NCBI RefSeq assembly: GCF_017355855.1
Contig: NZ_JAFEWD010000012.1
Location: forward strand, 124,001 to 188,000
Direction of reading: 5' to 3'
Length of the DNA stretch: 64,000 nucleotides
Source: Pedobacter sp. SYSU D00535
GTDB taxonomy: Bacteria > Bacteroidota > Bacteroidia > Sphingobacteriales > Sphingobacteriaceae
The notes under the pieces are model-generated. The model searched no databases. It had not been told where the DNA came from and was given only the letters and a program-made list of their open reading frames with translations. The first letter of the stretch is position 1, and the number at the start of each line of letters is the position of its first letter. The position numbers and the translations under genes are program-made. Shown in pieces: positions 1-64,000 of the stretch.

Positions 1-484
1 GATCAGCAAAAACAGGAACTCCGATCTGCTCGCCCAATACCTGCAGCTGGTTAATAGCGGCAGGCCTGTACACGTCACCGGCAACCAGTAAAGGCTTCTT
101 ATTCTTTTTTGTCTTTAAAAAATTAGCCAACTTTCCGGAAAAGGTTGTTTTCCCTGCTCCGTTCAAACCTGCAATTAAAATGACAGTAGGGTTAGCAGTT
201 AAATCAACTTCTGTTACCGAGCCCCCCATCAGTTCTGTCAGCTCATCGTTCATTATTTTGGTAAGCAATTGACCTGGAGAAATTGCGGTAAGCACATTTT
301 CACCCAGGGCTTTTTGCTTCACCTCATCAGTGAAAGTTTTGGCAGTTTTATAGTTTACGTCAGCATCAAGAAGGGCCTTTCTGATCTCCTTCATCGTCTC
401 CGCGACGTTAATTTCTGTTATAGTACCTTGTCCCTTCAGGACTTTAAATGCCCTGTCGAGTTTATCCTGTAAGTTTTCGAACAT
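1..484 (-). CDS. ffh: Signal recognition particle GTPase Ffh (5' part, cut by window edge)
   Basis: The first 161 residues of the SRP54-type GTPase, which with SRP RNA delivers nascent membrane proteins to FtsY. Residues 1-85 form the helical N domain (begins MFENLQDKLDRAF). The G domain follows, with P-loop GLNGAGKTT at residues 106-114 and the family motif DVYRPAA at 137-143. The remaining G domain and the methionine-rich M domain lie beyond position 1. The ATG at 484 is preceded by a perfect TAnnTTTG promoter box at 509-516. No SRP RNA gene is recognisable next to it. The identification is firm; only the C-terminus is unseen. Confidence 0.97.
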   Translation of the reverse strand, partial: MFENLQDKLDRAFKVLKGQGTITEINVAETMKEIRKALLDADVNYKTAKTFTDEVKQKALGENVLTAISPGQLLTKIMNDELTELMGGSVTEVDLTANPTVILIAGLNGAGKTTFSGKLANFLKTKKNKKPLLVAGDVYRPAAINQLQVLGEQIGVPVFAD

Positions 485-508
485 ATTCTAATTTCAACTT
501 TAGAGGTG

Positions 509-516
509 CAAATTTA
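509..516 (-). promoter_or_regulatory. Bacteroidota -7 box for ffh
   Basis: Read on the minus strand this is TAAATTTG, a perfect match to the Bacteroidota -7 consensus TAnnTTTG. It lies 24 bases before the ffh start. No clear -33 TTTG is seen at the usual 19-21 base distance. Confidence 0.6.
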
Positions 517-669
517 AGGAATAATATAAAACATCTTGTCTATTAATCACATATCCCAGCCACGGAGCACTTCGCTACGCGTTCTTGGAAGCTTGTTTAG
601 GAAATTGCAAACTAGCAGTGGCCAGCTTTTGTCCTCTCCCCACTACAGATTCTGGAAAAGCAATGTTTG

Positions 670-1668
670 CTACCTCACGTTTGGAAATTTATACACTAAG
701 CCAAGGGCTAATGTTTGGCTGGCCTGGATTTTGTCACTGGCATCGTCGTCGTATACGCCTATACCGGAAATAGTAACGTTCACAACCCTGTTGACCTTTG
801 CAATAAGAGTGGCGTCCAATCGGTGGTCGATGTTATTTAACCTTTCATAATTGGCAAACATAGCATATCTGGTCTTCAACCTCAAGTTCTCCATGATATC
901 CTTTTCATAGTTACTCACCAACTGAAAGGCAAGTTCATTACGCACCACTTTTCCGGGCGCAACCCCAAAATTTTTCGGATTAGTACGATAAAGGTCTTTA
1001 TCCAACACAAAGGTCTGACGAGCTGTTCCTGTACCTATACGAAGGTAGTAGTACTTATTTGGCTTATATTCAAATCCAAGCGACTCGGTTAGGTATCCCG
1101 GCGACATAAATCTCGAAATCAGTGTGCGGGTTTCGTTACCTTGCTGATCCTTACCATAAGAATACCCTTGATCAAACTGCGACTCAAAGTTCAACGAGCC
1201 GAAAAAATACCAGCTTTTGGAGAGCTTTAGAGCGACTTTGTTATCCCAAAAAATACGGTCGTTAGTTTTTCGCTGCAGCTGATCCCTGTTTTTTAGCTTC
1301 CCATATTGGAAGATGAGCTCGGAGACGTAGTTCTTTTCATCTTTGGTATAGTCGGTTTTATGATTAAACATCAGCCCGACCGCAATAGAATTCACTCCCC
1401 CTCCACTCCAGTTATCGCTGAATGCTGCCTGGTTCATATTAATTCCAAAAGTAGACCAGTTGCGCCAGTAATTCACCTTCAACTTCAACTCTGACTCCGG
1501 AATTTCGACGGGTTGTAATTGCAATACCGGCTTTCGTACAGGCAAGGTGTTTTTCTTAGGATACTGCTTCAAGCCACTTAATCCGGTAGTGTCGCTTGCT
1601 GTGTTTTGCGCATATACAACTGAAGAACAAACTACTAACAGAAAACTAAACACCCTTTTCAACATCAT
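670..1668 (-). CDS. DUF3078 domain protein, probable outer-membrane beta-barrel
   Basis: 332 residues with an N-terminal signal peptide (cleavage likely after VVYAQ, about residue 21). A DUF3078 core starts near residue 65, with the family's NYWRNWS and SDNWSGGG motifs. The remainder alternates short polar/aromatic strands and ends in an aromatic-rich strand, as in outer-membrane barrels. The family is restricted to Bacteroidota and its function is not known to me. An imperfect -7 box (TTTCTTTG on the minus strand, 1671-1678) sits two bases before the start. It may instead be the last gene of the minus-strand run above it, since the gap to the next gene is only 46 bases. Confidence 0.85.
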   Translation of the reverse strand: MMLKRVFSFLLVVCSSVVYAQNTASDTTGLSGLKQYPKKNTLPVRKPVLQLQPVEIPESELKLKVNYWRNWSTFGINMNQAAFSDNWSGGGVNSIAVGLMFNHKTDYTKDEKNYVSELIFQYGKLKNRDQLQRKTNDRIFWDNKVALKLSKSWYFFGSLNFESQFDQGYSYGKDQQGNETRTLISRFMSPGYLTESLGFEYKPNKYYYLRIGTGTARQTFVLDKDLYRTNPKNFGVAPGKVVRNELAFQLVSNYEKDIMENLRLKTRYAMFANYERLNNIDHRLDATLIAKVNRVVNVTISGIGVYDDDASDKIQASQTLALGLVYKFPNVR

Positions 1669-1714
1669 CGCAAAGAAACTGAAATTTGAAGAGTATGAAA
1701 AATCTAATTCGTAA

Positions 1715-2047
1715 CTAAAAAGATAGAAAACGCCGCCAGGCCCAAATTTCGCGCCTTTTCAAATAAGAAGTTTCACTTTCGCGACGATAGGCCTCCTTCT
1801 CAAAAACGATATTCAAATAAGCCAGCTCGTGCTTTTTGTATTTTAGGAGATTGATCAGGTAATTCAAGAAATAGAGCAGATAAAATCCAACTAAGAGCAG
1901 CTCCAGCTGCTGTACTATATGAATCCTTTCGTGGTTCAGCAATACCTGATCTCCCTTGTATTCACTCCTTTTTATTAAAATAAAGGGAAAAAGCGCCATA
2001 CCCGCCATTGGCAAAAAAGGCACACAAATGACAGGAAAACGCATCAT
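1715..2047 (-). CDS. Small membrane protein with HExxH motif (putative minimal metalloprotease)
   Basis: 110 residues. A hydrophobic N-terminal segment (about 5-25) is followed by LNHERIHIVQQ (near residue 38), which has the HExxH zinc-protease signature. A second hydrophobic segment (about 48-66) and the stretch FEKEAYRRE (about 83-91), which could offer a downstream glutamate ligand, come next. The layout recalls BlaR1/M56 and M48 membrane proteases reduced to a core, but it is far shorter and I know no characterised member. The ATG overlaps the stop of the upstream CarboxypepD_reg-like gene by four bases (ATGA), so the two are probably translated together. Protease activity is inference from the motif. 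Confidence 0.75.
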   Translation of the reverse strand: MMRFPVICVPFLPMAGMALFPFILIKRSEYKGDQVLLNHERIHIVQQLELLLVGFYLLYFLNYLINLLKYKKHELAYLNIVFEKEAYRRESETSYLKRREIWAWRRFLSF

Positions 2048-2799
2048 CTATCTGACGGCTTTAGAGGAGGAAGACGATTTGCTGCAGGATTTCTCTTATA
2101 CTGTTCGTACGCTTTTTGAACGAAATCAATAAAAGCGTAATCATTAGCATCGAGCACAAAATAATAGCTTGGCCGGTACTGAGACATGAAGTCTGTTAAC
2201 TTGTCACCGCTTAAGCCCGTGATTTGGGCCACAAAACTTTTACTATAACGGTAGCTGATGATCATCTCGCGATAATCCTGCTCAATAATTTTTTGAAGAT
2301 TTCTGGCATTTTTTCCTTCTCTGCTCAGCAAGCTCCATAAGGCATCGATCCCAAGCCCTGCTCCACCTGTCCCATTGCCTCCTCCTATCTGAAGAATGTC
2401 TTCAGTGCTCCCCTTTCGGTAGATGTCCTTGTATTCTCTTTTAACGCGTTCCAGTCGTGCAGCAGGACTTCCTACTGTGTCGGTCACTACTACCTCACGG
2501 AGCTGTATACTCGTTCTTTTTAAGTAAAAAAGAAGTGTATTCTGATTTTGAACGGTCAGCGTGTCCACTCGGTAGCCGGGCAGGGCCGCTATCAGTGTAT
2601 CCCCCTTACTTACACGGGTAGAAAATTCGCCTTTCGTGTTGTTATAAAACCCTTTATGCGTGCGAAGATTGTACAGGTACACTCTAGACAATCGTTGCTT
2701 GGTGTCCAGATCAAACACCAAACCCTGAACTTCTCGCTCTTGAGCAAATAGTGTACAAAAGGAAATTATAAAGAAAAATAGCAGGCTTATTTTTTTCAA
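2044..2799 (-). CDS. CarboxypepD_reg-like domain protein, secreted
   Basis: 251 residues: a signal peptide (MKKISLLFFFIISFCTLFAQ), then a CarboxypepD_reg-like beta-sandwich over about residues 22-105 with the typical VQGLVFD, LSRVYLYN and KGDTLIAALPGY elements. A basic helical C-terminal half follows. The domain is common in Bacteroidota envelope proteins, where it acts as an adaptor or binding module. The start is TTG at 2799, because the signal peptide needs that position and no ATG fits. The downstream gene overlaps it by four bases. The C-terminal region (about 110-251) is unassigned. Confidence 0.82.
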   Translation of the reverse strand: MKKISLLFFFIISFCTLFAQEREVQGLVFDLDTKQRLSRVYLYNLRTHKGFYNNTKGEFSTRVSKGDTLIAALPGYRVDTLTVQNQNTLLFYLKRTSIQLREVVVTDTVGSPAARLERVKREYKDIYRKGSTEDILQIGGGNGTGGAGLGIDALWSLLSREGKNARNLQKIIEQDYREMIISYRYSKSFVAQITGLSGDKLTDFMSQYRPSYYFVLDANDYAFIDFVQKAYEQYKRNPAANRLPPLKPSDR

Positions 2800-2856
2800 G
2801 TCGGTTAAAGTTAAAGTTTTTGTTGCAAGCGAATTGCAGTTTTAACATTCCTTAAC

Positions 2857-3681
2857 TTATTTTGAGACTAGAAGAAGCTGCCCGAGTTTAATATCGTCAC
2901 CGTTAATAGAGTTCAAAATCTTGACATCGTCCACGCTGATACCGAAGCGTCTGCTGATAGAATACAGCGTATCTCCTTGCCTCACCTCGTAGATCTTCAT
3001 CGCTACCGGCGCTTTTTCCGGTTGATTGATCTGCTTAACCGGCTCCTCTTTGATGATTTCCGATAAGACCCGCTCCTCTCTTTGTTCTTTGGCGATATAC
3101 GTCTCTGCCCGGTCATACTGATCGAGCTGGTAACGCTCCACCAAGCCAATCAGCAATTCGGCATAACGGGGATTGGTAGCATAACCCGCCTTTTTCAGTC
3201 CATGAGCCCAGCCGCGATAATCATTCCGGTCGAGCTCAAACAACGCAGCGTAGCGCTTTCTTTTCAAAAACTCAGAGTGATCCCGATAAGATTCTTCGGG
3301 GTTGTTATATACACGAAAGCACTCCCCTATAGCGTCATCGTCCTTTAAGATCGTCGGACCGGTCCAGTCCACATTACACTTAATTCCGAAGTGATTATTA
3401 GCCTGCGTTGCCAGTGTGCTATTTCCGTTTGCAGATTCTAGAAGTCCTTGAGCCAGCGTAATACTTGCCGGAATGCCACTTTTTAGCATTTCTTCAATTG
3501 CGATGTCCTTATAGCGTTCTATATATGCGTCAGCAGTGGAATTTCTACTTAGCTTTTCTGTTGTTATTACGCGCTGTGGTTGGTTCGTTTTGGGTACTGG
3601 CCGTGTCTCTTTCGCCGCAATCTTTATGCTGGTGCAGGACATAGAAAGTCCGGCACAGGCTATCAGAATTAATCTTTTCAT
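2857..3681 (-). CDS. Glucosaminidase (GH73-like) with C-terminal LysM
   Basis: 274 residues from the ATG at 3681. A lipoprotein-type signal (ILIACAGLSMSCTS, lipid-anchored Cys near residue 16) is followed by a glucosaminidase domain (about 45-190). That domain carries the catalytic-glutamate motif LAQGLLESANGNS and the GIKCN and YRDHSEFL elements. A basic linker and one LysM peptidoglycan-binding domain (about 227-274, starting EVRQGDTLYSISRRF) complete it. It is predicted to cut the N-acetylglucosaminyl bond of peptidoglycan at the outer membrane inner face. It lies 7 bases downstream of a paralogue with the same layout. The exact substrate and bond specificity are inferred from the family. 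Confidence 0.9.
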   Translation of the reverse strand: MKRLILIACAGLSMSCTSIKIAAKETRPVPKTNQPQRVITTEKLSRNSTADAYIERYKDIAIEEMLKSGIPASITLAQGLLESANGNSTLATQANNHFGIKCNVDWTGPTILKDDDAIGECFRVYNNPEESYRDHSEFLKRKRYAALFELDRNDYRGWAHGLKKAGYATNPRYAELLIGLVERYQLDQYDRAETYIAKEQREERVLSEIIKEEPVKQINQPEKAPVAMKIYEVRQGDTLYSISRRFGISVDDVKILNSINGDDIKLGQLLLVSK

Positions 3682-3688
3682 CAAAATC

Positions 3689-4363
3689 TTACAAATGCAA
3701 TATCTGGCCGATGCTCAGGCTGCTGTTTTTTAAACTATTTTTTATTAGGATAGACTGTACTGTCGTGTTAAACTTCTTTGCTATTTCAATTAGCGTATCC
3801 CCTTTTTTAACCTGATACGTTACTGCCTGATTTACAGTTTCAACTGAATTTACTTTTACTGTTTCCAGGGGCCGCAGGTTCTCGGGAACAGGGTTATCAT
3901 ATTCGTACAGCTTGTACTTTTTGATGATGCCCACCACCTGAGACGCCCAACTTTTGCTGGCGGCATAACCACCTCTCTGGATACCAATTGCCCATTTCTT
4001 ATAATCACCATCCGGATATTTAATGAACAGCGAATTGAACCTTCTCTTCAGCAGAGATACGAAATCCGCGTAGCAATCATCCACGCTTTCATAACCCTTG
4101 TAAGCTGATGGAATAGGCTTCGGACCGCTTTTACCCTTCATCCCGAAATGATTGTTAAGATATTTTGCAATCTTGCTTGTACCACTAGCCGACTCATGAA
4201 TTGCAACTCCAAGCACAATACTGGCTGGAACTCCATGTTCATTCATTGTACGTATAGCAGCTTCCTTATATGCTTCAACATATCTCTGTGCTGCCGACTG
4301 TGCCGATGCTGTGCCTGTCATAAAAAGAGCAAACAGGCTCATTGTTAAAAATTTTCTTAGCAT
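3689..4363 (-). CDS. Glucosaminidase (GH73-like) with C-terminal LysM, paralogue
   Basis: 224 residues. The signal peptide ends around TASAQ (residue 22). The glucosaminidase domain (about 25-160) has the catalytic-glutamate motif LGVAIHESASGTS followed by NNHFGMKG. One LysM domain (about 180-224, YQVKKGDTLIEIAKKF) ends the protein. Unlike its neighbour it has no lipobox, so it is probably periplasmic or exported. The two genes look like an old tandem duplication. It starts four bases after the stop of the O-methyltransferase gene, so the three are probably one transcript. Confidence 0.9.
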   Translation of the reverse strand: MLRKFLTMSLFALFMTGTASAQSAAQRYVEAYKEAAIRTMNEHGVPASIVLGVAIHESASGTSKIAKYLNNHFGMKGKSGPKPIPSAYKGYESVDDCYADFVSLLKRRFNSLFIKYPDGDYKKWAIGIQRGGYAASKSWASQVVGIIKKYKLYEYDNPVPENLRPLETVKVNSVETVNQAVTYQVKKGDTLIEIAKKFNTTVQSILIKNSLKNSSLSIGQILHL

Positions 4364-4367
4364 AGTT

Positions 4368-5003
4368 TTACAGTTTACGGATTATGAATAAACCATCGCG
4401 TACCGGAAGTATTAGCTTCTCTACGCGATGGTCTGATGTTACTTTTTCATTAAACGTCCGGATTCCAGAGGTATCCTTATCATTTGCACCCTGTGTTATT
4501 TTACCGCTCCACAGTACATTATCTACTATAATGAGCCCGCCTTTTCTTATTTTATCAAATACTAAATCGTAATATGTTTGATTATTCTTTTTGTCGGCAT
4601 CTATAAAGACTATATCAAAAACTTCATCTAACCCAGGAATAATGTCAAGTGCGTTCCCAAGATGGTAGTTGATCTTCGAATGATAGTCTGACTTGTTAAA
4701 ATATTCCCGCACCCGGTCTTCAAGCTCTACATTAATATCAATAGTATGGATAATACCATCGTCACTTAAGCCCTCAGCGAGACATAAAGTTGCGTAGCCT
4801 GTAAAAGTTCCGATTTCTAAAATGCGGCGGGGAGAGAGGAGCTTGCTCAGAAAAGTTAGGACACGACCCTGGTAATGCCCTGAGAGCATCCGGGCCATAG
4901 GCACCTTCAAATGCGTCTCACGGTTTATGTACCTAAGCAACTCTGGCTCTGGTTCGCAGTGTTGCTCAAGGTAGGCCTGCAGTCCCTCAGTAAGCAGTTC
5001 CAT
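4368..5003 (-). CDS. Class I SAM-dependent O-methyltransferase (O-MT type 3 family)
   Basis: 211 residues, the usual length of the caffeoyl-CoA O-methyltransferase-like family. The SAM-binding motif ILEIGTFTGYATLCLA lies near residues 61-76 and the metal/SAM acid motif DIVFIDADKK near 130-139. NVLWSG, near 162, is also typical. It methylates an unknown small catechol-like or other hydroxyl substrate. It is the first gene of a run with two cell-wall hydrolases and has a perfect promoter box just five bases before the ATG. The physiological link to the hydrolases is not evident. Confidence 0.9.
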   Translation of the reverse strand: MELLTEGLQAYLEQHCEPEPELLRYINRETHLKVPMARMLSGHYQGRVLTFLSKLLSPRRILEIGTFTGYATLCLAEGLSDDGIIHTIDINVELEDRVREYFNKSDYHSKINYHLGNALDIIPGLDEVFDIVFIDADKKNNQTYYDLVFDKIRKGGLIIVDNVLWSGKITQGANDKDTSGIRTFNEKVTSDHRVEKLILPVRDGLFIIRKL

Positions 5004-5008
5004 GGCTA

Positions 5009-5016
5009 CAAATATA
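5009..5016 (-). promoter_or_regulatory. -7 box five bases before the O-methyltransferase start
   Basis: Minus-strand TATATTTG matches TAnnTTTG. A TTTG lies 18 bases upstream of it (5035-5038), close to the -33 spacing of the Bacteroidota housekeeping promoter. Only five bases separate the box from the ATG, so transcription should begin at or next to the start codon. Confidence 0.65.
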
Positions 5017-5192
5017 TAAAATTGTTTTTTGCCGCAAATTTTTCGCCTATAAACTCAACATTATCAACAGGATGCGAAAATCGACCACACGATACTCTCA
5101 TCTAAAACTCTCTCACGTTCGCAAATGAACGAAAAACTTGGAGCTTTTGTTTGGCCAAAGGTTTAACCGGAATTTCCGAGTCAGGGCGAAAA

Positions 5193-5618
5193 CTAGCTGA
5201 GAAAGCTCCTTTTTTCCAGGTAAGATTGCAGGATGATCGTAGCAGATATGGTGTCTACCAACTCCTTTTTTTGCCGGTCAGCTTTCTTTAGACCGCTTTG
5301 AGCGATCACGGCCGAGGCCATCTTTGAGGTAAATCTTTCGTCTATAGTTTCTATCGGTATACCAGGGAAATTTTTTTTCAGGATGGTGATGAAGCCTTTT
5401 ACATGAGGGGCGGACTGAGAGACTGAACCGTCCATTTGCCGTGGCTCTCCCACCACAAACCTTTCTACCTGTTCGGTGGTCAGGTATTTTTTCAGAAACT
5501 CCACAATGTCTTTTGGATGCACCGTAGTAAGCCCATTGGCAATAATCTGCAGCGGATCTGTAACAGCTACCCCAATTCGTTTTGTCCCAAAATCAAATGC
5601 CATTATCCGCATACTCAT
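5193..5618 (-). CDS. ruvX: Putative pre-16S rRNA nuclease / Holliday junction resolvase-like YqgF (RuvX)
   Basis: 141 residues from the ATG at 5618, the normal family length. The RNase H-like fold is shown by AFDFGTKRIGVAVTD (first catalytic Asp), VVGEPRQMDGS (Glu) and ETIDERFTS (second Asp region). In Escherichia coli the family matures the 16S rRNA 5' end; a Holliday-junction role was the older proposal. An in-frame start at 5720 would add a non-family extension and overlap the divergent holB, so I reject it. ATG at 5612 is an alternative. Two minus-strand promoter boxes lie upstream. Confidence 0.92.
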   Translation of the reverse strand: MSMRIMAFDFGTKRIGVAVTDPLQIIANGLTTVHPKDIVEFLKKYLTTEQVERFVVGEPRQMDGSVSQSAPHVKGFITILKKNFPGIPIETIDERFTSKMASAVIAQSGLKKADRQKKELVDTISATIILQSYLEKRSFLS

Positions 5619-5652
5619 CGTGTTTTTGCTTTGTAAAAGAAGCTTAAGAATG

Positions 5653-5660
5653 CAAAAGTA
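5653..5660 (-). promoter_or_regulatory. -7 box for ruvX (proximal)
   Basis: Minus-strand TACTTTTG is a perfect TAnnTTTG box, 34 bases before the chosen ruvX ATG. Confidence 0.55.
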
Positions 5661-5677
5661 GTGTAAGTTCTTCGTCC

Positions 5678-5685
5678 CAAAAGTA
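5678..5685 (-). promoter_or_regulatory. Second -7 box for ruvX (distal)
   Basis: A further minus-strand TACTTTTG, 25 bases upstream of the proximal box. It lies about 20 bases from the divergent holB promoter region, so the two promoters would be close together back to back. Confidence 0.4.
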
Positions 5686-5718
5686 TATATCTCACTTCTA
5701 TTTATTATTTTGCACCTC

Positions 5719-6864
5719 ATGCATTTCAGCGAAATAGTTGGACAACAGGAGGTAAAGCAACACTTGATTCAAAGTGTGAAGGAGAACAGGATAAGTCATG
5801 CCCAATTATTTTTAGGCCCTGAAGGATCTGGAAGCCTGGCGCTTGCCGTCGCCTATGCCCAATACATATCCTGCGAAAACAGGAAGGAAGATGATAGCTG
5901 TGGCGAATGCAGTTCTTGCAGAAAATATAACCGACTAATTCACCCGGATCTTCACTTCTCCTACCCCTTTTTTGCTAAACATAAAGAAGATACAGCCCTC
6001 TCGTTTATAGAAGAATGGCGGGGAATTTTTCTATCGAACCCGTATCTGAGCTTAGACGAGTGGCGTAATCAGTTGGATGCTGAGAATAAACAAGCCAACA
6101 TCAATATAGCGGAGTGTCACCAGATCATTAAAAAACTCAGTTTAAAACCTTTTGAGTCTGAATACAAAGTATTGATCATGTGGCTCCCGGAATATCTGGA
6201 CAAAGAAGGAAATACGCTTTTAAAGATTATTGAAGAGCCTCCTCAAAAAACGCTGTTCTTACTGGTAGCTCAAAATCAGGATCAGATACTAAACACCATA
6301 CTTTCTCGTACTCAGTTAGTGAAAGTTCAACGGCTTAGCAATAATGATGTGGCAGGTTACCTGATGCATCGGTACCACATGCAGGAAGATGCGGCGCTGA
6401 GAATTGCTTATTTAAGCGAAGGGAACATACAGTCAGCTATTAATCTCAGCAAGGAAGAAAGCGGCAATAACTTCGGCCTTTTTTCCGATTGGTTGAGAAT
6501 GTGCTTTACCAACAGAGGACTCCTTACTATCGAGTTTGCGGAAAATGCAGCAAAGATGGGCCGGGAGAATCAGAAAAACTTTCTGCGTTACGGCATGAAG
6601 CTAATGCGGGAGGTATTGATGGTTTTGGCCGGAGCAGAAGCATTGGTGAACTTGCCCGACAATGAAAAACTCTTTGCTGTAAACTTTAGCCGCACGATTA
6701 ATTCGGCAAAGGCGGAAGCGATAATTAACGAGCTTGAAAAAGCTCACTACCATATAGAGAGGAATGCAAACGCTAAAATCTTATTTTTAGATGTATCTTT
6801 GCAGTTTATTAAAATTTTAAAATACAATACGCTCCCGAAAGGGACTCAATATATACTAAATTAA
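5719..6864 (+). CDS. holB: DNA polymerase III delta' subunit
   Basis: 381 residues from the ATG at 5719 (a TTG three codons earlier is less likely). This is the clamp-loader AAA+ subunit. It starts HFSEIVGQQEVKQHL and has a Cys4 zinc module (Cys52, 61, 64, 67 in CGECSSC context). The Walker A region reads GPEGSGSLA, without the catalytic lysine, so like E. coli delta' it is probably not an ATPase. IIEEPPQKTLFLL is the Walker B/sensor area and LSRTQLVKV includes the sensor 1 arginine region. An imperfect TAttTTG box ends at 5712. The stop directly abuts the next gene's ATG (no gap), and the holB-PSP1 order is one I recognise from other Bacteroidota. Confidence 0.93.
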   Translation: MHFSEIVGQQEVKQHLIQSVKENRISHAQLFLGPEGSGSLALAVAYAQYISCENRKEDDSCGECSSCRKYNRLIHPDLHFSYPFFAKHKEDTALSFIEEWRGIFLSNPYLSLDEWRNQLDAENKQANINIAECHQIIKKLSLKPFESEYKVLIMWLPEYLDKEGNTLLKIIEEPPQKTLFLLVAQNQDQILNTILSRTQLVKVQRLSNNDVAGYLMHRYHMQEDAALRIAYLSEGNIQSAINLSKEESGNNFGLFSDWLRMCFTNRGLLTIEFAENAAKMGRENQKNFLRYGMKLMREVLMVLAGAEALVNLPDNEKLFAVNFSRTINSAKAEAIINELEKAHYHIERNANAKILFLDVSLQFIKILKYNTLPKGTQYILN

Positions 6865-8223
6865 ATGGGATGTGGATCATGTTCTTCAGGCGGCGGATGT
6901 ACGCCTGCAGGCTGCAAAAGTAATGGCTCGTGCCTTACTAACGGTTGCAGCAAACTAGATGTATACGACTGGCTTGCCCATATGGACATGCCATCAAATT
7001 ATAAACCTTTCAATATTGTTGAAGTAAAGTTCAAAGGCTCACGCAAGGATTTTTACATCAACCATGAGAACCTTTACGTTGAAAACGGGGAACTGGTAGT
7101 AGTGGAAACACCCACTGGGGGCTACGATGTCGGACATATTTCTCTTACGGGCGAACTAGTGAGGATGCAAATCAAAAAGAAGCACCTCAAAATGGAAGAC
7201 ATTGTTAAAAAAATACTCCGTAAAGCGACGCCGGCAGATGTTGACAAATGGAAAGCCGCAAAAGACCTGGAATGGGAGACGATGCACAAAGCTCGTACCC
7301 TCGCACTCAACTTAGGGCTATCGATGAAACTAAGCGACGTGGACTACCAGGGTGATAAAACCAAAGCTACTTTCTATTATACTGCAGAGGGACGCGTTGA
7401 CTTCCGGGAACTTATAAAAAAGATGGCCGAATCTTTCCGTATACGGATTGAGATGCGGCAGATCGGTATGCGCCAGGAGGCAAGCCGCCTCGGCGGAATT
7501 GGATCCTGTGGCCGCGAATTGTGCTGCTCAACGTGGTTGACCGACTTCAAAACAGTCTCTACTTCGGCTGCCAGGTATCAGAATCTATCCTTAAACACCT
7601 TAAAATTAGCCGGCCAATGTGGCAAGCTCAAATGTTGCTTAAACTACGAGCTGGATACTTATATGGATGCGCTGAAGGATATTCCAGATGACGTAGACAG
7701 ATTGGAAACAGAGAAAGGGTGGGCCAGACTGCAGAAAACCGATATCTTCAAAAAGTTGATGTGGTTCAGTTATCCAAACGAAGAGTCCTGGATTCCGCTG
7801 GAAATTGACCGGGTGAGGGAAATACAACAAATGAACCGAGAAGGTGTTAAACCTGAAGACCTGAAAGATGAAGCGGTTGAGTTGGCGCCGGCCCAGGTAG
7901 CTAAAATTCTTGACTACGAAAACGTAGTGGGGCAAGACAGCATCACCAGGCTTGATGAAAAGACTAACAAGCGTAAGAAAAAACGAAATAACAAGAATAA
8001 GCCAAAGGCCGAAGCAGCTGTGCCGGTTAAAGAGGTTAACGCACCGGTAAAAGACGGAAGGCCAAGGCCAGCAGGAAATCCTCCCAGACAAAATCAGGAA
8101 AAACAGCAGGTAAACGGCACAAATAGCAACAATCAGCAACAAAATAATAGAAAGCCGGGTGGGAACAGAAATCACCAGAGAAGGCACAAAAACAACAATA
8201 AGCCGAAGGCCAATGAAGAATAA
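6865..8223 (+). CDS. PSP1 domain protein, RicT/YaaT-like
   Basis: 452 residues. The N-terminus is unusually cysteine-rich: six Cys at residues 3, 6, 12, 17, 23 and 28, separated by Gly, Ser and Asn. The PSP1 core (about 55-270) contains the family motifs GGIGSCGRELCCSTW and GQCGKLKCCLNYE. The tail (about 355-452) is a basic, Asn/Gln/Lys-rich low-complexity region. In Bacillus subtilis the homologue RicT (YaaT) works with RicA and RicF, binds Fe-S clusters and aids RNase Y maturation of mRNAs. That role is not established in Bacteroidota, which lack obvious partners here. It is fused transcriptionally to holB (zero gap), and its last 11 bases overlap gldH. Confidence 0.9.
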   Translation: MGCGSCSSGGGCTPAGCKSNGSCLTNGCSKLDVYDWLAHMDMPSNYKPFNIVEVKFKGSRKDFYINHENLYVENGELVVVETPTGGYDVGHISLTGELVRMQIKKKHLKMEDIVKKILRKATPADVDKWKAAKDLEWETMHKARTLALNLGLSMKLSDVDYQGDKTKATFYYTAEGRVDFRELIKKMAESFRIRIEMRQIGMRQEASRLGGIGSCGRELCCSTWLTDFKTVSTSAARYQNLSLNTLKLAGQCGKLKCCLNYELDTYMDALKDIPDDVDRLETEKGWARLQKTDIFKKLMWFSYPNEESWIPLEIDRVREIQQMNREGVKPEDLKDEAVELAPAQVAKILDYENVVGQDSITRLDEKTNKRKKKRNNKNKPKAEAAVPVKEVNAPVKDGRPRPAGNPPRQNQEKQQVNGTNSNNQQQNNRKPGGNRNHQRRHKNNNKPKANEE

Positions 8224-8695
8224 ACTTTTTGCTTTTAACACTTTTATTCTTACCTGCCTGCTAGCTGCAGGATTATCTTCCTGTAAGGATAACGCTGTTA
8301 TCGACACAAGTAAAGAGTTAAGCGACAGGAACTGGTCTTACATAAACAAGGTTTCTATTCCGGTGAAGGTTGAAGACGCTGACAAGCTTTACAATGTCTA
8401 CCTCAATCTTCGGCATACAGCCGATTACAAATATTCAAACATCTATGTTCTCGTTCATCAGGTTGCCCCTGATAAAAAACGAGCTACAGAAAGAAGAGAA
8501 TTCCAGCTGGCATACCCTGATGGGGAATGGTTGGGGAGCGGTTCAGGAAACCTCTACTCCTACCAATTGCCTATAAGAGAAAAATATAAGTTCCCGGCTC
8601 CGGGAACTTATATTTTTGAATTCGAACAGAACATGAGGGATAACCCTTTGCGGGAAGTCAACGATGTCGGCTTAAGAGTCGAGCCAGCCCAATAA
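8213..8695 (+). CDS. gldH: Gliding motility lipoprotein GldH
   Basis: 160 residues from the ATG at 8213. A type II signal peptide ends in the lipobox LSSC (Cys24). The mature part carries the GldH features DRNWSYINK near the N-terminus, VYLNLRHTADYKYSNIYVLV in the middle and FEFEQNMRDNPL near the end. GldH is an envelope lipoprotein needed for Flavobacterium gliding and linked to type IX secretion; its molecular role is unresolved. The start overlaps the PSP1 gene by 11 bases, so translational coupling is likely. A longer frame opening at 8159 is rejected because it would bury the signal peptide. Confidence 0.93.
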   Translation: MKNKLFAFNTFILTCLLAAGLSSCKDNAVIDTSKELSDRNWSYINKVSIPVKVEDADKLYNVYLNLRHTADYKYSNIYVLVHQVAPDKKRATERREFQLAYPDGEWLGSGSGNLYSYQLPIREKYKFPAPGTYIFEFEQNMRDNPLREVNDVGLRVEPAQ

Positions 8696-8781
8696 ACACC
8701 TGTATTTCTCTCCCCAGCCATTTTTTGAGGAAATTTTCTAGCCTCATCTTTTTCTTTTATCTTCGATAAAACCTTATTACG

Positions 8782-10320
8782 ATGCCAGTTAAAACCTTTG
8801 GTAGCGCAGTTTATGGGATAGAGGCCACTACTATCACCATTGAAGTACATATCAGCAGCGGAACAAAATACTTTATTGTAGGATTGCCGGACAAAGCGGT
8901 AAGCGAGAGCATGCTGCGGGTGGAGAGTGCGATCAATAATTCCGGCTACCGGATGCCCCGCCAAAAAATTGTGGTTAACCTTGCTCCGGCCGACATTCGA
9001 AAAGAAGGTTCGTCATACGACCTTGCCATCGCCATTGGGATTCTTGCCGAATCCTGCCAGATCGAAAGCGATCTGCTAGACAAGTATTTAATTCTTGGCG
9101 AAATTTCTCTTAATGGGGATATACAGCCAATTAAGGGCGCACTTCCCATATCAATTCAGGCGAAAAAAGAAAACTTTAAAGGGTTGATTTTACCGAAAGC
9201 AAATGCCAGGGAAGCTGCAATTGTAAGTGATCTGGAAGTTTACGGCGTCGAAAATCTTACCGAAGTAATAGGTTTTTTCAACGGGAAAAAGTCGCTGGAG
9301 CGAACAATCGTTGATACAAGAGACGAGTTCTTTAATAACATCAATAACTATGAAAGTAATTTTGCTGACGTAAAAGGACAGGAAAACATCAAGCGAGCGC
9401 TTGAGATTGCAGCAGCGGGAGGCCATAACGTAATATTGATCGGTCCTCCCGGAGCAGGAAAAACGATGTTAGCGAAAAGACTTCCGACCATACTCCCTCC
9501 TTTGAACCTGTATGAAGCACTGGAAACCACCAAAATCCATTCAGTTGCAGGGAAATTAGCAGCTTCCGATTCTCTAATGACGGTCAGGCCCTTCCGATCC
9601 CCGCACCATACTATCAGCGATGTAGCTTTGGTTGGCGGAGGAGGACATCCACAGCCGGGGGAAATTTCGTTAGCCCATAACGGAGTACTGTTCCTCGATG
9701 AGCTTCCGGAGTTTAAGCGAACCGTACTGGAAGTGATGCGCCAGCCGCTGGAGGAAAGAAGAGTGACTATTTCGAGAGCCCGCTTTACCGTGGATTACCC
9801 TGCGAGCTTTATGCTGGTAGCCTCCATGAACCCCTGCCCCTGCGGCTTTTACAATCATCCTGAAAAGGAATGTTTATGCGGCCCGGGAGTGGTGCAGCGC
9901 TATCTAAGTAAAGTTTCTGGTCCGTTACTGGACCGAATTGACTTGCATGTCGAAGTAACACCTGTCAATTTTAATGAACTAGCATCAGATCGTAAAGCAG
10001 AGGCTAGTGATATGATCCGGCAAAGAGTAATCAAAGCAAGGGAAATCCAAACAAATCGGTTTCAGGAACAGACAGAGGTATACTGTAATGCCCAGATGAG
10101 CCCAAAAAAAGTAAGAGAAATCTGCAAGATTAATGAAACCGGGCAAAACTTACTGAAGAAAGCAATGGAACGTCTGGGATTATCCGCCCGTGCTTACGAT
10201 CGAATATTGAAAGTAGCAAGAACTATTGCTGACCTGGATGCTTCTGAGGATATAAAAATAGAGCATCTGGCTGAAGCAATTCACTATCGGAGCCTGGACC
10301 GGGAAGGCTGGGCAGGATAA
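8782..10320 (+). CDS. comM: YifB/ComM family Mg-chelatase-like AAA+ ATPase
   Basis: 512 residues, the standard length. An N-terminal Lon-like ChlI domain (about 1-170) precedes the AAA+ module with Walker [10 protein letters not shown] (about 220-228) and the LFLDELPEF Walker B. A zinc-type motif [17 protein letters not shown] and a C-terminal Mg-chelatase helical domain (about 400-505) follow. In competent bacteria ComM is a helicase that promotes branch migration during integration of transforming DNA, and in others its role is uncertain. A near-match -7 box (TATCTTCG) ends around 8756. It is transcribed with gldH direction but 86 bases downstream, so it is probably independent. Confidence 0.93.
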
Positions 10321-10397
10321 GCTCAAAGCTTTGAAACAATCCAATATGTTGGCCATTTTCACGTTATTATAGCATCTATCAATTTAATAAGAACACC

Positions 10398-11024
10398 TTG
10401 AAATATCTTTCGCTCATCCTGCTCTCGATCTTGTTTTTGTCCTGCAACCTGGCCGGGCAGCAAAAATCTACTACCGTTAAGGCTGTAGCTCCAACAGGTA
10501 AGGCAGTTGCAGCCTTTGCAGAGGGCTGCTTTTGGTGCACTGAGCATATCTTCGAAGAAATTGCAGGAGTAGATTCAGCTGTTTCAGGCTATGCGGGGGG
10601 TAGGACGAAGAATCCTACTTACGAACAAGTGTGCACTGAAACCACCGGGCATGCGGAGACCGTACTCGTATACTATGATCCAAAAAAGGTTTCTTACACC
10701 CAACTCCTCGACGCTTTCTTTGGCTCACATGATCCAACCACAAAAAACAGACAGGGCCCTGATGTCGGCTCGTCCTACCGTTCAGCTATCTTCTATAAGA
10801 CAGCGGCAGAACAGGAGCTCATCCGGAAAGCTATAATGAAGTGGACCCCTGCTTTCAAAAACCCAATCGTTACAGAAGTAGCGCCACTAAAGCAATTCTA
10901 TCGGGCAGAAGAATATCACCAGAATTACGTGTCGCAGAATCCTAACGAGTCTTACGTACGAAACGTATCAATGCCTCGCTTCCAAAGCTTTAAAAGGACC
11001 TGTAAGTTGAAGCTAAAAAACTAA
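10398..11024 (+). CDS. msrA: Peptide-methionine (S)-S-oxide reductase MsrA, lipoprotein form
   Basis: 208 residues, with the TTG at 10398 as start. An N-terminal lipoprotein signal ends in FLSC (Cys16). The MsrA domain (about 35-190) has the catalytic motif GCFWCTE with nucleophile Cys44, the GYAGG and GHAETV signatures, and a YHQNY resolving-region motif. It reduces methionine-S-sulfoxide in proteins, with electrons from a thioredoxin-like donor. The signal predicts it is anchored in the envelope and repairs periplasmic or surface proteins, unlike cytosolic MsrA. No MsrB domain is fused and none is adjacent. Confidence 0.93.
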   Translation: MKYLSLILLSILFLSCNLAGQQKSTTVKAVAPTGKAVAAFAEGCFWCTEHIFEEIAGVDSAVSGYAGGRTKNPTYEQVCTETTGHAETVLVYYDPKKVSYTQLLDAFFGSHDPTTKNRQGPDVGSSYRSAIFYKTAAEQELIRKAIMKWTPAFKNPIVTEVAPLKQFYRAEEYHQNYVSQNPNESYVRNVSMPRFQSFKRTCKLKLKN

Positions 11025-11041
11025 TAACGAAAGCTTATTAG
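11021..11041. repeat. 7-bp inverted repeat abutting the M16 protease promoter box
   Basis: Perfect arms CTAATAA (11021-11027) and TTATTAG (11035-11041), separated by seven bases. It covers the msrA stop codon and ends exactly where the TAGATTTG box begins. It could be an operator or a weak AT-rich hairpin; there is no U-tract for a classical terminator. Confidence 0.35.
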
Positions 11042-11049
11042 TAGATTTG
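11042..11049 (+). promoter_or_regulatory. -7 box seven bases before the M16 protease start
   Basis: TAGATTTG, a perfect TAnnTTTG box; the ATG follows at 11057. Confidence 0.6.
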
Positions 11050-11056
11050 CAGCTTA

Positions 11057-12292
11057 ATGGATTATCAGGTACACACCTTGCCGAATGGCATCAGATTATT
11101 ATATAAACCCTTTCCATCTACCATCACCCATGCATGCATCATTGTAAATGCGGGATCCCGGGATGAAGAATCTGGAAAAGACGGACTGGCGCACTTTATC
11201 GAGCATCTGCTTTTTAAACAGACAGCGAAGCGGAATACCAATCAGATTTTAAATCGACTGGAATCTGTGGGCGGAGACTTGAACGCATACACAACTAAGG
11301 AGTATACGTGTATCCACGCCTCTTTCTTAAATCCCCACCTGGAACGGGCACTCGATCTTTTTGAAGATCTGGTTTTTCATTCCACGTTCCCGCTCAACGA
11401 GATGGCTAAAGAGAAAAGTGTTATTCTAGATGAAATCGCCTCATACCAGGATCAGCCGGAAGAAGCTATTCAAGATGACTTTGAAGATTTACTATTTGCA
11501 GGTCACGAGTTGGGAAGAAACATTTTAGGAACAGAAGAAACGGTCAAAGCTCTGGAACAAACTGACATCCTTCACTTCCTTGCATCTAACTATAACACGG
11601 AAGAAATTGTAGTCGGAGTTATAGGAAGCTACGATTACAAAAAACTTTGTAATTTGTTTAATAAGTTGTTCGGGCAGGTGCCGGCAAACAAGCCAATAAA
11701 AAAGCGCCAGCTGATGCTAAGCTATCAAGCCCGTCAAAAAAAGGAGGAAAAGCCAATCTCCCAGAGCCACTGCATCATCGGTAGTCCGGCTTATTCAATT
11801 CACGATAAGAATAAGGCTGGGCTCTTGCTGATGAATAACATCCTGGGCGGCACAGGAATGACATCGCGGCTGAACCTGGAAATACGGGAAAAGTACGGGA
11901 TTGCCTACACTATCGAATCAAATTACACCCCCCTGAGTGACACTGGCATCTTCTCCATCTATTTCGGTACAGATGTAGAGAAGGTTGAAAAAGCGCTGTC
12001 TTTAACGCATAAAGAATTACGAAGACTCAGAGAACAGCGTTTAACTGCTACCAGCCTTCATCGCGCTAAGCAAAAATTTATTGGCCAAATTGCATTGGGT
12101 GAAGAGAATAAGTTGAGCTTGATTATTGCGATGACCAAGAGCTTGATTGACTTTAACAGGGTGGACACGCTTGAAGAAGTTTTTGATAAAATAAATGCAG
12201 TAACCGAGGATCAGGTACTCGAAATATCAAACGAAATTCTTGAGCCCGCCAAGCTCACGACACTTCTTTTTCAACCAGCTGACGAGGAATAA
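11057..12292 (+). CDS. M16 family zinc metallopeptidase (processing-peptidase type)
   Basis: 411 residues, the length of the short M16B class (mitochondrial processing peptidase/PqqL type). The inverted zinc motif HFIEH lies at residues 46-50 (catalytic Glu49), and Glu126 in SVILDEI is the third ligand at the canonical distance. The C-terminal half (about 200-410) is the inactive second M16 domain, with NNILGGTGMTSRLN and the R/Y pair of YGIAYTIES. No signal peptide is present, so it is cytosolic. It probably degrades peptides, but the substrate is unknown. It is followed 45 bases later by def with its own promoter box. Confidence 0.93.
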   Translation: MDYQVHTLPNGIRLLYKPFPSTITHACIIVNAGSRDEESGKDGLAHFIEHLLFKQTAKRNTNQILNRLESVGGDLNAYTTKEYTCIHASFLNPHLERALDLFEDLVFHSTFPLNEMAKEKSVILDEIASYQDQPEEAIQDDFEDLLFAGHELGRNILGTEETVKALEQTDILHFLASNYNTEEIVVGVIGSYDYKKLCNLFNKLFGQVPANKPIKKRQLMLSYQARQKKEEKPISQSHCIIGSPAYSIHDKNKAGLLLMNNILGGTGMTSRLNLEIREKYGIAYTIESNYTPLSDTGIFSIYFGTDVEKVEKALSLTHKELRRLREQRLTATSLHRAKQKFIGQIALGEENKLSLIIAMTKSLIDFNRVDTLEEVFDKINAVTEDQVLEISNEILEPAKLTTLLFQPADEE

Positions 12293-12325
12293 AAATTTGA
12301 GTTTAACTCATCCCACTTAAAGTTT

Positions 12326-12333
12326 TAATTTTG
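12326..12333 (+). promoter_or_regulatory. -7 box four bases before def
   Basis: TAATTTTG, a perfect TAnnTTTG box. Only CATT separates it from the def ATG at 12338. Confidence 0.65.
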
Positions 12334-12337
12334 CATT

Positions 12338-12901
12338 ATGAAATTACCTATTGTAGCGTACGGGGATCCGGTGTTGAAAAAAAGAGCGGCAGAGATTTCA
12401 GAAGATTACCCCAATCTTTCTGACTTGATTGAAAACATGTTCGATACCATGTATAATGCCAGTGGTGTTGGCCTTGCTGCGCCTCAGATAGGACTTTCTA
12501 TTCGCTTGTTCGTTATTGATATCACAGATAAAGACGAACCGGAATTCCAGGATTTTAAGAAGGTATTCATCAATCCCACTATCGTGGAGGAAACCGGAGA
12601 CCTTTGGAGTTTTAACGAGGGTTGCTTAAGCATTCCTGATATCCGGGAAGACATAAAACGCCCTGAACATGTTACCATATCTTATTACGACGAGAACTGG
12701 CAACACCACCAGGAAACCTACTCGGGCTTAGCTGGTAGAGTTATCCAACATGAATACGACCATATAGAAGGCAAATTATTTATTGACAAGCTCGGCCCGC
12801 TTCGGAAGGCAATGATAAAAAGCAAACTCGACTCTATTTCAAGAGGATCTATAAAGGTTCCTTACCGGATGAAATTCCCAACTGCCGCGAAAAAGCGCTA
12901 A
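12338..12901 (+). CDS. def: Peptide deformylase
   Basis: 187 residues. All three family motifs are present: GVGLAAPQIG (43-52), EGCLSIP (94-100, metal ligand Cys96) and HEYDH (138-142, ligands His138/His142, catalytic Glu139). It removes the N-formyl group from nascent proteins with a bound Fe(II) or similar metal. The promoter box four bases upstream predicts a leaderless mRNA. Its stop codon is immediately next to the end of the convergent gene on the other strand, with no space for a terminator. Confidence 0.97.
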   Translation: MKLPIVAYGDPVLKKRAAEISEDYPNLSDLIENMFDTMYNASGVGLAAPQIGLSIRLFVIDITDKDEPEFQDFKKVFINPTIVEETGDLWSFNEGCLSIPDIREDIKRPEHVTISYYDENWQHHQETYSGLAGRVIQHEYDHIEGKLFIDKLGPLRKAMIKSKLDSISRGSIKVPYRMKFPTAAKKR

Positions 12902-13540
12902 TTAATTATTGCCCGAGCGACTCTTATCGCCTTCTAAAATCTGCTTAATAAAGGCACCCCAGGCAAGGGGATTAAGTAAGGGGTTGCTAGCCCGCTGATT
13001 GAAGTTCCTATTTGTTAAGGCGACGTGGTTATTCTGAAAGTTAATATTCCCAATTTCCTGCGCATCCCTTGGCAGGCTGCGTGACATTGCTAATATGGAA
13101 GTTCTGGCTACGTTCTTCTTGGCAATCTCCAAATCGTCATCTGCTATTTTCATTGCCATAAACTCCCTGTTGAACTCGTCAATACTAGTCCAGGGCAGCA
13201 CGCGAACAGTCGGCAAATTTACTACAACTGCCTGCATCTTAACAATCACAGTGTACTTCCTGTCCTGAACATCCTGAGGAATAACTAATGCTTCCCTGCG
13301 ATAACCAACCGCGCTAAAGACGATGGTATCACCCTCGTGGGCTACAAAAGAAAAATAACCCTGATGATTGGCAGAGAACACCTTATTACGGGCAGACTTG
13401 TTCGTAACTGTTACATAGGGAACCACAACATTAGAATCTACGTTATAAATCACCCCCGAGAACTGCACGAGGTCCCTATCCTGTCCCTGCGCGAAACCGG
13501 CTGTGAGTAGAATGACTAATATTGTCAGTATATGTTTCAT
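12902..13540 (-). CDS. CarboxypepD_reg-like domain protein, secreted
   Basis: 212 residues: a signal peptide ending about GFAQG (residue 19), then a CarboxypepD_reg-like domain (about 24-108) with FSGVIYNVDSNVVVPYVTV, GYFSFVAHEGDTI and FSAVGYRRE features. An unassigned C-terminal part follows. It resembles the protein at 2044-2799 in layout and is probably periplasmic or outer-membrane associated. An imperfect -7 box (TAGGTTTA) lies just upstream. It ends base-to-base against convergent def. Confidence 0.8.
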   Translation of the reverse strand: MKHILTILVILLTAGFAQGQDRDLVQFSGVIYNVDSNVVVPYVTVTNKSARNKVFSANHQGYFSFVAHEGDTIVFSAVGYRREALVIPQDVQDRKYTVIVKMQAVVVNLPTVRVLPWTSIDEFNREFMAMKIADDDLEIAKKNVARTSILAMSRSLPRDAQEIGNINFQNNHVALTNRNFNQRASNPLLNPLAWGAFIKQILEGDKSRSGNN

Positions 13541-13592
13541 CGATTAAACCTACCAATAATTATGCTAGATGCTTGTTAAATACTGTTAAATA

Positions 13593-13630
13593 CAAAAAAA
13601 GCGATTGCATTACACTAACGCCATCGCTTT
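13593..13630 (-). terminator. Intrinsic terminator of the Mrp-NifU operon
   Basis: Stem AAAGCGAT (13598-13605) pairs with ATCGCTTT (13623-13630). On the minus strand the hairpin is followed by a run of seven T residues, so it serves the genes ending at 13651. Confidence 0.8.
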
Positions 13631-13650
13631 ATACATTATTTTACAATCTA

Positions 13651-13929
13651 TTATTTTAGATTCTCAGGCAATACAGCGTTAGGATCATCAATGTCAGTAA
13701 GATTAACAGCCTCTACGCCTTCTACTTCGGGTACGGCTTTCTTAATTGCCTGCTCAATCCCTGCCTTCATCGTCATGATGCTCATTGGGCAAGAACCACA
13801 AGCACCCAACAATCTAAGTTTCACTATATTATCTGAAGTAATTTCTTCCACTGAAACGTTTCCACCGTCTGCTTCAAGGTAAGGCCTGATCGTATCTAGC
13901 GCGCCCTCCACTTTTTGCAACAAATCCAT
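13651..13929 (-). CDS. NifU C-terminal domain protein (Fe-S scaffold/carrier)
   Basis: 92 residues from ATG 13929 (a TTG four codons upstream is possible). A single NifU-C domain carries RPYLEADGGNV and the CxxC cluster ligands Cys44 and Cys47 in GACGSCPMS. Proteins of this type hold a 4Fe-4S cluster between two subunits and pass it to apo-proteins. It follows the Mrp/ApbC gene by 34 bases and ends in a strong terminator, so the pair forms a small Fe-S assembly operon. Confidence 0.93.
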   Translation of the reverse strand: MDLLQKVEGALDTIRPYLEADGGNVSVEEITSDNIVKLRLLGACGSCPMSIMTMKAGIEQAIKKAVPEVEGVEAVNLTDIDDPNAVLPENLK

Positions 13930-13963
13930 ATCGACAATCAATTTTTATAAAATTAGTAAAAAA

Positions 13964-15043
13964 CTAGGAAACCGCCATCCCTGGTGACTTCGCATTCTGG
14001 ATAGAAACCTGCTGCGCCACTCGCTCTGCTACCTCCAGAAAGGCTGCAGCCATGGGGTTGCTGTCGCTTAAAACAACAGGAACACCGGCGTCACCGGCCT
14101 CGCTGATACTCTTCACTAACGGAATCTCACCGAGAAAGGGCGCATCAAACTGCTCTGCCAGTGATTTTCCTCCGCCTTCACCAAAGATATAATACTTGTT
14201 CTCCGGCAGCTCGGCAGGACTGAAATATGACATATTCTCTACAACGCCCAGAAGAGGAACATTGATCGACTCCATCAAAAACATTCCGATACCCTTTCTT
14301 GCATCAGAAAGCGCTACATTTTGAGGCGTGGTTACAATCACGGCTCCAGCAACAGGATAACCTTGTGTTAAGGTAATATGGATATCTCCCGTTCCAGGAG
14401 GCAGATCCACCACCAGATAATCCAACTCGCCCCATTCAGCATCGTTGAACAGCTGTTTCACTGCATTCGAGGCCATAGGACCCCGCCAGGGAATAGGCTG
14501 ATTAGGGTCGGTAAAAAATCCAATAGAAAGAATCTTTATCCCAAACTTCTCCACTGGCTCTATCCTTGTCCTTCCGTCGGCTGTTTGGCTAGCTAGCGGC
14601 CGCGCATCTTCCAGACCGAACATAATTGGAATAGAAGGCCCGTAGATATCGGCATCAATTAAACCCACCCGGGCGCCTTTTTTTGATAGTCCCAAGGCAA
14701 GATTCGCAGATACGGTTGACTTCCCAACTCCTCCCTTGCCAGAAGCTACTACTATTATATTTCTGATGTTACTCAGAGGCTTATTTTGCTGCGAAGTAAC
14801 CCTCGAGGTCATGCGTACTTCCACTTCTGCATCCTGACTTATAAAATGAGCTATCGCATTGCGACAGGCATTTTCTATCAGGCCTTTCAAGGGGCATGCC
14901 GGGGTTGTTAATACTACAGAGAAGCTGATTTTGTTCCCTTCGATGTGTATATCTTCGATCATGTTCAAAGTCACCAGGTCCTTTTTAAGGTCCGGCTCTT
15001 CTACATGACTAAGCGCCTTCAATACTTGTTCTTTAGTAATCAT
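13964..15043 (-). CDS. apbC: Mrp/NBP35 family P-loop ATPase (ApbC-like Fe-S carrier)
   Basis: 359 residues. The N-terminal MIP18-like domain (1-80, with TPACPLKGL) precedes the Mrp ATPase with deviant Walker A VASGKGGVGKST (about 99-110), DADIYGPS and LVVDLPPGTGD. ApbC proteins carry 4Fe-4S clusters on a CxxC pair between two subunits. Here that region (about 269-290, VENMSYF...YYIFGEGG) contains no cysteine, and the only cysteines in the protein are Cys50 and Cys60 in the N-terminal domain. The NifU-C partner encoded next could supply the cluster ligands. A promoter box is 19 bases upstream. Confidence 0.93.
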   Translation of the reverse strand: MITKEQVLKALSHVEEPDLKKDLVTLNMIEDIHIEGNKISFSVVLTTPACPLKGLIENACRNAIAHFISQDAEVEVRMTSRVTSQQNKPLSNIRNIIVVASGKGGVGKSTVSANLALGLSKKGARVGLIDADIYGPSIPIMFGLEDARPLASQTADGRTRIEPVEKFGIKILSIGFFTDPNQPIPWRGPMASNAVKQLFNDAEWGELDYLVVDLPPGTGDIHITLTQGYPVAGAVIVTTPQNVALSDARKGIGMFLMESINVPLLGVVENMSYFSPAELPENKYYIFGEGGGKSLAEQFDAPFLGEIPLVKSISEAGDAGVPVVLSDSNPMAAAFLEVAERVAQQVSIQNAKSPGMAVS

Positions 15044-15062
15044 CTTACTTTAATTCAGATTG

Positions 15063-15070
15063 CAAATTTA
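15063..15070 (-). promoter_or_regulatory. -7 box for the apbC-nifU operon
   Basis: Minus-strand TAAATTTG, a perfect TAnnTTTG box 19 bases before the ATG at 15043. Confidence 0.6.
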
Positions 15071-15162
15071 TGAAACTGGCAGCCAAACTACTTGTTTGCA
15101 AAGTGATTTTACAGATATTTACACTGCGGAAATAAAACCTCCGCTTTTAGCGTTTCAAAAGC

Positions 15163-17325
15163 TTGAAGTATAGACTATATAGAGTGAAAGCGAAGTTCAA
15201 GGTCCCTCGAAAATATTTAAAAATTGCTGGTATCACTGTCATCTGCCTATTCATTGCTGCCATAATTGGCGGTGCCATAGCTTACTCCAAGAGAGAAGCC
15301 ATCTTGAAGGCGATGGTAGCCAAGGCAGTCAACAAGGCGAAACGAGATTATGATCTAGACGTCAAAATAAGCAATCCCCGTTTTGAGGGTCTTACTTCTG
15401 TTGCTTTCACTGATATCTCCGTCGTGCCGGAAAATCGGGATAGTTTGGTACACATCAATGACATGCATGTGGGGATCAGCTTCTTCCCTCTTCTCTTTGG
15501 TGATGTGAAATTGTCAGATCTAAGGATCAAGGAGGGAAAAGTTCAGCTGATAAAGCAGGATAGCATAAGAAACTATGACTTTCTCTTCAAAAAGAAAAGA
15601 GACAGCACCAAAACCGGATCCCGCGCTGACCTCGCCGAGGTGGTGAACAAGCTGGTCAACCAAATCCTGGATAAGATCCCTGACGACATGGAGGTGAAAA
15701 ACTTCCAGGTATTTATCCGGCACGACGACGACAGCCTTCGTTTCTTCACCCCGCTGGCGACTATTGAGAACAGTGAACTTCGCTCCAGAATTCAAATTAA
15801 TAACAACGAATCAGTATGGCATGTAGACGGAAATGTCGACCCGGACGAGGAGCACCTGGATTTTAAACTTTATGCAGAAAACAAAAAGGTAGAGCTACCG
15901 GTGCTGGAACGAAAATTCGGATTAAAACTGAATTTCGACACTGCTTATACGAGCCTGAAGGAAGCCAAAAGAAGTGGCGACAAGTTTAGAATCGACAGCT
16001 ATGTGGCGGTCAAAAACTTACTGCTTAACCATAAGAGAATTGCGGCGAATGACATTATCGTTCCTGACGGGGCTATTGACGCGAATTTTTTAATTGGTGA
16101 GAATTATATGGCGGTGGACAGCTCATCAGTGATCTACTTAAAAAAAATCAAAGCTTATCCCTTCATAAAATATACTCGCGCGCCCAAGAAGATATATGAA
16201 TTGAAGCTCCGGACCGATGAAATGGATGCTCAGGAGCTATTCAACTCATTTCCGGTCGGCTTATTTGAATCGTTAGAAGGCATCAAAGTAGCAGGCAGCT
16301 TGAAATATCAAATGGACTTCTATTTGGATTCCAGCAATCCTGACGGAGTTCGCTTCAACTCCTCCCTGCAGAAAAAGAACTTCAGGATTTTGCAATTTGG
16401 CCGTACGAACCTGGCAAAAATAAACGGCCCTTTTGTATATACCCCTTATGAATATGGAAGACCTATGCGGGATATTATTATCGGGCCCGCTAATCCAGAT
16501 TATACGCCGTTGAATCAAATATCGCCACACTTAAGAAATGCAGTTTTAACTGCTGAGGATCCGTCCTTCTTTAGCCACAGAGGATTCGTTGAAAAAGCCT
16601 TTACCCGGTCTATTGCCACTAATTTCAAAGAAAAAGCTTTCAAACGGGGAGGAAGCACCATCTCGATGCAACTGGTGAAAAACGTGTTCCTGAACAGGCA
16701 AAAAACAATGGCACGTAAGATTGAGGAAATATTGATCGTGTGGCTCATTGAAAACAACAACGTATCCACTAAACATCGGATGTTTGAAGTATATCTGAAC
16801 CTCATTGAGTGGGGGCAGAATGTTTACGGCATTGGCGAAGCGGCAAGGCACTACTTTGGGAAACATCCTTCAGACCTTAGCATAGGCGAAAGTATTTTCC
16901 TCGCAAATATTGTCCCCCGACCGAAAAAAGGCTTATACTTCTTTGAGGGAGATGGAAGCCTTCGAACCAGTTTAAGAGGGTACTTCAGATTAATTGGAAA
17001 CCTGATGGCCCGCCGTGGAATGATTGCGAGAGACACAAATGCCTACGGGTTCTATGGTGTGCGACTAAAAGAAAGCCTACGACGCTACACCCCTACAGAT
17101 ACAACCGTAACTGACTCACTCCTGTATGAAGAAGACAGTGACATTGTAGAACGGAACAATCAGACTTTTTTACAAAGACTTTTAGGAGGTAGAAAACGTG
17201 ACACTATCCGAGTGGAAGACATAGATAAGTTAAAAGCCGATACTGGTGACACCCCGGCCGAGCGCAGGCGGGAACGGCGTGAACAAAGGCGCAGAGAGCG
17301 GGAAGAACGCAGAAACAGAGGGTAA
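15163..17325 (+). CDS. AsmA-like protein with GT51 peptidoglycan transglycosylase domain
   Basis: 720 residues. A basic cytoplasmic N-terminus and one membrane anchor (about 20-42) are followed by an AsmA-like region of about 400 residues (SNPRFEGLTSVAFTDISV, then repeated beta segments). The GT51 glycosyltransferase domain (about 450-640) has the catalytic AEDPSFFSH, RGGSTISMQLVKN and YLNLIEWG motifs. No transpeptidase domain follows; instead there is a very Arg-rich tail. It should polymerise lipid II glycan strands on the periplasmic side. The combination differs from both class A PBPs and short MtgA. The start is TTG at 15163, as no ATG lies before the membrane segment. Confidence 0.88.
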   Translation: MKYRLYRVKAKFKVPRKYLKIAGITVICLFIAAIIGGAIAYSKREAILKAMVAKAVNKAKRDYDLDVKISNPRFEGLTSVAFTDISVVPENRDSLVHINDMHVGISFFPLLFGDVKLSDLRIKEGKVQLIKQDSIRNYDFLFKKKRDSTKTGSRADLAEVVNKLVNQILDKIPDDMEVKNFQVFIRHDDDSLRFFTPLATIENSELRSRIQINNNESVWHVDGNVDPDEEHLDFKLYAENKKVELPVLERKFGLKLNFDTAYTSLKEAKRSGDKFRIDSYVAVKNLLLNHKRIAANDIIVPDGAIDANFLIGENYMAVDSSSVIYLKKIKAYPFIKYTRAPKKIYELKLRTDEMDAQELFNSFPVGLFESLEGIKVAGSLKYQMDFYLDSSNPDGVRFNSSLQKKNFRILQFGRTNLAKINGPFVYTPYEYGRPMRDIIIGPANPDYTPLNQISPHLRNAVLTAEDPSFFSHRGFVEKAFTRSIATNFKEKAFKRGGSTISMQLVKNVFLNRQKTMARKIEEILIVWLIENNNVSTKHRMFEVYLNLIEWGQNVYGIGEAARHYFGKHPSDLSIGESIFLANIVPRPKKGLYFFEGDGSLRTSLRGYFRLIGNLMARRGMIARDTNAYGFYGVRLKESLRRYTPTDTTVTDSLLYEEDSDIVERNNQTFLQRLLGGRKRDTIRVEDIDKLKADTGDTPAERRRERREQRRREREERRNRG

Positions 17326-17332
17326 AAAAATA

Positions 17333-17340
17333 TACCTTTG
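17333..17340 (+). promoter_or_regulatory. -7 box three bases before hpt
   Basis: TACCTTTG, a perfect TAnnTTTG box. Only AAC separates it from the ATG at 17344. It overlaps a TTG that could be misread as the start. Confidence 0.6.
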
Positions 17341-17343
17341 AAC

Positions 17344-17898
17344 ATGAAAATTCAGATTGAGGATAAGGAATTTGACCTGATGCTAGAGTATGATCAGATA
17401 AAAAAACGTACTCGACTCTTGGGAATTCAGCTGAACGTGGATTACGAGGACAAAGTACCTGTGTTTATCGGCGTACTAAACGGCAGCTTCCTTTTCATGG
17501 CCGATCTGATTAAAGAAATCGACATCTCCTGTGAGTTGGCTTTTGTAAAAGTGTCGTCTTACCATGGAAATGACACCAGCTCCGGAATTGTACGTGAGCT
17601 GATTGGTTTGGATATAGATTTAAAAAACCGCGACGTCATCATTGTTGAAGATATTGTCGATACCGGTCTGACGCTTATTCACATCCTTGATACGTTGAAA
17701 AAACTCGAGCCCGCCTCGATAAACGTATGCTCCCTACTTTTAAAGCCCGGTTCTTTACAGGAAGACATCGAAGAAATAACTTATGTAGGGTTTGAAATAC
17801 CAAACGAATTTGTGGTGGGTTACGGCCTTGATTACAAAGGACTTGGAAGGAATCTAAAAGATATCTATCGCGCTTCTACGAGCCCGTCTGAAACTTAA
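17344..17898 (+). CDS. hpt: Hypoxanthine phosphoribosyltransferase
   Basis: 184 residues from the ATG at 17344. The PRPP-binding motif VIIVEDIVDTGLTL lies near residues 99-112, with VSSYHGNDTSSG upstream as the flexible loop and a C-terminal FVVGYGLDY base-recognition motif. It salvages hypoxanthine and guanine to IMP and GMP. The TTG six bases before the ATG is part of the promoter box, so I prefer the ATG. It is transcribed alone or with psd, 38 bases downstream. Confidence 0.95.
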   Translation: MKIQIEDKEFDLMLEYDQIKKRTRLLGIQLNVDYEDKVPVFIGVLNGSFLFMADLIKEIDISCELAFVKVSSYHGNDTSSGIVRELIGLDIDLKNRDVIIVEDIVDTGLTLIHILDTLKKLEPASINVCSLLLKPGSLQEDIEEITYVGFEIPNEFVVGYGLDYKGLGRNLKDIYRASTSPSET

Positions 17899-17936
17899 TT
17901 CATAAATTTTCCCATCTTTGCAAAAATTTCAAACCA

Positions 17937-18599
17937 ATGACCATTCATAAAGAAGGTTATACCTCTATAGCACTTACCGTGCTCTTTGTTTTCGTACTGA
18001 ACGCGCTGGTACATTATTTTTTTCCAGACAAGCAGTGGCTCATTTACCTGAGCTACTTTGTATCATTTGTGTTGTTCATCACCGTACTTCAGTTCTTTCG
18101 TCATCCACATCGGAAAATAGACCCGAACGAATCATACGTTTTATGCCCAGCCGACGGGAAAGTAGTTGTAATTGAGGAAACTGAAGAAGGTGAATATTTT
18201 AAAGACAGAAGGATTCAGGTATCCGTTTTCATGTCGCCTATAAACGTTCACGTAAACCGAAACCCAATCTCCGGAATTGTCAAATACTTCAAATATCACC
18301 CTGGTAAATACCTGGTGGCTTGGGACCCTAAGTCTTCTACAGACAATGAAAGGACTACTACAGTAGTAGAGACCTCAGCTGGAATTCCTGTGTTGTTCAG
18401 ACAAATTGCTGGCGCTCTTGCAAGGAGGATCGTATGGTATGTTAAAGAAGGGGATAAAGTGCAGCAGGGAGAACAATTCGGATTTATCAAATTTGGTTCA
18501 AGGGTGGATATCTTTTTACCGCTAGGCACCGAGGTAAAAGTTAACCTGGGTGATATTGTAAAAGGCGGTATTACCGTTATAGCAGAACTTAAAAGTTAA
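17937..18599 (+). CDS. psd: Phosphatidylserine decarboxylase, short (PSD-A) type
   Basis: 220 residues, the length of the short type. Two hydrophobic segments lie near the N-terminus (about 10-50). The core contains CPADGKVVVIEE and MSPINVHVNR. The pyruvoyl-forming site FGSRVD is near residues 184-189, where cleavage between Gly and Ser yields the alpha chain. It converts phosphatidylserine to phosphatidylethanolamine at the inner membrane. A one-mismatch box (CATCTTTG) lies about 20 bases upstream. No phosphatidylserine synthase is in the window. The small Cys-Cys protein starts 8 bases later and is probably co-transcribed. Confidence 0.95.
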   Translation: MTIHKEGYTSIALTVLFVFVLNALVHYFFPDKQWLIYLSYFVSFVLFITVLQFFRHPHRKIDPNESYVLCPADGKVVVIEETEEGEYFKDRRIQVSVFMSPINVHVNRNPISGIVKYFKYHPGKYLVAWDPKSSTDNERTTTVVETSAGIPVLFRQIAGALARRIVWYVKEGDKVQQGEQFGFIKFGSRVDIFLPLGTEVKVNLGDIVKGGITVIAELKS

Positions 18600-18606
18600 A
18601 CTTAGT

Positions 18607-18810
18607 ATGAAAAGGACATTTTTAATGTTAGCACTTGCAGCATCAGTAACATTTGCAACTGCTCAAGACAAGAAAGATCAAAAAAAAGACTGTTGTAAGT
18701 CGACTGAGGTAAAAGCATGTTGCAAAAAGCCGGAAGGAAAGAGCTGCTGCATGCCTGGTAGCAAAGCAAAAGCTGCAGCAATAGCTAAACCAGCCCCGAA
18801 AAAAGCATAA
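18607..18810 (+). CDS. Secreted Cys-Cys repeat mini-protein
   Basis: 67 residues. A signal peptide (cleavage about TFATA/Q, residue 19) leaves a mature peptide of about 48 residues rich in Lys. Cys-Cys pairs fall at 29-30, 38-39 and 47-48, exactly nine residues apart, giving three approximate repeats of the form xCCKxxxxK. A Lys/Ala/Pro tail follows. I do not recognise a named family. Regular vicinal cysteines suggest metal (Cu, Zn) or thiol chemistry in the periplasm, but this is inference. It sits 8 bases after psd and ends before a strong terminator. Confidence 0.75.
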   Translation: MKRTFLMLALAASVTFATAQDKKDQKKDCCKSTEVKACCKKPEGKSCCMPGSKAKAAAIAKPAPKKA

Positions 18811-18832
18811 CTTCTTTCATACACGATATTCG

Positions 18833-18859
18833 AGCCCGGTTCATGCCGGGCTTTTTTTG
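18833..18859 (+). terminator. Intrinsic terminator after psd and the Cys-Cys gene
   Basis: Stem AGCCCGG (18833-18839) pairs with CCGGGCT (18846-18852) around a six-base loop, followed by a run of seven or more T residues. Confidence 0.9.
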
Positions 18860-18930
18860 TTTCCATCATTTCCCTGTGGTTCTAAACCAAGGTCCTAAAA
18901 CTATCTAAACTAATCCGCCGTTTATATCCT

Positions 18931-20016
18931 ATGGCAAAACCTCTGCTACAATTCAATGATTGCGGCATCTATTGCGCAGCCGGCGACTTTTACATTGATC
19001 CCTGGAAGCCAGTTAATGACGCCATTATTACCCATGCCCATTCAGATCACGCTCGCTGGGGCAACAAGCGATACCTCGCCCACCAACTTTCCAGAGAAGT
19101 AATGAAGTACCGTTTGGGTGAAATCCAATTGGAAACAATGGACTATGGCGAAACGATCTACAAAAATGGGGTCAAAATCTCTTTCCATCCAGCTGGGCAC
19201 ATCATTGGCTCTGCCCAAGTACGGGTAGAACACAAGGGCGCTGTATGGGTAGCTTCGGGCGACTATAAAACTGTCGATGACGGTATCTCCACACCCTTCG
19301 AACCGGTGAAGTGCCATACGTTTATCTCCGAGTGTACTTTTGGCATGCCGGTTTACAAATGGAAACCCCAGGAGGAAGTTCATGGAGCCATCAATAAGTG
19401 GTGGAGGAAAAATGCCGAGGACGGTAAAATTACTTTCATTGCCGGCTATTCACTTGGGAAAGCACAACGCATCCTGCAACACCTCGATCAGAGCATTGGG
19501 AAGGTATTTATGCACGGGGTGATAGCAAACACCCATGAAGCGCTGCTTAGAAATGGGGTAAAACTACCGGAAGCCCATCGACTTACACCAGACACGAAAA
19601 AAGAAGATCTACGGAAAGCAATAGTCATTTGTCCTCCCTCCGCCATAGGCACGCCTTGGATGAGAAAGTTTCAGCCTTTCGCCTTCGGGTACTGTTCGGG
19701 TTGGATGTCACTCCGCGGGGCTAAACGACGGATGGCAGCGGACAGAGGGTTTGTGCTGTCGGACCATGCTGACTGGAATGGTTTGATTAGTGCCATCGAC
19801 GCTACCGAATGTGAATGTGTCTGCCTTACCCACGGCTACACCGCGTCTTTTGCCAGATACCTGAACGGAATTGGCTACAACGCCCATGAGGCGCATACTT
19901 ACTATGGCGGTGACGAACTAATGCAGGAAGATGAACTTCCAGCCCCGTTAGTAGACGAACACGGGGATGTGATCACGGAAGGTCCGGTTAACAAGGAAGG
20001 AAGCGCACTTCTATGA
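18931..20016 (+). CDS. Ligase-associated DNA exonuclease (metallo-beta-lactamase/beta-CASP type)
   Basis: 361 residues. The MBL metal motif HAHSDH is at residues 35-40. The metal-binding HPAGHIIGSAQ, SGDY, and late FVLSDHADW and LTHG motifs show an intact SNM1/Artemis-like nuclease fold. It matches the exonuclease that accompanies ATP-dependent ligases in a bacterial DNA-damage cluster. It overlaps the ligase gene by four bases (ATGA). It probably trims DNA ends before sealing; the substrate has not been shown for this genome. Confidence 0.92.
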   Translation: MAKPLLQFNDCGIYCAAGDFYIDPWKPVNDAIITHAHSDHARWGNKRYLAHQLSREVMKYRLGEIQLETMDYGETIYKNGVKISFHPAGHIIGSAQVRVEHKGAVWVASGDYKTVDDGISTPFEPVKCHTFISECTFGMPVYKWKPQEEVHGAINKWWRKNAEDGKITFIAGYSLGKAQRILQHLDQSIGKVFMHGVIANTHEALLRNGVKLPEAHRLTPDTKKEDLRKAIVICPPSAIGTPWMRKFQPFAFGYCSGWMSLRGAKRRMAADRGFVLSDHADWNGLISAIDATECECVCLTHGYTASFARYLNGIGYNAHEAHTYYGGDELMQEDELPAPLVDEHGDVITEGPVNKEGSALL

Positions 20017-21638
20017 GGGATTTTGCCTGTCTTTTCTCTGATCTCGATGAGACCAACAAAACCAACGAAAAAGTCGCGGTACTAAAAGAGTACTTCTTAT
20101 CAGTACCTGATGAGGATAAAATTCAAACGCTGGCCCTGTTTACGGGCCGTAAGCCCAAGCGTCAAATCAACAGCTCGCTACTAAAACAGTATGCGATGGA
20201 GATGGCGGGTATACCGACCTGGCTTTTCGAGGAAAGTTACCAGGTGGTAGGAGACTTGGCCGAAACTATCGCGTTGCTACTCCCTGAGCCCGCGGGGGAA
20301 CAGACTAAGTCGCTATCTGACTGGATTGCAGAGATCCGCAGCCTTGTCAATTTCACCGAAGAGGACCGACGAAGCTGGCTTTTAAACGCCTGGGACACGA
20401 TGGGTTATCAGGAGCGATTTGTATTTAACAAAATCCTCACGGGAAGTTTTAGGGTCGGGGTTTCTCAAAATCTGATCATCAAAGCTTTAGCTGATATTTC
20501 GGGGCTTGAATCGGCCACGCTTACCCATAGGATCATGGGGAATTGGGACCCTCTCTCGTTCAGCTTTCAGGAACTGTTGCAGGAGCAAGACGCCTCTGAC
20601 GATGTCTCCCGCCCTTATCCCTTCTGCCTGGCTTACGCTATTCAAGAAACATCCGACAAGCAGAAAACGGCCGACGAGATTGAAGCCGAGCTGGGTAATC
20701 CCGCCGAATGGCAGGCAGAATGGAAGTGGGACGGCATTCGAGCTCAGGCTATCCATCGAAAGGGAACAATTTTTATCTGGACACGCGGTGAAGAGCTGGC
20801 TACCGACAAGTTTCCGGAACTTCATGATTTCTTGCTTAGCCTACCAGATGGAACTGTTCTGGATGGTGAAGCAATCTGCTTTTCGGAAGGTAAACCCCTA
20901 CCATTTAACGTACTGCAGACGCGAATTGGAAGGAAGAATCTTAGCAAAAAGATCCTTGCAGAAAGTCCGATGGCCTTTATCGCCTACGATTGCATCGAAT
21001 TTAATGGTGAGGACATCCGACACAAAACTCTTGCCGATCGCCGGAGAATTCTCGAGCAATTGCACTCCGACAGTCCCCACCAAGACGTCTTTCAATTGTC
21101 GCCAGTTGTCGAGTTTAATAGTTGGGCGGATCTTTATGAACTCCGGCTGGCGTCAAGGGAATATCATGCAGAAGGCTTTATGTTAAAAAGGCTCGACTCA
21201 CCCTACCAAACCGGGCGTAAGCGCGGCGATTGGTGGAAGTGGAAAGTGGATCCGCTTTCAGTGGACGCCGTGATGATCTACGCGCAGAAGGGCCATGGAA
21301 GAAGGGCCGATCTATATACTGATTATACATTTGCGGTATGGGATGGAGATAAGCTGGTTGCATTTGCAAAAGCATATTCCGGCCTGACGGACAAAGAAAT
21401 AAGGCAGGTGGACAACTTTGTAAAGCGAAACACAATTGAGAAATTTGGCCCCGTCAGAACAGTAAAACCCCAATTGGTTTTCGAAATTGGCTTTGAAGGC
21501 ATTAACAAATCGAACCGACACAAATCAGGAGTAGCGCTGCGCTTCCCAAGGATTTTACGTTGGCGACACGATAAAAAGATTGAAGATGCAGACACAATCG
21601 AAGTACTGCGGGCTATGTTGGGAGAACATTCGTCTTGA
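20013..21638 (+). CDS. ATP-dependent DNA ligase (ligase-associated repair cluster)
   Basis: 541 residues. A helical DNA-binding region (about 1-200) precedes the nucleotidyltransferase domain, whose catalytic lysine is Lys238 in EWKWDGIR (motif KxDG). Further motifs are TRGEE, DGEAIC, EGFMLKR and the OB-fold end with WWKWK. It adenylates itself with ATP and seals nicks; this subgroup is additional to the essential NAD-dependent LigA. It lies between the exonuclease (four-base overlap) and the helicase (57-base gap), so the three form one cluster. Confidence 0.94.
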   Translation: MRDFACLFSDLDETNKTNEKVAVLKEYFLSVPDEDKIQTLALFTGRKPKRQINSSLLKQYAMEMAGIPTWLFEESYQVVGDLAETIALLLPEPAGEQTKSLSDWIAEIRSLVNFTEEDRRSWLLNAWDTMGYQERFVFNKILTGSFRVGVSQNLIIKALADISGLESATLTHRIMGNWDPLSFSFQELLQEQDASDDVSRPYPFCLAYAIQETSDKQKTADEIEAELGNPAEWQAEWKWDGIRAQAIHRKGTIFIWTRGEELATDKFPELHDFLLSLPDGTVLDGEAICFSEGKPLPFNVLQTRIGRKNLSKKILAESPMAFIAYDCIEFNGEDIRHKTLADRRRILEQLHSDSPHQDVFQLSPVVEFNSWADLYELRLASREYHAEGFMLKRLDSPYQTGRKRGDWWKWKVDPLSVDAVMIYAQKGHGRRADLYTDYTFAVWDGDKLVAFAKAYSGLTDKEIRQVDNFVKRNTIEKFGPVRTVKPQLVFEIGFEGINKSNRHKSGVALRFPRILRWRHDKKIEDADTIEVLRAMLGEHSS

Positions 21639-21695
21639 GAACGTTCTATCACCTCCACTTTACAAGAGCTAGATACACATATTGAAACACGTTAG

Positions 21696-24185
21696 ATGAA
21701 AGGCGAAGAGATTATCAAAGAGTGGTTCGCGGCCAAAGGCTGGCAACAATTCGCCTTTCAAAAAGAGATGGCTCAGGCTTACCTTTCGGGATACTCCGGC
21801 CTGCTTAACGCCCCCACAGGCAGTGGAAAAACATTTGCCCTCTTTCTGCCCTTCGTTGCTGATTACATTAATCGACATCCAAACGATTACAAGACCAGAA
21901 AAAACAATGGCTTGCTTATGCTGTGGATAACACCACTGCGCGCCCTTACTAACGACATCAGGAAAGCTATGCAGTCGGTTGTTGACGACCTTGGCTTACC
22001 CTGGACTGTTGCCACCCGCACCGGCGACACCTCTGCGAAAGAAAAAGCGGCCTTGAACAGGAAAAAGCCCGAGGTTTTGCTTACCACTCCGGAGAGCTTG
22101 CACCTGATGATCGCACAAAAGGATTATCCAAAAACCTTCGAACACCTGCAACTAGTGGTAGCCGACGAATGGCATGAGCTACTGGGAACTAAAAGAGGGG
22201 TTCAGCTAGAGTTAGGCCTCTCCAGACTTAAAGCCATCAGGAAGAACGCGATCGCAGCTTTTCCAGGGCAGGCACTTAACCCTCAGCAGTTTCGAATTTG
22301 GGGTATCTCCGCTACCATAGGGAACCTCGACCAAGCGGCTCAGGTTTTACTGGGCAATGAGCTGTCTGACGTCAAAGTAAAGTTGATCAGGGCGAAGCTC
22401 AATAAAAAGGTGGTTATCGAATCAGTTATCCCGGATCATATAGAAAAGCTCTCCTGGTCCGGGCACCTGGGGATTAAGCTTTTGCCGCAGGTTATGGAGA
22501 TTGTTGCTAAAAGCACCACAACCCTCATCTTTACCAACACCCGCTCCCAGTCTGAAATTTGGTATCAAACTATCCTCGCAAAGTACCCGGAGTATGCAGG
22601 TGTGATGGCCATGCATCACGGTTCACTGGATAACGAGCTACGAAGCTGGGTAGAGGAAGCGCTCCACAAAGAGATGCTGAAAGTGGTAGTCTGCACCTCC
22701 AGTTTGGACTTAGGAGTAGACTTTCGTCCGGTCGATACCGTCATCCAAATTGGCAGTCCGAAGGGAGTCGCCCGGTTTATGCAACGGGCTGGCAGGAGTG
22801 GTCACCATCCGGGTGCCACCTCCAGAGCCTGGTTCGTGCCCACCCATTCTCTTGAGTTACTCGAAGGCGCGGCTATTAAACAGGCGATGAAAGAAGAAGT
22901 CTTCGAAAGCCGAGATCCGGTGATAATGGCGATGGACGTGCTGACGCAATACCTCGTCACCCTTGCTGTATCAAACGGCTTTCGACCGAATGAAATTTTC
23001 CAGGAGTTAAAAACTACCTACGCTTACGCTGATTTACAGGAAAAAGAGTACTCGCAAATCCTCGATTTTATAACCAAAGGCGGAAAAACACTTTCGGCCT
23101 ATGATGAATTTTTAAAAGTCGAAATAGAAAATGGCCTCTACAAAGTAAACAGCAGGCGGGTAGCCATGCGACATCGACTAACGATGGGCACCATAGTGGG
23201 CGACGTTAGTATGCGGATTAAATTTTTAACAGGAGGCTATTTGGGATCGATCGAAGAAGACTTTATTGCTCGATTAAAGATTGGGGATAACTTCTGGTTT
23301 GCAGGGCGAAGCCTGGAATTGGTGAAGGTGAAGGAAATGACGGCTTTTGTGAAAAAATCTGCCAAAAGCAGCGGGAAAGTCCCAAGCTGGATGGGAGGAC
23401 GAGTTCCCCTCTCCTCTCAATTATCCGCGATGTTCCGGAAAAAGCTGGACGAAGTAGCCCATAAAATTGAAAAAGATGTTGAAATAAAAACGCTGAGGCC
23501 CCTTTTTGATTTACAGGCGGAGATGTCGCACCTTCCCCAAAACACTGAGTTTCTGATCGAGAAGTTCAACTCGAAAGACGGCTATCATTTATTTTTCTAT
23601 CCCTTTGAGGGACGTCTGGTACATGAAGGGATGGCTTCTTTGTTCGCCTATCGAGTCGGGAATATCAAAAAAGCGAGCTTCTCGATTGCTATGAATGATT
23701 ACGGGTTCGAACTTTTGTGCGACGAAGAAATTCCGATTGAAATTGCTCTTGAAAGGAATCTCTTTACTGCAGAAAATCTGCTCGACGATATACAAAATAG
23801 CCTGAACGCGAATGAGATGGCCAGAAGGCGTTTCCGGGATATTGCGCACATTGCCGGTTTAGTTTTTACCGGCTTCCCCGGAAAAACAATGAAGAACCGC
23901 CACCTTCAGGCTTCTACCTCCCTGCTTTTCGATGTCTTTAGCGAGTATGAACCGGATAATGTACTGGTAAGGCAGGCCTACAACGAGGCGCTCCAGTTCC
24001 AATTAGAAGAGTTCAGGTTAAGAAGTGCATTGCGGCGTATTCAGGGTTTGAAAGTAGTTATCACGCAAACTGAGAAACCTACTCCTTTTTCCTTTCCTAT
24101 TATGGTTGACCGTCTTCGGGAGAAATTATCGACTGAGTCTTTAGAAGAACGCGTTGCAAAAATGGCTTTGAGTTATTCTAAATAA
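21696..24185 (+). CDS. Ligase-associated DEXH-box DNA helicase (Lhr-like)
   Basis: 829 residues. Superfamily 2 motifs are clear: Walker A NAPTGSGKTF (about residues 38-47), DEWH at 157-160, SATIGN (motif III), SLDLGVDF and QRAGRSGHHPG (motif VI). The C-terminal half (about 420-829) resembles the Lhr winged-helix region. It belongs to the helicase subgroup always found with this ligase and exonuclease. A 3'-5' DNA helicase acting on damaged ends is the family expectation. The fourth usual member, the PdeM-type phosphoesterase, is not found downstream. Confidence 0.94.
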   Translation: MKGEEIIKEWFAAKGWQQFAFQKEMAQAYLSGYSGLLNAPTGSGKTFALFLPFVADYINRHPNDYKTRKNNGLLMLWITPLRALTNDIRKAMQSVVDDLGLPWTVATRTGDTSAKEKAALNRKKPEVLLTTPESLHLMIAQKDYPKTFEHLQLVVADEWHELLGTKRGVQLELGLSRLKAIRKNAIAAFPGQALNPQQFRIWGISATIGNLDQAAQVLLGNELSDVKVKLIRAKLNKKVVIESVIPDHIEKLSWSGHLGIKLLPQVMEIVAKSTTTLIFTNTRSQSEIWYQTILAKYPEYAGVMAMHHGSLDNELRSWVEEALHKEMLKVVVCTSSLDLGVDFRPVDTVIQIGSPKGVARFMQRAGRSGHHPGATSRAWFVPTHSLELLEGAAIKQAMKEEVFESRDPVIMAMDVLTQYLVTLAVSNGFRPNEIFQELKTTYAYADLQEKEYSQILDFITKGGKTLSAYDEFLKVEIENGLYKVNSRRVAMRHRLTMGTIVGDVSMRIKFLTGGYLGSIEEDFIARLKIGDNFWFAGRSLELVKVKEMTAFVKKSAKSSGKVPSWMGGRVPLSSQLSAMFRKKLDEVAHKIEKDVEIKTLRPLFDLQAEMSHLPQNTEFLIEKFNSKDGYHLFFYPFEGRLVHEGMASLFAYRVGNIKKASFSIAMNDYGFELLCDEEIPIEIALERNLFTAENLLDDIQNSLNANEMARRRFRDIAHIAGLVFTGFPGKTMKNRHLQASTSLLFDVFSEYEPDNVLVRQAYNEALQFQLEEFRLRSALRRIQGLKVVITQTEKPTPFSFPIMVDRLREKLSTESLEERVAKMALSYSK

Positions 24186-24304
24186 TAATTGCCCGAAAAA
24201 TTGTGCTCTATTTACCATACACGTTAATTAAAATTACCCGAAATAGGTTTTTAAAGCCGATTGGCAAAGCTTTTGCAAGATGTTAAACGACAAGATTTTT
24301 TACT

Positions 24305-24496
24305 ATGAATTTAAAGAGAACCTTTGGGACCATTTTGACGATACTAGGTATCGTTGGATTAATATATGCAGCGGTAGGGTTTGTTCAGCACTCTGAAGGT
24401 GTCCGCGAGCTGGTAGTTTTCAGTATCCTCGGATTTATTTTCTTTTTTACCGGGATTGGTTTGGTGAAAGGCACACATGACGTAGCCAAAATGTAA
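24305..24496 (+). CDS. Two-helix small membrane protein
   Basis: 63 residues. Two predicted transmembrane helices (about 8-28 and 37-57) are joined by a short polar loop, HSEGVREL. There are no catalytic motifs and I know no named family. It has its own position between two transcription units and a strong bidirectional terminator directly after it, so it is probably expressed. It is unlikely to belong to the helicase operon, 119 bases upstream. Confidence 0.65.
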   Translation: MNLKRTFGTILTILGIVGLIYAAVGFVQHSEGVRELVVFSILGFIFFFTGIGLVKGTHDVAKM

Positions 24497-24511
24497 TGGA
24501 CCTCTAAATAT

Positions 24512-24548
24512 AAAAAGGCAGCAGCTCAAAACTGCTGCCTTTTTATTT
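24512..24548. terminator. Bidirectional intrinsic terminator
   Basis: A long stem AAAAAGGCAGCAG (24512-24524) pairs with CTGCTGCCTTTTT (24532-24544), with T-runs on both strands. It separates the convergent membrane-protein and GH1-RmlD genes. Confidence 0.92.
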
Positions 24549-24566
24549 GGATTGCAAAACAATGAT

Positions 24567-26765
24567 TTAAGCCGTCACGGATTTCGGCAAGCTTAGATCG
24601 ATCAACTCCTGCTCGTTGAAGTAACGGTGTAATGCATCCTCGAGCTTTGGCAGCAACATCCCTTTGGTACTTGTTAAGACACTGTGCTTAGGCCTGCGAG
24701 CAGGATATTTAAACTGATTTAAAGACATCGGAAGAATTAGGGAGGAATCCAGATTCGCTCGTTTTGCTACGTCTGCAGCAAATAGCGCCCAGGTGGTTTC
24801 GCCAGCATTAGCCAAATGCCATATCCCGTATTCTTCGTCCAGCATCAAATCCAGACTGGCATTTACCAAGTCAGGAACGTACGTTGGAGAGATAAACACA
24901 TCTTTAACCGCAGCAAAAGCTGACTTCGCTTGCAAGCTATTCAATACGCCCGTCACGAAGTTATAGTTGTCCCAGGGTCCGAAAAACGCACTCGTTCTTA
25001 TAATGAGGGCGAATGGGTCAGCTTCCATTACCAGCCGTTCAGCCACTGCTTTACTTCTTCCATATACGTTCAGAGGCGAAACATAGTCCGCTTCATCATA
25101 ATGGTCTTTCTTCAATCCGTCAAAAACCAGATCGGAAGAAAAAGTTAAAAATTTGAAATGATATTTTTGAGAAAGCCTGGCGATGTAAGCCGGGCCATAA
25201 GCGTTAGCAACATAACAAGCGCCTGAGCAAGTTTCCGCGTCATCAACTCTCACGAAACCCGCTGCATTAACGATAGCCCAGGGTCGCTTCTGTTTGATAA
25301 CAGATTCTATTACCAGAGGGCTGGAAATGTCAAACTCCTCCCGTCCCAGCAACTCATACCTGATGCCTCTTAACTGACATAAGCGGGCGAAGGCATTTCC
25401 GAGGGTTCCGGTTTTGCCGATAATCAGCAAAGGCTGTGAGCTCTTATTTTCCTTACTAATCTGACGAACATTTTGCCGGAAGTATAAAATCCTCAGATCC
25501 TTTTTCCACCAGCCCTCCTCCTCCAAAACAGGATGAGTAAGTTCTTCGCCAACAGCAAGGTTCTGCAACAACTTCGCCAATGCGGTCGGACGAGGCTTAC
25601 CTGCTGAAAGATCAAAAATCCCGGGTTCATAACTCACTTCTTCGCTGGTCAGCAGTTTATTCCAACCGTAAGAGCCGAGCATAGCCCAACCTGTTATCGC
25701 CCTTACATCCACTGATTCCGATTTCAGTTCGTTACAGGCAGTATATATCTCCTTGATCCACCGCATCTGCTCATCGCGGGTACATCCCAAATGCACCTCT
25801 GTTACGGCCATTGGAAGTTTAAATCGCTCCCAGGCTTCACGCATCAAACGTTTGATCCCATACTCCTCGTCCAGATCGACTCGTACTGCTTCCACGTCAG
25901 CATATTTGTGACGTCCGTTTCCGCCATGGGTATGAATAGGATATTTCGCCAGATCCTCATCTAAAAATCGTTCAGACGTGGGGTAATAATTGAATCCAAG
26001 GATATCTGGAGTGCAGCTATTTTCCCAAAAGAATTCAAGGCTCTCCTGGTGAACGCCCTCCGAAAGCAAGTAGTGCCACAACGGGTGTTTGGGCGTTACA
26101 TTACCAATCATCAGGTCAAACGAAAGCCAGCGCCGATGATTCTCAAAGTTAGCCTGATATTCAAGCAAAGGTGTGCTGTACGTTCGTCCCAGGTCCTCCG
26201 TCTGAATAAGCTGTGCCTCGGGATTCACCTCGTGAATAGCTCTCATGGCTAACACGGTGGCCTTGCACTCATTAATGAGCAGGTTTAAGAAAACCTTTCC
26301 ACTTTTGCCGTGGGGATACCAATGCCCATAAAGGCCGCAAAACCTTGCCGTCGTTAGCGGCTCGTTTACGGGCGTGTAATATTTCACCCAAGGAAACTTT
26401 CGGGCCACCTGAGCAGCGTAAGCTGCCAGGCCGGAAGCAAAATTATCGGTCTCGATTGAAGCATAAGACGGACCGCTTCCATGATGAACCAGGCCTACAA
26501 TGGGATCTACTCCCAGCTCCCTAAGCCGATTCAGGTTTTTTTCGCTAATATCCCAATTAATCTTACTACCCGGTTCAAGCTGGTGCTTTTCCCACAATAC
26601 CGGATACCTTAGCCTTTTGATGCCGATCTGCGCTAACAGCTCTATGTCTTTATCCCGGTGATAATGGCCAGAGAATTCCAACTGGTCCATATACCTGTCT
26701 TTCACTCGGTTTATGGTGCATTCGATCCCACCCCAGATCTCTACGCTCTGCGAACTATCAACCAT
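24567..26765 (-). CDS. Fusion of GH1-like glycosidase and RmlD-type sugar-nucleotide reductase
   Basis: 732 residues with two unrelated enzyme modules. Residues 1-405 form a GH1-like barrel with acid/base Glu135 in TPVNEP and nucleophile Glu323 in AVTEVH; the motif GFNYYP (257-262) is present too. After a linker (about 405-445) comes a dTDP-4-dehydrorhamnose reductase-like short-chain dehydrogenase domain (about 445-725) with the NAD(P) motif GKTGTLG, SSDLVFDG and YGRSK (Tyr-x3-Lys). Both active sites look intact. No rmlA, rmlB or rmlC is nearby, so the nucleotide-sugar substrate is unknown. It follows a glycosyltransferase gene by 14 bases. Confidence 0.9.
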   Translation of the reverse strand: MVDSSQSVEIWGGIECTINRVKDRYMDQLEFSGHYHRDKDIELLAQIGIKRLRYPVLWEKHQLEPGSKINWDISEKNLNRLRELGVDPIVGLVHHGSGPSYASIETDNFASGLAAYAAQVARKFPWVKYYTPVNEPLTTARFCGLYGHWYPHGKSGKVFLNLLINECKATVLAMRAIHEVNPEAQLIQTEDLGRTYSTPLLEYQANFENHRRWLSFDLMIGNVTPKHPLWHYLLSEGVHQESLEFFWENSCTPDILGFNYYPTSERFLDEDLAKYPIHTHGGNGRHKYADVEAVRVDLDEEYGIKRLMREAWERFKLPMAVTEVHLGCTRDEQMRWIKEIYTACNELKSESVDVRAITGWAMLGSYGWNKLLTSEEVSYEPGIFDLSAGKPRPTALAKLLQNLAVGEELTHPVLEEEGWWKKDLRILYFRQNVRQISKENKSSQPLLIIGKTGTLGNAFARLCQLRGIRYELLGREEFDISSPLVIESVIKQKRPWAIVNAAGFVRVDDAETCSGACYVANAYGPAYIARLSQKYHFKFLTFSSDLVFDGLKKDHYDEADYVSPLNVYGRSKAVAERLVMEADPFALIIRTSAFFGPWDNYNFVTGVLNSLQAKSAFAAVKDVFISPTYVPDLVNASLDLMLDEEYGIWHLANAGETTWALFAADVAKRANLDSSLILPMSLNQFKYPARRPKHSVLTSTKGMLLPKLEDALHRYFNEQELIDLSLPKSVTA

Positions 26766-26779
26766 ACAATAAGAATTAG

Positions 26780-27919
26780 TTAAGCACTAAGCGGAACAGA
26801 TACTTTTCGTCCGATCGCTTTCCGTATCAGATCCAGCATGTCCGAGTAAGTCTGATCCCAAGATTTGTCTGCAAGGAAAGAGTCTACTTTCTCTAGCCAT
26901 TCTTTCTTCGATTTTGACAATTCGCGCTCTGCTGCTGCAACAAATTCCTCAGCAGTACTTACAATACTCACCAGGTTATGCTTTCCATAAGGATTTACGA
27001 CGTCTTTGATGGGAGTAGAAATTACGGGCACTCCACCAGATAGGTATTCAGGAGTTTTTGTCGGACTAATAAAGCGGGTCGACTCATTCAGCATGAACGG
27101 AATCATAGCGACATCCCAGCCAGAAAGATAAAGCGGCAATTCCTCATAAGACTTACCTCCCAAGTAGTGAATATTTTCGTTCTTTGGCAGGATCTCCGGA
27201 TTAATTTTAACCGTAGGTCCAATTAAGATAAAGTTCCAATCCGGACGCAACGTCGCCACCTGACCGATCAGCTGGTGATCAAAACGTTCGTCGATTACAC
27301 CGTAGAAACCAAATTTAGGACCTGGCACTCCCTCCTGATCTGCAGGCTGGATATTATTCTGCCGGGCCTGAGCGAAGTGTTCTTTGTCTATACTGCTTGG
27401 GAATGGATGGATATTTTGATGTTGATGCTTTTTTGCCTCGTAAAGGCAGTGACCGCCAGTAAATACAACGTCGGCCCTCGTTAGTAACTCTTTTTCCAGA
27501 TAGGTTAACTCTTTAGGAGCGTTTTTAAATGCAGACAGCTCATCCATGCAATCGTAAATGATTACATCTGGTATATATTCCGCAGAGAATTCGAGAGCCA
27601 TGGGAGTATAATACCAAAACATGAAATCTGATAAGCTTTTATCCTTTAAAAAGCCCTTCAAAATTTCCTTCTGAATTTTAATGTTATCTTTTTTATTGAT
27701 GCCTTGTGGCAAATGAGGTACGAGCACATAAAGCTTGTCCTCCCGTTTGCTGATTGATAAGTAACTCTCGCCCTCAGCCTCTACATCAAAGTGAGGTTCC
27801 TCAAAAAAATATACATTGAACTCGCGTGCGAAACGAGTAAGTAAATGCTGGGGGCGTTGAAATACGAAATCCCATCTCAAATGAGAAAACACTAATAGAT
27901 TTTCAGGTACACGTTTCAT
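26780..27919 (-). CDS. Glycosyltransferase (GT-B fold, group 1-like)
   Basis: 379 residues from the ATG at 27919; a TTG frame opening 30 bases earlier is less likely. The N-terminus LVFSHLRWDFVFQRPQHLL and the C-terminal half with FGFYGVIDERFD, LIGPTVKI and SPTKTPEYLSGGVPVIS (the E-x7-E type donor region) show a two-Rossmann GT-B enzyme. It has no membrane segments. It is the first gene of a two-gene unit with the GH1-RmlD fusion, which suggests synthesis of a glycan or glycolipid. Neither donor nor acceptor can be read from sequence. Confidence 0.9.
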   Translation of the reverse strand: MKRVPENLLVFSHLRWDFVFQRPQHLLTRFAREFNVYFFEEPHFDVEAEGESYLSISKREDKLYVLVPHLPQGINKKDNIKIQKEILKGFLKDKSLSDFMFWYYTPMALEFSAEYIPDVIIYDCMDELSAFKNAPKELTYLEKELLTRADVVFTGGHCLYEAKKHQHQNIHPFPSSIDKEHFAQARQNNIQPADQEGVPGPKFGFYGVIDERFDHQLIGQVATLRPDWNFILIGPTVKINPEILPKNENIHYLGGKSYEELPLYLSGWDVAMIPFMLNESTRFISPTKTPEYLSGGVPVISTPIKDVVNPYGKHNLVSIVSTAEEFVAAAERELSKSKKEWLEKVDSFLADKSWDQTYSDMLDLIRKAIGRKVSVPLSA

Positions 27920-28083
27920 AGATTCATTTGTTATGTTAGGATTTAACAAGAAGTAAATCGAAACGTTTGCCCTGTACTGAAAATTTTGGCCCGATCGTTC
28001 TTAAATGAAAAGAGTTTAACCTTTACGCCAGTCGTTATTAAACAAAAAGATCAGAATTATCTTAAAAAGGAATAGAATTTACA

Positions 28084-29625
28084 CTAATTCGCTGTTGCAA
28101 CACCTATGTTAGATGGAATACTCTCATTTTTAAGGCGATCAATGGCAGTAATTGCATAATGATACTTGACACCCTTTTTGGCAGTGAAATCAGTGTAGGA
28201 TGTTAGCTTATTTTCATAAAGAATTTTTAGTATTCCCTCAGGGTTTTGAAGATTAACTTCCTTGCCCGCTTCAAACCGATAAATAACGTAACCGTAGGCA
28301 GTTTCGCCATCCCTAGCTTGCAACGGAGCCTGCCAGTTCAGAATTACGCTGCCATTGACCACCGCAGTGGTAAGGTTAAGCGGCGACAAAGGAGGGACGT
28401 CGTCCAACCAAAGCATTTGGGGCTGCAAAGCTGGATACCGATAAAAATTGTTGCGCAGGGAATCCTGCACTCCCGCCAAATTGTTTGTAAGCGACTTGGA
28501 ACTGAAGAACACACTCCCCTGCACTCGCGGATTCTCCCGTAAATAACGGATCTGATTAGGAATTTGTCGCCAGTCGAGCCAACCCTCCCGGCGCTCAGTA
28601 GCGCGGTAGGCCGCCTGTCCAATGTATACATGTTTCCCGAAAGCGTTGTTACTCCACCAATCTACCAATTTTTCATATGGCGCTGCACGATAATGGAACG
28701 GGAAATATATCTGGGGATTAATATAGTCGATCCAGCCTTCCCTCACCCATTTCCTGGCATCCCCATACAATGCGCTATAGCCGGAAAGGCCAGTACTTTC
28801 AGACCCCTCGGGATCCTGAGACTTGTTCCTCCAGATACCAAAAGGGCTAATACCAAATTTTACATGACGTTTAGCGGCATGGATACTGTCCGACAGTTCT
28901 TTGATAAGCAAGTCTACGTTATTTCTGCGCCAGTCGGCAATGTTGTCAAAGCCTTTGCCATACAAATTATACTCCCGTGCATCTTGAATTACTTGTCTTT
29001 GCGCCGGGTACGGATAAAAATAGTCGTCAAAGTGAACGCCGTCTATGTCATAATTCCTTACCACATTCAAAATCACGTCGACGATGTACTTTCGGACTTC
29101 GGGAATCCCCGGGTTGAACAGTTTTTTACCCTCGTAGTTAAAAAACCACTCCGGTCGCTTTCTTGTAATGTGTTCACTGCTGATATCTGCGGGGTTTAAA
29201 GTGGTTGAGGCCCGGTAAGGATTAAACCAGGCGTGCAGTTCCATTCCCCGCTTATGTGCTTCGTTGATAGCAAATTCGAGCGGATCGTAAAACGGAAAAG
29301 GCGCTACGCCCTGCCGTCCGGTTAAGAACTTACTCCAGGGTTCGTGACTTTTCGCATATAAGGCATCAGCCGCCGGGCGCACTTGAAGCATAATAGCATT
29401 AATCCCCGACTGCTGGTGTTCATCGAAAATCCTCAACAACTCCTGCTGTTGTACGTGTGATGGTAATCCCTGGCGGGAAGGCCAGTCTATATTTGCAACA
29501 GTAGCGACCCACACTCCTCTAAACTCCCGCTTAACGGGAACAGGATTAACAACAGCCTGAGCAAAAACAGAAGGATTGGCGATGAATATCAGGATATATA
29601 GCAGTGCTGGAAATCTAAAACTCAT
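28084..29625 (-). CDS. Glycoside hydrolase-like family 10 (GHL10) protein with C-terminal FN3-like domain
   Basis: 513 residues. The signal peptide ends around VFAQA (residue 23). The GHL10 barrel (about 35-370) opens with REFRGVWVATVANIDWPS and contains NAIMLQVRPAADALY, HAWFNPYRA and IDGVHFDDYFYPY, the last probably including an active-site Asp. A fibronectin III-like domain (about 410-510, with YGYVIYRFE and YHYAITAID) completes it. The family includes YngK-type proteins thought to act on surface or cell-wall polysaccharides; biochemical evidence is sparse. It is upstream of and transcribed in the same direction as the glycosyltransferase, 164 bases apart. Confidence 0.9.
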   Translation of the reverse strand: MSFRFPALLYILIFIANPSVFAQAVVNPVPVKREFRGVWVATVANIDWPSRQGLPSHVQQQELLRIFDEHQQSGINAIMLQVRPAADALYAKSHEPWSKFLTGRQGVAPFPFYDPLEFAINEAHKRGMELHAWFNPYRASTTLNPADISSEHITRKRPEWFFNYEGKKLFNPGIPEVRKYIVDVILNVVRNYDIDGVHFDDYFYPYPAQRQVIQDAREYNLYGKGFDNIADWRRNNVDLLIKELSDSIHAAKRHVKFGISPFGIWRNKSQDPEGSESTGLSGYSALYGDARKWVREGWIDYINPQIYFPFHYRAAPYEKLVDWWSNNAFGKHVYIGQAAYRATERREGWLDWRQIPNQIRYLRENPRVQGSVFFSSKSLTNNLAGVQDSLRNNFYRYPALQPQMLWLDDVPPLSPLNLTTAVVNGSVILNWQAPLQARDGETAYGYVIYRFEAGKEVNLQNPEGILKILYENKLTSYTDFTAKKGVKYHYAITAIDRLKNESIPSNIGVATAN

Positions 29626-29744
29626 AATTCTTTAAAACCGACGAAGATACTTAACAAACAAGTAATAGGAAGATTTATTGTCCCCAAAGTGTTTCAGGTA
29701 CTTTTGATTTTTGATCTTTGCCTCATCCCACTTGGGTAAAATAT

Positions 29745-29752
29745 TATATTTG
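29745..29752 (+). promoter_or_regulatory. -7 box of the coiled-coil protein gene, giving a long leader
   Basis: TATATTTG, a perfect TAnnTTTG box, 97 bases before the ATG. A TTTG lies 24 bases upstream (29717-29720), slightly far for -33. Confidence 0.5.
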
Positions 29753-29783
29753 CGATAATAGGGTCAGTTCCCCAAGCAATAAT

Positions 29784-29798
29784 CTGTAAGATTTACAG
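29784..29798 (+). other. Small hairpin in the 5' leader
   Basis: A perfect stem CTGTAA/TTACAG with a three-base GAT loop, located in the predicted leader 52 bases before the ATG and followed by an A-rich stretch. A regulatory role is possible but untested. Confidence 0.3.
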
Positions 29799-29849
29799 TT
29801 TAAAAAAGCGGGTCCCAGACCAATTTTAATACGATTTTAATCCTTCGAA

Positions 29850-30764
29850 ATGGAAAAAATTTATCCAGAACAAGCTCCTAAAAGAGATTCGAATAAGATC
29901 TATTTTTTGATAGCTGTTATTGTTGCACTGCTTGGTACTAATGCTTACCTCTTCTTTAAGGATAAAAAAGCGAACGACAGGATCGTGACGTTAAGTGATG
30001 AACGCTCCCGAATGGAAGTCGAAATTGACAAAATTGAGGCAGAACTTGATAAATCAAACAACGCGAATATCCAGTTAACGGCAGATATGCGTGAAGAGCA
30101 GGAACTGGCACGCCAAAAAATCTCAGAACTCCGTGAGCAGTTAAGAAGAGGAAAACTGACCCAGGGGCAGCTGGCAAAAGCTCAGCGAGAAATTGAGCAG
30201 CTTCGATACTTTGTGAATAAGTACACCTCAGATCTTCAGGAACTTCAAAAGCAAAACGCGGCCCTCACTATCGAGCGCGACAGTTTACGCACTACTGTTG
30301 ATAATGTAAATCAACGTGCCACCCAGTTAGAACAACAAAACACTGAACTATCGTCTAAAGTAAAAACCGCAGCCGCTTTGAAAGCAGGAACGGTGAACGT
30401 AACTCCGCTCAGAGTACGTAACAGCGGGAAAGAATCGGATGTCACCCGGGCGAACGCGGCCAAAAAACTGAGGATCAGCTTTACAGTTGCAGACAATCAA
30501 CTAGCAGAAAAAGGAATGCACGATGTGTACGTTCGTATCGTAGATCCTAATGGCAATCTTATTGCGTCTGATAATAACAACGTGTTTTCAGCAGATGGAG
30601 AGGACCTGCAGTACACTTACAGAACTGCTATCGAGTTTGATAACACCGGAAAGATATTTAATATCGACTGGACAAACCCCAACGAGTTCCAAAAGGGAAC
30701 CTATACCGTTCTGTTGTACGCTGATGGCTATGCGATGGGCAAAAGCAGCGTTACGCTAAGATAA
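29850..30764 (+). CDS. Membrane-anchored coiled-coil protein with C-terminal beta domain
   Basis: 304 residues. A cytoplasmic N-terminus and one membrane helix (about 18-38) precede a long heptad-rich coiled coil (about 40-170, Glu/Gln/Leu-rich) and a compact beta-rich domain (about 195-304). The last contains VYVRIVDPNGNLI and ends GYAMGKSSVTLR. I do not recognise a named domain, though I believe similar proteins occur in other Bacteroidota. The topology (in-out, periplasmic coil) suggests an envelope spacer or assembly factor. It has a long 5' leader and a strong terminator, so it is a single-gene unit. Confidence 0.75.
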   Translation: MEKIYPEQAPKRDSNKIYFLIAVIVALLGTNAYLFFKDKKANDRIVTLSDERSRMEVEIDKIEAELDKSNNANIQLTADMREEQELARQKISELREQLRRGKLTQGQLAKAQREIEQLRYFVNKYTSDLQELQKQNAALTIERDSLRTTVDNVNQRATQLEQQNTELSSKVKTAAALKAGTVNVTPLRVRNSGKESDVTRANAAKKLRISFTVADNQLAEKGMHDVYVRIVDPNGNLIASDNNNVFSADGEDLQYTYRTAIEFDNTGKIFNIDWTNPNEFQKGTYTVLLYADGYAMGKSSVTLR

Positions 30765-30786
30765 AGACGACCGTAAAAAAAACTAA

Positions 30787-30815
30787 AGAGCCAGACCCTT
30801 CTGGCTCTTTTTTTT
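30787..30815 (+). terminator. Intrinsic terminator after the coiled-coil gene
   Basis: Stem AGAGCCAGA (30787-30795) pairs with TCTGGCTCT (30800-30808) around a short loop, followed by eight or more T residues. Confidence 0.92.
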
Positions 30816-30819
30816 GCCC

Positions 30820-32616
30820 TTACTTCCGCTGCTTAGCAGCCCACGCTCCCATTTTATCTTCCAGTACGTTAAGCGGCATCACGCCGTCTTTTAACAGTTC
30901 ATCATGGAATTTGGCAAGGTCGAATTTCCGTCCGAGCGCAGTCTGGTACCTGCTGCGCAATTCCCTAATTTTTAAAGAACCAATTTTGTAAGATAGCGCC
31001 TGCCCCGGTATCGCCATGTAACGCTCGATTTCCGCCTCGGCAGCCTCGCTGCTAATAGCCTGATTACTCATCATATAATCGATGGCTTCGCGCCTTGACA
31101 TCCCTTTCATATGCATACCAACATCTACTACTAATCGCACAGCCCGGTGCATTTCATCTCCTAACGCTCCCATATACTGGAAAGGGTCTGTGTAGAGGCC
31201 CAGCTCCTTACCTAAAGATTCCGTATACAACGCCCAACCCTCGCCCATAGCGCCGTACCAGGCAAAACGCCGGAACTTAGGAAGCCCCTCATTTTCCTGC
31301 TGTAATGAAATTTGATAGTGGTGTCCGGGGATTCCTTCGTGAAGGAATAAGGACTCCATCCCTGAGGTAATATTAAAGTCTTCGGCATTTAAAATAGGCA
31401 CATAAAAGATGCCGGGCCGGCTCCCATCTGGAGTACCAGGAACATATTCCGCACTCGCTGAAGCTGCTCTAAAGGCCTCCGTCTGTCGTATTTCGAAAGG
31501 CGTTTTAGGGCGGCGGCCGAACATGGTATTTAGCTTTGGTTCCATTTTTTCGTGAATCCCCTTGAAGGCATTTATTACATCTTGAGGCTGTTTGAAAGGA
31601 CTAAATCGCTCATCGGTTTTCATGTATTCGAAAAACTGCTTCAAATCCCCTATAAAGTTCACCTCGCTTTTCACCTTCTCCATTTCCCACTTGATACGTT
31701 TTACTTCCTCGAGCCCGGTTTTGTAAATCTCATCGGGAGTTTTATCTGTAGTTGTCCAGTATTTTACGAGATAAGCGTAAGTATCCTTTCCTCCTGGGAT
31801 AGCAGAAATGCCTGTGGTACGCCTCGCACGAGGCAAATACTCTTTCTCCAGAAAGTCTGCAAGCTTGCTATACGCGGGTGTTATAGAAGTACTGATCACT
31901 TGGCGATAATCCTCAGCAAGTTGCTTTTTGTCTTGCTCAGTAAAATCTGAGGGGAACCTTTTGATTGGTCCATAGAACAAGCTTTTTTCCGGGTCACTCG
32001 TTGCCATATCTCGCATTTGAGGTATCATCTTCTCAACAAGTGGCCGAGGTAAGACAACCTTGTTACCTATACCCTTTTTGAAATTAACTATTGCAGAATC
32101 CGTCCAAGCAGAAAAAGCAGAAACACGACTTAGCCAGGCCTTATAATCCCGCACGGTCTTAAAAGGTTGAAAACTTTCCCCTGAGCCTAGTTGTCCAATG
32201 GTAAGAGGAAGCCCCCAGAATTGTTGAAAAGGAATCATCCACTGATTATGGCGAAGGCCTTCCAGCTGGATTTCCATCTCATATTTAAAGATATCGTAGC
32301 TCGTACGGTCATCGCCGCTAAGCTCGTCCCTTTTATACGATTGGAGTTTGGATAAATAAGTTGAATAAAAGGTTTTTAACGAATCTCGAAAGCTCTGGGT
32401 TTGATCGTTTCGCAACAGGTGATTGTATCGATAGTCGCCCTGCTGAGTAGCGTCTAGGGGGAAAAGCTTCGCTCGTTCTTCCCAGTACTGCTCGAATAAT
32501 TGGTCCATTCCCATTTTATCTGTAACCCTTGTTTTTTGGGTGTTGGTGTCCCTGCAGCCTGCAAAACAAATAATTAACAATACAAGCGCTATTAGCCGAA
32601 ATCTCATCTCAAACAT
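30820..32616 (-). CDS. DUF885 lipoprotein (putative zinc peptidase)
   Basis: 598 residues. The type II signal peptide has lipobox FAGC (Cys near residue 21). The DUF885 domain fills the rest, with FLHEGIPGHHYQ carrying the HExxxxH-like zinc site and GWALYTESLG the probable downstream Glu. Such proteins are widespread in Bacteroidota and assumed to be carboxypeptidase-like, but few are characterised. A second ATG at 32607 gives a slightly shorter, equally good signal peptide. It is convergent with the coiled-coil gene, separated by a terminator. Confidence 0.9.
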   Translation of the reverse strand: MFEMRFRLIALVLLIICFAGCRDTNTQKTRVTDKMGMDQLFEQYWEERAKLFPLDATQQGDYRYNHLLRNDQTQSFRDSLKTFYSTYLSKLQSYKRDELSGDDRTSYDIFKYEMEIQLEGLRHNQWMIPFQQFWGLPLTIGQLGSGESFQPFKTVRDYKAWLSRVSAFSAWTDSAIVNFKKGIGNKVVLPRPLVEKMIPQMRDMATSDPEKSLFYGPIKRFPSDFTEQDKKQLAEDYRQVISTSITPAYSKLADFLEKEYLPRARRTTGISAIPGGKDTYAYLVKYWTTTDKTPDEIYKTGLEEVKRIKWEMEKVKSEVNFIGDLKQFFEYMKTDERFSPFKQPQDVINAFKGIHEKMEPKLNTMFGRRPKTPFEIRQTEAFRAASASAEYVPGTPDGSRPGIFYVPILNAEDFNITSGMESLFLHEGIPGHHYQISLQQENEGLPKFRRFAWYGAMGEGWALYTESLGKELGLYTDPFQYMGALGDEMHRAVRLVVDVGMHMKGMSRREAIDYMMSNQAISSEAAEAEIERYMAIPGQALSYKIGSLKIRELRSRYQTALGRKFDLAKFHDELLKDGVMPLNVLEDKMGAWAAKQRK

Positions 32617-32799
32617 TTATTTAATACCAATTTGTAGTGGAGTTTGTTGTAATAAGAAAAGCAATAACGGGCTAAACCAACTGCCATGGTATTTATTTTA
32701 TTAGGAGTTTTCTCATTTTTTTGCTGTATCCCATCATACTACCTTATGGTACAATCACACCTACACCTTTGATTATATCCATGGAAGTTGGATACCAGT

Positions 32800-33780
32800 T
32801 TAGCTAGCTGGAGTTGAAGGAGACTCGTCTCCGGCGTTCTCCTTGTTTTGATCTGGAAGCACCTTTACTTCTCGTTCCTCTTCGATTTGGGTAACATGCA
32901 CTGCATAGGAAGCAGGCCTGATGGTCCGCCCATGTTTCTCTGTGTACACCTGCGTAAATTCGGCCCCGAAGTAGAGGATTGCTGCCGCATAATAAACCCA
33001 TACCAGTATCACAATTAGCGAACCAGCTGCCCCGTAAGTTGATCCGGGTCCTACTCTCTCAATATATAAAGTGATCAAGTACCTACCCAACATAAACAAC
33101 AAGGCAGTGAAGATTGCTCCTGCCCGAACATCTCTCCACTTAATTTCCACGTCAGGCAAAAATTTGAATACGATTCCTAGTAAAATAGTAATGATTGCAA
33201 ACGTCAGCGCGGAATTAAAGATCTGTACCAGCAGTACAGTAACTTCTGGAAAATACTGATGAAGTTTGGTACTAAAGGCGGTGACAATACCATTTATAAT
33301 AAGCGAAACGATCAGCAAGAACCCCATAGTAGCAATCATCGAAAAAGACAGGAGCCGGTTCTTAAGCAATTTGAGCCAACCTTTCTCGGGCTTCGCTTTC
33401 ACCCGCCAGATCATATTGATAGAATCCTGAATCTCGACAAAAACCCCCGTTGCGCCGATAAATAGAGTAATTATACCAGTGGTGACCGCAAGAACGGAAT
33501 TTTCCTTGATAGTTACGTTTTGTATAATTTCCTGCACTTGTAGTGCTGCTTCACGGCCAATAAACTCATTTATTTCTTCGAACAGCTTTCCTTGCAAAGC
33601 CTCCTCACCATAAAACCTCCCGGCGAGCGAAATAATAATTAAGAGCAGTGGAGCAATCGAGAAAAGAGTGTAGTACGATAAGGCGGCGCTTAATTTGAAA
33701 ACGCGATCATTCATGAAGCCGTTGTAAGTCCCGACTAGAATCTGCCAGCTCGTTTTAAAGAAACTTCTATTGATCTGCAT
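32800..33780 (-). CDS. YihY/BrkB family inner-membrane protein
   Basis: 326 residues with about six transmembrane helices (starting near 35, 95, 140, 185, 215 and 250). Family motifs LSAALSYYTLFSIAPLLL (about 29-46) and YGAAGSLIVILVWVYYAA (near 247-264) are clear. The C-terminal tail is charged and cytoplasmic. The family was once called RNase BN in error, and its transport or lipid role is unsettled. It is a single gene in its surroundings, 94 bases below the alanine dehydrogenase start-side neighbour. Confidence 0.92.
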   Translation of the reverse strand: MQINRSFFKTSWQILVGTYNGFMNDRVFKLSAALSYYTLFSIAPLLLIIISLAGRFYGEEALQGKLFEEINEFIGREAALQVQEIIQNVTIKENSVLAVTTGIITLFIGATGVFVEIQDSINMIWRVKAKPEKGWLKLLKNRLLSFSMIATMGFLLIVSLIINGIVTAFSTKLHQYFPEVTVLLVQIFNSALTFAIITILLGIVFKFLPDVEIKWRDVRAGAIFTALLFMLGRYLITLYIERVGPGSTYGAAGSLIVILVWVYYAAAILYFGAEFTQVYTEKHGRTIRPASYAVHVTQIEEEREVKVLPDQNKENAGDESPSTPAS

Positions 33781-33874
33781 TCATCAGGTTTTAACCAATT
33801 AATGCAAGAACAGCTAAAAGTGTTTTATGGACTGCTAACTAAACCGGGAAAGTTGGGAGCTGTATAACGCTACC

Positions 33875-35089
33875 TTACCTGTTAGATACGATCAGCAATT
33901 CCAAGTCCTTTGGTGGGATATTGAAGCGCTCAGCCAGATCTTTATTAGTAAGGTGGCCGTGATATAAGTAGATGGCGTTCCTAACTCCCGGCCTTTCCCA
34001 AATCACATTCATGATGCCCCCCATTTCTCCTATATCCATCAAAATGGGCGTGAAAATATTTGTCAATGCGTAAGTAGCGGTCCTAGCCACCCTGGAGGCA
34101 ATGTTGGGTACACAGTAGTGTATTACGTCGTATTTTCGAAAAACCGGGTGTGTATGATTGGTGATCCTAGAAGTCTCAAAACAGCCCCCCTGATCAATGC
34201 TGACATCAATGATAACTGAATTCGGCTTCATTTTGCTCACTGTTTCCTCACTAACAATGCAGGGACTCCGGCCGTGTTGAGATCGGATGGCTCCTATTAC
34301 TACATCGCAGGTAGTAATAGCTTTGTTTAGTACAATTGGCTGGATCACAGAAGTAAAAACGCGGTTACCTATATTGTTCTGTAAGCGCCGCAGGCGATAA
34401 ATAGAGCTATCAAAAACCTTCACTTCAGCGCCTAACGATATGGCCGTCCGGGCAGCGTATTCTGCTACCGTTCCAGCTCCGAGTATCACAATTTCGGTAG
34501 GGGGTACACCGGTGATACCACCCAACATCAGCCCTTTGCCGTCAAAAACATTACTCAGATATTCAGCTGCAATCAGCACGGACGTAGCCCCAACAATTTC
34601 ACTCATCGACCTGATTACGCTCAATACTCCTCCTTCGTCTCGCAGGTATTCGTAGGACAAAGCGGTAATCTTTTTCTTCATCATCGCCTCCAGACTTTCA
34701 GCTTTCAACGTACCCATTTGAAGGGTGGAGAAAAGCACCTGAAAAGGCTTCATCAAATTAATCTCATCCTGCGTCGGCGGACCAATTTTGATGATTATAT
34801 CCGATTTAAAGATTTCCTTTTTATCATATATGATCTGTGCACCTTGTTCACTATAATCTTTATCCGAGAAATTAGCTCCATTTCCCGCCCCCGTTTCAAT
34901 TACAACCTGATGCCCGTTATTTACCAGCAGCGCAACAGACAAAGGAGTAAGGGCAATCCGGTTTTCCTGAAAAGACGTTTCTTTAGGGATACCTATACGC
35001 AAGCTGTTCTTGCGAGATTTCACTTCAATCATTGCCTCCTGAGGTTGCATGAGAGCTTGCTTGGCGATGTCAGAAAGTTCGCTTATCAT
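33875..35089 (-). CDS. ald: Alanine dehydrogenase
   Basis: 404 residues, about 30 longer than classical Ald because of an N-terminal extension. Signature elements include RIGIPKETSFQENRIALTP, a catalytic-lysine region IIIKIGPP, the nucleotide fold VILGAGTVAEYAA, and a late GEMGGIMN motif. It catalyses NAD-dependent interconversion of alanine and pyruvate plus ammonia. The related transhydrogenase alpha subunit is less likely, since no pntB-like partner follows. A one-mismatch promoter box (TATCCTTG) lies four bases before the ATG. tsaE lies 64 bases upstream in the same direction. Confidence 0.9.
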   Translation of the reverse strand: MISELSDIAKQALMQPQEAMIEVKSRKNSLRIGIPKETSFQENRIALTPLSVALLVNNGHQVVIETGAGNGANFSDKDYSEQGAQIIYDKKEIFKSDIIIKIGPPTQDEINLMKPFQVLFSTLQMGTLKAESLEAMMKKKITALSYEYLRDEGGVLSVIRSMSEIVGATSVLIAAEYLSNVFDGKGLMLGGITGVPPTEIVILGAGTVAEYAARTAISLGAEVKVFDSSIYRLRRLQNNIGNRVFTSVIQPIVLNKAITTCDVVIGAIRSQHGRSPCIVSEETVSKMKPNSVIIDVSIDQGGCFETSRITNHTHPVFRKYDVIHYCVPNIASRVARTATYALTNIFTPILMDIGEMGGIMNVIWERPGVRNAIYLYHGHLTNKDLAERFNIPPKDLELLIVSNR

Positions 35090-35153
35090 TTAACAAGGAT
35101 AAAATTGGGATGAAAATTACAAAAATGCAGTCAATTCTCATGATTAAATACCA

Positions 35154-35573
35154 TCAAGCTACCAATACAGCGCTTAACACCCTTTCATTTTCGCCCGCTT
35201 CTGATATGCTTATTCGGAAATATCTTTCTGGCAGGAAACTGTTTACTTTTTCCGGCCACTCGATAAAGCAATATTCTCCAGAATACAAGTAGTCTTCGAA
35301 TCCCAAATCGAGCGCCTCGGATTCAGCTTTCAAACGATAGAAGTCGAAATGGTAGATTAAGCCTTTGGGGTACGAGTATTCGTTCACAATAGAGAAAGTA
35401 GGACTGGAAACTGCGTCTTCCACCCCCAAAGCAGAGCACAGGCTCTTTATAAAAGTGGTTTTGCCTGCGCCCATCGGTCCATAAAATAAAAAAGTCTTTT
35501 CATCTCCTGCTTGTGCCAGAATTTTTGCTGCAACTTCTTCCAGCTCCTCCACAGATTTTACTGAATACTCCAT
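35154..35573 (-). CDS. tsaE: tRNA threonylcarbamoyladenosine biosynthesis ATPase TsaE
   Basis: 139 residues from the ATG at 35573. The P-loop GPMGAGKTT lies at 32-40. SSPTFSIVNEY and HFDFYRL are the TsaE signatures, and FIEWPEK follows. TsaE is the ATPase that with TsaB and TsaD makes t6A37 on ANN-decoding tRNAs. A longer open frame to 35630 runs into porX and adds no family sequence. It has its own promoter box three bases upstream, in the 25-base gap after porX. tsaB and tsaD are not in the window. Confidence 0.95.
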   Translation of the reverse strand: MEYSVKSVEELEEVAAKILAQAGDEKTFLFYGPMGAGKTTFIKSLCSALGVEDAVSSPTFSIVNEYSYPKGLIYHFDFYRLKAESEALDLGFEDYLYSGEYCFIEWPEKVNSFLPERYFRISISEAGENERVLSAVLVA

Positions 35574-35576
35574 AGC

Positions 35577-35584
35577 CAAAGATA
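35577..35584 (-). promoter_or_regulatory. -7 box three bases before tsaE
   Basis: Minus-strand TATCTTTG, a perfect TAnnTTTG box in the short gap between porX and tsaE. It allows tsaE to be transcribed without porX. Confidence 0.55.
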
Positions 35585-35598
35585 GCAAGGAAAATAAT

Positions 35599-37152
35599 TT
35601 ACCTTGGGGTATATGTAACGTAGGGTACAATCATTTCTTCCAGCGAAATCCCCCCATGTTGAAATGTCTCGTTATAATAATTCACGAACTGGTTATAATT
35701 GTTGGGGTAAACAAAGTACATATCCTCTTTAGCAAAAATAAAACTGGAACTGACATGCAGTTTCGGGAGCAGGGCTTCATGGGGATTTTTAATATGAAAA
35801 ACCTCTTTAGCGGCGAAATTGAGGTTCTTCCCTTGTTTATACCGTAAGTTCGTATTCGTATTTCTATCGCCTATTACTTTGCTGGCGTGTTTTACTTTAA
35901 TCGTGCCATGATCGGTGGTAATTACCAGTTTGATATTCTTTTGAGCAAGTTTCTTCAGGGCATCCAGCAAAGGTGAATGTTCAAACCAAGAGAGCGTCAA
36001 GGAGCGATAGGCGGCTTCATCGTTAGCAAGCTCACGAATCATTGCCATGTCAGTTCTGGCATGGGATAGCATATCTACAAAATTATAAACGATAACGTTC
36101 AGCTCATTGCTCATCAGGTTATTCAAATTCTCTACAACTTCCTTGCCCTGCTCAAAGGTTAGCACTTTGGTATACGAGTGCTTAACGTCTCGTCGTAACA
36201 CGCGCTGAATATGATCTCCCAAAAACTGTTCCTCAAAAAGGTTTTTCCCTCCTTCGTCTTCATCATTCTGCCACATAGTGGGGAAACGCTTCTCCATATC
36301 TAAAGGCATTAATCCCGCGAAAAGCGCATTTCGAGCATATTGAGTTGCAGTGGGAAGAATGCTATAGTAAGTATCCTCCTCATCTACTCTGAAGTATTCC
36401 GAGATGATTGAATTCATTACTTTCCACTGGTCATACCTTAAGTTATCAATCAAAATAAAAAAGGTAGGCTTGTTACTTTCCAAACTTGGAAAAAGTTTCT
36501 TCTTTAGGATTTGATGCGACATTACCGGCCCCTCCTCCGGAGTTTTCAGCCAGCCCAAATAGTTCTTTTCTATGAACTTAGAGAACTGAACGTTCGCCTC
36601 GGCCTTCTGCATTGTCAAAATCTCGTGCATCCCCTCGTCTTCAAGCTTCTCCAGGGATAACTCCCAGAAAACTAACTTCTTGTAAACGTCCACCCATTCA
36701 GCAAAACTCAGGTGGTCATTCAGGGTCATCCCCAGATTCCGGAAGTCTTGCTGATAAGCCATCGAGGTTTTTTCACTGATTAATCGCTTGTTCTCGGTAA
36801 ACTTCTTAATGGTAAGGAGGACTTGTTTAGGGTTCACCGGCTTAATCAGGTAATCATCGATCTTAGAGCCGATAGCATCCTCCATCAAATGTTCCTCTTC
36901 ATTTTTAGTGATCAGCACAATAGGAACATCGGGATTTATATTCTTTATTTCCGCTAGGGTTTCCAAACCAGTAAGGCCTGGCATATTTTCATCCAAAAAG
37001 ACCAAATTATAATGTCCTTTTTTAAACTCCTCCAGCGCATCATTTCCGTTTGTTACTGTTTTTACTTCATAACCTTTCTCATTTAGTAACATAATATGAG
37101 GTCTAAGTAGATCTATTTCGTCGTCCGCCCATAGGATCGTTGTATCTTGCAT
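35599..37152 (-). CDS. porX: PorX-type response regulator with PglZ phosphatase/phosphodiesterase domain
   Basis: 517 residues. The receiver domain (1-120) has the acid pair Asp10/Asp11, phosphoacceptor Asp54 in VFLDENMP, and Lys in LIKPVNP. After a helical linker comes the PglZ domain (about 200-517), an alkaline-phosphatase-like fold with FFILIDNLRYDQW and LVITTDHGTI metal-binding motifs. In Porphyromonas and Flavobacterium PorX, with the kinase PorY and sigma factor SigP, controls type IX secretion genes. The PglZ part has been reported to hydrolyse oligonucleotides. No PorY is adjacent, so it is an orphan regulator here. It is divergent from the HD-domain gene. Confidence 0.95.
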   Translation of the reverse strand: MQDTTILWADDEIDLLRPHIMLLNEKGYEVKTVTNGNDALEEFKKGHYNLVFLDENMPGLTGLETLAEIKNINPDVPIVLITKNEEEHLMEDAIGSKIDDYLIKPVNPKQVLLTIKKFTENKRLISEKTSMAYQQDFRNLGMTLNDHLSFAEWVDVYKKLVFWELSLEKLEDEGMHEILTMQKAEANVQFSKFIEKNYLGWLKTPEEGPVMSHQILKKKLFPSLESNKPTFFILIDNLRYDQWKVMNSIISEYFRVDEEDTYYSILPTATQYARNALFAGLMPLDMEKRFPTMWQNDEDEGGKNLFEEQFLGDHIQRVLRRDVKHSYTKVLTFEQGKEVVENLNNLMSNELNVIVYNFVDMLSHARTDMAMIRELANDEAAYRSLTLSWFEHSPLLDALKKLAQKNIKLVITTDHGTIKVKHASKVIGDRNTNTNLRYKQGKNLNFAAKEVFHIKNPHEALLPKLHVSSSFIFAKEDMYFVYPNNYNQFVNYYNETFQHGGISLEEMIVPYVTYTPR

Positions 37153-37247
37153 AATTATTGCTATAAATTTTTCTCAGCCAAGTTATAACACTTGAACTTG
37201 TTTTTTGTATCGTAAAAATTAACAATTTTTGCACCGGAGACCATATC

Positions 37248-38474
37248 TTGAATAAGAAAAAAATCATTAACGATCCGGTTTACGGATTTATCACCATACA
37301 GTCCGACTTAGTCTTTGATCTGATTGAGCATCCTTATTTTCAGCGACTACGAAATATAAAGCAATTGGGCATGACCCATCTCGTATATCCTGGCGCTATT
37401 CATACCCGATTCCACCACGCGTTAGGAGCAATGCATCTGATTGGTCTGGCTATAGAAACACTCCGAAGCAAGGGGCATACTATTACTACTGAGGAAGAGG
37501 AAGCTGCTACTATCGCGATCCTGCTGCATGATATTGGACACGGTCCTTTTTCTCATGCCCTGGAACATACGATTGTCGAAGGAATATCCCATGAGCACAT
37601 CTCAACCCTGCTTATGGATAAGCTGAATAAGGAATTTGACGGAAAACTAAGTCTGGCGATAGAGATATTTAATAACCGATACGCTAAATCATTCCTATAT
37701 CAACTGGTGTCAGGGCAGCTTGACCTTGACCGAATGGATTATCTCAACCGCGACAGCTTCTTTACCGGCGTATCTGAAGGGATCATCGGCTTTGATCGTA
37801 TCATAAAAATGCTGGATGTCGCCGAAGGGCAAATCGTAATAGAAGAGAAGGGAATTTATTCGATTGAAAAATTCTTAATTGCGCGAAGGCTGATGTATTG
37901 GCAGGTGTACCTACATAAAACCGTGATTGCCGGTGAGCAGCTACTGGTGAAGATATTGGATCGGGCCAAACAGCTCGCTTTGAGAGGTGAAGAGCTCTTT
38001 GCCACTCCAAACTTTGCCCATTTCCTAAATCGCAAAGTAAGCAAAGAGGATTTTGAACAAGATGGAATCCATCTGCAGCGCTTTGCAGCTCTAGACGATT
38101 ACGATATTTATACCTCTGTAAAAGTTTGGACCAGCCATACGGATCTCATTCTGTCAACACTTTGCCACAATTTAGTAAACAGAAACCTTTATCATGTAGA
38201 AGTAACTAATCGGCAGCCGGCTCGCGAACAAGTGGAATTGCTGAAGTTGCGTGCTATAGCGAAGTACGGAATAACAGAGAAGGACGCCAGCTACTTCGTC
38301 TTCACCAATAGCATCAAAAACAATGTTTATCATGTTGGCGATGGAAATATTAATTTGTTGATGAAAGATAAGTCGATAAAAGAGATTACTGAAGAGTCGG
38401 ATAACTCAAACTTGCTGGCCCTTTCAAAAACAGTTAGAAAACACATTTTGTGCTACTCGAAAGACCTAAAATGA
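37248..38474 (+). CDS. HD-domain phosphohydrolase (dNTPase-like)
   Basis: 408 residues from TTG at 37248 (LNKKKIINDPVYGFI would be the classical beginning). The HD domain metal residues are seen in TRFHHALG (about His56), LLHDIGHGPFSH (His94-Asp95) and DLDRMDYL. The remainder (about 200-408) is helical and typical of the Bacteroidota form. It resembles dGTP triphosphohydrolases, but the substrate is unproven. It begins the lpx gene run; a near-consensus box (AATTTTTG, 37224-37231) lies about 16 bases before the start. porX is divergent, 95 bases away. Confidence 0.9.
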   Translation: MNKKKIINDPVYGFITIQSDLVFDLIEHPYFQRLRNIKQLGMTHLVYPGAIHTRFHHALGAMHLIGLAIETLRSKGHTITTEEEEAATIAILLHDIGHGPFSHALEHTIVEGISHEHISTLLMDKLNKEFDGKLSLAIEIFNNRYAKSFLYQLVSGQLDLDRMDYLNRDSFFTGVSEGIIGFDRIIKMLDVAEGQIVIEEKGIYSIEKFLIARRLMYWQVYLHKTVIAGEQLLVKILDRAKQLALRGEELFATPNFAHFLNRKVSKEDFEQDGIHLQRFAALDDYDIYTSVKVWTSHTDLILSTLCHNLVNRNLYHVEVTNRQPAREQVELLKLRAIAKYGITEKDASYFVFTNSIKNNVYHVGDGNINLLMKDKSIKEITEESDNSNLLALSKTVRKHILCYSKDLK

Positions 38475-38545
38475 CCGTTCTAAAATGTAGCTCGAAACAA
38501 TTTTCAAGTGCAGCCCTTAAAATTTGTTCATAAACTAATAACATA

Positions 38546-38553
38546 TAACTTTG
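38546..38553 (+). promoter_or_regulatory. Promoter with -33 and -7 boxes, four bases before lpxD
   Basis: TAACTTTG (perfect -7) with TTTG at 38523-38526, a 19-base spacer, the best full promoter in the window. The ATG at 38558 follows four bases after the -7 box. Confidence 0.75.
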
Positions 38554-38557
38554 CCCG

Positions 38558-39592
38558 ATGCAATTTACTGCTGAGCAAATCGGAGTTTTACTTAATGGGA
38601 GTGTGGATGGCAATCCGTACGTTACAGTAAACAATTTGGGTAAAATAGAGGAGGCCGTAGAAGGAGACCTCTCTTTTCTTGCCAATCCTAAATACGAACC
38701 TTATCTGTACGAAACCAAAGCTTCAGTAGTAATTGTTTCCGAATCGTTTGTGCCATCCTCTCCTGTGCAAGCCACTTTAATTCGGGTAAAAGATGCTTAT
38801 AGCGCCTTTTCAATCCTACTGGAGAAGTATAACACCATAAAGAACAATAAAGTTGGCATTGAAGATCCTGTTTTTATTCATCCCACTGCAAAAATCGGGA
38901 AGGATGTTTATATCGGGGCCTTTGCTTACATCGGGGCCAATGCTGTAGTAGGAGACAATAGTAAAATTTATCCTCAGGTCTATCTTGGAGATAACACGGC
39001 AGTAGGTGAATACTGTACCTTGTTTGCGGGAGTGAAAGTTTATGCAGATTGTAAAATAGCGAACCGGGTAATTATCCACGCAAGCAGCGTAATTGGCAGT
39101 GATGGTTTCGGCTTTGCTCCTCAGCAAGACGGCAGCTATAGCAAAGTAAGCCAGATTGGAAATGTTGTTATAGAGGATGATGTCGAGATTGGTTCAAACA
39201 CATCAATCGACCGCGCTACGATGGGCTCGACGATTATCCGAAAAGGGGTAAAACTAGATAACCTTATTCAACTTGCTCACAACGTAGAAGTAGGGAAAAA
39301 CACGGTTATTGCTTCGCAAACAGGAATTTCAGGAAGCACCAAAATTGGCGAACAAAGCGTCATTGGAGGTCAGGTGGGGATCGTGGGTCACATCACCCTG
39401 GCAAAAGGGACACAAATTCAGGCGAAATCAGGGATCAATCGCTCAATAGAAGAAGAAGGAAAAAAATGGGCTGGTGCTCCGGCTGTTCCTTACTCCCAGA
39501 ACATGCGAGCTCAGGTAGTAATCAACCGACTTCCCGATCTAGAGAAGAAAATTGAGCAGCTTGAACGTATAATCAACGAGAAATTAAAATAA
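38558..39592 (+). CDS. lpxD: UDP-3-O-acyl-glucosamine N-acyltransferase
   Basis: 344 residues, standard length. An N-terminal uridine-binding domain (about 1-100) precedes left-handed beta-helix hexapeptide repeats (about 105-310) with NLIQLAHNVEVG carrying the catalytic His, and a C-terminal helix. It adds the second acyl chain in lipid A synthesis. It is the first of lpxD, lpxC-fabZ, lpxA, with gaps of 20 and 3 bases, an operon order characteristic of Bacteroidota. Confidence 0.97.
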   Translation: MQFTAEQIGVLLNGSVDGNPYVTVNNLGKIEEAVEGDLSFLANPKYEPYLYETKASVVIVSESFVPSSPVQATLIRVKDAYSAFSILLEKYNTIKNNKVGIEDPVFIHPTAKIGKDVYIGAFAYIGANAVVGDNSKIYPQVYLGDNTAVGEYCTLFAGVKVYADCKIANRVIIHASSVIGSDGFGFAPQQDGSYSKVSQIGNVVIEDDVEIGSNTSIDRATMGSTIIRKGVKLDNLIQLAHNVEVGKNTVIASQTGISGSTKIGEQSVIGGQVGIVGHITLAKGTQIQAKSGINRSIEEEGKKWAGAPAVPYSQNMRAQVVINRLPDLEKKIEQLERIINEKLK

Positions 39593-39612
39593 AAAAGCGG
39601 ATATATCAAAGT

Positions 39613-41016
39613 ATGAATGTTAAACAGCGCACTATAAAAACAGAAGTTACTGTCTCTGGCTCTGGCTTACATACGGGGCAACCCGTAAATATGACTTTTA
39701 AACCTGCCCCTGAAAATCACGGGTACAAGTTTAAAAGAATAGACATTGAGGGACAGCCCATAGTTGACGCTGATGTTGACAATGTTACTGATACATCCCG
39801 CGGAACCACCATTTCACAGAATGGCGCCAGTGTCAGCACGGTTGAACACGTTTTGGCTTCCTTGGTGGGACTGGAGATCGACAATGTCCTGATTGAACTT
39901 GATGGACCTGAAACTCCTATCATGGATGGAAGCTCGATGCTTTTTATTGATGCCCTTGAGAAAGCAGGTTTTGTAGATCAGAACGCCGAAAGAGAATACT
40001 ACCACATCCCCTACAATATCCATTATTCTGAAGAGGAAAGAAAAGTGGAGATGGTAGCGATGCCTTTAGACGGCGATTACCGATTCACCTGTATGATTGA
40101 TTACAACTCAGTCGTACTGGGAAGTCAACATGCTGCGATCACCACCATCACCGATTTTAAAAAAGAAATTGCGTCTAGCAGAACTTTCTGCTTTCTGCAT
40201 GAACTGGAAATGCTTTTGGAGCATAACCTGATTAAGGGCGGAGATTTGAACAACGCTATTGTGGTTGTGGACAAGGAAGTAAGCAAGGATGAGTTAAAGC
40301 ACCTGGCAAAACTGTTTAATCGGGAAGATATTGATGTTGCTCGCGAAGGCATTCTAAATAATATAGAGTTAAGACACCAAAATGAGCCTGCCCGTCATAA
40401 GCTGCTCGATATGATTGGTGATCTTGCCCTTGTAGGAGTTCCACTGAGAGGCCACATAATGGCTGCCAGACCCGGCCACGCCGCAAACGTCGCTTTTGCT
40501 AAAAAAATCAAGGCGCAGATTAAAAAGGAACGCAGCAAAAAAACTGTGAAGGTGTATGATCCGAACGTGCCGCCGGTATACGACACCGTTCAGATTATGA
40601 ACATCCTGCCACACAGGCAACCATTTTTGCTGGTTGACAAGATATTAGAGCTTACTAAAAGTCACGTTGTAGGGGTAAAAAATGTAACAATGAATGAAGA
40701 GTTCTTCAAAGGCCATTTCCCCGGTCAGCCTATCTTTCCAGGAGTTCTGCAAATCGAAGCGATGGCCCAAACAGGAGGAATTCTGGTTCTGAACACTGTG
40801 CCAGACCCTGAAAACTGGCTTACCCTGTTCCTAAAGATCGAAAATGCGCGTTTCAAAGATAAAGTGATCCCCGGAGACACACTTATCTTCCGTTGTGATC
40901 TTATTGCACCTATCAGACGTGGAATTGCCCAGATGAAAGGTATAGGCATGGTTGGTGAGAAAATAGTCGTAGAGGCTGAACTTATGGCCCAAATAGTAAA
41001 AGTTAAAGAAGGTTAA
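39613..41016 (+). CDS. lpxC/fabZ: Bifunctional UDP-3-O-acyl-GlcNAc deacetylase / 3-hydroxyacyl-ACP dehydratase
   Basis: 467 residues. Residues 1-310 are LpxC, with STVEHVLASL holding the first zinc His and LRHQNEPARHKLLDMIGDLAL the second His/Asp region. Residues about 325-467 are FabZ with the FFKGHFPGQPIFPGVLQIEAM catalytic His/Glu motif. The fusion joins the committed lipid A step to the dehydratase that competes for the same hydroxyacyl-ACP pool. The fusion itself is normal for Bacteroidota. It lies 3 bases before lpxA. Confidence 0.97.
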   Translation: MNVKQRTIKTEVTVSGSGLHTGQPVNMTFKPAPENHGYKFKRIDIEGQPIVDADVDNVTDTSRGTTISQNGASVSTVEHVLASLVGLEIDNVLIELDGPETPIMDGSSMLFIDALEKAGFVDQNAEREYYHIPYNIHYSEEERKVEMVAMPLDGDYRFTCMIDYNSVVLGSQHAAITTITDFKKEIASSRTFCFLHELEMLLEHNLIKGGDLNNAIVVVDKEVSKDELKHLAKLFNREDIDVAREGILNNIELRHQNEPARHKLLDMIGDLALVGVPLRGHIMAARPGHAANVAFAKKIKAQIKKERSKKTVKVYDPNVPPVYDTVQIMNILPHRQPFLLVDKILELTKSHVVGVKNVTMNEEFFKGHFPGQPIFPGVLQIEAMAQTGGILVLNTVPDPENWLTLFLKIENARFKDKVIPGDTLIFRCDLIAPIRRGIAQMKGIGMVGEKIVVEAELMAQIVKVKEG

Positions 41017-41019
41017 AGA

Positions 41020-41802
41020 ATGATCCAACCCTTAGCATATATCCATCCGCAGGCAAAAATTGCAGATAACGTTGTAATTGAACCCTTTGTTACTATCCAC
41101 AAGAATGTGGAGATTGGCGAAGGAACCTGGATTGGCCCTAACGTTACCATTATGGATGGTGCCCGCATCGGAAAAAATTGCCGGATATTTCCGGGAGCTG
41201 TTATTTCTGCTGCTCCACAAGATTTGAAATTTGCAGGCGAGGAGACCACCGTCGAAATAGGTGACAACACCACCATTCGCGAATGCGTTACTATTAACCG
41301 CGGCACCAAAGACCGCTGGAAAACCGTAATTGGGAAGAACTGCCTCATTATGGCCTATTGCCACGTTGCGCACGACTGCGAAGTCGGAGACAACTGCATC
41401 TTTTCAAATAACACTACTATTGCAGGTCACGTTACTGTCGGTGATAATGTCGTACTCGCAGGAATGGTGGCAATCCATCAGTTCTGCAAAATTGGCTCGC
41501 ACGCCTTTGTAACAGGCGGTTCGTTGGTGCGGAAAGACGTACCTCCGTATGTTAAGGCAGCCCGGGAACCTCTTTCTTATGTCGGTATCAATTCTGTGGG
41601 ACTTCGGCGTCGCGGTTTTAGTTCGGAAGCCATTAACGAAATTCAGGATATCTACAGGACCCTATTTGTCAAGAAGTATAATATCAGTACAGCTCTCGAT
41701 CTTATTGAGGCTGAACATCAGCCCACGGAGATACGTGATGAGATCTTAGACTTCATCCGCAATTCTAACCGTGGTATCATGAAAGGCTTTTCAGGGGCTT
41801 AG
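41020..41802 (+). CDS. lpxA: UDP-N-acetylglucosamine acyltransferase
   Basis: 260 residues, standard. The beta-helix of hexapeptide repeats (about 1-185) includes HVAHDCEVGDNC with the general-base His, followed by the C-terminal helical domain (about 190-260, RRRGFSSEAI). It performs the first acylation of lipid A. The gene is 3 bases behind lpxC-fabZ, and an ABC ATPase gene follows after 16 bases. Confidence 0.97.
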   Translation: MIQPLAYIHPQAKIADNVVIEPFVTIHKNVEIGEGTWIGPNVTIMDGARIGKNCRIFPGAVISAAPQDLKFAGEETTVEIGDNTTIRECVTINRGTKDRWKTVIGKNCLIMAYCHVAHDCEVGDNCIFSNNTTIAGHVTVGDNVVLAGMVAIHQFCKIGSHAFVTGGSLVRKDVPPYVKAAREPLSYVGINSVGLRRRGFSSEAINEIQDIYRTLFVKKYNISTALDLIEAEHQPTEIRDEILDFIRNSNRGIMKGFSGA

Positions 41803-41818
41803 AAGACTGCCGGTTGAT

Positions 41819-42436
41819 ATGAAGATTTTACTGGAAAATATCGGCCGGCGGTTCAATCGTGAATGGATTTTCAAAAATCTGAACTACACGTTCGAAACGG
41901 GGGAAAGTTATGCAATTTTGGGCAGGAATGGTTCGGGCAAGTCTACATTACTACAGATCATTGCGGGAAGCCTGACACCGTCTGAAGGAAGAATTACCTA
42001 CCTTCAGGATTCGAAGAAGCTGGACCCCGACTACGTTTTCCCTAATCTTAGTATTGCAGCCCCCTATTTGGACCTTGTTGAAGAGTTTACCCTTACAGAA
42101 CTGATCAACTTCCATTTCAAATTCAAGCGGTTTTATGCACATTTCGATACTCCCGCGGTCATCAAGTTATTAGGCCTCGGCTCTTCTCGTCATAAACCGC
42201 TAAAATATTTTTCATCGGGCATGAAGCAACGAACAAAGCTTGCCCTCGCATTTTGTTCAGATACCTCCGTTCTACTGCTTGATGAGCCTACAGCAAATCT
42301 CGATAGCCAGGGAATTGCATGGTACAGAAGCTGCATCGAGACTTTTAGCGAAAGGCGTCTGGTTATTATCTGCTCGAATCAGGAACACGAATACGACTTT
42401 TGCCAAGCCCAACTGAACATCCTTGATTATAAGTAA
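41819..42436 (+). CDS. ABC transporter ATP-binding protein, orphan
   Basis: 205 residues, a single nucleotide-binding domain. Walker A LGRNGSGKST (about 35-44), signature YFSSGMKQR and Walker B VLLLDEPTANLD are all present. No membrane subunit is encoded next to it. Position after lpxA suggests an envelope role, yet the partner must be elsewhere. It could be a CcmA- or lipid-export-type component; I cannot choose. It probably ends the lpx operon, since efp has its own promoter. Confidence 0.88.
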   Translation: MKILLENIGRRFNREWIFKNLNYTFETGESYAILGRNGSGKSTLLQIIAGSLTPSEGRITYLQDSKKLDPDYVFPNLSIAAPYLDLVEEFTLTELINFHFKFKRFYAHFDTPAVIKLLGLGSSRHKPLKYFSSGMKQRTKLALAFCSDTSVLLLDEPTANLDSQGIAWYRSCIETFSERRLVIICSNQEHEYDFCQAQLNILDYK

Positions 42437-42497
42437 GGTCTTTTACCCGCGGGAAACAAAAGCCCTAATAGTCTTTCCTTTTAGCGACCAAAATTTT

Positions 42498-42505
42498 TAT
42501 CTTTG
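42498..42505 (+). promoter_or_regulatory. -7 box for efp
   Basis: TATCTTTG, a perfect TAnnTTTG box, 22 bases before the efp ATG. Confidence 0.65.
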
Positions 42506-42527
42506 CGCCTCAAAACCTAAGTAATTT

Positions 42528-43088
42528 ATGGCTAAAGCTTCTGATATTAAAAACGGTAATATACTTCGTTTTAACGGCGAATTGGTAGCAGTTGAAGAAT
42601 TTATTCACCGTACTCCCGGTAACCTTCGTGCTTTTTACCAGGCAAGAATGCGGAACGTTAAAACTGGCAAATTGGTAGAATACCGTTTTCGTACTGACGA
42701 AGAGGTGGAAATTTGCCGGGTTGAAACAAACGACTATCAATACCTTTACGAAGATGGCGACTTCTTCGTAGTGATGGATAACACGACTTACGAGCAGTTC
42801 AATATCCCCAAAATCCTTTTCGGAGATGCTGCAAAGTTTATCAAAGAAGGAATGAATGTGGTTATTGCGTTTGAAAGTGAAGAACCAATAATGGCACAGG
42901 CGCCTACGAGTGTTGAATTGGAAATAACGTACACTGAGCCAGCGGTAAAGGGCGACACTTCCACTAACGCTACAAAATATGCAACTGTTGAAACGGGTGT
43001 AGAAATTCGAGTTCCTTTATTTATTAATCAAGGAGATAAAGTAAGGATAGACACTCGTACCGGTGACTACATCGAGCGTGTAAAATAG
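42528..43088 (+). CDS. efp: Elongation factor P, variant loop tip
   Basis: 186 residues with the three-domain EF-P pattern, ending with the conserved PLFINQGDKVRIDTRTGDYIERVK-type OB fold region. EF-P enters stalled ribosomes at proline runs and stimulates peptide bond formation. The domain I loop reads TPGNLRAF at residues 29-36: the position corresponding to E. coli Lys34 (PGKGQAF) is Asn32, and an Arg lies at residue 34. It therefore cannot be lysylated or rhamnosylated at the tip in the known way. The gene is single, with its own promoter and terminator. Confidence 0.95.
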   Translation: MAKASDIKNGNILRFNGELVAVEEFIHRTPGNLRAFYQARMRNVKTGKLVEYRFRTDEEVEICRVETNDYQYLYEDGDFFVVMDNTTYEQFNIPKILFGDAAKFIKEGMNVVIAFESEEPIMAQAPTSVELEITYTEPAVKGDTSTNATKYATVETGVEIRVPLFINQGDKVRIDTRTGDYIERVK

Positions 43089-43127
43089 TAGTATTTCCAG
43101 TATAAAGATTAAAGTTTAGGTTGATTG

Positions 43128-43160
43128 AACGGCCGCGAAGAACATTCGGGCCGTTTTTTT
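43128..43160 (+). terminator. Intrinsic terminator after efp
   Basis: Stem AACGGCC (43128-43134) pairs with GGCCGTT (43149-43155), followed by a T-run. It lies only 12 bases before the next start codon. Confidence 0.8.
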
Positions 43161-43171
43161 ATTTTTAAGCA

Positions 43172-43747
43172 GTGGAGAAACAACTATTAAGAAAGCTATA
43201 TCTGGAGAAACGAAAATCCCTTACACCTCAGGAAGTTGATCAGCTTTCTACTGCTATTTTGAAGCAGTTTCAATCGCTGGACTTTCAAAGCGTCAAACTA
43301 TTACATACCTATTATCCAATTGCTGGGAAGTTTGAATTTAATACACAGATTCTGACGGAATGGCTTCGTCAGGCTCACCCCGAAATCATGCTTGTCCTGT
43401 CGAAAAGCGACCTGCAAAACCACACGCTACAGCATATAATATGGGAAAGAGAAACACCTCTCGCCATGAACCAATGGGGAATTACGGAACCTACGGACGG
43501 TGAAACTGTTGCTGCAACCGAAATCGACATGGTACTCATCCCACTATTAGCCTATGACCTGGATGGCAATAGAATTGGCTATGGCAAAGGGTTTTACGAC
43601 CGGTTTCTGGCTGACTGCAAACCTGCCTGTCTTAAGGTCGGTATTTCTTTTTTTGCTCCCGTTGATGAAAGTTTTGAGACAAATGAACACGATATACCCC
43701 TGGACTTATGCCTTACCCCCGAAAAAATATGGCATTTTAAAAAATAG
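43172..43747 (+). CDS. 5-formyltetrahydrofolate cyclo-ligase
   Basis: 191 residues from GTG at 43172. The nucleotide/folate motif RIGYGKGFYDRFL near residues 131-143 and the N-terminal KLYLEKRKSL basic region are diagnostic. It converts 5-formyl-THF to 5,10-methenyl-THF with ATP. The start lies just after the efp terminator and no strong promoter box is seen, so it may depend on read-through. It is convergent with exonuclease III, 14 bases apart with no terminator. Confidence 0.93.
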   Translation: MEKQLLRKLYLEKRKSLTPQEVDQLSTAILKQFQSLDFQSVKLLHTYYPIAGKFEFNTQILTEWLRQAHPEIMLVLSKSDLQNHTLQHIIWERETPLAMNQWGITEPTDGETVAATEIDMVLIPLLAYDLDGNRIGYGKGFYDRFLADCKPACLKVGISFFAPVDESFETNEHDIPLDLCLTPEKIWHFKK

Positions 43748-43761
43748 CGGGAAACCCGATC

Positions 43762-44529
43762 CTAAATATCTAATTCCAGAAGCACAGGACAGTGATCAGA
43801 ATGTACCGCTTCACACAAAATGGAGGCCCGCTTCAGATGAGGCTCCAACTCCTGCGAAACCATATTATAATCGATTCGCCATCCCAGATTCTTCTTCCTG
43901 GCCCCTGCTCTAAAACTCCACCAGGTATAGTGATGAGGATCCTCGTTAAAATACCTGAACGAGTCGATAAAGCCGCTATTAATAAAGTTCTCCATCCACT
44001 CGCGCTCAACGGGGAGAAAGCCGGAAGAATTGGCGTTGGATTTAGGATTATGAATATCAATGGGCCTATGACAGATGTTATAGTCACCAGAGATGACCAA
44101 TTTTGGATGTTCAACTTTCAACTTCCCGATATACTCCTGAAAATCGTCTAGGAAGCGATACTTGAAATCTTGCCGGACATCTCCACTCGATCCGGATGGG
44201 AAATACGTGCTCATTACTGAAAAATCCTCGAAATCGGCTCGGATCATCCGGCCCTCGAAATCATAGTCGCAGTGGCCGCAACCGTATTCAACTTTTTTGG
44301 GAGTTACCCGGGTGAAAATAGCTGTACCGCTGTATCCCTTTTTCTGTGCAGGATACCAGTAATGCTCATACCCAAGTTGTTCCAGCAAGAGTAGATCCGG
44401 AATTTGATCGGGGGACGCTTTTATCTCCTGAAGACAAATAACATCGGGATTTGCGGCTTGCAACCAGGATAGCCAATTTTTAGTAATAGCAGAGCGAATG
44501 CCGTTTACATTGTACGTGATAATTTTCAT
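43762..44529 (-). CDS. xth: Exodeoxyribonuclease III
   Basis: 255 residues, the usual length for ExoIII. Motifs are KIITYNVNGIRSA (N-terminus), LQEIKA (metal Glu), SGDYNICHRPID (Asp/Asn active site) and the terminal SDHCPVLLEL (catalytic Asp-His). It cuts at abasic sites and removes 3' blocking groups in base excision repair. Its ATG overlaps the cyclophilin stop by one base, so the two are co-transcribed. Confidence 0.96.
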   Translation of the reverse strand: MKIITYNVNGIRSAITKNWLSWLQAANPDVICLQEIKASPDQIPDLLLLEQLGYEHYWYPAQKKGYSGTAIFTRVTPKKVEYGCGHCDYDFEGRMIRADFEDFSVMSTYFPSGSSGDVRQDFKYRFLDDFQEYIGKLKVEHPKLVISGDYNICHRPIDIHNPKSNANSSGFLPVEREWMENFINSGFIDSFRYFNEDPHHYTWWSFRAGARKKNLGWRIDYNMVSQELEPHLKRASILCEAVHSDHCPVLLELDI

Positions 44530-45254
44530 TAACGGGCATTCATTATTAAGTTTTGACGGAAAGCTTGTTTGATCAATTCCTTCTCCAGCTTTTTAACATC
44601 CCGCTTTTTAAGGACCGATAGTTCCATGCGCACATCCTCCAGCGGACGATCATTGCCATCTGTCTTCATATCTGCGATTGCGTCCACCATTTCAATTCCC
44701 TTCACTATCTCGCCAAACACAGTATAATTCTGATCAAGAAAAGGGGTTCCACCCACAGTTTTGTAAACCTGCCGTTGCTCAGCAGGGATCTTTCGGCCTT
44801 TCAGTCGTGACTGTTCAATCCGATCCAATTCCTCATCCGAATAAGTTCTACCCTGAACAAGATAAAACTGGGAAGCGTTGGAGTTCTTTTCAGGATTTTC
44901 ATCTCTTGCCGCAGCAATCACTCCACGTTTATGATACAGCGTAGGATTAAACTCCGCCGGTACCTTGTAGCCTAAATCTCCCTCACCTAGTACCTGACCG
45001 GAAGTAGCATTTTTTGAAGTGCCATCCCCCCCTTGTATCATAAATTTATTGATTACCCTATGAAACAAGGTTTTATCGTAAAAGCCGCTTTTTACTAACT
45101 TCACAAAATTGTCCCGATGCTTCGGTGTTTCGTTGTATAATTTGACAATACTCTCCCCTTTGGAAGTTTTTATCCGAACGTAGGTATGAGAAGGCTTCGC
45201 AGCATATGCAGTAGCCACAGCGAAGCTAAAAAATACTATAAGAAAGTGTTTCAT
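44529..45254 (-). CDS. Periplasmic cyclophilin-type peptidylprolyl isomerase
   Basis: 241 residues from the ATG at 45254. The signal peptide ends about TAYAA (residue 18). The cyclophilin domain (about 22-215) has NFVKLVKSGFYDKTLFHRVI, NASQFYLVQG and TVFGEIVKGIEMVD, with an insertion (about 125-165) relative to the short forms. A basic C-terminal tail follows. It should assist folding of exported proteins. It is directly coupled to exonuclease III. A frame opening ten codons earlier, at 45284, would spoil the signal peptide. Confidence 0.93.
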   Translation of the reverse strand: MKHFLIVFFSFAVATAYAAKPSHTYVRIKTSKGESIVKLYNETPKHRDNFVKLVKSGFYDKTLFHRVINKFMIQGGDGTSKNATSGQVLGEGDLGYKVPAEFNPTLYHKRGVIAAARDENPEKNSNASQFYLVQGRTYSDEELDRIEQSRLKGRKIPAEQRQVYKTVGGTPFLDQNYTVFGEIVKGIEMVDAIADMKTDGNDRPLEDVRMELSVLKKRDVKKLEKELIKQAFRQNLIMNAR

Positions 45255-45318
45255 TGATGCTTTACCCCTTTTTTGTAAGATCAAGAAAGTATTTTAAGGT
45301 TTAATATCCCTTTTTTGA

Positions 45319-45660
45319 CTATGCGTTTTCTTGAAAATAATTAACAATCAGCGACTTCATGATCAGCTCTTGTTCCAGCAAAGTATAGTTAGGAATCGGC
45401 TTTACCAGCCGCCAGTGTGGCCATCCGTCCTGATCAAGCCCTTCCAGCTCATAGAATCCCATCTCACTGAAGAGACGGCAATTTGCTATATGCATTAACT
45501 CTTCTTTCTGTCTCTTTGAAAACTTTCGAGGCCCCTTCCCTAACTCCTGAACTCCTATAAGGAACAGCATCACCTTCATATCAGGCTCATCCATCCCAAA
45601 ATCATGTGCAATCCTCGCCTGGAGTTTCTTCCAATTTTGATTAATCTCAGCAGGTGTCAT
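45319..45660 (-). CDS. Conserved-looking hypothetical protein
   Basis: 113 residues, soluble, with no signal peptide or membrane segment. It is mostly helical, with a short central aromatic region (MGFYELEGLDQDGWPHW). I do not recognise a domain. A perfect promoter box four bases upstream supports it as a real, separately expressed gene. It lies upstream of the cyclophilin-exonuclease pair with a 64-base gap. Confidence 0.75.
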   Translation of the reverse strand: MTPAEINQNWKKLQARIAHDFGMDEPDMKVMLFLIGVQELGKGPRKFSKRQKEELMHIANCRLFSEMGFYELEGLDQDGWPHWRLVKPIPNYTLLEQELIMKSLIVNYFQENA

Positions 45661-45953
45661 GAAACAAAGATAACTAATGCTATTCTGTCATATTCCTCGT
45701 TTATGTCATAATATTTGTATATTCAAAACTGTTCGACCTGCAATTTCAGGCACAGGCTCGTTACTTATTAACACACATTGTTATTACTCATTTATTTTTC
45801 AAGCCATTATTCATAGCACAGGTGTGATGTTGAAAAATAATTAAATAGCGGTATTCGTTTTTAAAGTAATTTAATAGTAGTTAAAAACTGGCATACATTT
45901 TTCTGGTTCTATTAATACCTGTCCTACAGGAATCGTTCTTAAATCTCGCATAC
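45661..45953. other. Intergenic region between divergent unknown and TPR genes
   Basis: An AT-rich 293-base gap, the longest in the window. It holds the minus-strand promoter box at 45665-45672 and a 5-bp hairpin CCTGT/ACAGG (45918-45930) 23 bases before the TPR start. An imperfect plus-strand box lies near 45711-45718. I see no gene or RNA. Confidence 0.5.
45665..45672 (-). promoter_or_regulatory. -7 box four bases before the 113-residue unknown
   Basis: Minus-strand TATCTTTG, a perfect TAnnTTTG box. TTTC then leads straight into the ATG at 45660. Confidence 0.6.
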
Positions 45954-47360
45954 ATGGAAGAAGACTTTGAATTTGAATTCTCTGAAGACCCAAAATTTTC
46001 AGTAGAACGATACGAGGAAATGATCCGAAATCAGGATCAATATTTTTTTGACGCACAAGCATTTGAAAACATCATAGACTATTATATTGAAAAGAATGAC
46101 CCGATTAAAGCACTTCAGGTAGTGGAATACGCTGTAAATCAGCATCCATTTGCTGCGGTATTCTTTATTAAGCAGGCACAACTATTTGTAGCTACAGGTC
46201 AGATTGATAGTGGTTTTGAAGCACTGGATAAAGCAGAGCTTCTTGAGCCATCGGAAGCCGATATCTTCTTAATAAGGGGCAATATTTACCAGGTTTTGGA
46301 GCGGCATGATGAGGCACTTGATAATTATAAACGGGCGCTTACCCTCGCTGAAAATACAGACGACATCCATCTCCATATCGCCATGGTTTATCAAAACATG
46401 GGTGATTACGAAAGTGCCATCCATAGCTTGAAAGAGTGTTTGAAGCAAAACATGGAGAATCAGGATGCTCTGTATGAGCTCGCATTTTGCTATGACGTGC
46501 TCGACAAACAGGAAGAAAGCATTCAGTTCTACAAACAGTACATTGATACGGAGCCCTACTCCTACGCTGCCTGGTATAATCTGGGGAACGCTTACCACAA
46601 AATGGCCTTATATGAAATGGCCATCGACGCCTATGACTATGCCATACTCATCAAGGAAAACTTCGCATCTGCCTATTTTAATAAGGGCAATTCACTGGTA
46701 CACCTTGATCGCTTTACCGATGCTATAGATGTGTACAAGCAAACCTTCGAGTACGAGCCACCCAACGCCGATACTTATTGCGCGATAGGGGAATGTTATG
46801 AAAAGCTGGAGCAGATGGAAGAGGCCAGGGCCTACTACAAGAAGGCGGTAAAAATGGATACGAAGCTCGCCGACGCTTGGTTTGGAATCGGGGTAACACT
46901 GGATTTTGAGGACCGGCACTTTGAGTCATTGCACTTTTATAAAAAGGCGCTGGCTATTGACGACAAGAATCCTGATTACTGGTTTGCGATAGCGGATGCG
47001 CAATACAAACTGGGACGTTTAGAAGAATCTGAAAAAGCGTATGAGAAAGTGATTGAGCTAAATCCGGTTGATGTAGAGGCTTGGCTCGACTTTTCTTCTA
47101 TCCTGTACGAGCAAAACAAGCTGTTGCAAGCTATAGAAACTATTGCGCTCGCAATCAAAAATAATCCAGACGCAGCGGAGCTTTATTATCGGATGGTGGC
47201 TTACCTGTTTGCTGAAGGTCAGTACAACGAGGCGCTAAACTGTCTTGAAATAGCCTTGAAGATTGATCCTGAAAAGCACGAAATTTTATTCGAGTATTTA
47301 CCACAGTTGCAAAGCAACAAGGTAATAATCGAGATCATCAACAAGTACCTGCTGAGATAA
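45954..47360 (+). CDS. Tetratricopeptide repeat protein
   Basis: 468 residues, with an acidic N-terminus (EEDFEFEFSED) and then about eleven to twelve TPR-like 34-residue helical pairs over residues 25-460. Typical consensus positions are AAWYNLGNAYHKMALYEMAIDAY and PDYWFAIADAQYKLGRLEESEKAYEK-like units. There is no signal peptide or enzyme domain, so it is a cytoplasmic scaffold for protein contacts. A strong terminator follows. I cannot name the partner. Confidence 0.9.
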   Translation: MEEDFEFEFSEDPKFSVERYEEMIRNQDQYFFDAQAFENIIDYYIEKNDPIKALQVVEYAVNQHPFAAVFFIKQAQLFVATGQIDSGFEALDKAELLEPSEADIFLIRGNIYQVLERHDEALDNYKRALTLAENTDDIHLHIAMVYQNMGDYESAIHSLKECLKQNMENQDALYELAFCYDVLDKQEESIQFYKQYIDTEPYSYAAWYNLGNAYHKMALYEMAIDAYDYAILIKENFASAYFNKGNSLVHLDRFTDAIDVYKQTFEYEPPNADTYCAIGECYEKLEQMEEARAYYKKAVKMDTKLADAWFGIGVTLDFEDRHFESLHFYKKALAIDDKNPDYWFAIADAQYKLGRLEESEKAYEKVIELNPVDVEAWLDFSSILYEQNKLLQAIETIALAIKNNPDAAELYYRMVAYLFAEGQYNEALNCLEIALKIDPEKHEILFEYLPQLQSNKVIIEIINKYLLR

Positions 47361-47380
47361 TCATTCTTTTAAAATTTAAG

Positions 47381-47420
47381 AAATCCAATACTTTTATCAC
47401 ATAAGTATTGGATTTTTTTT
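47381..47420 (+). terminator. Intrinsic terminator after the TPR gene
   Basis: Stem AAATCCAATACTT (47381-47393) pairs with AAGTATTGGATTT (47403-47415), followed by T residues. The comA promoter region begins directly after it. Confidence 0.9.
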
Positions 47421-47437
47421 GTGAGATTTGCAGCCGT

Positions 47438-48205
47438 ATGATTAATTTCAGTTTGAATCAGATTCCTGAACGCACCCAAAAGCCACGGGATAAAGGGATA
47501 ACCATGGTAATGGACAAAGGCCTGAGCGTGAGGGAAATTGAAAACTTCATTGAAGTAGCTGGCCCTCATGTGGACATCGTCAAGCTAGGATGGACAACTT
47601 CTTTCGTGACCCCTAATCTCCAGCAGAAATTAGATGTATATAAAAGCGCGGGTATCCCTGTTTACTTTGGCGGGACCTTGTTTGAAGCTTTTGTAATCAG
47701 AAATCAGTTTGAAGATTACCGCCGGGTGCTCGACAAATACGGAATGCAATTCGCAGAGGTTTCAGACGGATCTATTGATATTCAACATGACGAGAAGTGT
47801 GAGTTCATTAGAAAGCTCAGTACTCAAGTGACGGTAATTTCTGAGGTTGGTTCAAAGGATGCACAGAAAATATTCGCTCCATATAAATGGATTAAGATGA
47901 TGCATGCAGAGCTGGAAGCAGGATCCTGGAAATTGATCGCTGAGTCGCGTGAAGGAGGTAATGTGGGGATTTACCGCGATTCAGGAGAGGTTCGGGAAGG
48001 TTTGGTCGATGAAATTCTAACGCAGATTCCAGAAGGAACGATCATCTGGGAGGCTCCTCAAAAAGATCAGCAAGTTTGGTTTATCAAACTTATTGGATCG
48101 AATGTGAACCTTGGAAACATTGCACCAGCAGAGGTCATTCCATTAGAAACTATTCGCCTTGGACTTCGCGGGGATACTTTCAATCATTTTTTAAAAACAG
48201 TTTAA
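47438..48205 (+). CDS. Phosphosulfolactate synthase family protein (ComA)
   Basis: 255 residues from the ATG at 47438; an upstream TTG would fall inside the terminator. The motifs KPRDKGITMVMDKGLS, DIVKLGWTTS, and IWEAPQKDQQ are typical. The archetype condenses phosphoenolpyruvate with sulfite for coenzyme M in methanogens; bacteria use homologues for other sulfonates. In this phylum sulfonolipids exist, but their known cysteate route differs, so the role is open. A one-mismatch box (GAGATTTG, 47423-47430) precedes it by seven bases. aroE starts 21 bases after. Confidence 0.88.
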   Translation: MINFSLNQIPERTQKPRDKGITMVMDKGLSVREIENFIEVAGPHVDIVKLGWTTSFVTPNLQQKLDVYKSAGIPVYFGGTLFEAFVIRNQFEDYRRVLDKYGMQFAEVSDGSIDIQHDEKCEFIRKLSTQVTVISEVGSKDAQKIFAPYKWIKMMHAELEAGSWKLIAESREGGNVGIYRDSGEVREGLVDEILTQIPEGTIIWEAPQKDQQVWFIKLIGSNVNLGNIAPAEVIPLETIRLGLRGDTFNHFLKTV

Positions 48206-48226
48206 CCTGACAAAGCTTTAACTAAA

Positions 48227-49006
48227 ATGAAGAAGTTCGGGTTGATTGGTTTTCCTCTGGGGCATTCATTCTCAAAAAAATATTTCACCGAAAAATTCGA
48301 AAGAGAGGGTCTGAAAGATCACTCATATGAGTTGTATCCCATAGAACACCTTAGCGCTTTCGAAGATCTTATTAACTCTGAGCCCGAGCTCTGCGGGCTC
48401 AACGTAACTATTCCTCATAAAATAGGAGTAATGTTCTATCTCGATAAAATTGATCCTGCAGCAAAAGCTATCGATGCTGTAAACTGTATCAAAATTATCA
48501 AGCAGCATCCTGTTGAATCATTTTTTACAGGCGAGCTTTCCTCTATGAAGGTGAGGCTGGAAGGCTACAATACGGATGCCCATGGATTTGAGAACTCGTT
48601 GAAACCACTACTGAAACGGCATCACACCAAAGCACTTGTGCTAGGAAGCGGAGGTGGTGCCAGAGCTGTCACGTATGTCCTTTCAAAGCTGGATATCGAC
48701 TATAAAGTTGTTTCAAGAAAGAAGGCCAGGAAGCAAATCAGGTACGAGGACCTTACTAAGAGCATTATGGAAGAGTATTTGCTCATAATAAATACAACTC
48801 CATTAGGTATGGCGCCAAACGTTGAAACTTACCCTGCAATACCGTATGAGCATTTAAACAGTAAACATCTTTTATTTGATCTGGTATATAATCCTGCTGA
48901 AACAGAATTTTTGAGACGGGGTAAGGAACAAGGGGCAACAGTAAAAAATGGAGAAGAAATGTTGCACCTCCAGGCCGAAAAGGCTTGGGAGATCTGGAAA
49001 AGTTGA
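48227..49006 (+). CDS. aroE: Shikimate dehydrogenase
   Basis: 259 residues. It begins KFGLIGFPLGHSFSKKYF, with the shikimate-binding Ser motif. The catalytic Lys/Asp pair lies in LNVTIPHKIG and YNTDAHGFE, and the NADP fold is LVLGSGGGARAV. It reduces 3-dehydroshikimate in aromatic amino acid synthesis. The stop overlaps the gldD ATG by one base (TGATG), so gldD is translationally coupled. Confidence 0.96.
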   Translation: MKKFGLIGFPLGHSFSKKYFTEKFEREGLKDHSYELYPIEHLSAFEDLINSEPELCGLNVTIPHKIGVMFYLDKIDPAAKAIDAVNCIKIIKQHPVESFFTGELSSMKVRLEGYNTDAHGFENSLKPLLKRHHTKALVLGSGGGARAVTYVLSKLDIDYKVVSRKKARKQIRYEDLTKSIMEEYLLIINTTPLGMAPNVETYPAIPYEHLNSKHLLFDLVYNPAETEFLRRGKEQGATVKNGEEMLHLQAEKAWEIWKS

Positions 49007-49584
49007 TGAAGTACATAGCGTACATATCAGTAGTTATTACACTTTTTCTTCTTGCTGCTTGCGGAGGCGACTATTCCCCTAAGCCACGCGGTTACTTCCG
49101 TATTACCTTTCCTGAAAAAGAGTATCAGCAATTCGACAGCATCTGCCCATTCACGTTTAAATACCCCATCTACGCAACTGTTACCCCCGACAACTCTAAG
49201 GATGCTAAACCTTGCTGGCTCGACCTGAATTATCCTCAGTTTAATGGGAAAATTCACCTGAGCTATCAGCCTATTACCTCTCAAAAAGTTTTCAATCAAC
49301 TGGTGGAAGATGCCAGGACCTTTGCTTTCAAACATACTGTGAAAGCCACCGGGATTGATGAGGGACTAATCACATATCCGGAAAAGGACGTTTATGGAAT
49401 TTATTATACCATAGCCGGAAATACCGCATCGTCCGTTCAGTTTTTCCTTACCGACAGCAGCCGGCATTATGTTAGAGGAGCGTTGTACTTTGACGAAGCG
49501 CCGCGGCTTGATTCGATTCAGCCTGTTCTGGATTTTGTTAAAAAGGATATCGACGTGATGATCAAATCATTTGAGTGGAAATAG
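49006..49584 (+). CDS. gldD: Gliding motility lipoprotein GldD
   Basis: 192 residues from ATG 49006. The lipobox LAAC (Cys19) is followed directly by the GldD opening SPKPRGYFRI. FKYPIYA, a Cys-Trp-Leu near the middle and LTDSSRHYVRGALYFDEAP near the end are further family features. GldD is an envelope lipoprotein required for gliding in Flavobacterium and associated with type IX secretion. It overlaps aroE by one base; a coupling of an envelope motility gene to aromatic biosynthesis is odd but reflects operon order rather than shared function. Confidence 0.94.
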   Translation: MKYIAYISVVITLFLLAACGGDYSPKPRGYFRITFPEKEYQQFDSICPFTFKYPIYATVTPDNSKDAKPCWLDLNYPQFNGKIHLSYQPITSQKVFNQLVEDARTFAFKHTVKATGIDEGLITYPEKDVYGIYYTIAGNTASSVQFFLTDSSRHYVRGALYFDEAPRLDSIQPVLDFVKKDIDVMIKSFEWK

Positions 49585-49683
49585 CCTCCCACTGAGATCA
49601 AATCAACTCTCTACATAACATCTCAGCAACCATTCAAGAAAGTCGGAAACAAAGATAAATGTAGAAGGTTAACGCTTTGTTAT

Positions 49684-49691
49684 TACTTTTG
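49684..49691 (+). promoter_or_regulatory. -7 box five bases before the MBL hydrolase
   Basis: TACTTTTG, a perfect TAnnTTTG box; ACTAT separates it from the ATG at 49697. Confidence 0.6.
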
Positions 49692-49696
49692 ACTAT

Positions 49697-50338
49697 ATGA
49701 TTCAGCTACATTCCTTTGTTTGCAACCCCTATCAGGAAAATACCTATCTATTGTATGACGAGACAAAAGAATGCGTAATCATAGATCCTGGGATATACAC
49801 AGCAGCAGAGCAAAACGCGCTCACCCGATTCATATCAGAAGAAAAACTAAGACCGGTATTGCTGCTTAACACGCATTGCCATATTGACCACGTGTTAGGA
49901 AATAAGTTTGTTTTTGACAACTATGGCTTACTCCCACAATTTCATGAGGGCGAGCTCCCATTACTTACTGCGGTCCCATCCTATGCACCGGCTCAGGGTT
50001 TTCAATACGAGGTATCACCACTTCCTGAAAAATTCCTGCCCGAGAGCGGAACGGTGCGTTTTGGGGAAAGTGAGCTAGAGTTGATCTTTGCTCCCGGCCA
50101 TTCCCCAGCTCACCTTTGTTTCTATGCCCCGGCTGCAAAATTTCTGATTGGTGGAGACGTTTTGTTTTATGGCAGCATCGGTCGGACAGATCTTCCTGGT
50201 GGTGATTTCAACCAGCTGATAAAAAATATTCGCGAAAAGCTATTTTCCCTGCCGGACGACGTTAAAGTTTATCCTGGTCACGGCAGAGAAACGACTATCG
50301 GATTTGAGAAGCAGTACAACCCATTTTTAAACAGATAA
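49697..50338 (+). CDS. MBL-fold metallo-hydrolase (glyoxalase II-like)
   Basis: 213 residues. The zinc motif THCHIDH covers residues 59-65 (His60, His62, Asp64, His65), with APGHSPAHLCF and YPGHGRETT as later metal ligands. It resembles glyoxalase II/YcbL-type thioester hydrolases, without a C-terminal substrate-binding helical domain, so it is of the short type. The natural thiol ester is unknown. The following permease gene starts 7 bases later. Confidence 0.9.
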   Translation: MIQLHSFVCNPYQENTYLLYDETKECVIIDPGIYTAAEQNALTRFISEEKLRPVLLLNTHCHIDHVLGNKFVFDNYGLLPQFHEGELPLLTAVPSYAPAQGFQYEVSPLPEKFLPESGTVRFGESELELIFAPGHSPAHLCFYAPAAKFLIGGDVLFYGSIGRTDLPGGDFNQLIKNIREKLFSLPDDVKVYPGHGRETTIGFEKQYNPFLNR

Positions 50339-50345
50339 ACCCGAC

Positions 50346-51572
50346 TTGAACACCTCCTTCTACATAGCCAGGAGATATCTTTTCTCCAAGAAATCGGTGA
50401 ATGCAATCAATTTCATTTCCGGTATTTCTATGCTTGGGGTATTTGTAGGAAGTGCCGCGCTCATCACCATCCTATCGGTCTTTAACGGCTTTGAAGGGGT
50501 TATCCTTTCCATGTACAATACCTTCACTCCTGAAATACGGATTGAACCTACTGAAGGAAAAAGCTTTGATGCGCGGGCCGTCCGGTTTATCCAGCTTAAA
50601 AAAGATGCACGGGTACAGAACTACACTGAGGTACTGCAGGAAAAAGCACTGATTCGCTATGGCGATGCGCAATATATAGGTACGCTGAAAGGAGTTTCCG
50701 AAGATTTTCTGAAGCGGCCGAAACTCGACAGTACCATTATGCAAGGTAGCTTTACCCTGAATGACGCTGGTACTCCGATGGCTGTTATTGGCTCTACCGC
50801 ATCCCTTTATCTTACCGTAAACGTAAGCGACCCTTTTCGGGACCTTGAAATCTATTCTCCGAAAAAGGGAGCGGGCAATGCCATTAACCCGGCGGAAGAG
50901 TTTACGGTTAAAGCAATTCATCCAGCTGGCGTTTTTCAAATCCAGCAGCAGTTCGACGAGTCTGTTATCGTACCTATAAATTTTGCCAGAGAGCTGCTAG
51001 GGGAAGAACGAAATGTATCAGCCGTGGAGATCTACCTGAAACAGGGAGAATCGGTCGATGATTTTCAGGAGGAGCTGGAACAGACACTCGGCGCTGGTTT
51101 CACCATCAAAAACCGGGTGCAACAAAATGAACTGCTCTATAAAATTCTGAACTCAGAAAAATGGGCCATCTTTTTCATCCTTACCTTTGTGCTCATCATT
51201 GCGGTATTTAATATTATCGGCTCCTTAACCATGCTTGTTATCGACAAAAAGAAGGATATAGCTATTTTAAGCAGCGTTGGTGCAGACACTGGCCTCATCA
51301 GAAAGATATTCTTTATTGAGGGAATGATGATTGCTTTGATTGGCTGTATAGCGGGTCTTGCAGCAGGCTACTTGTTCTGCATCGCTCAGAAAGAATTTGG
51401 GTTTATAAAGATGGCAGAAGAAAACTTTATCACCGATGCTTATCCGGTAGCAATGAAGTGGACGGATTTTTTTCTCGTCTTTCTTACCGTAAGCTTTATC
51501 TCAAGTATTGCTTCTGCCATCTCATCAAGACTTAGTGTTAAAAGTCTCGCTGATATCAAGGCCGACCTATAA
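50346..51572 (+). CDS. LolC/LolE-type lipoprotein-release ABC permease
   Basis: 408 residues from TTG at 50346. The MacB/FtsX topology is seen: one N-terminal helix (about 20-45), a large periplasmic domain (about 46-270) and three C-terminal helices (about 275-300, 320-345 and 370-395). FYIARRYLFSKKSVNAINFISGISMLGV is the LolC/E start, and DIAILSSVGA the cytoplasmic coupling region. It probably moves lipoproteins toward the outer membrane, relevant to the many lipoproteins here. The ATPase is not adjacent. It ends overlapping the convergent hldD by six bases. Confidence 0.9.
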   Translation: MNTSFYIARRYLFSKKSVNAINFISGISMLGVFVGSAALITILSVFNGFEGVILSMYNTFTPEIRIEPTEGKSFDARAVRFIQLKKDARVQNYTEVLQEKALIRYGDAQYIGTLKGVSEDFLKRPKLDSTIMQGSFTLNDAGTPMAVIGSTASLYLTVNVSDPFRDLEIYSPKKGAGNAINPAEEFTVKAIHPAGVFQIQQQFDESVIVPINFARELLGEERNVSAVEIYLKQGESVDDFQEELEQTLGAGFTIKNRVQQNELLYKILNSEKWAIFFILTFVLIIAVFNIIGSLTMLVIDKKKDIAILSSVGADTGLIRKIFFIEGMMIALIGCIAGLAAGYLFCIAQKEFGFIKMAEENFITDAYPVAMKWTDFFLVFLTVSFISSIASAISSRLSVKSLADIKADL

Positions 51573-52532
51573 GTATTTGCCCTGCGATAGGTAATTTTTT
51601 ACATAATCGCTCACGCCCTCTTCTAAAGTATGAAAGGGTTTGTGATAGCCGATGGCGTTCAACTTATCCATCTTGGCTTCTGTAAAGTACTGGTATTTAT
51701 CCCGGATGTCTTCAGGAGTAGGGATAAAGCTGATTTTTGGCTCCTTTCCCAAGGCTTTAAAAGTGTTGGTCGCTAAATCTAAAAACGTGCGGGCTTTACC
51801 AGAACCGAGATTATAAATACCAGAATCCTTCCGGTGATGCATCAGGAAATAAAGAACTTCGGTTACATCTTTAACATAAACGAAGTCGCGCATTTGTTCA
51901 CCGTCCTTAAAATTGGGATTGTGAGATTGGAAAAGCTTCATCTCCCCCGTCTTCATGATTTGGTTGTACGTATGGAAAACGACCGAAGCCATTCTGCCTT
52001 TATGGTACTCGTTGGGACCGTAAACATTGAAAAATTTTAGTCCTGCCCAGAAGAACGGCTGACGCTCCTGTTGTAAGGCCCATTTATCGAATTCATTTTT
52101 AGAATCGCCGTAAGGGTTTAAGGGCTTTAGCGCATTCAATTGTCCTTCATTATCTTCATAGCCTGCCTCACCCAACCCGTAAGTAGCGGCAGAAGAAGCA
52201 TAAACAAGTGGCAGACCAAATTCGACGCAGGTATTCCAAACATCCTTAGAATAGTCCAGATTCAACTTTTTCAGCAATTCGTAATCGAACTCGGTAGTAT
52301 CCGTCCGTGCTCCCAGGTGGAAAATAAACTGAACGTGCAGATGGTTCTCCCTTAGCCATCCTACAAACTGGTCACGCTCGATTAATTGCGCATATCTTTT
52401 GCCTTCAAAGTTCTTGTTCTGGGCTTCATCCGAGAAGTCGTCTACCAGCACCAGGTCGTAGTAACCCTCGGCGTTTAACTTCTGAATCAAACAACTGCCG
52501 ATAAAACCTGCGGCACCCGTAATTATTATCAT
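51567..52532 (-). CDS. hldD: ADP-L-glycero-D-manno-heptose 6-epimerase
   Basis: 321 residues of an extended SDR. NADP motif GAAGFIG (6-12), the Tyr/Lys dyad in YGDSK, and GLKFFNVYGPNEYHKGRMAS and RDFVYVKDV typical of HldD are present. It makes ADP-L-glycero-D-manno-heptose for the lipopolysaccharide inner core. Convergent six-base overlap with the permease gene. In a phylum where LPS cores vary, its presence says heptose is made. Confidence 0.94.
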   Translation of the reverse strand: MIIITGAAGFIGSCLIQKLNAEGYYDLVLVDDFSDEAQNKNFEGKRYAQLIERDQFVGWLRENHLHVQFIFHLGARTDTTEFDYELLKKLNLDYSKDVWNTCVEFGLPLVYASSAATYGLGEAGYEDNEGQLNALKPLNPYGDSKNEFDKWALQQERQPFFWAGLKFFNVYGPNEYHKGRMASVVFHTYNQIMKTGEMKLFQSHNPNFKDGEQMRDFVYVKDVTEVLYFLMHHRKDSGIYNLGSGKARTFLDLATNTFKALGKEPKISFIPTPEDIRDKYQYFTEAKMDKLNAIGYHKPFHTLEEGVSDYVKNYLSQGKYL

Positions 52533-52557
52533 AGCTCTCTATCCCGCAAAGGGAAAA

Positions 52558-53457
52558 TTATGTAAGAAAAATATGTTGATCAGAGGAGGGTATAACTCCC
52601 TTCTCCAGTGCTTTCTGGAAAAGGAGCTCTACAGCCTTCCTTCCTTCGGCGCCCAAATCTATTGAATATTTATTAACATAGAGATCGATGTGCTTATACA
52701 TCACCTCTTCATCCATCGCCTGAGCATGAGAACGAATAAATTCGAGGCCCGACTTAGGATTGGCAAAGGCATACTCCACACTTTTTCGGAGAACGCGGTT
52801 TACCTTAAGCTGCACGTCCTTCGCTAATGAGCGCTTGATCACGATTCCCCCGAGAGGAATAGGGCAACCGGTAAGCTGTTCCCAAAACTCTCCAAGGTCA
52901 ATAATTTTACGCAACCCTTTTTCCTGATAAGTAAAGCGGTTCTCATGAATGATGAGACCCAGATCAATTTCCTGATTTATCACTGCATCTTCAATGGTAG
53001 AGAAAAGCCGTTCTTCTTTATGTTTTGCATTCGGCAGAAAGAGACTCAATAGAAAATTAGCTGTCGTAAATTTGCCGGGTATACCGATTTTTAGCTCTGA
53101 AAGAATAGGGGCTAAATCTACCTTTTGGTAGGTACCCAATTCTGTTTCTCTTACCTCGCCTATATCTTCTGGCACAAATCCACTGATGTCTTTTCGGGAA
53201 ATCAATAGCGGCCCAACTCCAAATCCTAAAGCGCTACCCGCATCAAGCAGAACGTAGTTATTGACAGCATAAGCAAAAGCGTGGAAGCTTAGCTTGGTGA
53301 TGTCCAACTCATTTCTGAAGGCCTTCTGATTCAAGGTCTCCACGTCGTCGTAATACACCTCAAATTCCAAACCCTCCGTATCTATTTTATGATGAATCAG
53401 TGCATCAAAAATGAAGGTATCATTAGGACAGGGTGAAAAACCAAGAGACAGTTTCAT
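52558..53457 (-). CDS. mqnD: 1,4-dihydroxy-6-naphthoate synthase
   Basis: 299 residues. It begins LSLGFSPCPNDTFIFDAL, the MqnD signature, with a periplasmic-binding-protein fold. LGLIIHENRFTYQ and GGIVIKR are typical. It releases 1,4-dihydroxy-6-naphthoate from cyclic dehypoxanthine futalosine in menaquinone synthesis. It overlaps mqnB by four bases. mqnA and mqnC are not in the window. Confidence 0.96.
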   Translation of the reverse strand: MKLSLGFSPCPNDTFIFDALIHHKIDTEGLEFEVYYDDVETLNQKAFRNELDITKLSFHAFAYAVNNYVLLDAGSALGFGVGPLLISRKDISGFVPEDIGEVRETELGTYQKVDLAPILSELKIGIPGKFTTANFLLSLFLPNAKHKEERLFSTIEDAVINQEIDLGLIIHENRFTYQEKGLRKIIDLGEFWEQLTGCPIPLGGIVIKRSLAKDVQLKVNRVLRKSVEYAFANPKSGLEFIRSHAQAMDEEVMYKHIDLYVNKYSIDLGAEGRKAVELLFQKALEKGVIPSSDQHIFLT

Positions 53458-54092
53458 AATATGTTGCTTACCAAATTGATTAATGTGCCATTTAAACTTT
53501 GAATTGCCAACGGAATGTTCCAGGCAGCCCTGTTCCGCCGCTCCACCCTGTTTGAAATTGCTCTCAGCTGGAGCGAGGGAACATTTAGGTGATGGCAGGC
53601 GTAGAAGAACGCTGCCCCTTCCATTGATTCGATGGAGGCATGGTATCTGTTCAGTGTTTTCTCTATGCTTGCCTCATGACCGTGAACCGTATTAACAGTA
53701 AGGGCATCCACGCCTCTTAGCTCGCCTAACATGGGCTTTAGGAAACCGGGCGTCTTCGAGCAAAAACTATTCTCTCCGAAACCAAGATCAGGAAGAGACA
53801 GGAAATCTTCCCCGTCTTCAGCTCCCAACTCAGCAAACGTATCTTTTTCTACCACTACCACCTCCCCAATTTTCAGTTCTGTAGAAAAAGCCCCTGCAAT
53901 ACCGGCATTAATGGCGAGATCAACCGGTTCATTCAGTCGGCCCATCGCAAATGAAGTTGCCACCATCCCCACTCCTGTAATTAAAACTCTTACATTAAGC
54001 TGATTTACATAAGCACTTCCTTCTTTAATCTTGTAGTGATCAAGAAAAGGTTGCACTTCAAAAGGGGTAGCTGCCACCAGCAATACATTCAT
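53454..54092 (-). CDS. mqnB: Futalosine hydrolase
   Basis: 212 residues with a nucleoside phosphorylase-like fold, NAGIAGAF and ESMEGAAFFYAC being the MTA/SAH nucleosidase-type signatures. It removes hypoxanthine from futalosine, an early step of the futalosine menaquinone route. Its stop overlaps the mqnD start by four bases (ATGA). A one-mismatch promoter box (TAACTTCG) lies 6 bases before the ATG. Confidence 0.95.
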   Translation of the reverse strand: MNVLLVAATPFEVQPFLDHYKIKEGSAYVNQLNVRVLITGVGMVATSFAMGRLNEPVDLAINAGIAGAFSTELKIGEVVVVEKDTFAELGAEDGEDFLSLPDLGFGENSFCSKTPGFLKPMLGELRGVDALTVNTVHGHEASIEKTLNRYHASIESMEGAAFFYACHHLNVPSLQLRAISNRVERRNRAAWNIPLAIQSLNGTLINLVSNIL

Positions 54093-54149
54093 TGGGCGAA
54101 GTTAAGCATTGCTAAAAACCAATTTATAATCTCAAGTAACACAAATAAG

Positions 54150-54157
54150 TATATTTG
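54150..54157 (+). promoter_or_regulatory. -7 box for the queD-folE unit
   Basis: TATATTTG, a perfect TAnnTTTG box, 17 bases before the queD ATG. Confidence 0.6.
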
Positions 54158-54174
54158 CACTTTATTAACAAGAA

Positions 54175-54588
54175 ATGATTTACATCACCAGGAGAGAACA
54201 ATTTAACGCCGCTCATAAATTGTTCAAAGAGGAATGGAGCAACGAGCAGAATCTGGAAGTTTTTGGAAAGTGCTCTAATCCTAATTGGCATGGCCATAAT
54301 TACGAACTGTTTGTTACAGTAAAGGGAGAAGTTGATCCGCAAACAGGTTTTGTAATGGACCTGAAAATTTTGAAAGATATCATCCGGGAGCACATTACTG
54401 ACAAACTCGACCACAAGAATATCAACCTGGACGTAGATTTTATGAAAGGCAAAATGGCCTCGACAGAAGTTCTCGCTATCGAGATCTTTAATCAGCTAAA
54501 AGCGCAGCTGGTGCCGTTTAATGTGGCTCTTCATAAGATTAAACTGGTTGAAACTGAAAATAATTTTGTTGAATACTATGGCGAGTAG
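54175..54588 (+). CDS. queD: 6-carboxytetrahydropterin synthase / PTPS family
   Basis: 137 residues. Zinc ligands are His14 (NAAHKL), His39 and His41 (HGHNY); the catalytic Cys33 is in GKCSN. A late LVETENNFVEYYGE motif carries the pterin-binding Glu. It converts dihydroneopterin triphosphate to 6-carboxytetrahydropterin for queuosine; PTPS activity is the alternative. folE, which makes its substrate, follows after 21 bases. queE and queC are not in the window. Confidence 0.92.
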   Translation: MIYITRREQFNAAHKLFKEEWSNEQNLEVFGKCSNPNWHGHNYELFVTVKGEVDPQTGFVMDLKILKDIIREHITDKLDHKNINLDVDFMKGKMASTEVLAIEIFNQLKAQLVPFNVALHKIKLVETENNFVEYYGE

Positions 54589-54609
54589 CCGAGAAATATC
54601 ATTCATTTA

Positions 54610-55251
54610 ATGGACGAAAAACAAATCAATCACATGGCCGAAGAGAATGAACTGGATGGTTATGTTAAAATCGACAGATATAACCCGGCGAAAATAGAAA
54701 GCATCGCGTCCCACTACAGCCAGATACTTTCTGATCTGGGGGAAGATCCGTCTCGGGAAGGTTTATTAAAAACCCCGGAACGAGTTGCAAAGGCGTTACA
54801 GTATTTGACCCATGGTTATGACTTAAAGCCACATGAAATTCTTCGCAGTGCCATGTTCAAGGAAGAATACAGTCAGATGGTGGTTGTGAAGGACATTGAA
54901 GTTTATTCGATGTGCGAGCACCATATGTTACCTTTCCTGGGGAAAGCGCACGTTGCCTACATCCCTAATGGACACATTGTAGGTTTAAGTAAAATCCCAA
55001 GAGTAGTAGAAGCTTACTCGCGTCGGCTTCAGGTACAGGAGCGGTTAACGAACGAGATTCGGGATTGTATCCAGGAGACACTGAATCCACTGGGAGTTGC
55101 AGTGGTTATTGAATGCAGGCACCTTTGCATGTCCATGAGAGGGATTCAAAAACAGAACTCGGTTACTACTACCTCTGCCTTTACGGGCGCATTCGAGATC
55201 GAAAAAACCAGGGCTGAATTTTTACGTCTTATAACAGCCCGTCTAGATTAA
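54610..55251 (+). CDS. folE: GTP cyclohydrolase I
   Basis: 213 residues. Zinc ligands are seen in [10 protein letters not shown] and IECRHLCM. The substrate motif [22 protein letters not shown] is complete. It produces 7,8-dihydroneopterin triphosphate from GTP, feeding both folate and the QueD reaction. ATG at 54634 is an alternative start, but it would only shorten the variable N-terminus. fabD follows after 33 bases. Confidence 0.96.
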
Positions 55252-55284
55252 TTAAAAACCAATTTTTATATTTTCCTTTACAGG

Positions 55285-56169
55285 ATGAAAGCATACATAT
55301 TTCCAGGCCAAGGGGCTCAATTTCCAGGAATGGGAAAAGACCTTTACGAACAATCAGAGAGAGCAAAAGAATTATTCGAAAAAGCAAACGAAATACTAGG
55401 TTTCAGAATAACTGACATCATGTTCAATGGGACAGATGAAGATCTAAAACAAACCAGGGTTACGCAACCTGCTATATTTCTTCACTCTGTTATTCTTGCT
55501 GATTCACTTGGTGCCTATTTCACGCCAGCCATGGTAGCAGGTCATTCATTGGGCGAATTTTCTGCTCTTGTAGCAGCAGGAGCCCTTTCGTTCGAAGACG
55601 GCTTGAGACTGGTAGCTGCCCGCGCGAACGCTATGCAAAAAGCCTGCGAAATTCAGCCGTCAACTATGGCGGCAATTTTAGGACTGGACGACTACACGGT
55701 GGAAGAAGTATGTGATATGGTGAGCGAAGTTGTTGTTCCGGCCAACTATAACTGCCCGGGTCAATTGGTTATTTCGGGCAGTATTGAAGGCGTTGACAAA
55801 GCCTGTGCCTTACTAACAGAAAGAGGAGCAAAAAGGGCTCTTAAACTAAATGTTAGCGGAGCTTTTCATTCTCCTTTGATGGAAGCAGCAAGGGCTGAAC
55901 TCGAAGCTGCTATTTCCACTACAACTGTCAATCCACCCGTTTGCCCGGTTTACCAGAACATTGATGCAAAACCCTATACCGACCCCGAGAGCATTAAGAA
56001 AAACTTAATTTCTCAACTGACCGGAGCAGTGCGCTGGACACAAACCGTGAAAAAGATGCTTGAAGATGGAGCAACTTCGTTTATTGAGGTTGGGCCAGGC
56101 AATGTGCTCCAGGGACTGGTAAAAAAAGTGGACCGTTCGGTGGAGACTTCAAGCGCCTCTGCAAGTTAA
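55285..56169 (+). CDS. fabD: Malonyl-CoA:ACP transacylase
   Basis: 294 residues. FPGQGAQFPGMG at the start, nucleophile Ser88 in GHSLGE, and catalytic His in SGAFHSPLM are present. It loads malonate onto acyl carrier protein for fatty acid synthesis. No other fab genes are adjacent. The following kinase gene is separated by 48 bases containing a perfect hairpin. Confidence 0.96.
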   Translation: MKAYIFPGQGAQFPGMGKDLYEQSERAKELFEKANEILGFRITDIMFNGTDEDLKQTRVTQPAIFLHSVILADSLGAYFTPAMVAGHSLGEFSALVAAGALSFEDGLRLVAARANAMQKACEIQPSTMAAILGLDDYTVEEVCDMVSEVVVPANYNCPGQLVISGSIEGVDKACALLTERGAKRALKLNVSGAFHSPLMEAARAELEAAISTTTVNPPVCPVYQNIDAKPYTDPESIKKNLISQLTGAVRWTQTVKKMLEDGATSFIEVGPGNVLQGLVKKVDRSVETSSASAS

Positions 56170-56182
56170 CATCTTATTTTTT

Positions 56183-56213
56183 AGAGACAGAATTAACACA
56201 CGATTCTGTCTCT
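56183..56213. other. Perfect 11-bp hairpin directly before the giant kinase start
   Basis: AGAGACAGAAT (56183-56193) pairs with ATTCTGTCTCT (56203-56213) around a nine-base loop. It ends four bases before the ATG at 56218. There is no U-tract after it on the plus strand, so it is either a poor fabD terminator or a translational control element. Confidence 0.6.
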
Positions 56214-56217
56214 TCCA

Positions 56218-59200
56218 ATGATATTTTACCTAAAAACCCCTGCTTTCGTGAGTGCCACCTTCAAAATAAGGCTTCTGTTGTTCCTGCTTACCGTAAGTTT
56301 TGCCGCTACGGCACTTACGATAAATTTCACGTTCGACAAAACTGAAATTCTTGAATTCGATGCCACCACGATCGAACGGAACCTGCACAAGAAAGAAAAA
56401 TTTGTGCACAAATATCTCCGAAATGCCAATAACTTCAAGGCTCTAAAAACTATTCATGATAATCCTGCCCTTGCTACTGAGCTGATTTATAACTTCCGGG
56501 ATAAAAGGAACTTGGTACTCAATACCTACCATCATAAAAAGCTGACATTTTGGGGAGGGATCAAGTTTGCCCCCAGCACTGACGCTGGGATTAAAGAGGG
56601 CTCCAGCCTGCTTAAGTCAGATAACGGGTGGTACGAGGCTATAAAAAAAACAGAGGGAGATTTTTCAGTAGTATGCTTTATTCCCATCAAATCCGACTAC
56701 CGGTTTCAGAATAAGCATCTTAAAAATAATTTCTCGTCGGATCTGGTTACTGAAAACAATGTTGACATTGCTGAATTTGGCGACAAGGAAGTGTACGACA
56801 TTAAAAATTCGGCCGGCAAATATCTTTTTTCGGTTAAACTGAAGTCGGCTGTCACCAACACTTTCTATTCTAAATTAGAGCTCTGGATGTGGTTGCTCGC
56901 GGCCTTCTTTGCAACAATTTTTGTCAACTATCTGGCCATCTCTGTTGCAAACAAAGGCTATGTTAAAAGTGCGATCGGCCTTTTCTTCTTTTACTTTCTC
57001 CTCATCAGGATACTTACCTTGGAGTTTTCCTGGCTCGATACCTATTTTGATGTTCCTGTTTTCGATGAGAAATATTACTCGGGGAGCTACTTCTTCCCAA
57101 CCCTGGGAGACTTCCTCTTGAATGCGATAATGGTTTCATGGTTTCTCAGCTTCATCTTCAGCTATCGGTACGAAATCAGGATTTCTTCGACACCACTGAC
57201 GAAGCAAGCTTCAATCGCCATTTTTGCTCTGCTCGGTGTAATCATCTATCTGGTAGCTCATCAGCACAACGATATTTTCCATAGCCTGGTTACCAGATCC
57301 AACATCAATTTCGATGTGACGAACGTTATTTATCTCGATGCACACAGCTGGCTGGGAATAATGCTGATGTGTGTTGCGATTTTCAATATCTACCTGCTAA
57401 TCGAAATTGCCTTCGTTGTCGGCGAAAGCCTTTCTTTGAATAACAAAGAACGTTTAGTAATCTTCATTAGCGGGATTCTGGTAATACTAACCTCGCAGGT
57501 GATATTTAATCAGTTCAGCATCTACCTGCTTCTGTTTGCCGTGATAATATTTTTACGAGGATGGGCTTTCTATAACAAAAACCATAGCTACAAACTGATC
57601 ATCTTTCTTTTTACAGTACTGCTGTTCGCCATTATCTCCTCGATAAAGCTGTCGGCCTTCCAGTTTACGAAGGAAAGAGAGCTGCGAAAAGACATAGCGC
57701 ACAAACTGGAGTCAGCGGATGATCCGAATGCAGTACTATTATTCTTTTCGCTGGAGCAAGACCTGCTGAAGGATGAAATGATTCAAGAATACTTCGGAGA
57801 GCAGAAGACGGATAAAGAAGCTCTCCATGGCAAACTCCGAAAGCTGTACTTCGATGGCTACCTCTCCAGGTACGACTTTGACATCTACACCAGTTGGCCC
57901 GGCTATGGCGTCTCGACATCGGACAGTGCGGCCATCGAATCCTTGAAAAAAGAGGTGATTGACAGTTCCATTAAAGTGTCAGAATACTTTTACCGTGAAA
58001 ATAATACGTTTGGCTCTCAAAGCTACTTTGCTCTTATACCTGTTAGAAACAACGGCGAGAATCTTGGCACGCTAGCTATTAGGCTCGAGTCTAAAACATT
58101 TAAGGAGGTAGGTTCATTTCCAGAAGTGCTGGCAGATGGCAAGATCAACACGGACGAAGAACTTAACAGCTATTCCTTTGCCTTCTATAGCAACAACAAG
58201 CTGGTGAACCAAAGCGGCGAGTACATTTACAACCTGGTAAACGACGATTTTAAAGGCACCCCCAGAGAATTTATCTTTAAAGAGAAAAACGGTTACAGCC
58301 ACATCATCTATCAATCCACATCCCGAAAGGTAATTGTGGTAAGTAAGCCTATCATCACTTGGGTGATGCAACTTGCTTCCGTATCTTTTCTGTTCCTGGT
58401 GATGCTCACCTTCTCCCTGCTCGTTATCTCTATCTACCAGATTTGGGTTATTTTCCATGACGATAATTTCAGGCGACATGGTTATCAGTGGAGTTACCTT
58501 ATCTCGCGAAATAGGATATTGTACAAAACCCGTATCCAGGCCTCACTCGTTGCGGCGATAGTGCTAACCTTACTTATTGTGGGCGTGATCACCTATATCA
58601 GCATCAGCGAGCAGTTCAAGAAACAGCAGGAACAGGAGCTGATCGAGCAGATCAATCTGATCCAGAATGGACTCGAGAAGAACAACATGTTTAATGATGG
58701 CAAACTCATCGCCAATGAACAAACACTGCATGCTTTCGCCAATTTAAATGCAACGGACCTTAATCTTTACGACGTAAGTGGAAAGCTGATCTTCAGTACC
58801 CAACCCAACATCTACGACTATGGCTTCCTGGAGCCACTGATGAATTCCCTCGCTTATGTTTTTATTGACGGATATCAACGATCGGAGTATTTGAACAATG
58901 AGCAAATTGGGAAAATGGGATTTATTTCTGCGTATAAGGCAATCAGGAACGACCACAACGAGACCATCGCCTACCTTGGGCTTCCTTATTATTCAAATGA
59001 GGCCGATTACGATATGCGGGTGGGATCTTACCTAAATACCTTAATAAATGTTTACGCCCTGGTATTAGTGGTAATTGCCTTTTTCGCCATCTTCCTTGCC
59101 AACGAGATTACTTATCCCCTGACGCTGGTAGGGAAAAGCCTCGGGGAAATCAAGATTGGGACTAAAAATGAACCGATCCAATGGAAAAGCAATGACGAGA

Positions 59201-59949
59201 TCGGTGGTTTGATTCAGGAGTATAACAACATGATTCTTGCTTTGGAAGACAGTGCCCAAAAGCTAGCCCGCTCGGAACGGGAATCAGCCTGGAGGGAAAT
59301 GGCCAAGCAAGTGGCCCACGAGATTAAAAACCCGCTTACTCCATTAAAACTGGGGGTCCAACTGCTAGAGAAGTCCTGGAAAGAAAAGGACCCTAATTTT
59401 GACAAGAAATTTGAGAAGTTTAGTAAGTCGTTTATAGAACAGATAGAAAGTTTGTCGCTAATCGCCTCCGAGTTCTCCAACTTTGCCAAAATGCCTGACA
59501 CCCCGTTTGAGAATATCAACCTTCCCGAGATTATTGAAAAATCAATTGAGGTTTATCGGAATGTAGAGGATTTGAATATAAGTTTCAAGAACTTGGCTGG
59601 CGAGGATGTAATTGTTAAAGGAGGTAAAGACCACTTACTTCGGATCTTCAACAACTTATTAAAAAACGCTTCCGAAGCCATCCCCGACTATCGTAAGGGC
59701 AACATAGAAATTACTCTTCAGCTAACTGGAAAGAACATACTTATCGAACTGAAAGACAATGGAAAAGGAATTCCACCGGAACTGCGAGACAGAATTTTCA
59801 ACCCCAACTTCACCACAAAGAGTTCAGGAACAGGGCTGGGTCTGGCGTTCGTGAAGCAAGCTGTTGAAAATATGTTTGGAACGATTCGGTTTGAAACGGA
59901 ACAGAATAAAGGAACCACCTTCTATATTTTACTTCCTTTAGCAGGATAG
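56218..59949 (+). CDS. Large multi-pass sensor histidine kinase (NtrY-like core)
   Basis: 1243 residues. An N-terminal helix (about 16-36) and sensor region (about 37-220) are followed by a block of eight or so membrane helices (about 224-475), a second extracytoplasmic part (about 480-712), a helix (715-745), a third sensor part between helices at about 774-800 and 940-961, and a HAMP domain (about 962-1013). The kinase core has phosphoacceptor His1034 in QVAHEIKNPLTPLKL, N box NNLLKNASEA (about 1145), DNGKGI (about 1180) and GTGLGLA. The H box is like NtrY. No response regulator is next to it. GTG at 56248 is a possible alternative start clear of the hairpin. Confidence 0.93.
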   Translation: MIFYLKTPAFVSATFKIRLLLFLLTVSFAATALTINFTFDKTEILEFDATTIERNLHKKEKFVHKYLRNANNFKALKTIHDNPALATELIYNFRDKRNLVLNTYHHKKLTFWGGIKFAPSTDAGIKEGSSLLKSDNGWYEAIKKTEGDFSVVCFIPIKSDYRFQNKHLKNNFSSDLVTENNVDIAEFGDKEVYDIKNSAGKYLFSVKLKSAVTNTFYSKLELWMWLLAAFFATIFVNYLAISVANKGYVKSAIGLFFFYFLLIRILTLEFSWLDTYFDVPVFDEKYYSGSYFFPTLGDFLLNAIMVSWFLSFIFSYRYEIRISSTPLTKQASIAIFALLGVIIYLVAHQHNDIFHSLVTRSNINFDVTNVIYLDAHSWLGIMLMCVAIFNIYLLIEIAFVVGESLSLNNKERLVIFISGILVILTSQVIFNQFSIYLLLFAVIIFLRGWAFYNKNHSYKLIIFLFTVLLFAIISSIKLSAFQFTKERELRKDIAHKLESADDPNAVLLFFSLEQDLLKDEMIQEYFGEQKTDKEALHGKLRKLYFDGYLSRYDFDIYTSWPGYGVSTSDSAAIESLKKEVIDSSIKVSEYFYRENNTFGSQSYFALIPVRNNGENLGTLAIRLESKTFKEVGSFPEVLADGKINTDEELNSYSFAFYSNNKLVNQSGEYIYNLVNDDFKGTPREFIFKEKNGYSHIIYQSTSRKVIVVSKPIITWVMQLASVSFLFLVMLTFSLLVISIYQIWVIFHDDNFRRHGYQWSYLISRNRILYKTRIQASLVAAIVLTLLIVGVITYISISEQFKKQQEQELIEQINLIQNGLEKNNMFNDGKLIANEQTLHAFANLNATDLNLYDVSGKLIFSTQPNIYDYGFLEPLMNSLAYVFIDGYQRSEYLNNEQIGKMGFISAYKAIRNDHNETIAYLGLPYYSNEADYDMRVGSYLNTLINVYALVLVVIAFFAIFLANEITYPLTLVGKSLGEIKIGTKNEPIQWKSNDEIGGLIQEYNNMILALEDSAQKLARSERESAWREMAKQVAHEIKNPLTPLKLGVQLLEKSWKEKDPNFDKKFEKFSKSFIEQIESLSLIASEFSNFAKMPDTPFENINLPEIIEKSIEVYRNVEDLNISFKNLAGEDVIVKGGKDHLLRIFNNLLKNASEAIPDYRKGNIEITLQLTGKNILIELKDNGKGIPPELRDRIFNPNFTTKSSGTGLGLAFVKQAVENMFGTIRFETEQNKGTTFYILLPLAG

Positions 59950-59952
59950 CGA

Positions 59953-59981
59953 TTGCCGGCTTAACTAGAGTTGGCCGGCAA
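59953..59981. terminator. Stem-loop between convergent kinase and DUF4197 genes
   Basis: TTGCCGGC (59953-59960) pairs with GCCGGCAA (59974-59981), an 8-bp GC-rich stem. There is no T-run on either side, so terminator function is uncertain. Confidence 0.5.
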
Positions 59982-59993
59982 GAACACTTCTTG

Positions 59994-60719
59994 TTATTGA
60001 TATCGATCTGCGTATCCAAATACTTTTTGCAGCAAGCTGGTATTACGGGCAGAAATACTTTGTCTGATCCGCAATTCCTCTTGGGCAATTTCGTGAAAGA
60101 GACCGCTTATGGCCATTTGAGTAACATACGAAGAGAGATCCGGATTAATGTCCGAAACAAGGGGAATTTGGTTGTACCGCGTGATGGCATCGTTCCAATA
60201 CCTCGTTGCTCCTACCTGACCGAGACTCTGCTGAATCACAGGCCGGAATTTTGACTCTAGTTGTTCGCTAGTAACTCTTCGAAAGTACTGTGTGGCTGCG
60301 TCACTTTGCCTTCCCAATAGAATATTGCTAGCGTCGGCTATCGTCATTTGTTTAATAGCACTAATAAAAATTGGTTTTGCTTCGCGAGCCGCTTCTTCTG
60401 CTGCCCTGTTAATACTTAGAATAACATTATCCGCTAGTTGATTCAGGCCTAAACTACGAAGTGCACGCTCTGCCTTTTGTGCCTCTGGAGGAAAAAGAAT
60501 TTTTATAGCGGCATTTCCGAAAAAACCATTTTTTTCCGAAAGACGATCCGCACTGTAAGTCGTACCATACTCCAGCGCTTGTTTCAAACCCATTGCTATC
60601 TCCGCCTGTGTAGGCGTCCCGGTACTTTGCGTTAATATCTGCGCTGTCTGGTTTAGCGTTTCGCAGCCAGTAATAACTAACGCGAAAATTGCCCCTAAAA
60701 ATAAGCTTAGCTTCTTCAT
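59994..60719 (-). CDS. DUF4197 lipoprotein
   Basis: 241 residues from the ATG at 60719. Lipobox VITGC (Cys19) is followed by a helical DUF4197 domain covering most of the mature protein, with ALEYGTTYSADRLS and IRLPFPPEA-like (IKILFPPEAQK) segments. The function is unknown in all members I know of. It has a single-gene setting. An ATG at 60743 would precede the signal with charged residues and is less likely. Confidence 0.9.
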   Translation of the reverse strand: MKKLSLFLGAIFALVITGCETLNQTAQILTQSTGTPTQAEIAMGLKQALEYGTTYSADRLSEKNGFFGNAAIKILFPPEAQKAERALRSLGLNQLADNVILSINRAAEEAAREAKPIFISAIKQMTIADASNILLGRQSDAATQYFRRVTSEQLESKFRPVIQQSLGQVGATRYWNDAITRYNQIPLVSDINPDLSSYVTQMAISGLFHEIAQEELRIRQSISARNTSLLQKVFGYADRYQ

Positions 60720-60789
60720 GTCTCTGTGGTGTGCGTGTTTCAATTAGAGCAACTAAAGTTCAATAAAGTTTAACATCTATAGCTCCTAA

Positions 60790-60870
60790 ATGTCCAATAT
60801 CAAGATGCAAATGGACGTAGAGCCGGCCGATTTGGCTTTTGCGATAACAAATAAGCTGAAAAAAAGTTAA
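60790..60870 (+). CDS. Candidate micro-ORF
   Basis: 26 codons, ATG at 60790 to TAA at 60870, in the 248-base gap before the sigma gene. It encodes a peptide with MQMDVEPADLAFAITNKL, an acidic helix-like middle and Lys-rich end; three ATGs lie in frame. There is no promoter box and no recognised family. It could be a real mini-protein, a leader peptide or a gene remnant. Confidence 0.25.
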   Translation: MSNIKMQMDVEPADLAFAITNKLKKS

Positions 60871-60967
60871 ACCAGAGCTAGCCATGACACCAAAATATCA
60901 TCAAAAATTGTGAGATTTACGGAAACTCTGCATCACAATAGCAGTGATTTAAAAGACCGCAAATACA

Positions 60968-61546
60968 TTGAAGTTTATTAAACATAAAAATACCTCGACC
61001 GCTACGGATGCAGATTTGCTTGATCAATACAAGAAAACAGGCGATCTGGAGATATTGGGTTGTCTGTATGAAAGGTATATGCCTTTGCTTTATGGTCTTT
61101 GTCTCAAGTACTATAAGGACGAAGATAAAAGCAAAGACGCAGTAATGCAGATATTCGAGCAATTAATCACGAAACTGCGCATTCATGAGGTGGGAAATTT
61201 CAAGAGTTGGCTCTACACTTTGGCCCGGAACTTTTGCTTGATGGATCTTCGATCCCTACAGAAGCATGAATTTGTGAATATTGAAGAGAACGGTGTGGAA
61301 AAACCGCTTTTCGATCATCAAGAGAATGACGAGTTGAAAGAAAAGCAACTAAGCAGCATGAGTAAATGCATGGAGAAGCTTCCCCATGAACAACGTATTA
61401 CCATTGATCTGTTTTATCTACAGCAAAAGTGCTACAAAGAGGTTGCAGAAATTACAGGCTTTGATGCGAACAAAGTGAAAAGTTACATCCAAAATGGCAA
61501 GCGTAACTTAAAAATATGTATGGAGAAAAATCGTGGAAACGAATAA
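60968..61546 (+). CDS. ECF-type sigma-70 family RNA polymerase sigma factor
   Basis: 192 residues from TTG at 60968. Region 2 spans about 25-95 with DAVMQIFEQLI and FKSWLYTLARNFCLMDLR; region 4 spans about 130-185 with LPHEQRITIDLFYLQQKCYKEVAEITGF. It directs transcription of unknown targets. The next gene, a membrane anti-sigma-like protein, overlaps it by 14 bases, as expected for a sigma/anti-sigma pair. It is not SigP by any feature I can see, though that cannot be excluded. Confidence 0.92.
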   Translation: MKFIKHKNTSTATDADLLDQYKKTGDLEILGCLYERYMPLLYGLCLKYYKDEDKSKDAVMQIFEQLITKLRIHEVGNFKSWLYTLARNFCLMDLRSLQKHEFVNIEENGVEKPLFDHQENDELKEKQLSSMSKCMEKLPHEQRITIDLFYLQQKCYKEVAEITGFDANKVKSYIQNGKRNLKICMEKNRGNE

Positions 61547-62192
61547 ACTGAACTATAGCATCATTCAGCAATACCTGGAAGGCAAGCTGAGTGAAAAAGA
61601 AATGCATGAACTGGAGCGCCAGGCTTTAGACGATCCCTTTTTGGCTGATGCCCTGGAAGGATATTCTGTGAGCACGTCAGCCGCTAAGCACCTAAGTCTG
61701 CTACAACGACAATTGGAAGAGCGGGTGGCGCAACAGGAAGAAAACAAAAACCAGTTTTTCTTCTCCTGGCAACGCGTCAGCATAGCAGCCGCAGCAACAT
61801 TACTGTTTATCGCAGCAAGTATCCTGTTTTGGATGAAAGGTACAGGCAGCAAGGAAAATCATTCCGAACAGCAAAATGTAGAAGTGAAGCTTAGTACATT
61901 CAACAATCTTAAGATTGTTAGCAGCACCGGCAATGCCCAGCCGCAACGCGGATGGAAAGACTACCAGCAATATTTAAATATTAACTTGACGGAAAAGGCA
62001 GCCGCACCATCAAGCCAGTCGATAGTTGTAGGAGTATATTTGGATCGCAAGGGGGCGATTGAAAATGTAAAACTTTTGAGCGGCCCCTCGTCGAAAAGAA
62101 GTGATGAAGCAATCAGGCTAATTAAGGAAGGGCCCGAATGGACGGCAAGTCAACTTCCTACAGAAGTAAAGCTGAAATTGGAATTGAAATAA
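61533..62192 (+). CDS. Anti-sigma-like membrane protein with TonB-C-like periplasmic domain
   Basis: 219 residues. The cytoplasmic N-terminus (about 1-75) resembles Bacteroidota anti-sigma heads (IIQQYLEGKLSEKEMHELE, then ALDDPFLADALEGY) but has no zinc-binding cysteines. One membrane helix (about 82-100) is followed by a periplasmic part, whose last 60 residues (about 155-219) fit the TonB C-terminal fold (GVYLDRKGAIENVKLLSG, then EAIRLIKEGPEW). The gene overlaps the sigma gene by 14 bases. It would hold the sigma factor at the membrane and release it on an envelope cue; both roles are inference from domain layout. Confidence 0.82.
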   Translation: METNKLNYSIIQQYLEGKLSEKEMHELERQALDDPFLADALEGYSVSTSAAKHLSLLQRQLEERVAQQEENKNQFFFSWQRVSIAAAATLLFIAASILFWMKGTGSKENHSEQQNVEVKLSTFNNLKIVSSTGNAQPQRGWKDYQQYLNINLTEKAAAPSSQSIVVGVYLDRKGAIENVKLLSGPSSKRSDEAIRLIKEGPEWTASQLPTEVKLKLELK

Positions 62193-62226
62193 AAAAAGGC
62201 CGCTTTCATTACTGAAGCAGCCTTTT
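62191..62226. terminator. Bidirectional terminator between convergent genes
   Basis: AAAAGGC-GCTTTC arm (about 62194-62206) pairs imperfectly with GAAGC-GCCTTTT (62214-62226), with A- and T-runs at the two sides. It serves both the anti-sigma-like gene and the beta-barrel gene. Confidence 0.8.
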
Positions 62227-62229
62227 CAT

Positions 62230-62805
62230 CTAAAATAGTTTATAGCCCAAGCTAAAATGCCAAAGGTTTTGCTTTTGATCATACTGGCCGCTTTTACTAA
62301 TATTGCTTAGCCCTTTTTCAAAACGCAGGTCGACTGCCAGGTTGCCTAAGTCCACGCCTGCACCGAGCTGGGCACCTATAGTTTGGTCACGGTAACCCCG
62401 AAAGTCGGTAGCAGCTTTTTCCACATCCTCTTTCAACAAAAAAGAAAAGATCGGCCCCGCCATAAAGCGGATGTTGAAATTATTCGTCCCGATTTTATTG
62501 CCCACAAGCACCGGCACGTCAAGAGTGGTAAAATTTACCTTGCCGCTGAAATTCTGATCTTCTTGCTCAAATTTACCACCTTTACTTCCAAGGTAGGCCT
62601 CCGGTTGTACATAGAATCCCAAGCCCCCAATGCGTGCCCAAACACCGGCCTGATAACCAAGGCGATTTTCAGAAGAAGCAACGTCACCTTTGAGGCTGGC
62701 CAGATTCGCTCCGGCCTTGATTCCCAGATCAAATGATGGTAGCTGGGCATGAGCTATGAAAATTGTCAATAGCAGCATGCTGGTTAAGAACAAATGTTTT
62801 TTCAT
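62230..62805 (-). CDS. Outer-membrane beta-barrel protein (porin family, OmpA-like 8-strand type)
   Basis: 191 residues from ATG 62805; the ATG at 62814 is as good. The signal peptide ends about IAHAQ (residue 21). The mature part has eight or so amphipathic strands, starting FDLGIKAGANLASLKG and ending WHFSLGYKLF with a C-terminal aromatic, which the assembly machinery recognises. This is the abundant Bacteroidota barrel family (OMP_b-brl_2). Its function is unknown. It is convergent with the sigma operon. Confidence 0.9.
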   Translation of the reverse strand: MKKHLFLTSMLLLTIFIAHAQLPSFDLGIKAGANLASLKGDVASSENRLGYQAGVWARIGGLGFYVQPEAYLGSKGGKFEQEDQNFSGKVNFTTLDVPVLVGNKIGTNNFNIRFMAGPIFSFLLKEDVEKAATDFRGYRDQTIGAQLGAGVDLGNLAVDLRFEKGLSNISKSGQYDQKQNLWHFSLGYKLF

Positions 62806-62921
62806 GATATTCATTTTTAAGTTTTAAGTACCAACTGTGTGTCAGTTTCAACAACACAAGTAGTTTAAAAAAGTTGCCAAACTTACACAGAATCCTTTCT
62901 ACAACAAGACGCGAAAATTTA

Positions 62922-62929
62922 TACTTTTG
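62922..62929 (+). promoter_or_regulatory. -7 box for the CsbD-like gene
   Basis: TACTTTTG, a perfect TAnnTTTG box, 14 bases before the ATG at 62944. Confidence 0.6.
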
Positions 62930-62943
62930 TCGCAAAAAATTTT

Positions 62944-63159
62944 ATGGCAGAGATCAGCATCAGCAAAGAAGACTGGGAAAGACTAAAGCTAAAAGTAAGA
63001 CGAAAGTACCGAGAGCTTAGTGAGGAAGATTTAGCCTACGAGCCCGGACAGGAAGAGCAGCTTATCCAACACTTAATGTCTCGCCTTCGTCGAAGCCGCG
63101 AATATGTTGTTTTTACATTGAAAAAGGGCCTAGTCAACATTGATAATAACAGACTTTAA
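62944..63159 (+). CDS. CsbD-like small protein
   Basis: 71 residues, highly charged and helical. The pattern W-x-K-x-K-(R/K)-KYRELSEEDL then GQEEQLIQHLM resembles CsbD-type stress proteins. Such proteins are often induced by general stress, but the molecular function is unknown. It has a clear promoter and a terminator directly after its stop codon, so it is a single-gene unit. Confidence 0.7.
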   Translation: MAEISISKEDWERLKLKVRRKYRELSEEDLAYEPGQEEQLIQHLMSRLRRSREYVVFTLKKGLVNIDNNRL

Positions 63160-63182
63160 AAGCTCCGCTTCGGAGCTTTATT
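63159..63182 (+). terminator. Intrinsic terminator after the CsbD-like gene
   Basis: AAAGCTCCG (63159-63167) pairs with CGGAGCTTT (63171-63179) around a CTT loop, followed by a short T-rich stretch. Confidence 0.8.
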
Positions 63183-63324
63183 TCTATACCAAAAACCCCA
63201 ACCTTTTTTCCCTTCTCCGTCGTAATAATATTGATAACATGTTGTAAATTACACTGCAGATATTAAATTTATATCTCGTACGCTATCTTAATTTGATACG
63301 TTTACAAAATGAAAAACTGACGAT

Positions 63325-64000
63325 ATGGTGAAGCTGAAATCAAATGTTAAAAAAATAGTACTAGGTGTTTCAATAAGTGCAGGGCTAATTTCTTTCACGT
63401 ATAAAGAGGACCTGTTCCAAACATCTAAAAACTTAGACATCTTCGCTTCATTATACAAAGAGCTTAATATTAATTATGTTGACGAAGTAAACTCTTCAAA
63501 AATTATGAAGACCGGCATAGATGCTATGCTGGAAAGCCTGGACCCGTATACGGAGTTCGTTCCTGAATCAGAGATCGAAGACTACAGGATGAAGTACGTT
63601 AGCACGCAGTATGGCGGTATCGGAACCAGTATTCAAAACCGGGGAGGTAGATTTTTCGTTGCGGATACTTTTGAGGGTTTTCCGGCTCAAAAGGCAGACA
63701 TAAGAGCAGGCGACGAACTGATAGCGATCAATGACGTTTCTTTAAGCGGAAAAATATATGAGCAGGTTAGCTCCCTGCTCAAGGGGCCGAAGGGCACTCC
63801 TGTTAAAATTCTTATTAAAAGGAACAATGAGTCTAGCGCCCTGGAGAAGAACATCATTCGGGAAGAAATAAGTCAGCCCAACGTTAGCTATGCCGGCATG
63901 CTGGAGCACAATGTTGGGTACATCAAACTCGATAAATTTCTTGAAAGTTCTGCCGAGGAAGTGAAGACGGCACTAACAAATATTCAAAGAAATAATCCTG
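63325..64000 (+). CDS. S41 carboxy-terminal processing protease (5' part, cut by window edge)
   Basis: The first 225 residues are visible, beginning MVKLKSNVKKIVLGVSIS, with an N-terminal signal/anchor. A helical region (YKELNINYVDEV and SLDPYTEF, the S41 N-terminal signature) is followed by a PDZ domain (about 85-165) with YGGIGTSI, IRAGDELIAINDVSL and LKGPKGTPVKILI. The start of the protease core is seen at YIKLDKFLESSAEEVKTAL. The catalytic Ser/Lys lie beyond position 64000. CtpA-type enzymes trim or degrade exported proteins from their C-termini. The ATG at 63325 follows an out-of-frame mini-frame that starts at 63309. Confidence 0.95.
   Translation, partial: MVKLKSNVKKIVLGVSISAGLISFTYKEDLFQTSKNLDIFASLYKELNINYVDEVNSSKIMKTGIDAMLESLDPYTEFVPESEIEDYRMKYVSTQYGGIGTSIQNRGGRFFVADTFEGFPAQKADIRAGDELIAINDVSLSGKIYEQVSSLLKGPKGTPVKILIKRNNESSALEKNIIREEISQPNVSYAGMLEHNVGYIKLDKFLESSAEEVKTALTNIQRNNP

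Follow-up and report, generated by a model that had tools for sequence, protein, structure and literature searches.

Whether elongation factor P (EF-P) has to be modified at the tip of its beta3-beta4 loop is debated, and the single-residue mutants of E. coli answer the question for the E. coli loop only. The closest described relatives of the EF-P studied here form a class with an Asn tip: as far as the available text of the two surveys goes (PMC2821294, PMC6544042), these factors share with it Asn at position 34, Pro at -2 and the absence of EpmA, and that text covers neither their distribution in Bacteroidota nor the NLR module and the Lys replacement in Sphingobacteriaceae that are described below. 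In the portions available, Asn tips were reported for 2.2% of the EF-Ps in genomes without YjeA/YjeK in 2010 (PMC2821294) and for 2.23% of 1166 EF-Ps in 2019, with Pro at -2 in every case (Volkwein 2019, PMC6544042); they are also listed in the accessible part of PMC11611912, and the searched text of PMC4739656 contains nothing on them. EfpL/YeiP has the EF-P fold in common with our protein, and its tip is unmodified according to the available text of PMC11611912. It carries an Arg tip and a longer loop, and our EF-P scored 137.5 bits against its model NF003392, the cut-off of which is 216 bits.

The lysylated EF-P of E. coli (EpmA/EpmB) resembles ours in its three domains, equal loop length and PG turn. 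Its loop, PGKGQAF, aligns gap-free with PGNLRAF, so that Asn32 falls at the position of Lys34; a Lys tip followed by Gly-Gln contrasts with Asn followed by Leu-Arg, and neither EpmA nor EpmB reached its cut-off in our genome. The rhamnosylated EF-P of P. putida (EarP) likewise has a loop Arg, but at the tip and without Pro at -2, whereas the Arg of our protein lies at +2 and Pro30 is kept. The EF-P of C. glutamicum (6s8z), which counts among the closest proteins of solved structure (41% identity), has a Lys tip in PGKGPAF where our loop reads PGNLR. Hypusine-type modification uses a Lys acceptor and the 5-aminopentanolylated EF-P of the B. subtilis type a Lys tip, in place of which our protein has Asn32.

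The window, that is, the whole stretch of 64,000 nt that was analysed, contains the following features of the efp locus.

41020-41802, + strand: lpxA, which opens a gene order that is often found, lpxA - ABC ATPase - efp - FTHF cyclo-ligase
41819-42436, + strand: ABC ATPase with a single domain, the gene immediately preceding efp; a member of its cluster takes this upstream place in 85/109 Asn-type loci
42528-43088, + strand: efp (elongation factor P, 186 aa), with an ATG start; the sole EFP_N match in the genome
42612-42635, + strand: beta3-beta4 loop TPGNLRAF, residues 29-36, from the translation; identical in the best 80 of 566 loci
42621-42623, + strand: codon of Asn32, the residue aligned with E. 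coli Lys34, from the translation and the Bacteroidota comparison
42627-42629, + strand: codon of Arg34 (+2), which is coupled to the Asn tip (Arg in 68/69 Asn rows and 1/74 others)
43172-43747, + strand: 5-formyltetrahydrofolate (FTHF) cyclo-ligase; a member of its cluster immediately follows efp in 78/109 Asn-type loci

The preliminary description had placed an Asn at the E. coli Lys34 position and an Arg two residues further on, and both the translation and the ungapped alignment with the E. coli loop confirmed this assignment; its loop interval, 42615-42640, is replaced by the one listed above, since it starts at Pro30 and overruns Phe36 by five bases. The full loop reads HRTPGNLRAF, with Asn32 at the tip, Pro30 at -2, Leu33 at +1 and Arg34 at +2. 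All Pfam domains scored above their cut-offs (PF08207, 72.4 bits; PF01132, 75.8 bits; PF09285, 98.1 bits), giving the EF-P layout of a KOW-like domain and two OB domains, and the NCBIfam efp equivalog TIGR00038 scored 235.1 bits, above its cut-off of 185.8. An AlphaFold model (mean pLDDT 65.5, with 57 and 56 in the two loop-bearing blocks; rmsd about 10 to solved EF-Ps) served for the fold only and bears in no way on the tip. No second EFP_N match was found in a profile search of the genome (4.89 Mb, 20 contigs, 99.89% complete), and the EF-P of Desertivirga xinjiangensis (94% identity) was the nearest named homologue among the matches listed.

The alignment of loops among relatives that had been suggested at the outset gave HRTPGNLRAF in all of the best 80 of 566 confirmed loci, mostly titled Sphingobacteriaceae, and this agreement rules out a sequencing error or chance at the Asn tip. 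Among 107 distinct gene stretches, which were chosen by this loop and come mostly from Sphingobacteriaceae, synonymous variation was present at all ten loop codons (AAC in 61 and AAT in 46 at the tip Asn), indicating, together with the identical loop protein, that the loop is maintained by selection on the protein.

To place this tip in its phylum, an EFP_N profile search was applied to 392 Bacteroidota genomes, 388 of which gave a match. Outside Sphingobacteriaceae, tips were read in 100 of 380 genomes, one or a few per group and from 38 of 56 family groups; 43 genomes were Asn-bearing, 42 had Lys without Asn and 15 had Arg only, counts that do not equal phylum frequencies because the genomes were picked non-randomly. 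Asn tips were present in 20 of the 38 family groups read, and a single EFP_N match was found for 39 of these 43 Asn-bearing genomes (the tip count does not include a second match in each of G294 and G330). When the loop columns were left out of tree building, 6 changes of the Asn label were needed for 69 of 143 rows. The rarity that the preliminary description implied for an Asn tip is not upheld by these 43 of 100 genomes, and such tips had already been tabulated in 2010 and 2019; the Asn tip is no oddity, and our EF-P, with its Asn tip, Pro at -2 and no EpmA at cut-off, belongs to a class that was already known, though unexplained. The literature searched, in part-available texts and with most subscription papers and supplements outside the search, holds no account of the Bacteroidota distribution of Asn tips, of the coupling to Arg at +2 or of the Lys-tip exchange in Sphingobacteriaceae, nor any experiment on a native Asn-tip EF-P; the Asn tips themselves were already known.

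The tip does not vary alone, as the tip, +1 and +2 residues switch jointly between NLR, NWR or NKR and KGG, KGP, KGA or KGN. Arg occupied +2 in 68 of 69 Asn rows and in 1 of the 74 other rows of the tree, the exceptions being G125, an Asn row with His at +2, and G128, a Lys row with Arg; at +1, Leu, Trp or Lys accompanied the Asn tip and Gly was present in 56/56 Lys rows. Well supported branches of the tree provided 4 independent contrasts for the co-occurrence of Asn and Arg, with 0 opposed (median p 0.125), and with only 4 such contrasts the sign test is unable to reach 0.05.

Within Sphingobacteriaceae, an EFP_N match was present in 201/201 genomes and two matches in 47 (a manual count from the table). 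Tips were read in 68 of the 201 genomes, and 21 of these had Asn only, 20 both and 27 Lys only. The corresponding numbers were 4, 8 and 0 for the 12 genomes from the phylum sample, 5, 11 and 22 for 38 genomes picked mainly for weak scores or two matches, and 12, 1 and 5 for 18 further genomes, many of them small; as 56 of the 68 were hand-picked, many for weak scores, the Lys-only class is enriched. The Lys paralogue has the loop HRTPGKGGAFY, with KGG for NLR, on the same protein scaffold, and 45 Lys sequences formed one clade (SH-aLRT 98). Although the trees nest this clade inside the Asn sequences, that placement is not firm, because a sister position is also compatible with the AU test (p 0.761), and we therefore claim only a single Lys clade. 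A Lys copy is also held by 7 of the best 80 of 566 loci and, in the same genus as our strain, G397 has both tips and G415 Asn only. Among those counted as having both, three genomes of group g186 (G399, G428 and G417) possess, in place of the KGG form, a very divergent Lys-tip copy, HITPGKGNAI; in the g186 genomes of ~2 Mb (L209, L211, L269), this paralogue is extremely long-branched and occurs besides the Asn-tip gene.

In 15 of the 22 Lys-only genomes among the 38 picked mainly for weak scores or two matches, the Lys gene adjoins lpxA/ABC ATPase and/or the FTHF cyclo-ligase gene, which is the slot of the Asn gene. The slot neighbours were not detected in the remaining seven (five of g191, G542 and G574), where the flanks searched extended over 4 kb in G431 and G440 and over 1.5 kb in the others. 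Asn and Lys genes stand in tandem in G080, G138 and G514, with slot neighbours detected for G138 and G514. On a simple reading of the sequences, a duplication and a three-residue change would have been followed by loss of either copy. Each form is found as the sole copy, replacing the other, indicating that both are sufficient housekeeping EF-Ps. A Lys-tip second efp, which the preliminary description had named as a finding that would overturn its reading, does exist in relatives, including the same-genus G397, but was not found in our own genome; its other proviso, that the Asn form might be a specialised paralogue, is contradicted by the Lys-only genomes: as the Lys gene takes the place of the Asn gene there, the Asn form is no specialised addition. 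One family in which either an Asn-tip or a Lys-tip protein is the sole EF-P, often in the same slot, provides a natural test of the need for modification. Asn/Lys sister pairs could reveal loop designs that work unaided and whether Arg at +2 substitutes for a modified side chain, and we regard the exchange with the Lys-tip paralogue as the part most worth following up.

A partner gene beside efp was considered and rejected, as the constant neighbours are lpxA, the ABC ATPase and FTHF cyclo-ligase, unchanged where Lys replaces Asn. The genome-wide search for epmA, epmB and earP that had been proposed was carried out with profile models. EpmA (TIGR00462) and EpmB (TIGR03821) were over cut-off in 0/80 and 0/28 genomes of two sets, our own included; of 14 control genomes, 2 and 1, respectively, were over cut-off, E. 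coli being among those scoring. EarP (PF10093) matched in 0/80 genomes, again including our own, with no control genome scored for this model, so that for EarP the lack of a match does not establish absence. The best EpmA-model match in our genome reached 240.4 bits against a cut-off of 286.9 and lies in a 578-aa open frame, the size of LysRS, and the best match per genome throughout the 80 and 28 genomes lay in open frames of 415-615 aa, also of LysRS size. At E 0.001, our genome gave no match to the EpmB model. Sub-cut-off EpmB matches at this threshold were present in 33/80 genomes (<=261 bits; 0/12 Sphingobacteriaceae); they accompany Asn as well as Lys tips and probably represent lysine aminomutases of the general kind; the second set, 28 genomes that are all Sphingobacteriaceae, had one genome with a 19-bit match.

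The demand for EF-P was approached by sampling Pro-Pro in five genomes, one or two per class, from 20 stretches of 20 kb each (crude ORFs, ~110,000 residues per genome). Pro-Pro was under-represented in all five, with observed/expected ratios of 0.70 and 0.55 in Asn-only genomes and 0.65 and 0.75 in Lys-only genomes, the intervals of which overlap, and of 0.52 in G029 (Lys-tip, f4). Weak rescue by the Asn form, visible as stronger Pro-Pro avoidance, was not clearly seen, as the Asn-only genomes were not clearly below the Lys-only genomes; this is weak evidence that the Asn form is not a poor factor. PPP was counted 5 and 6 times in the Asn-only genomes, 5 and 13 times in the Lys-only genomes (13 in G423) and 0 times in G029. 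The Asn-only G002 encodes PPPNVTG, and the crude ORFs of the window, 18,932 residues in all, contain no PPP.

We consider it probable that our gene encodes a housekeeping Asn-tip EF-P, most likely rescuing ribosomes at consecutive prolines without the known tip modifications. The protein would act on polyproline-stalled ribosomes, its tip would stay unmodified, which we favour over modification of Arg34 and over a new chemistry, and the NLR module may let it work without the known modifications through a contact made by Arg34. The features that point to this proposal are the sole EFP_N match, the conservation in the family, the pairing of Asn with Arg at +2, the lack of EpmA and EpmB at cut-off and the exchange with KGG, often in the same slot. 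In favour of an unmodified tip, the available text of PMC11611912 describes EF-Ps that become functional without modification by virtue of a stiffer or longer loop. The EF-P of C. glutamicum, for its part, is reported to work unmodified. Against the proposal, E. coli EF-P is inactive when Lys34 is changed to A, M, N or Q, the part of the source available describing a change of the tip alone (Volkwein 2019, PMC6544042). From our own data, the points against the proposal are the DHS-like gene of our genome and its association with Asn tips outside Sphingobacteriaceae, the restriction to 4 contrasts with G125 and G128 as exceptions, the absence of PPP from the window ORFs and the 13 PPP of Lys-only G423 versus 5 and 6 in Asn-only genomes, the 7/22 Lys-only genomes with undetected slot neighbours and the EarP search without a scoring control. 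The loop could instead be modified by a still-undescribed enzyme, most likely on Arg34 and less likely on Asn32, which we regard as possible though unlikely. The near-invariance of Arg at +2 with Asn (68/69) is as expected of a modification target, and Arg-tip EF-Ps were long held to be unmodified until rhamnosylation was found. Moreover, the known EF-P modification enzymes are missing from >50% of bacteria, according to the accessible text of Volkwein 2019 (PMC6544042), so undescribed enzymes are likely to exist somewhere. However, KGG replaces NLR in one slot with constant neighbours, and a single enzyme would thus need to act on both loops unless it were dispensable. A match to EarP, the enzyme known to modify Arg, was found in 0/80 genomes, with no control genome scored. 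A new modification chemistry on Asn32 or Arg34, performed by an enzyme that is shared across Bacteroidota (the DHS-like protein being the one candidate followed here) and was kept through the moves between NLR and KGG, appears distinctly doubtful to us.

Modification of EF-P by the DHS-like protein itself deserves very little credence. DS family (PF01916) matches were present in 50/56 and 66/70 genomes of two sets, and the gene of our own genome (contig C13:135883-136794; L257:1501-2412), which at 140 bits lies over the Pfam cut-off, encodes ITWGKLD, which resembles the catalytic Lys motif of DHS. Outside Sphingobacteriaceae, the gene was present in 40/41 Asn-tip versus 9/17 Lys-tip genomes (Fisher 9.6e-5, kinship ignored), an association that kinship may explain and that also fits modification; in the available text of Volkwein 2019 (PMC6544042), DHS-like proteins occur in Lys- and Asn-tip bacteria and modification is considered plausible. 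Within Sphingobacteriaceae, however, the gene is independent of the tip, being present in 57/57 genomes tested, including 22 Lys-only, and it was also found in 8/8 Arg-tip f2 genomes, whereas G279 has an Asn tip and no DS-family match. The protein of our genome scored far below all NCBIfam DHS cut-offs listed, with similar scores for homospermidine biosynthesis, and a polyamine role could explain the gene. DHS adds to a primary amine, which the side chains of Asn and Arg lack; on account of this chemistry, and since presence of the gene is unrelated to the Asn/Lys switch, DHS modification of an Asn acceptor is held to be unlikely. A further reading is that our gene is a specialised or weak paralogue and that another gene encodes the real EF-P, as Lys-tip copies in many relatives and the scarcity of PPP in the samples might suggest. 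This is scarcely credible in view of a 99.89% complete genome without a second EFP_N match, of Asn as the sole form in 21/68 family genomes, of the single match in 39/43 Asn-bearing genomes outside the family and of the lack of any clear extra Pro-Pro avoidance.

Several further observations concern individual genomes and neighbours. EFP_N was absent in G157, G197, G288 and G333 (4/392 genomes, 92-99% complete; G333 was searched twice), owing to assembly gaps or true loss. In group f2, 14/14 genomes read (L184, L186-L191, L193-L199) had an Arg-tip EF-P with NKTARAAAK and no Pro at -2, and EarP was matched in 0/8 of those tested, without a control genome scored for that model. The best NCBIfam match of the ABC ATPase upstream of our efp was the ABC-F ribosomal protection family, at 96 bits and far below the cut-off of 380; ABC-F proteins act on stalled ribosomes too, and the pairing with efp may therefore be meaningful. 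G369 (L121) and G196 (L123) encode, besides the Asn-tip copy, a second EF-P with the loop HVQTGRGGAY (Arg tip, Thr at -2), and G228 (L192) encodes, also besides an Asn-tip copy, a very divergent second EF-P-like protein with a Gln tip, HAGSGQMQGF.
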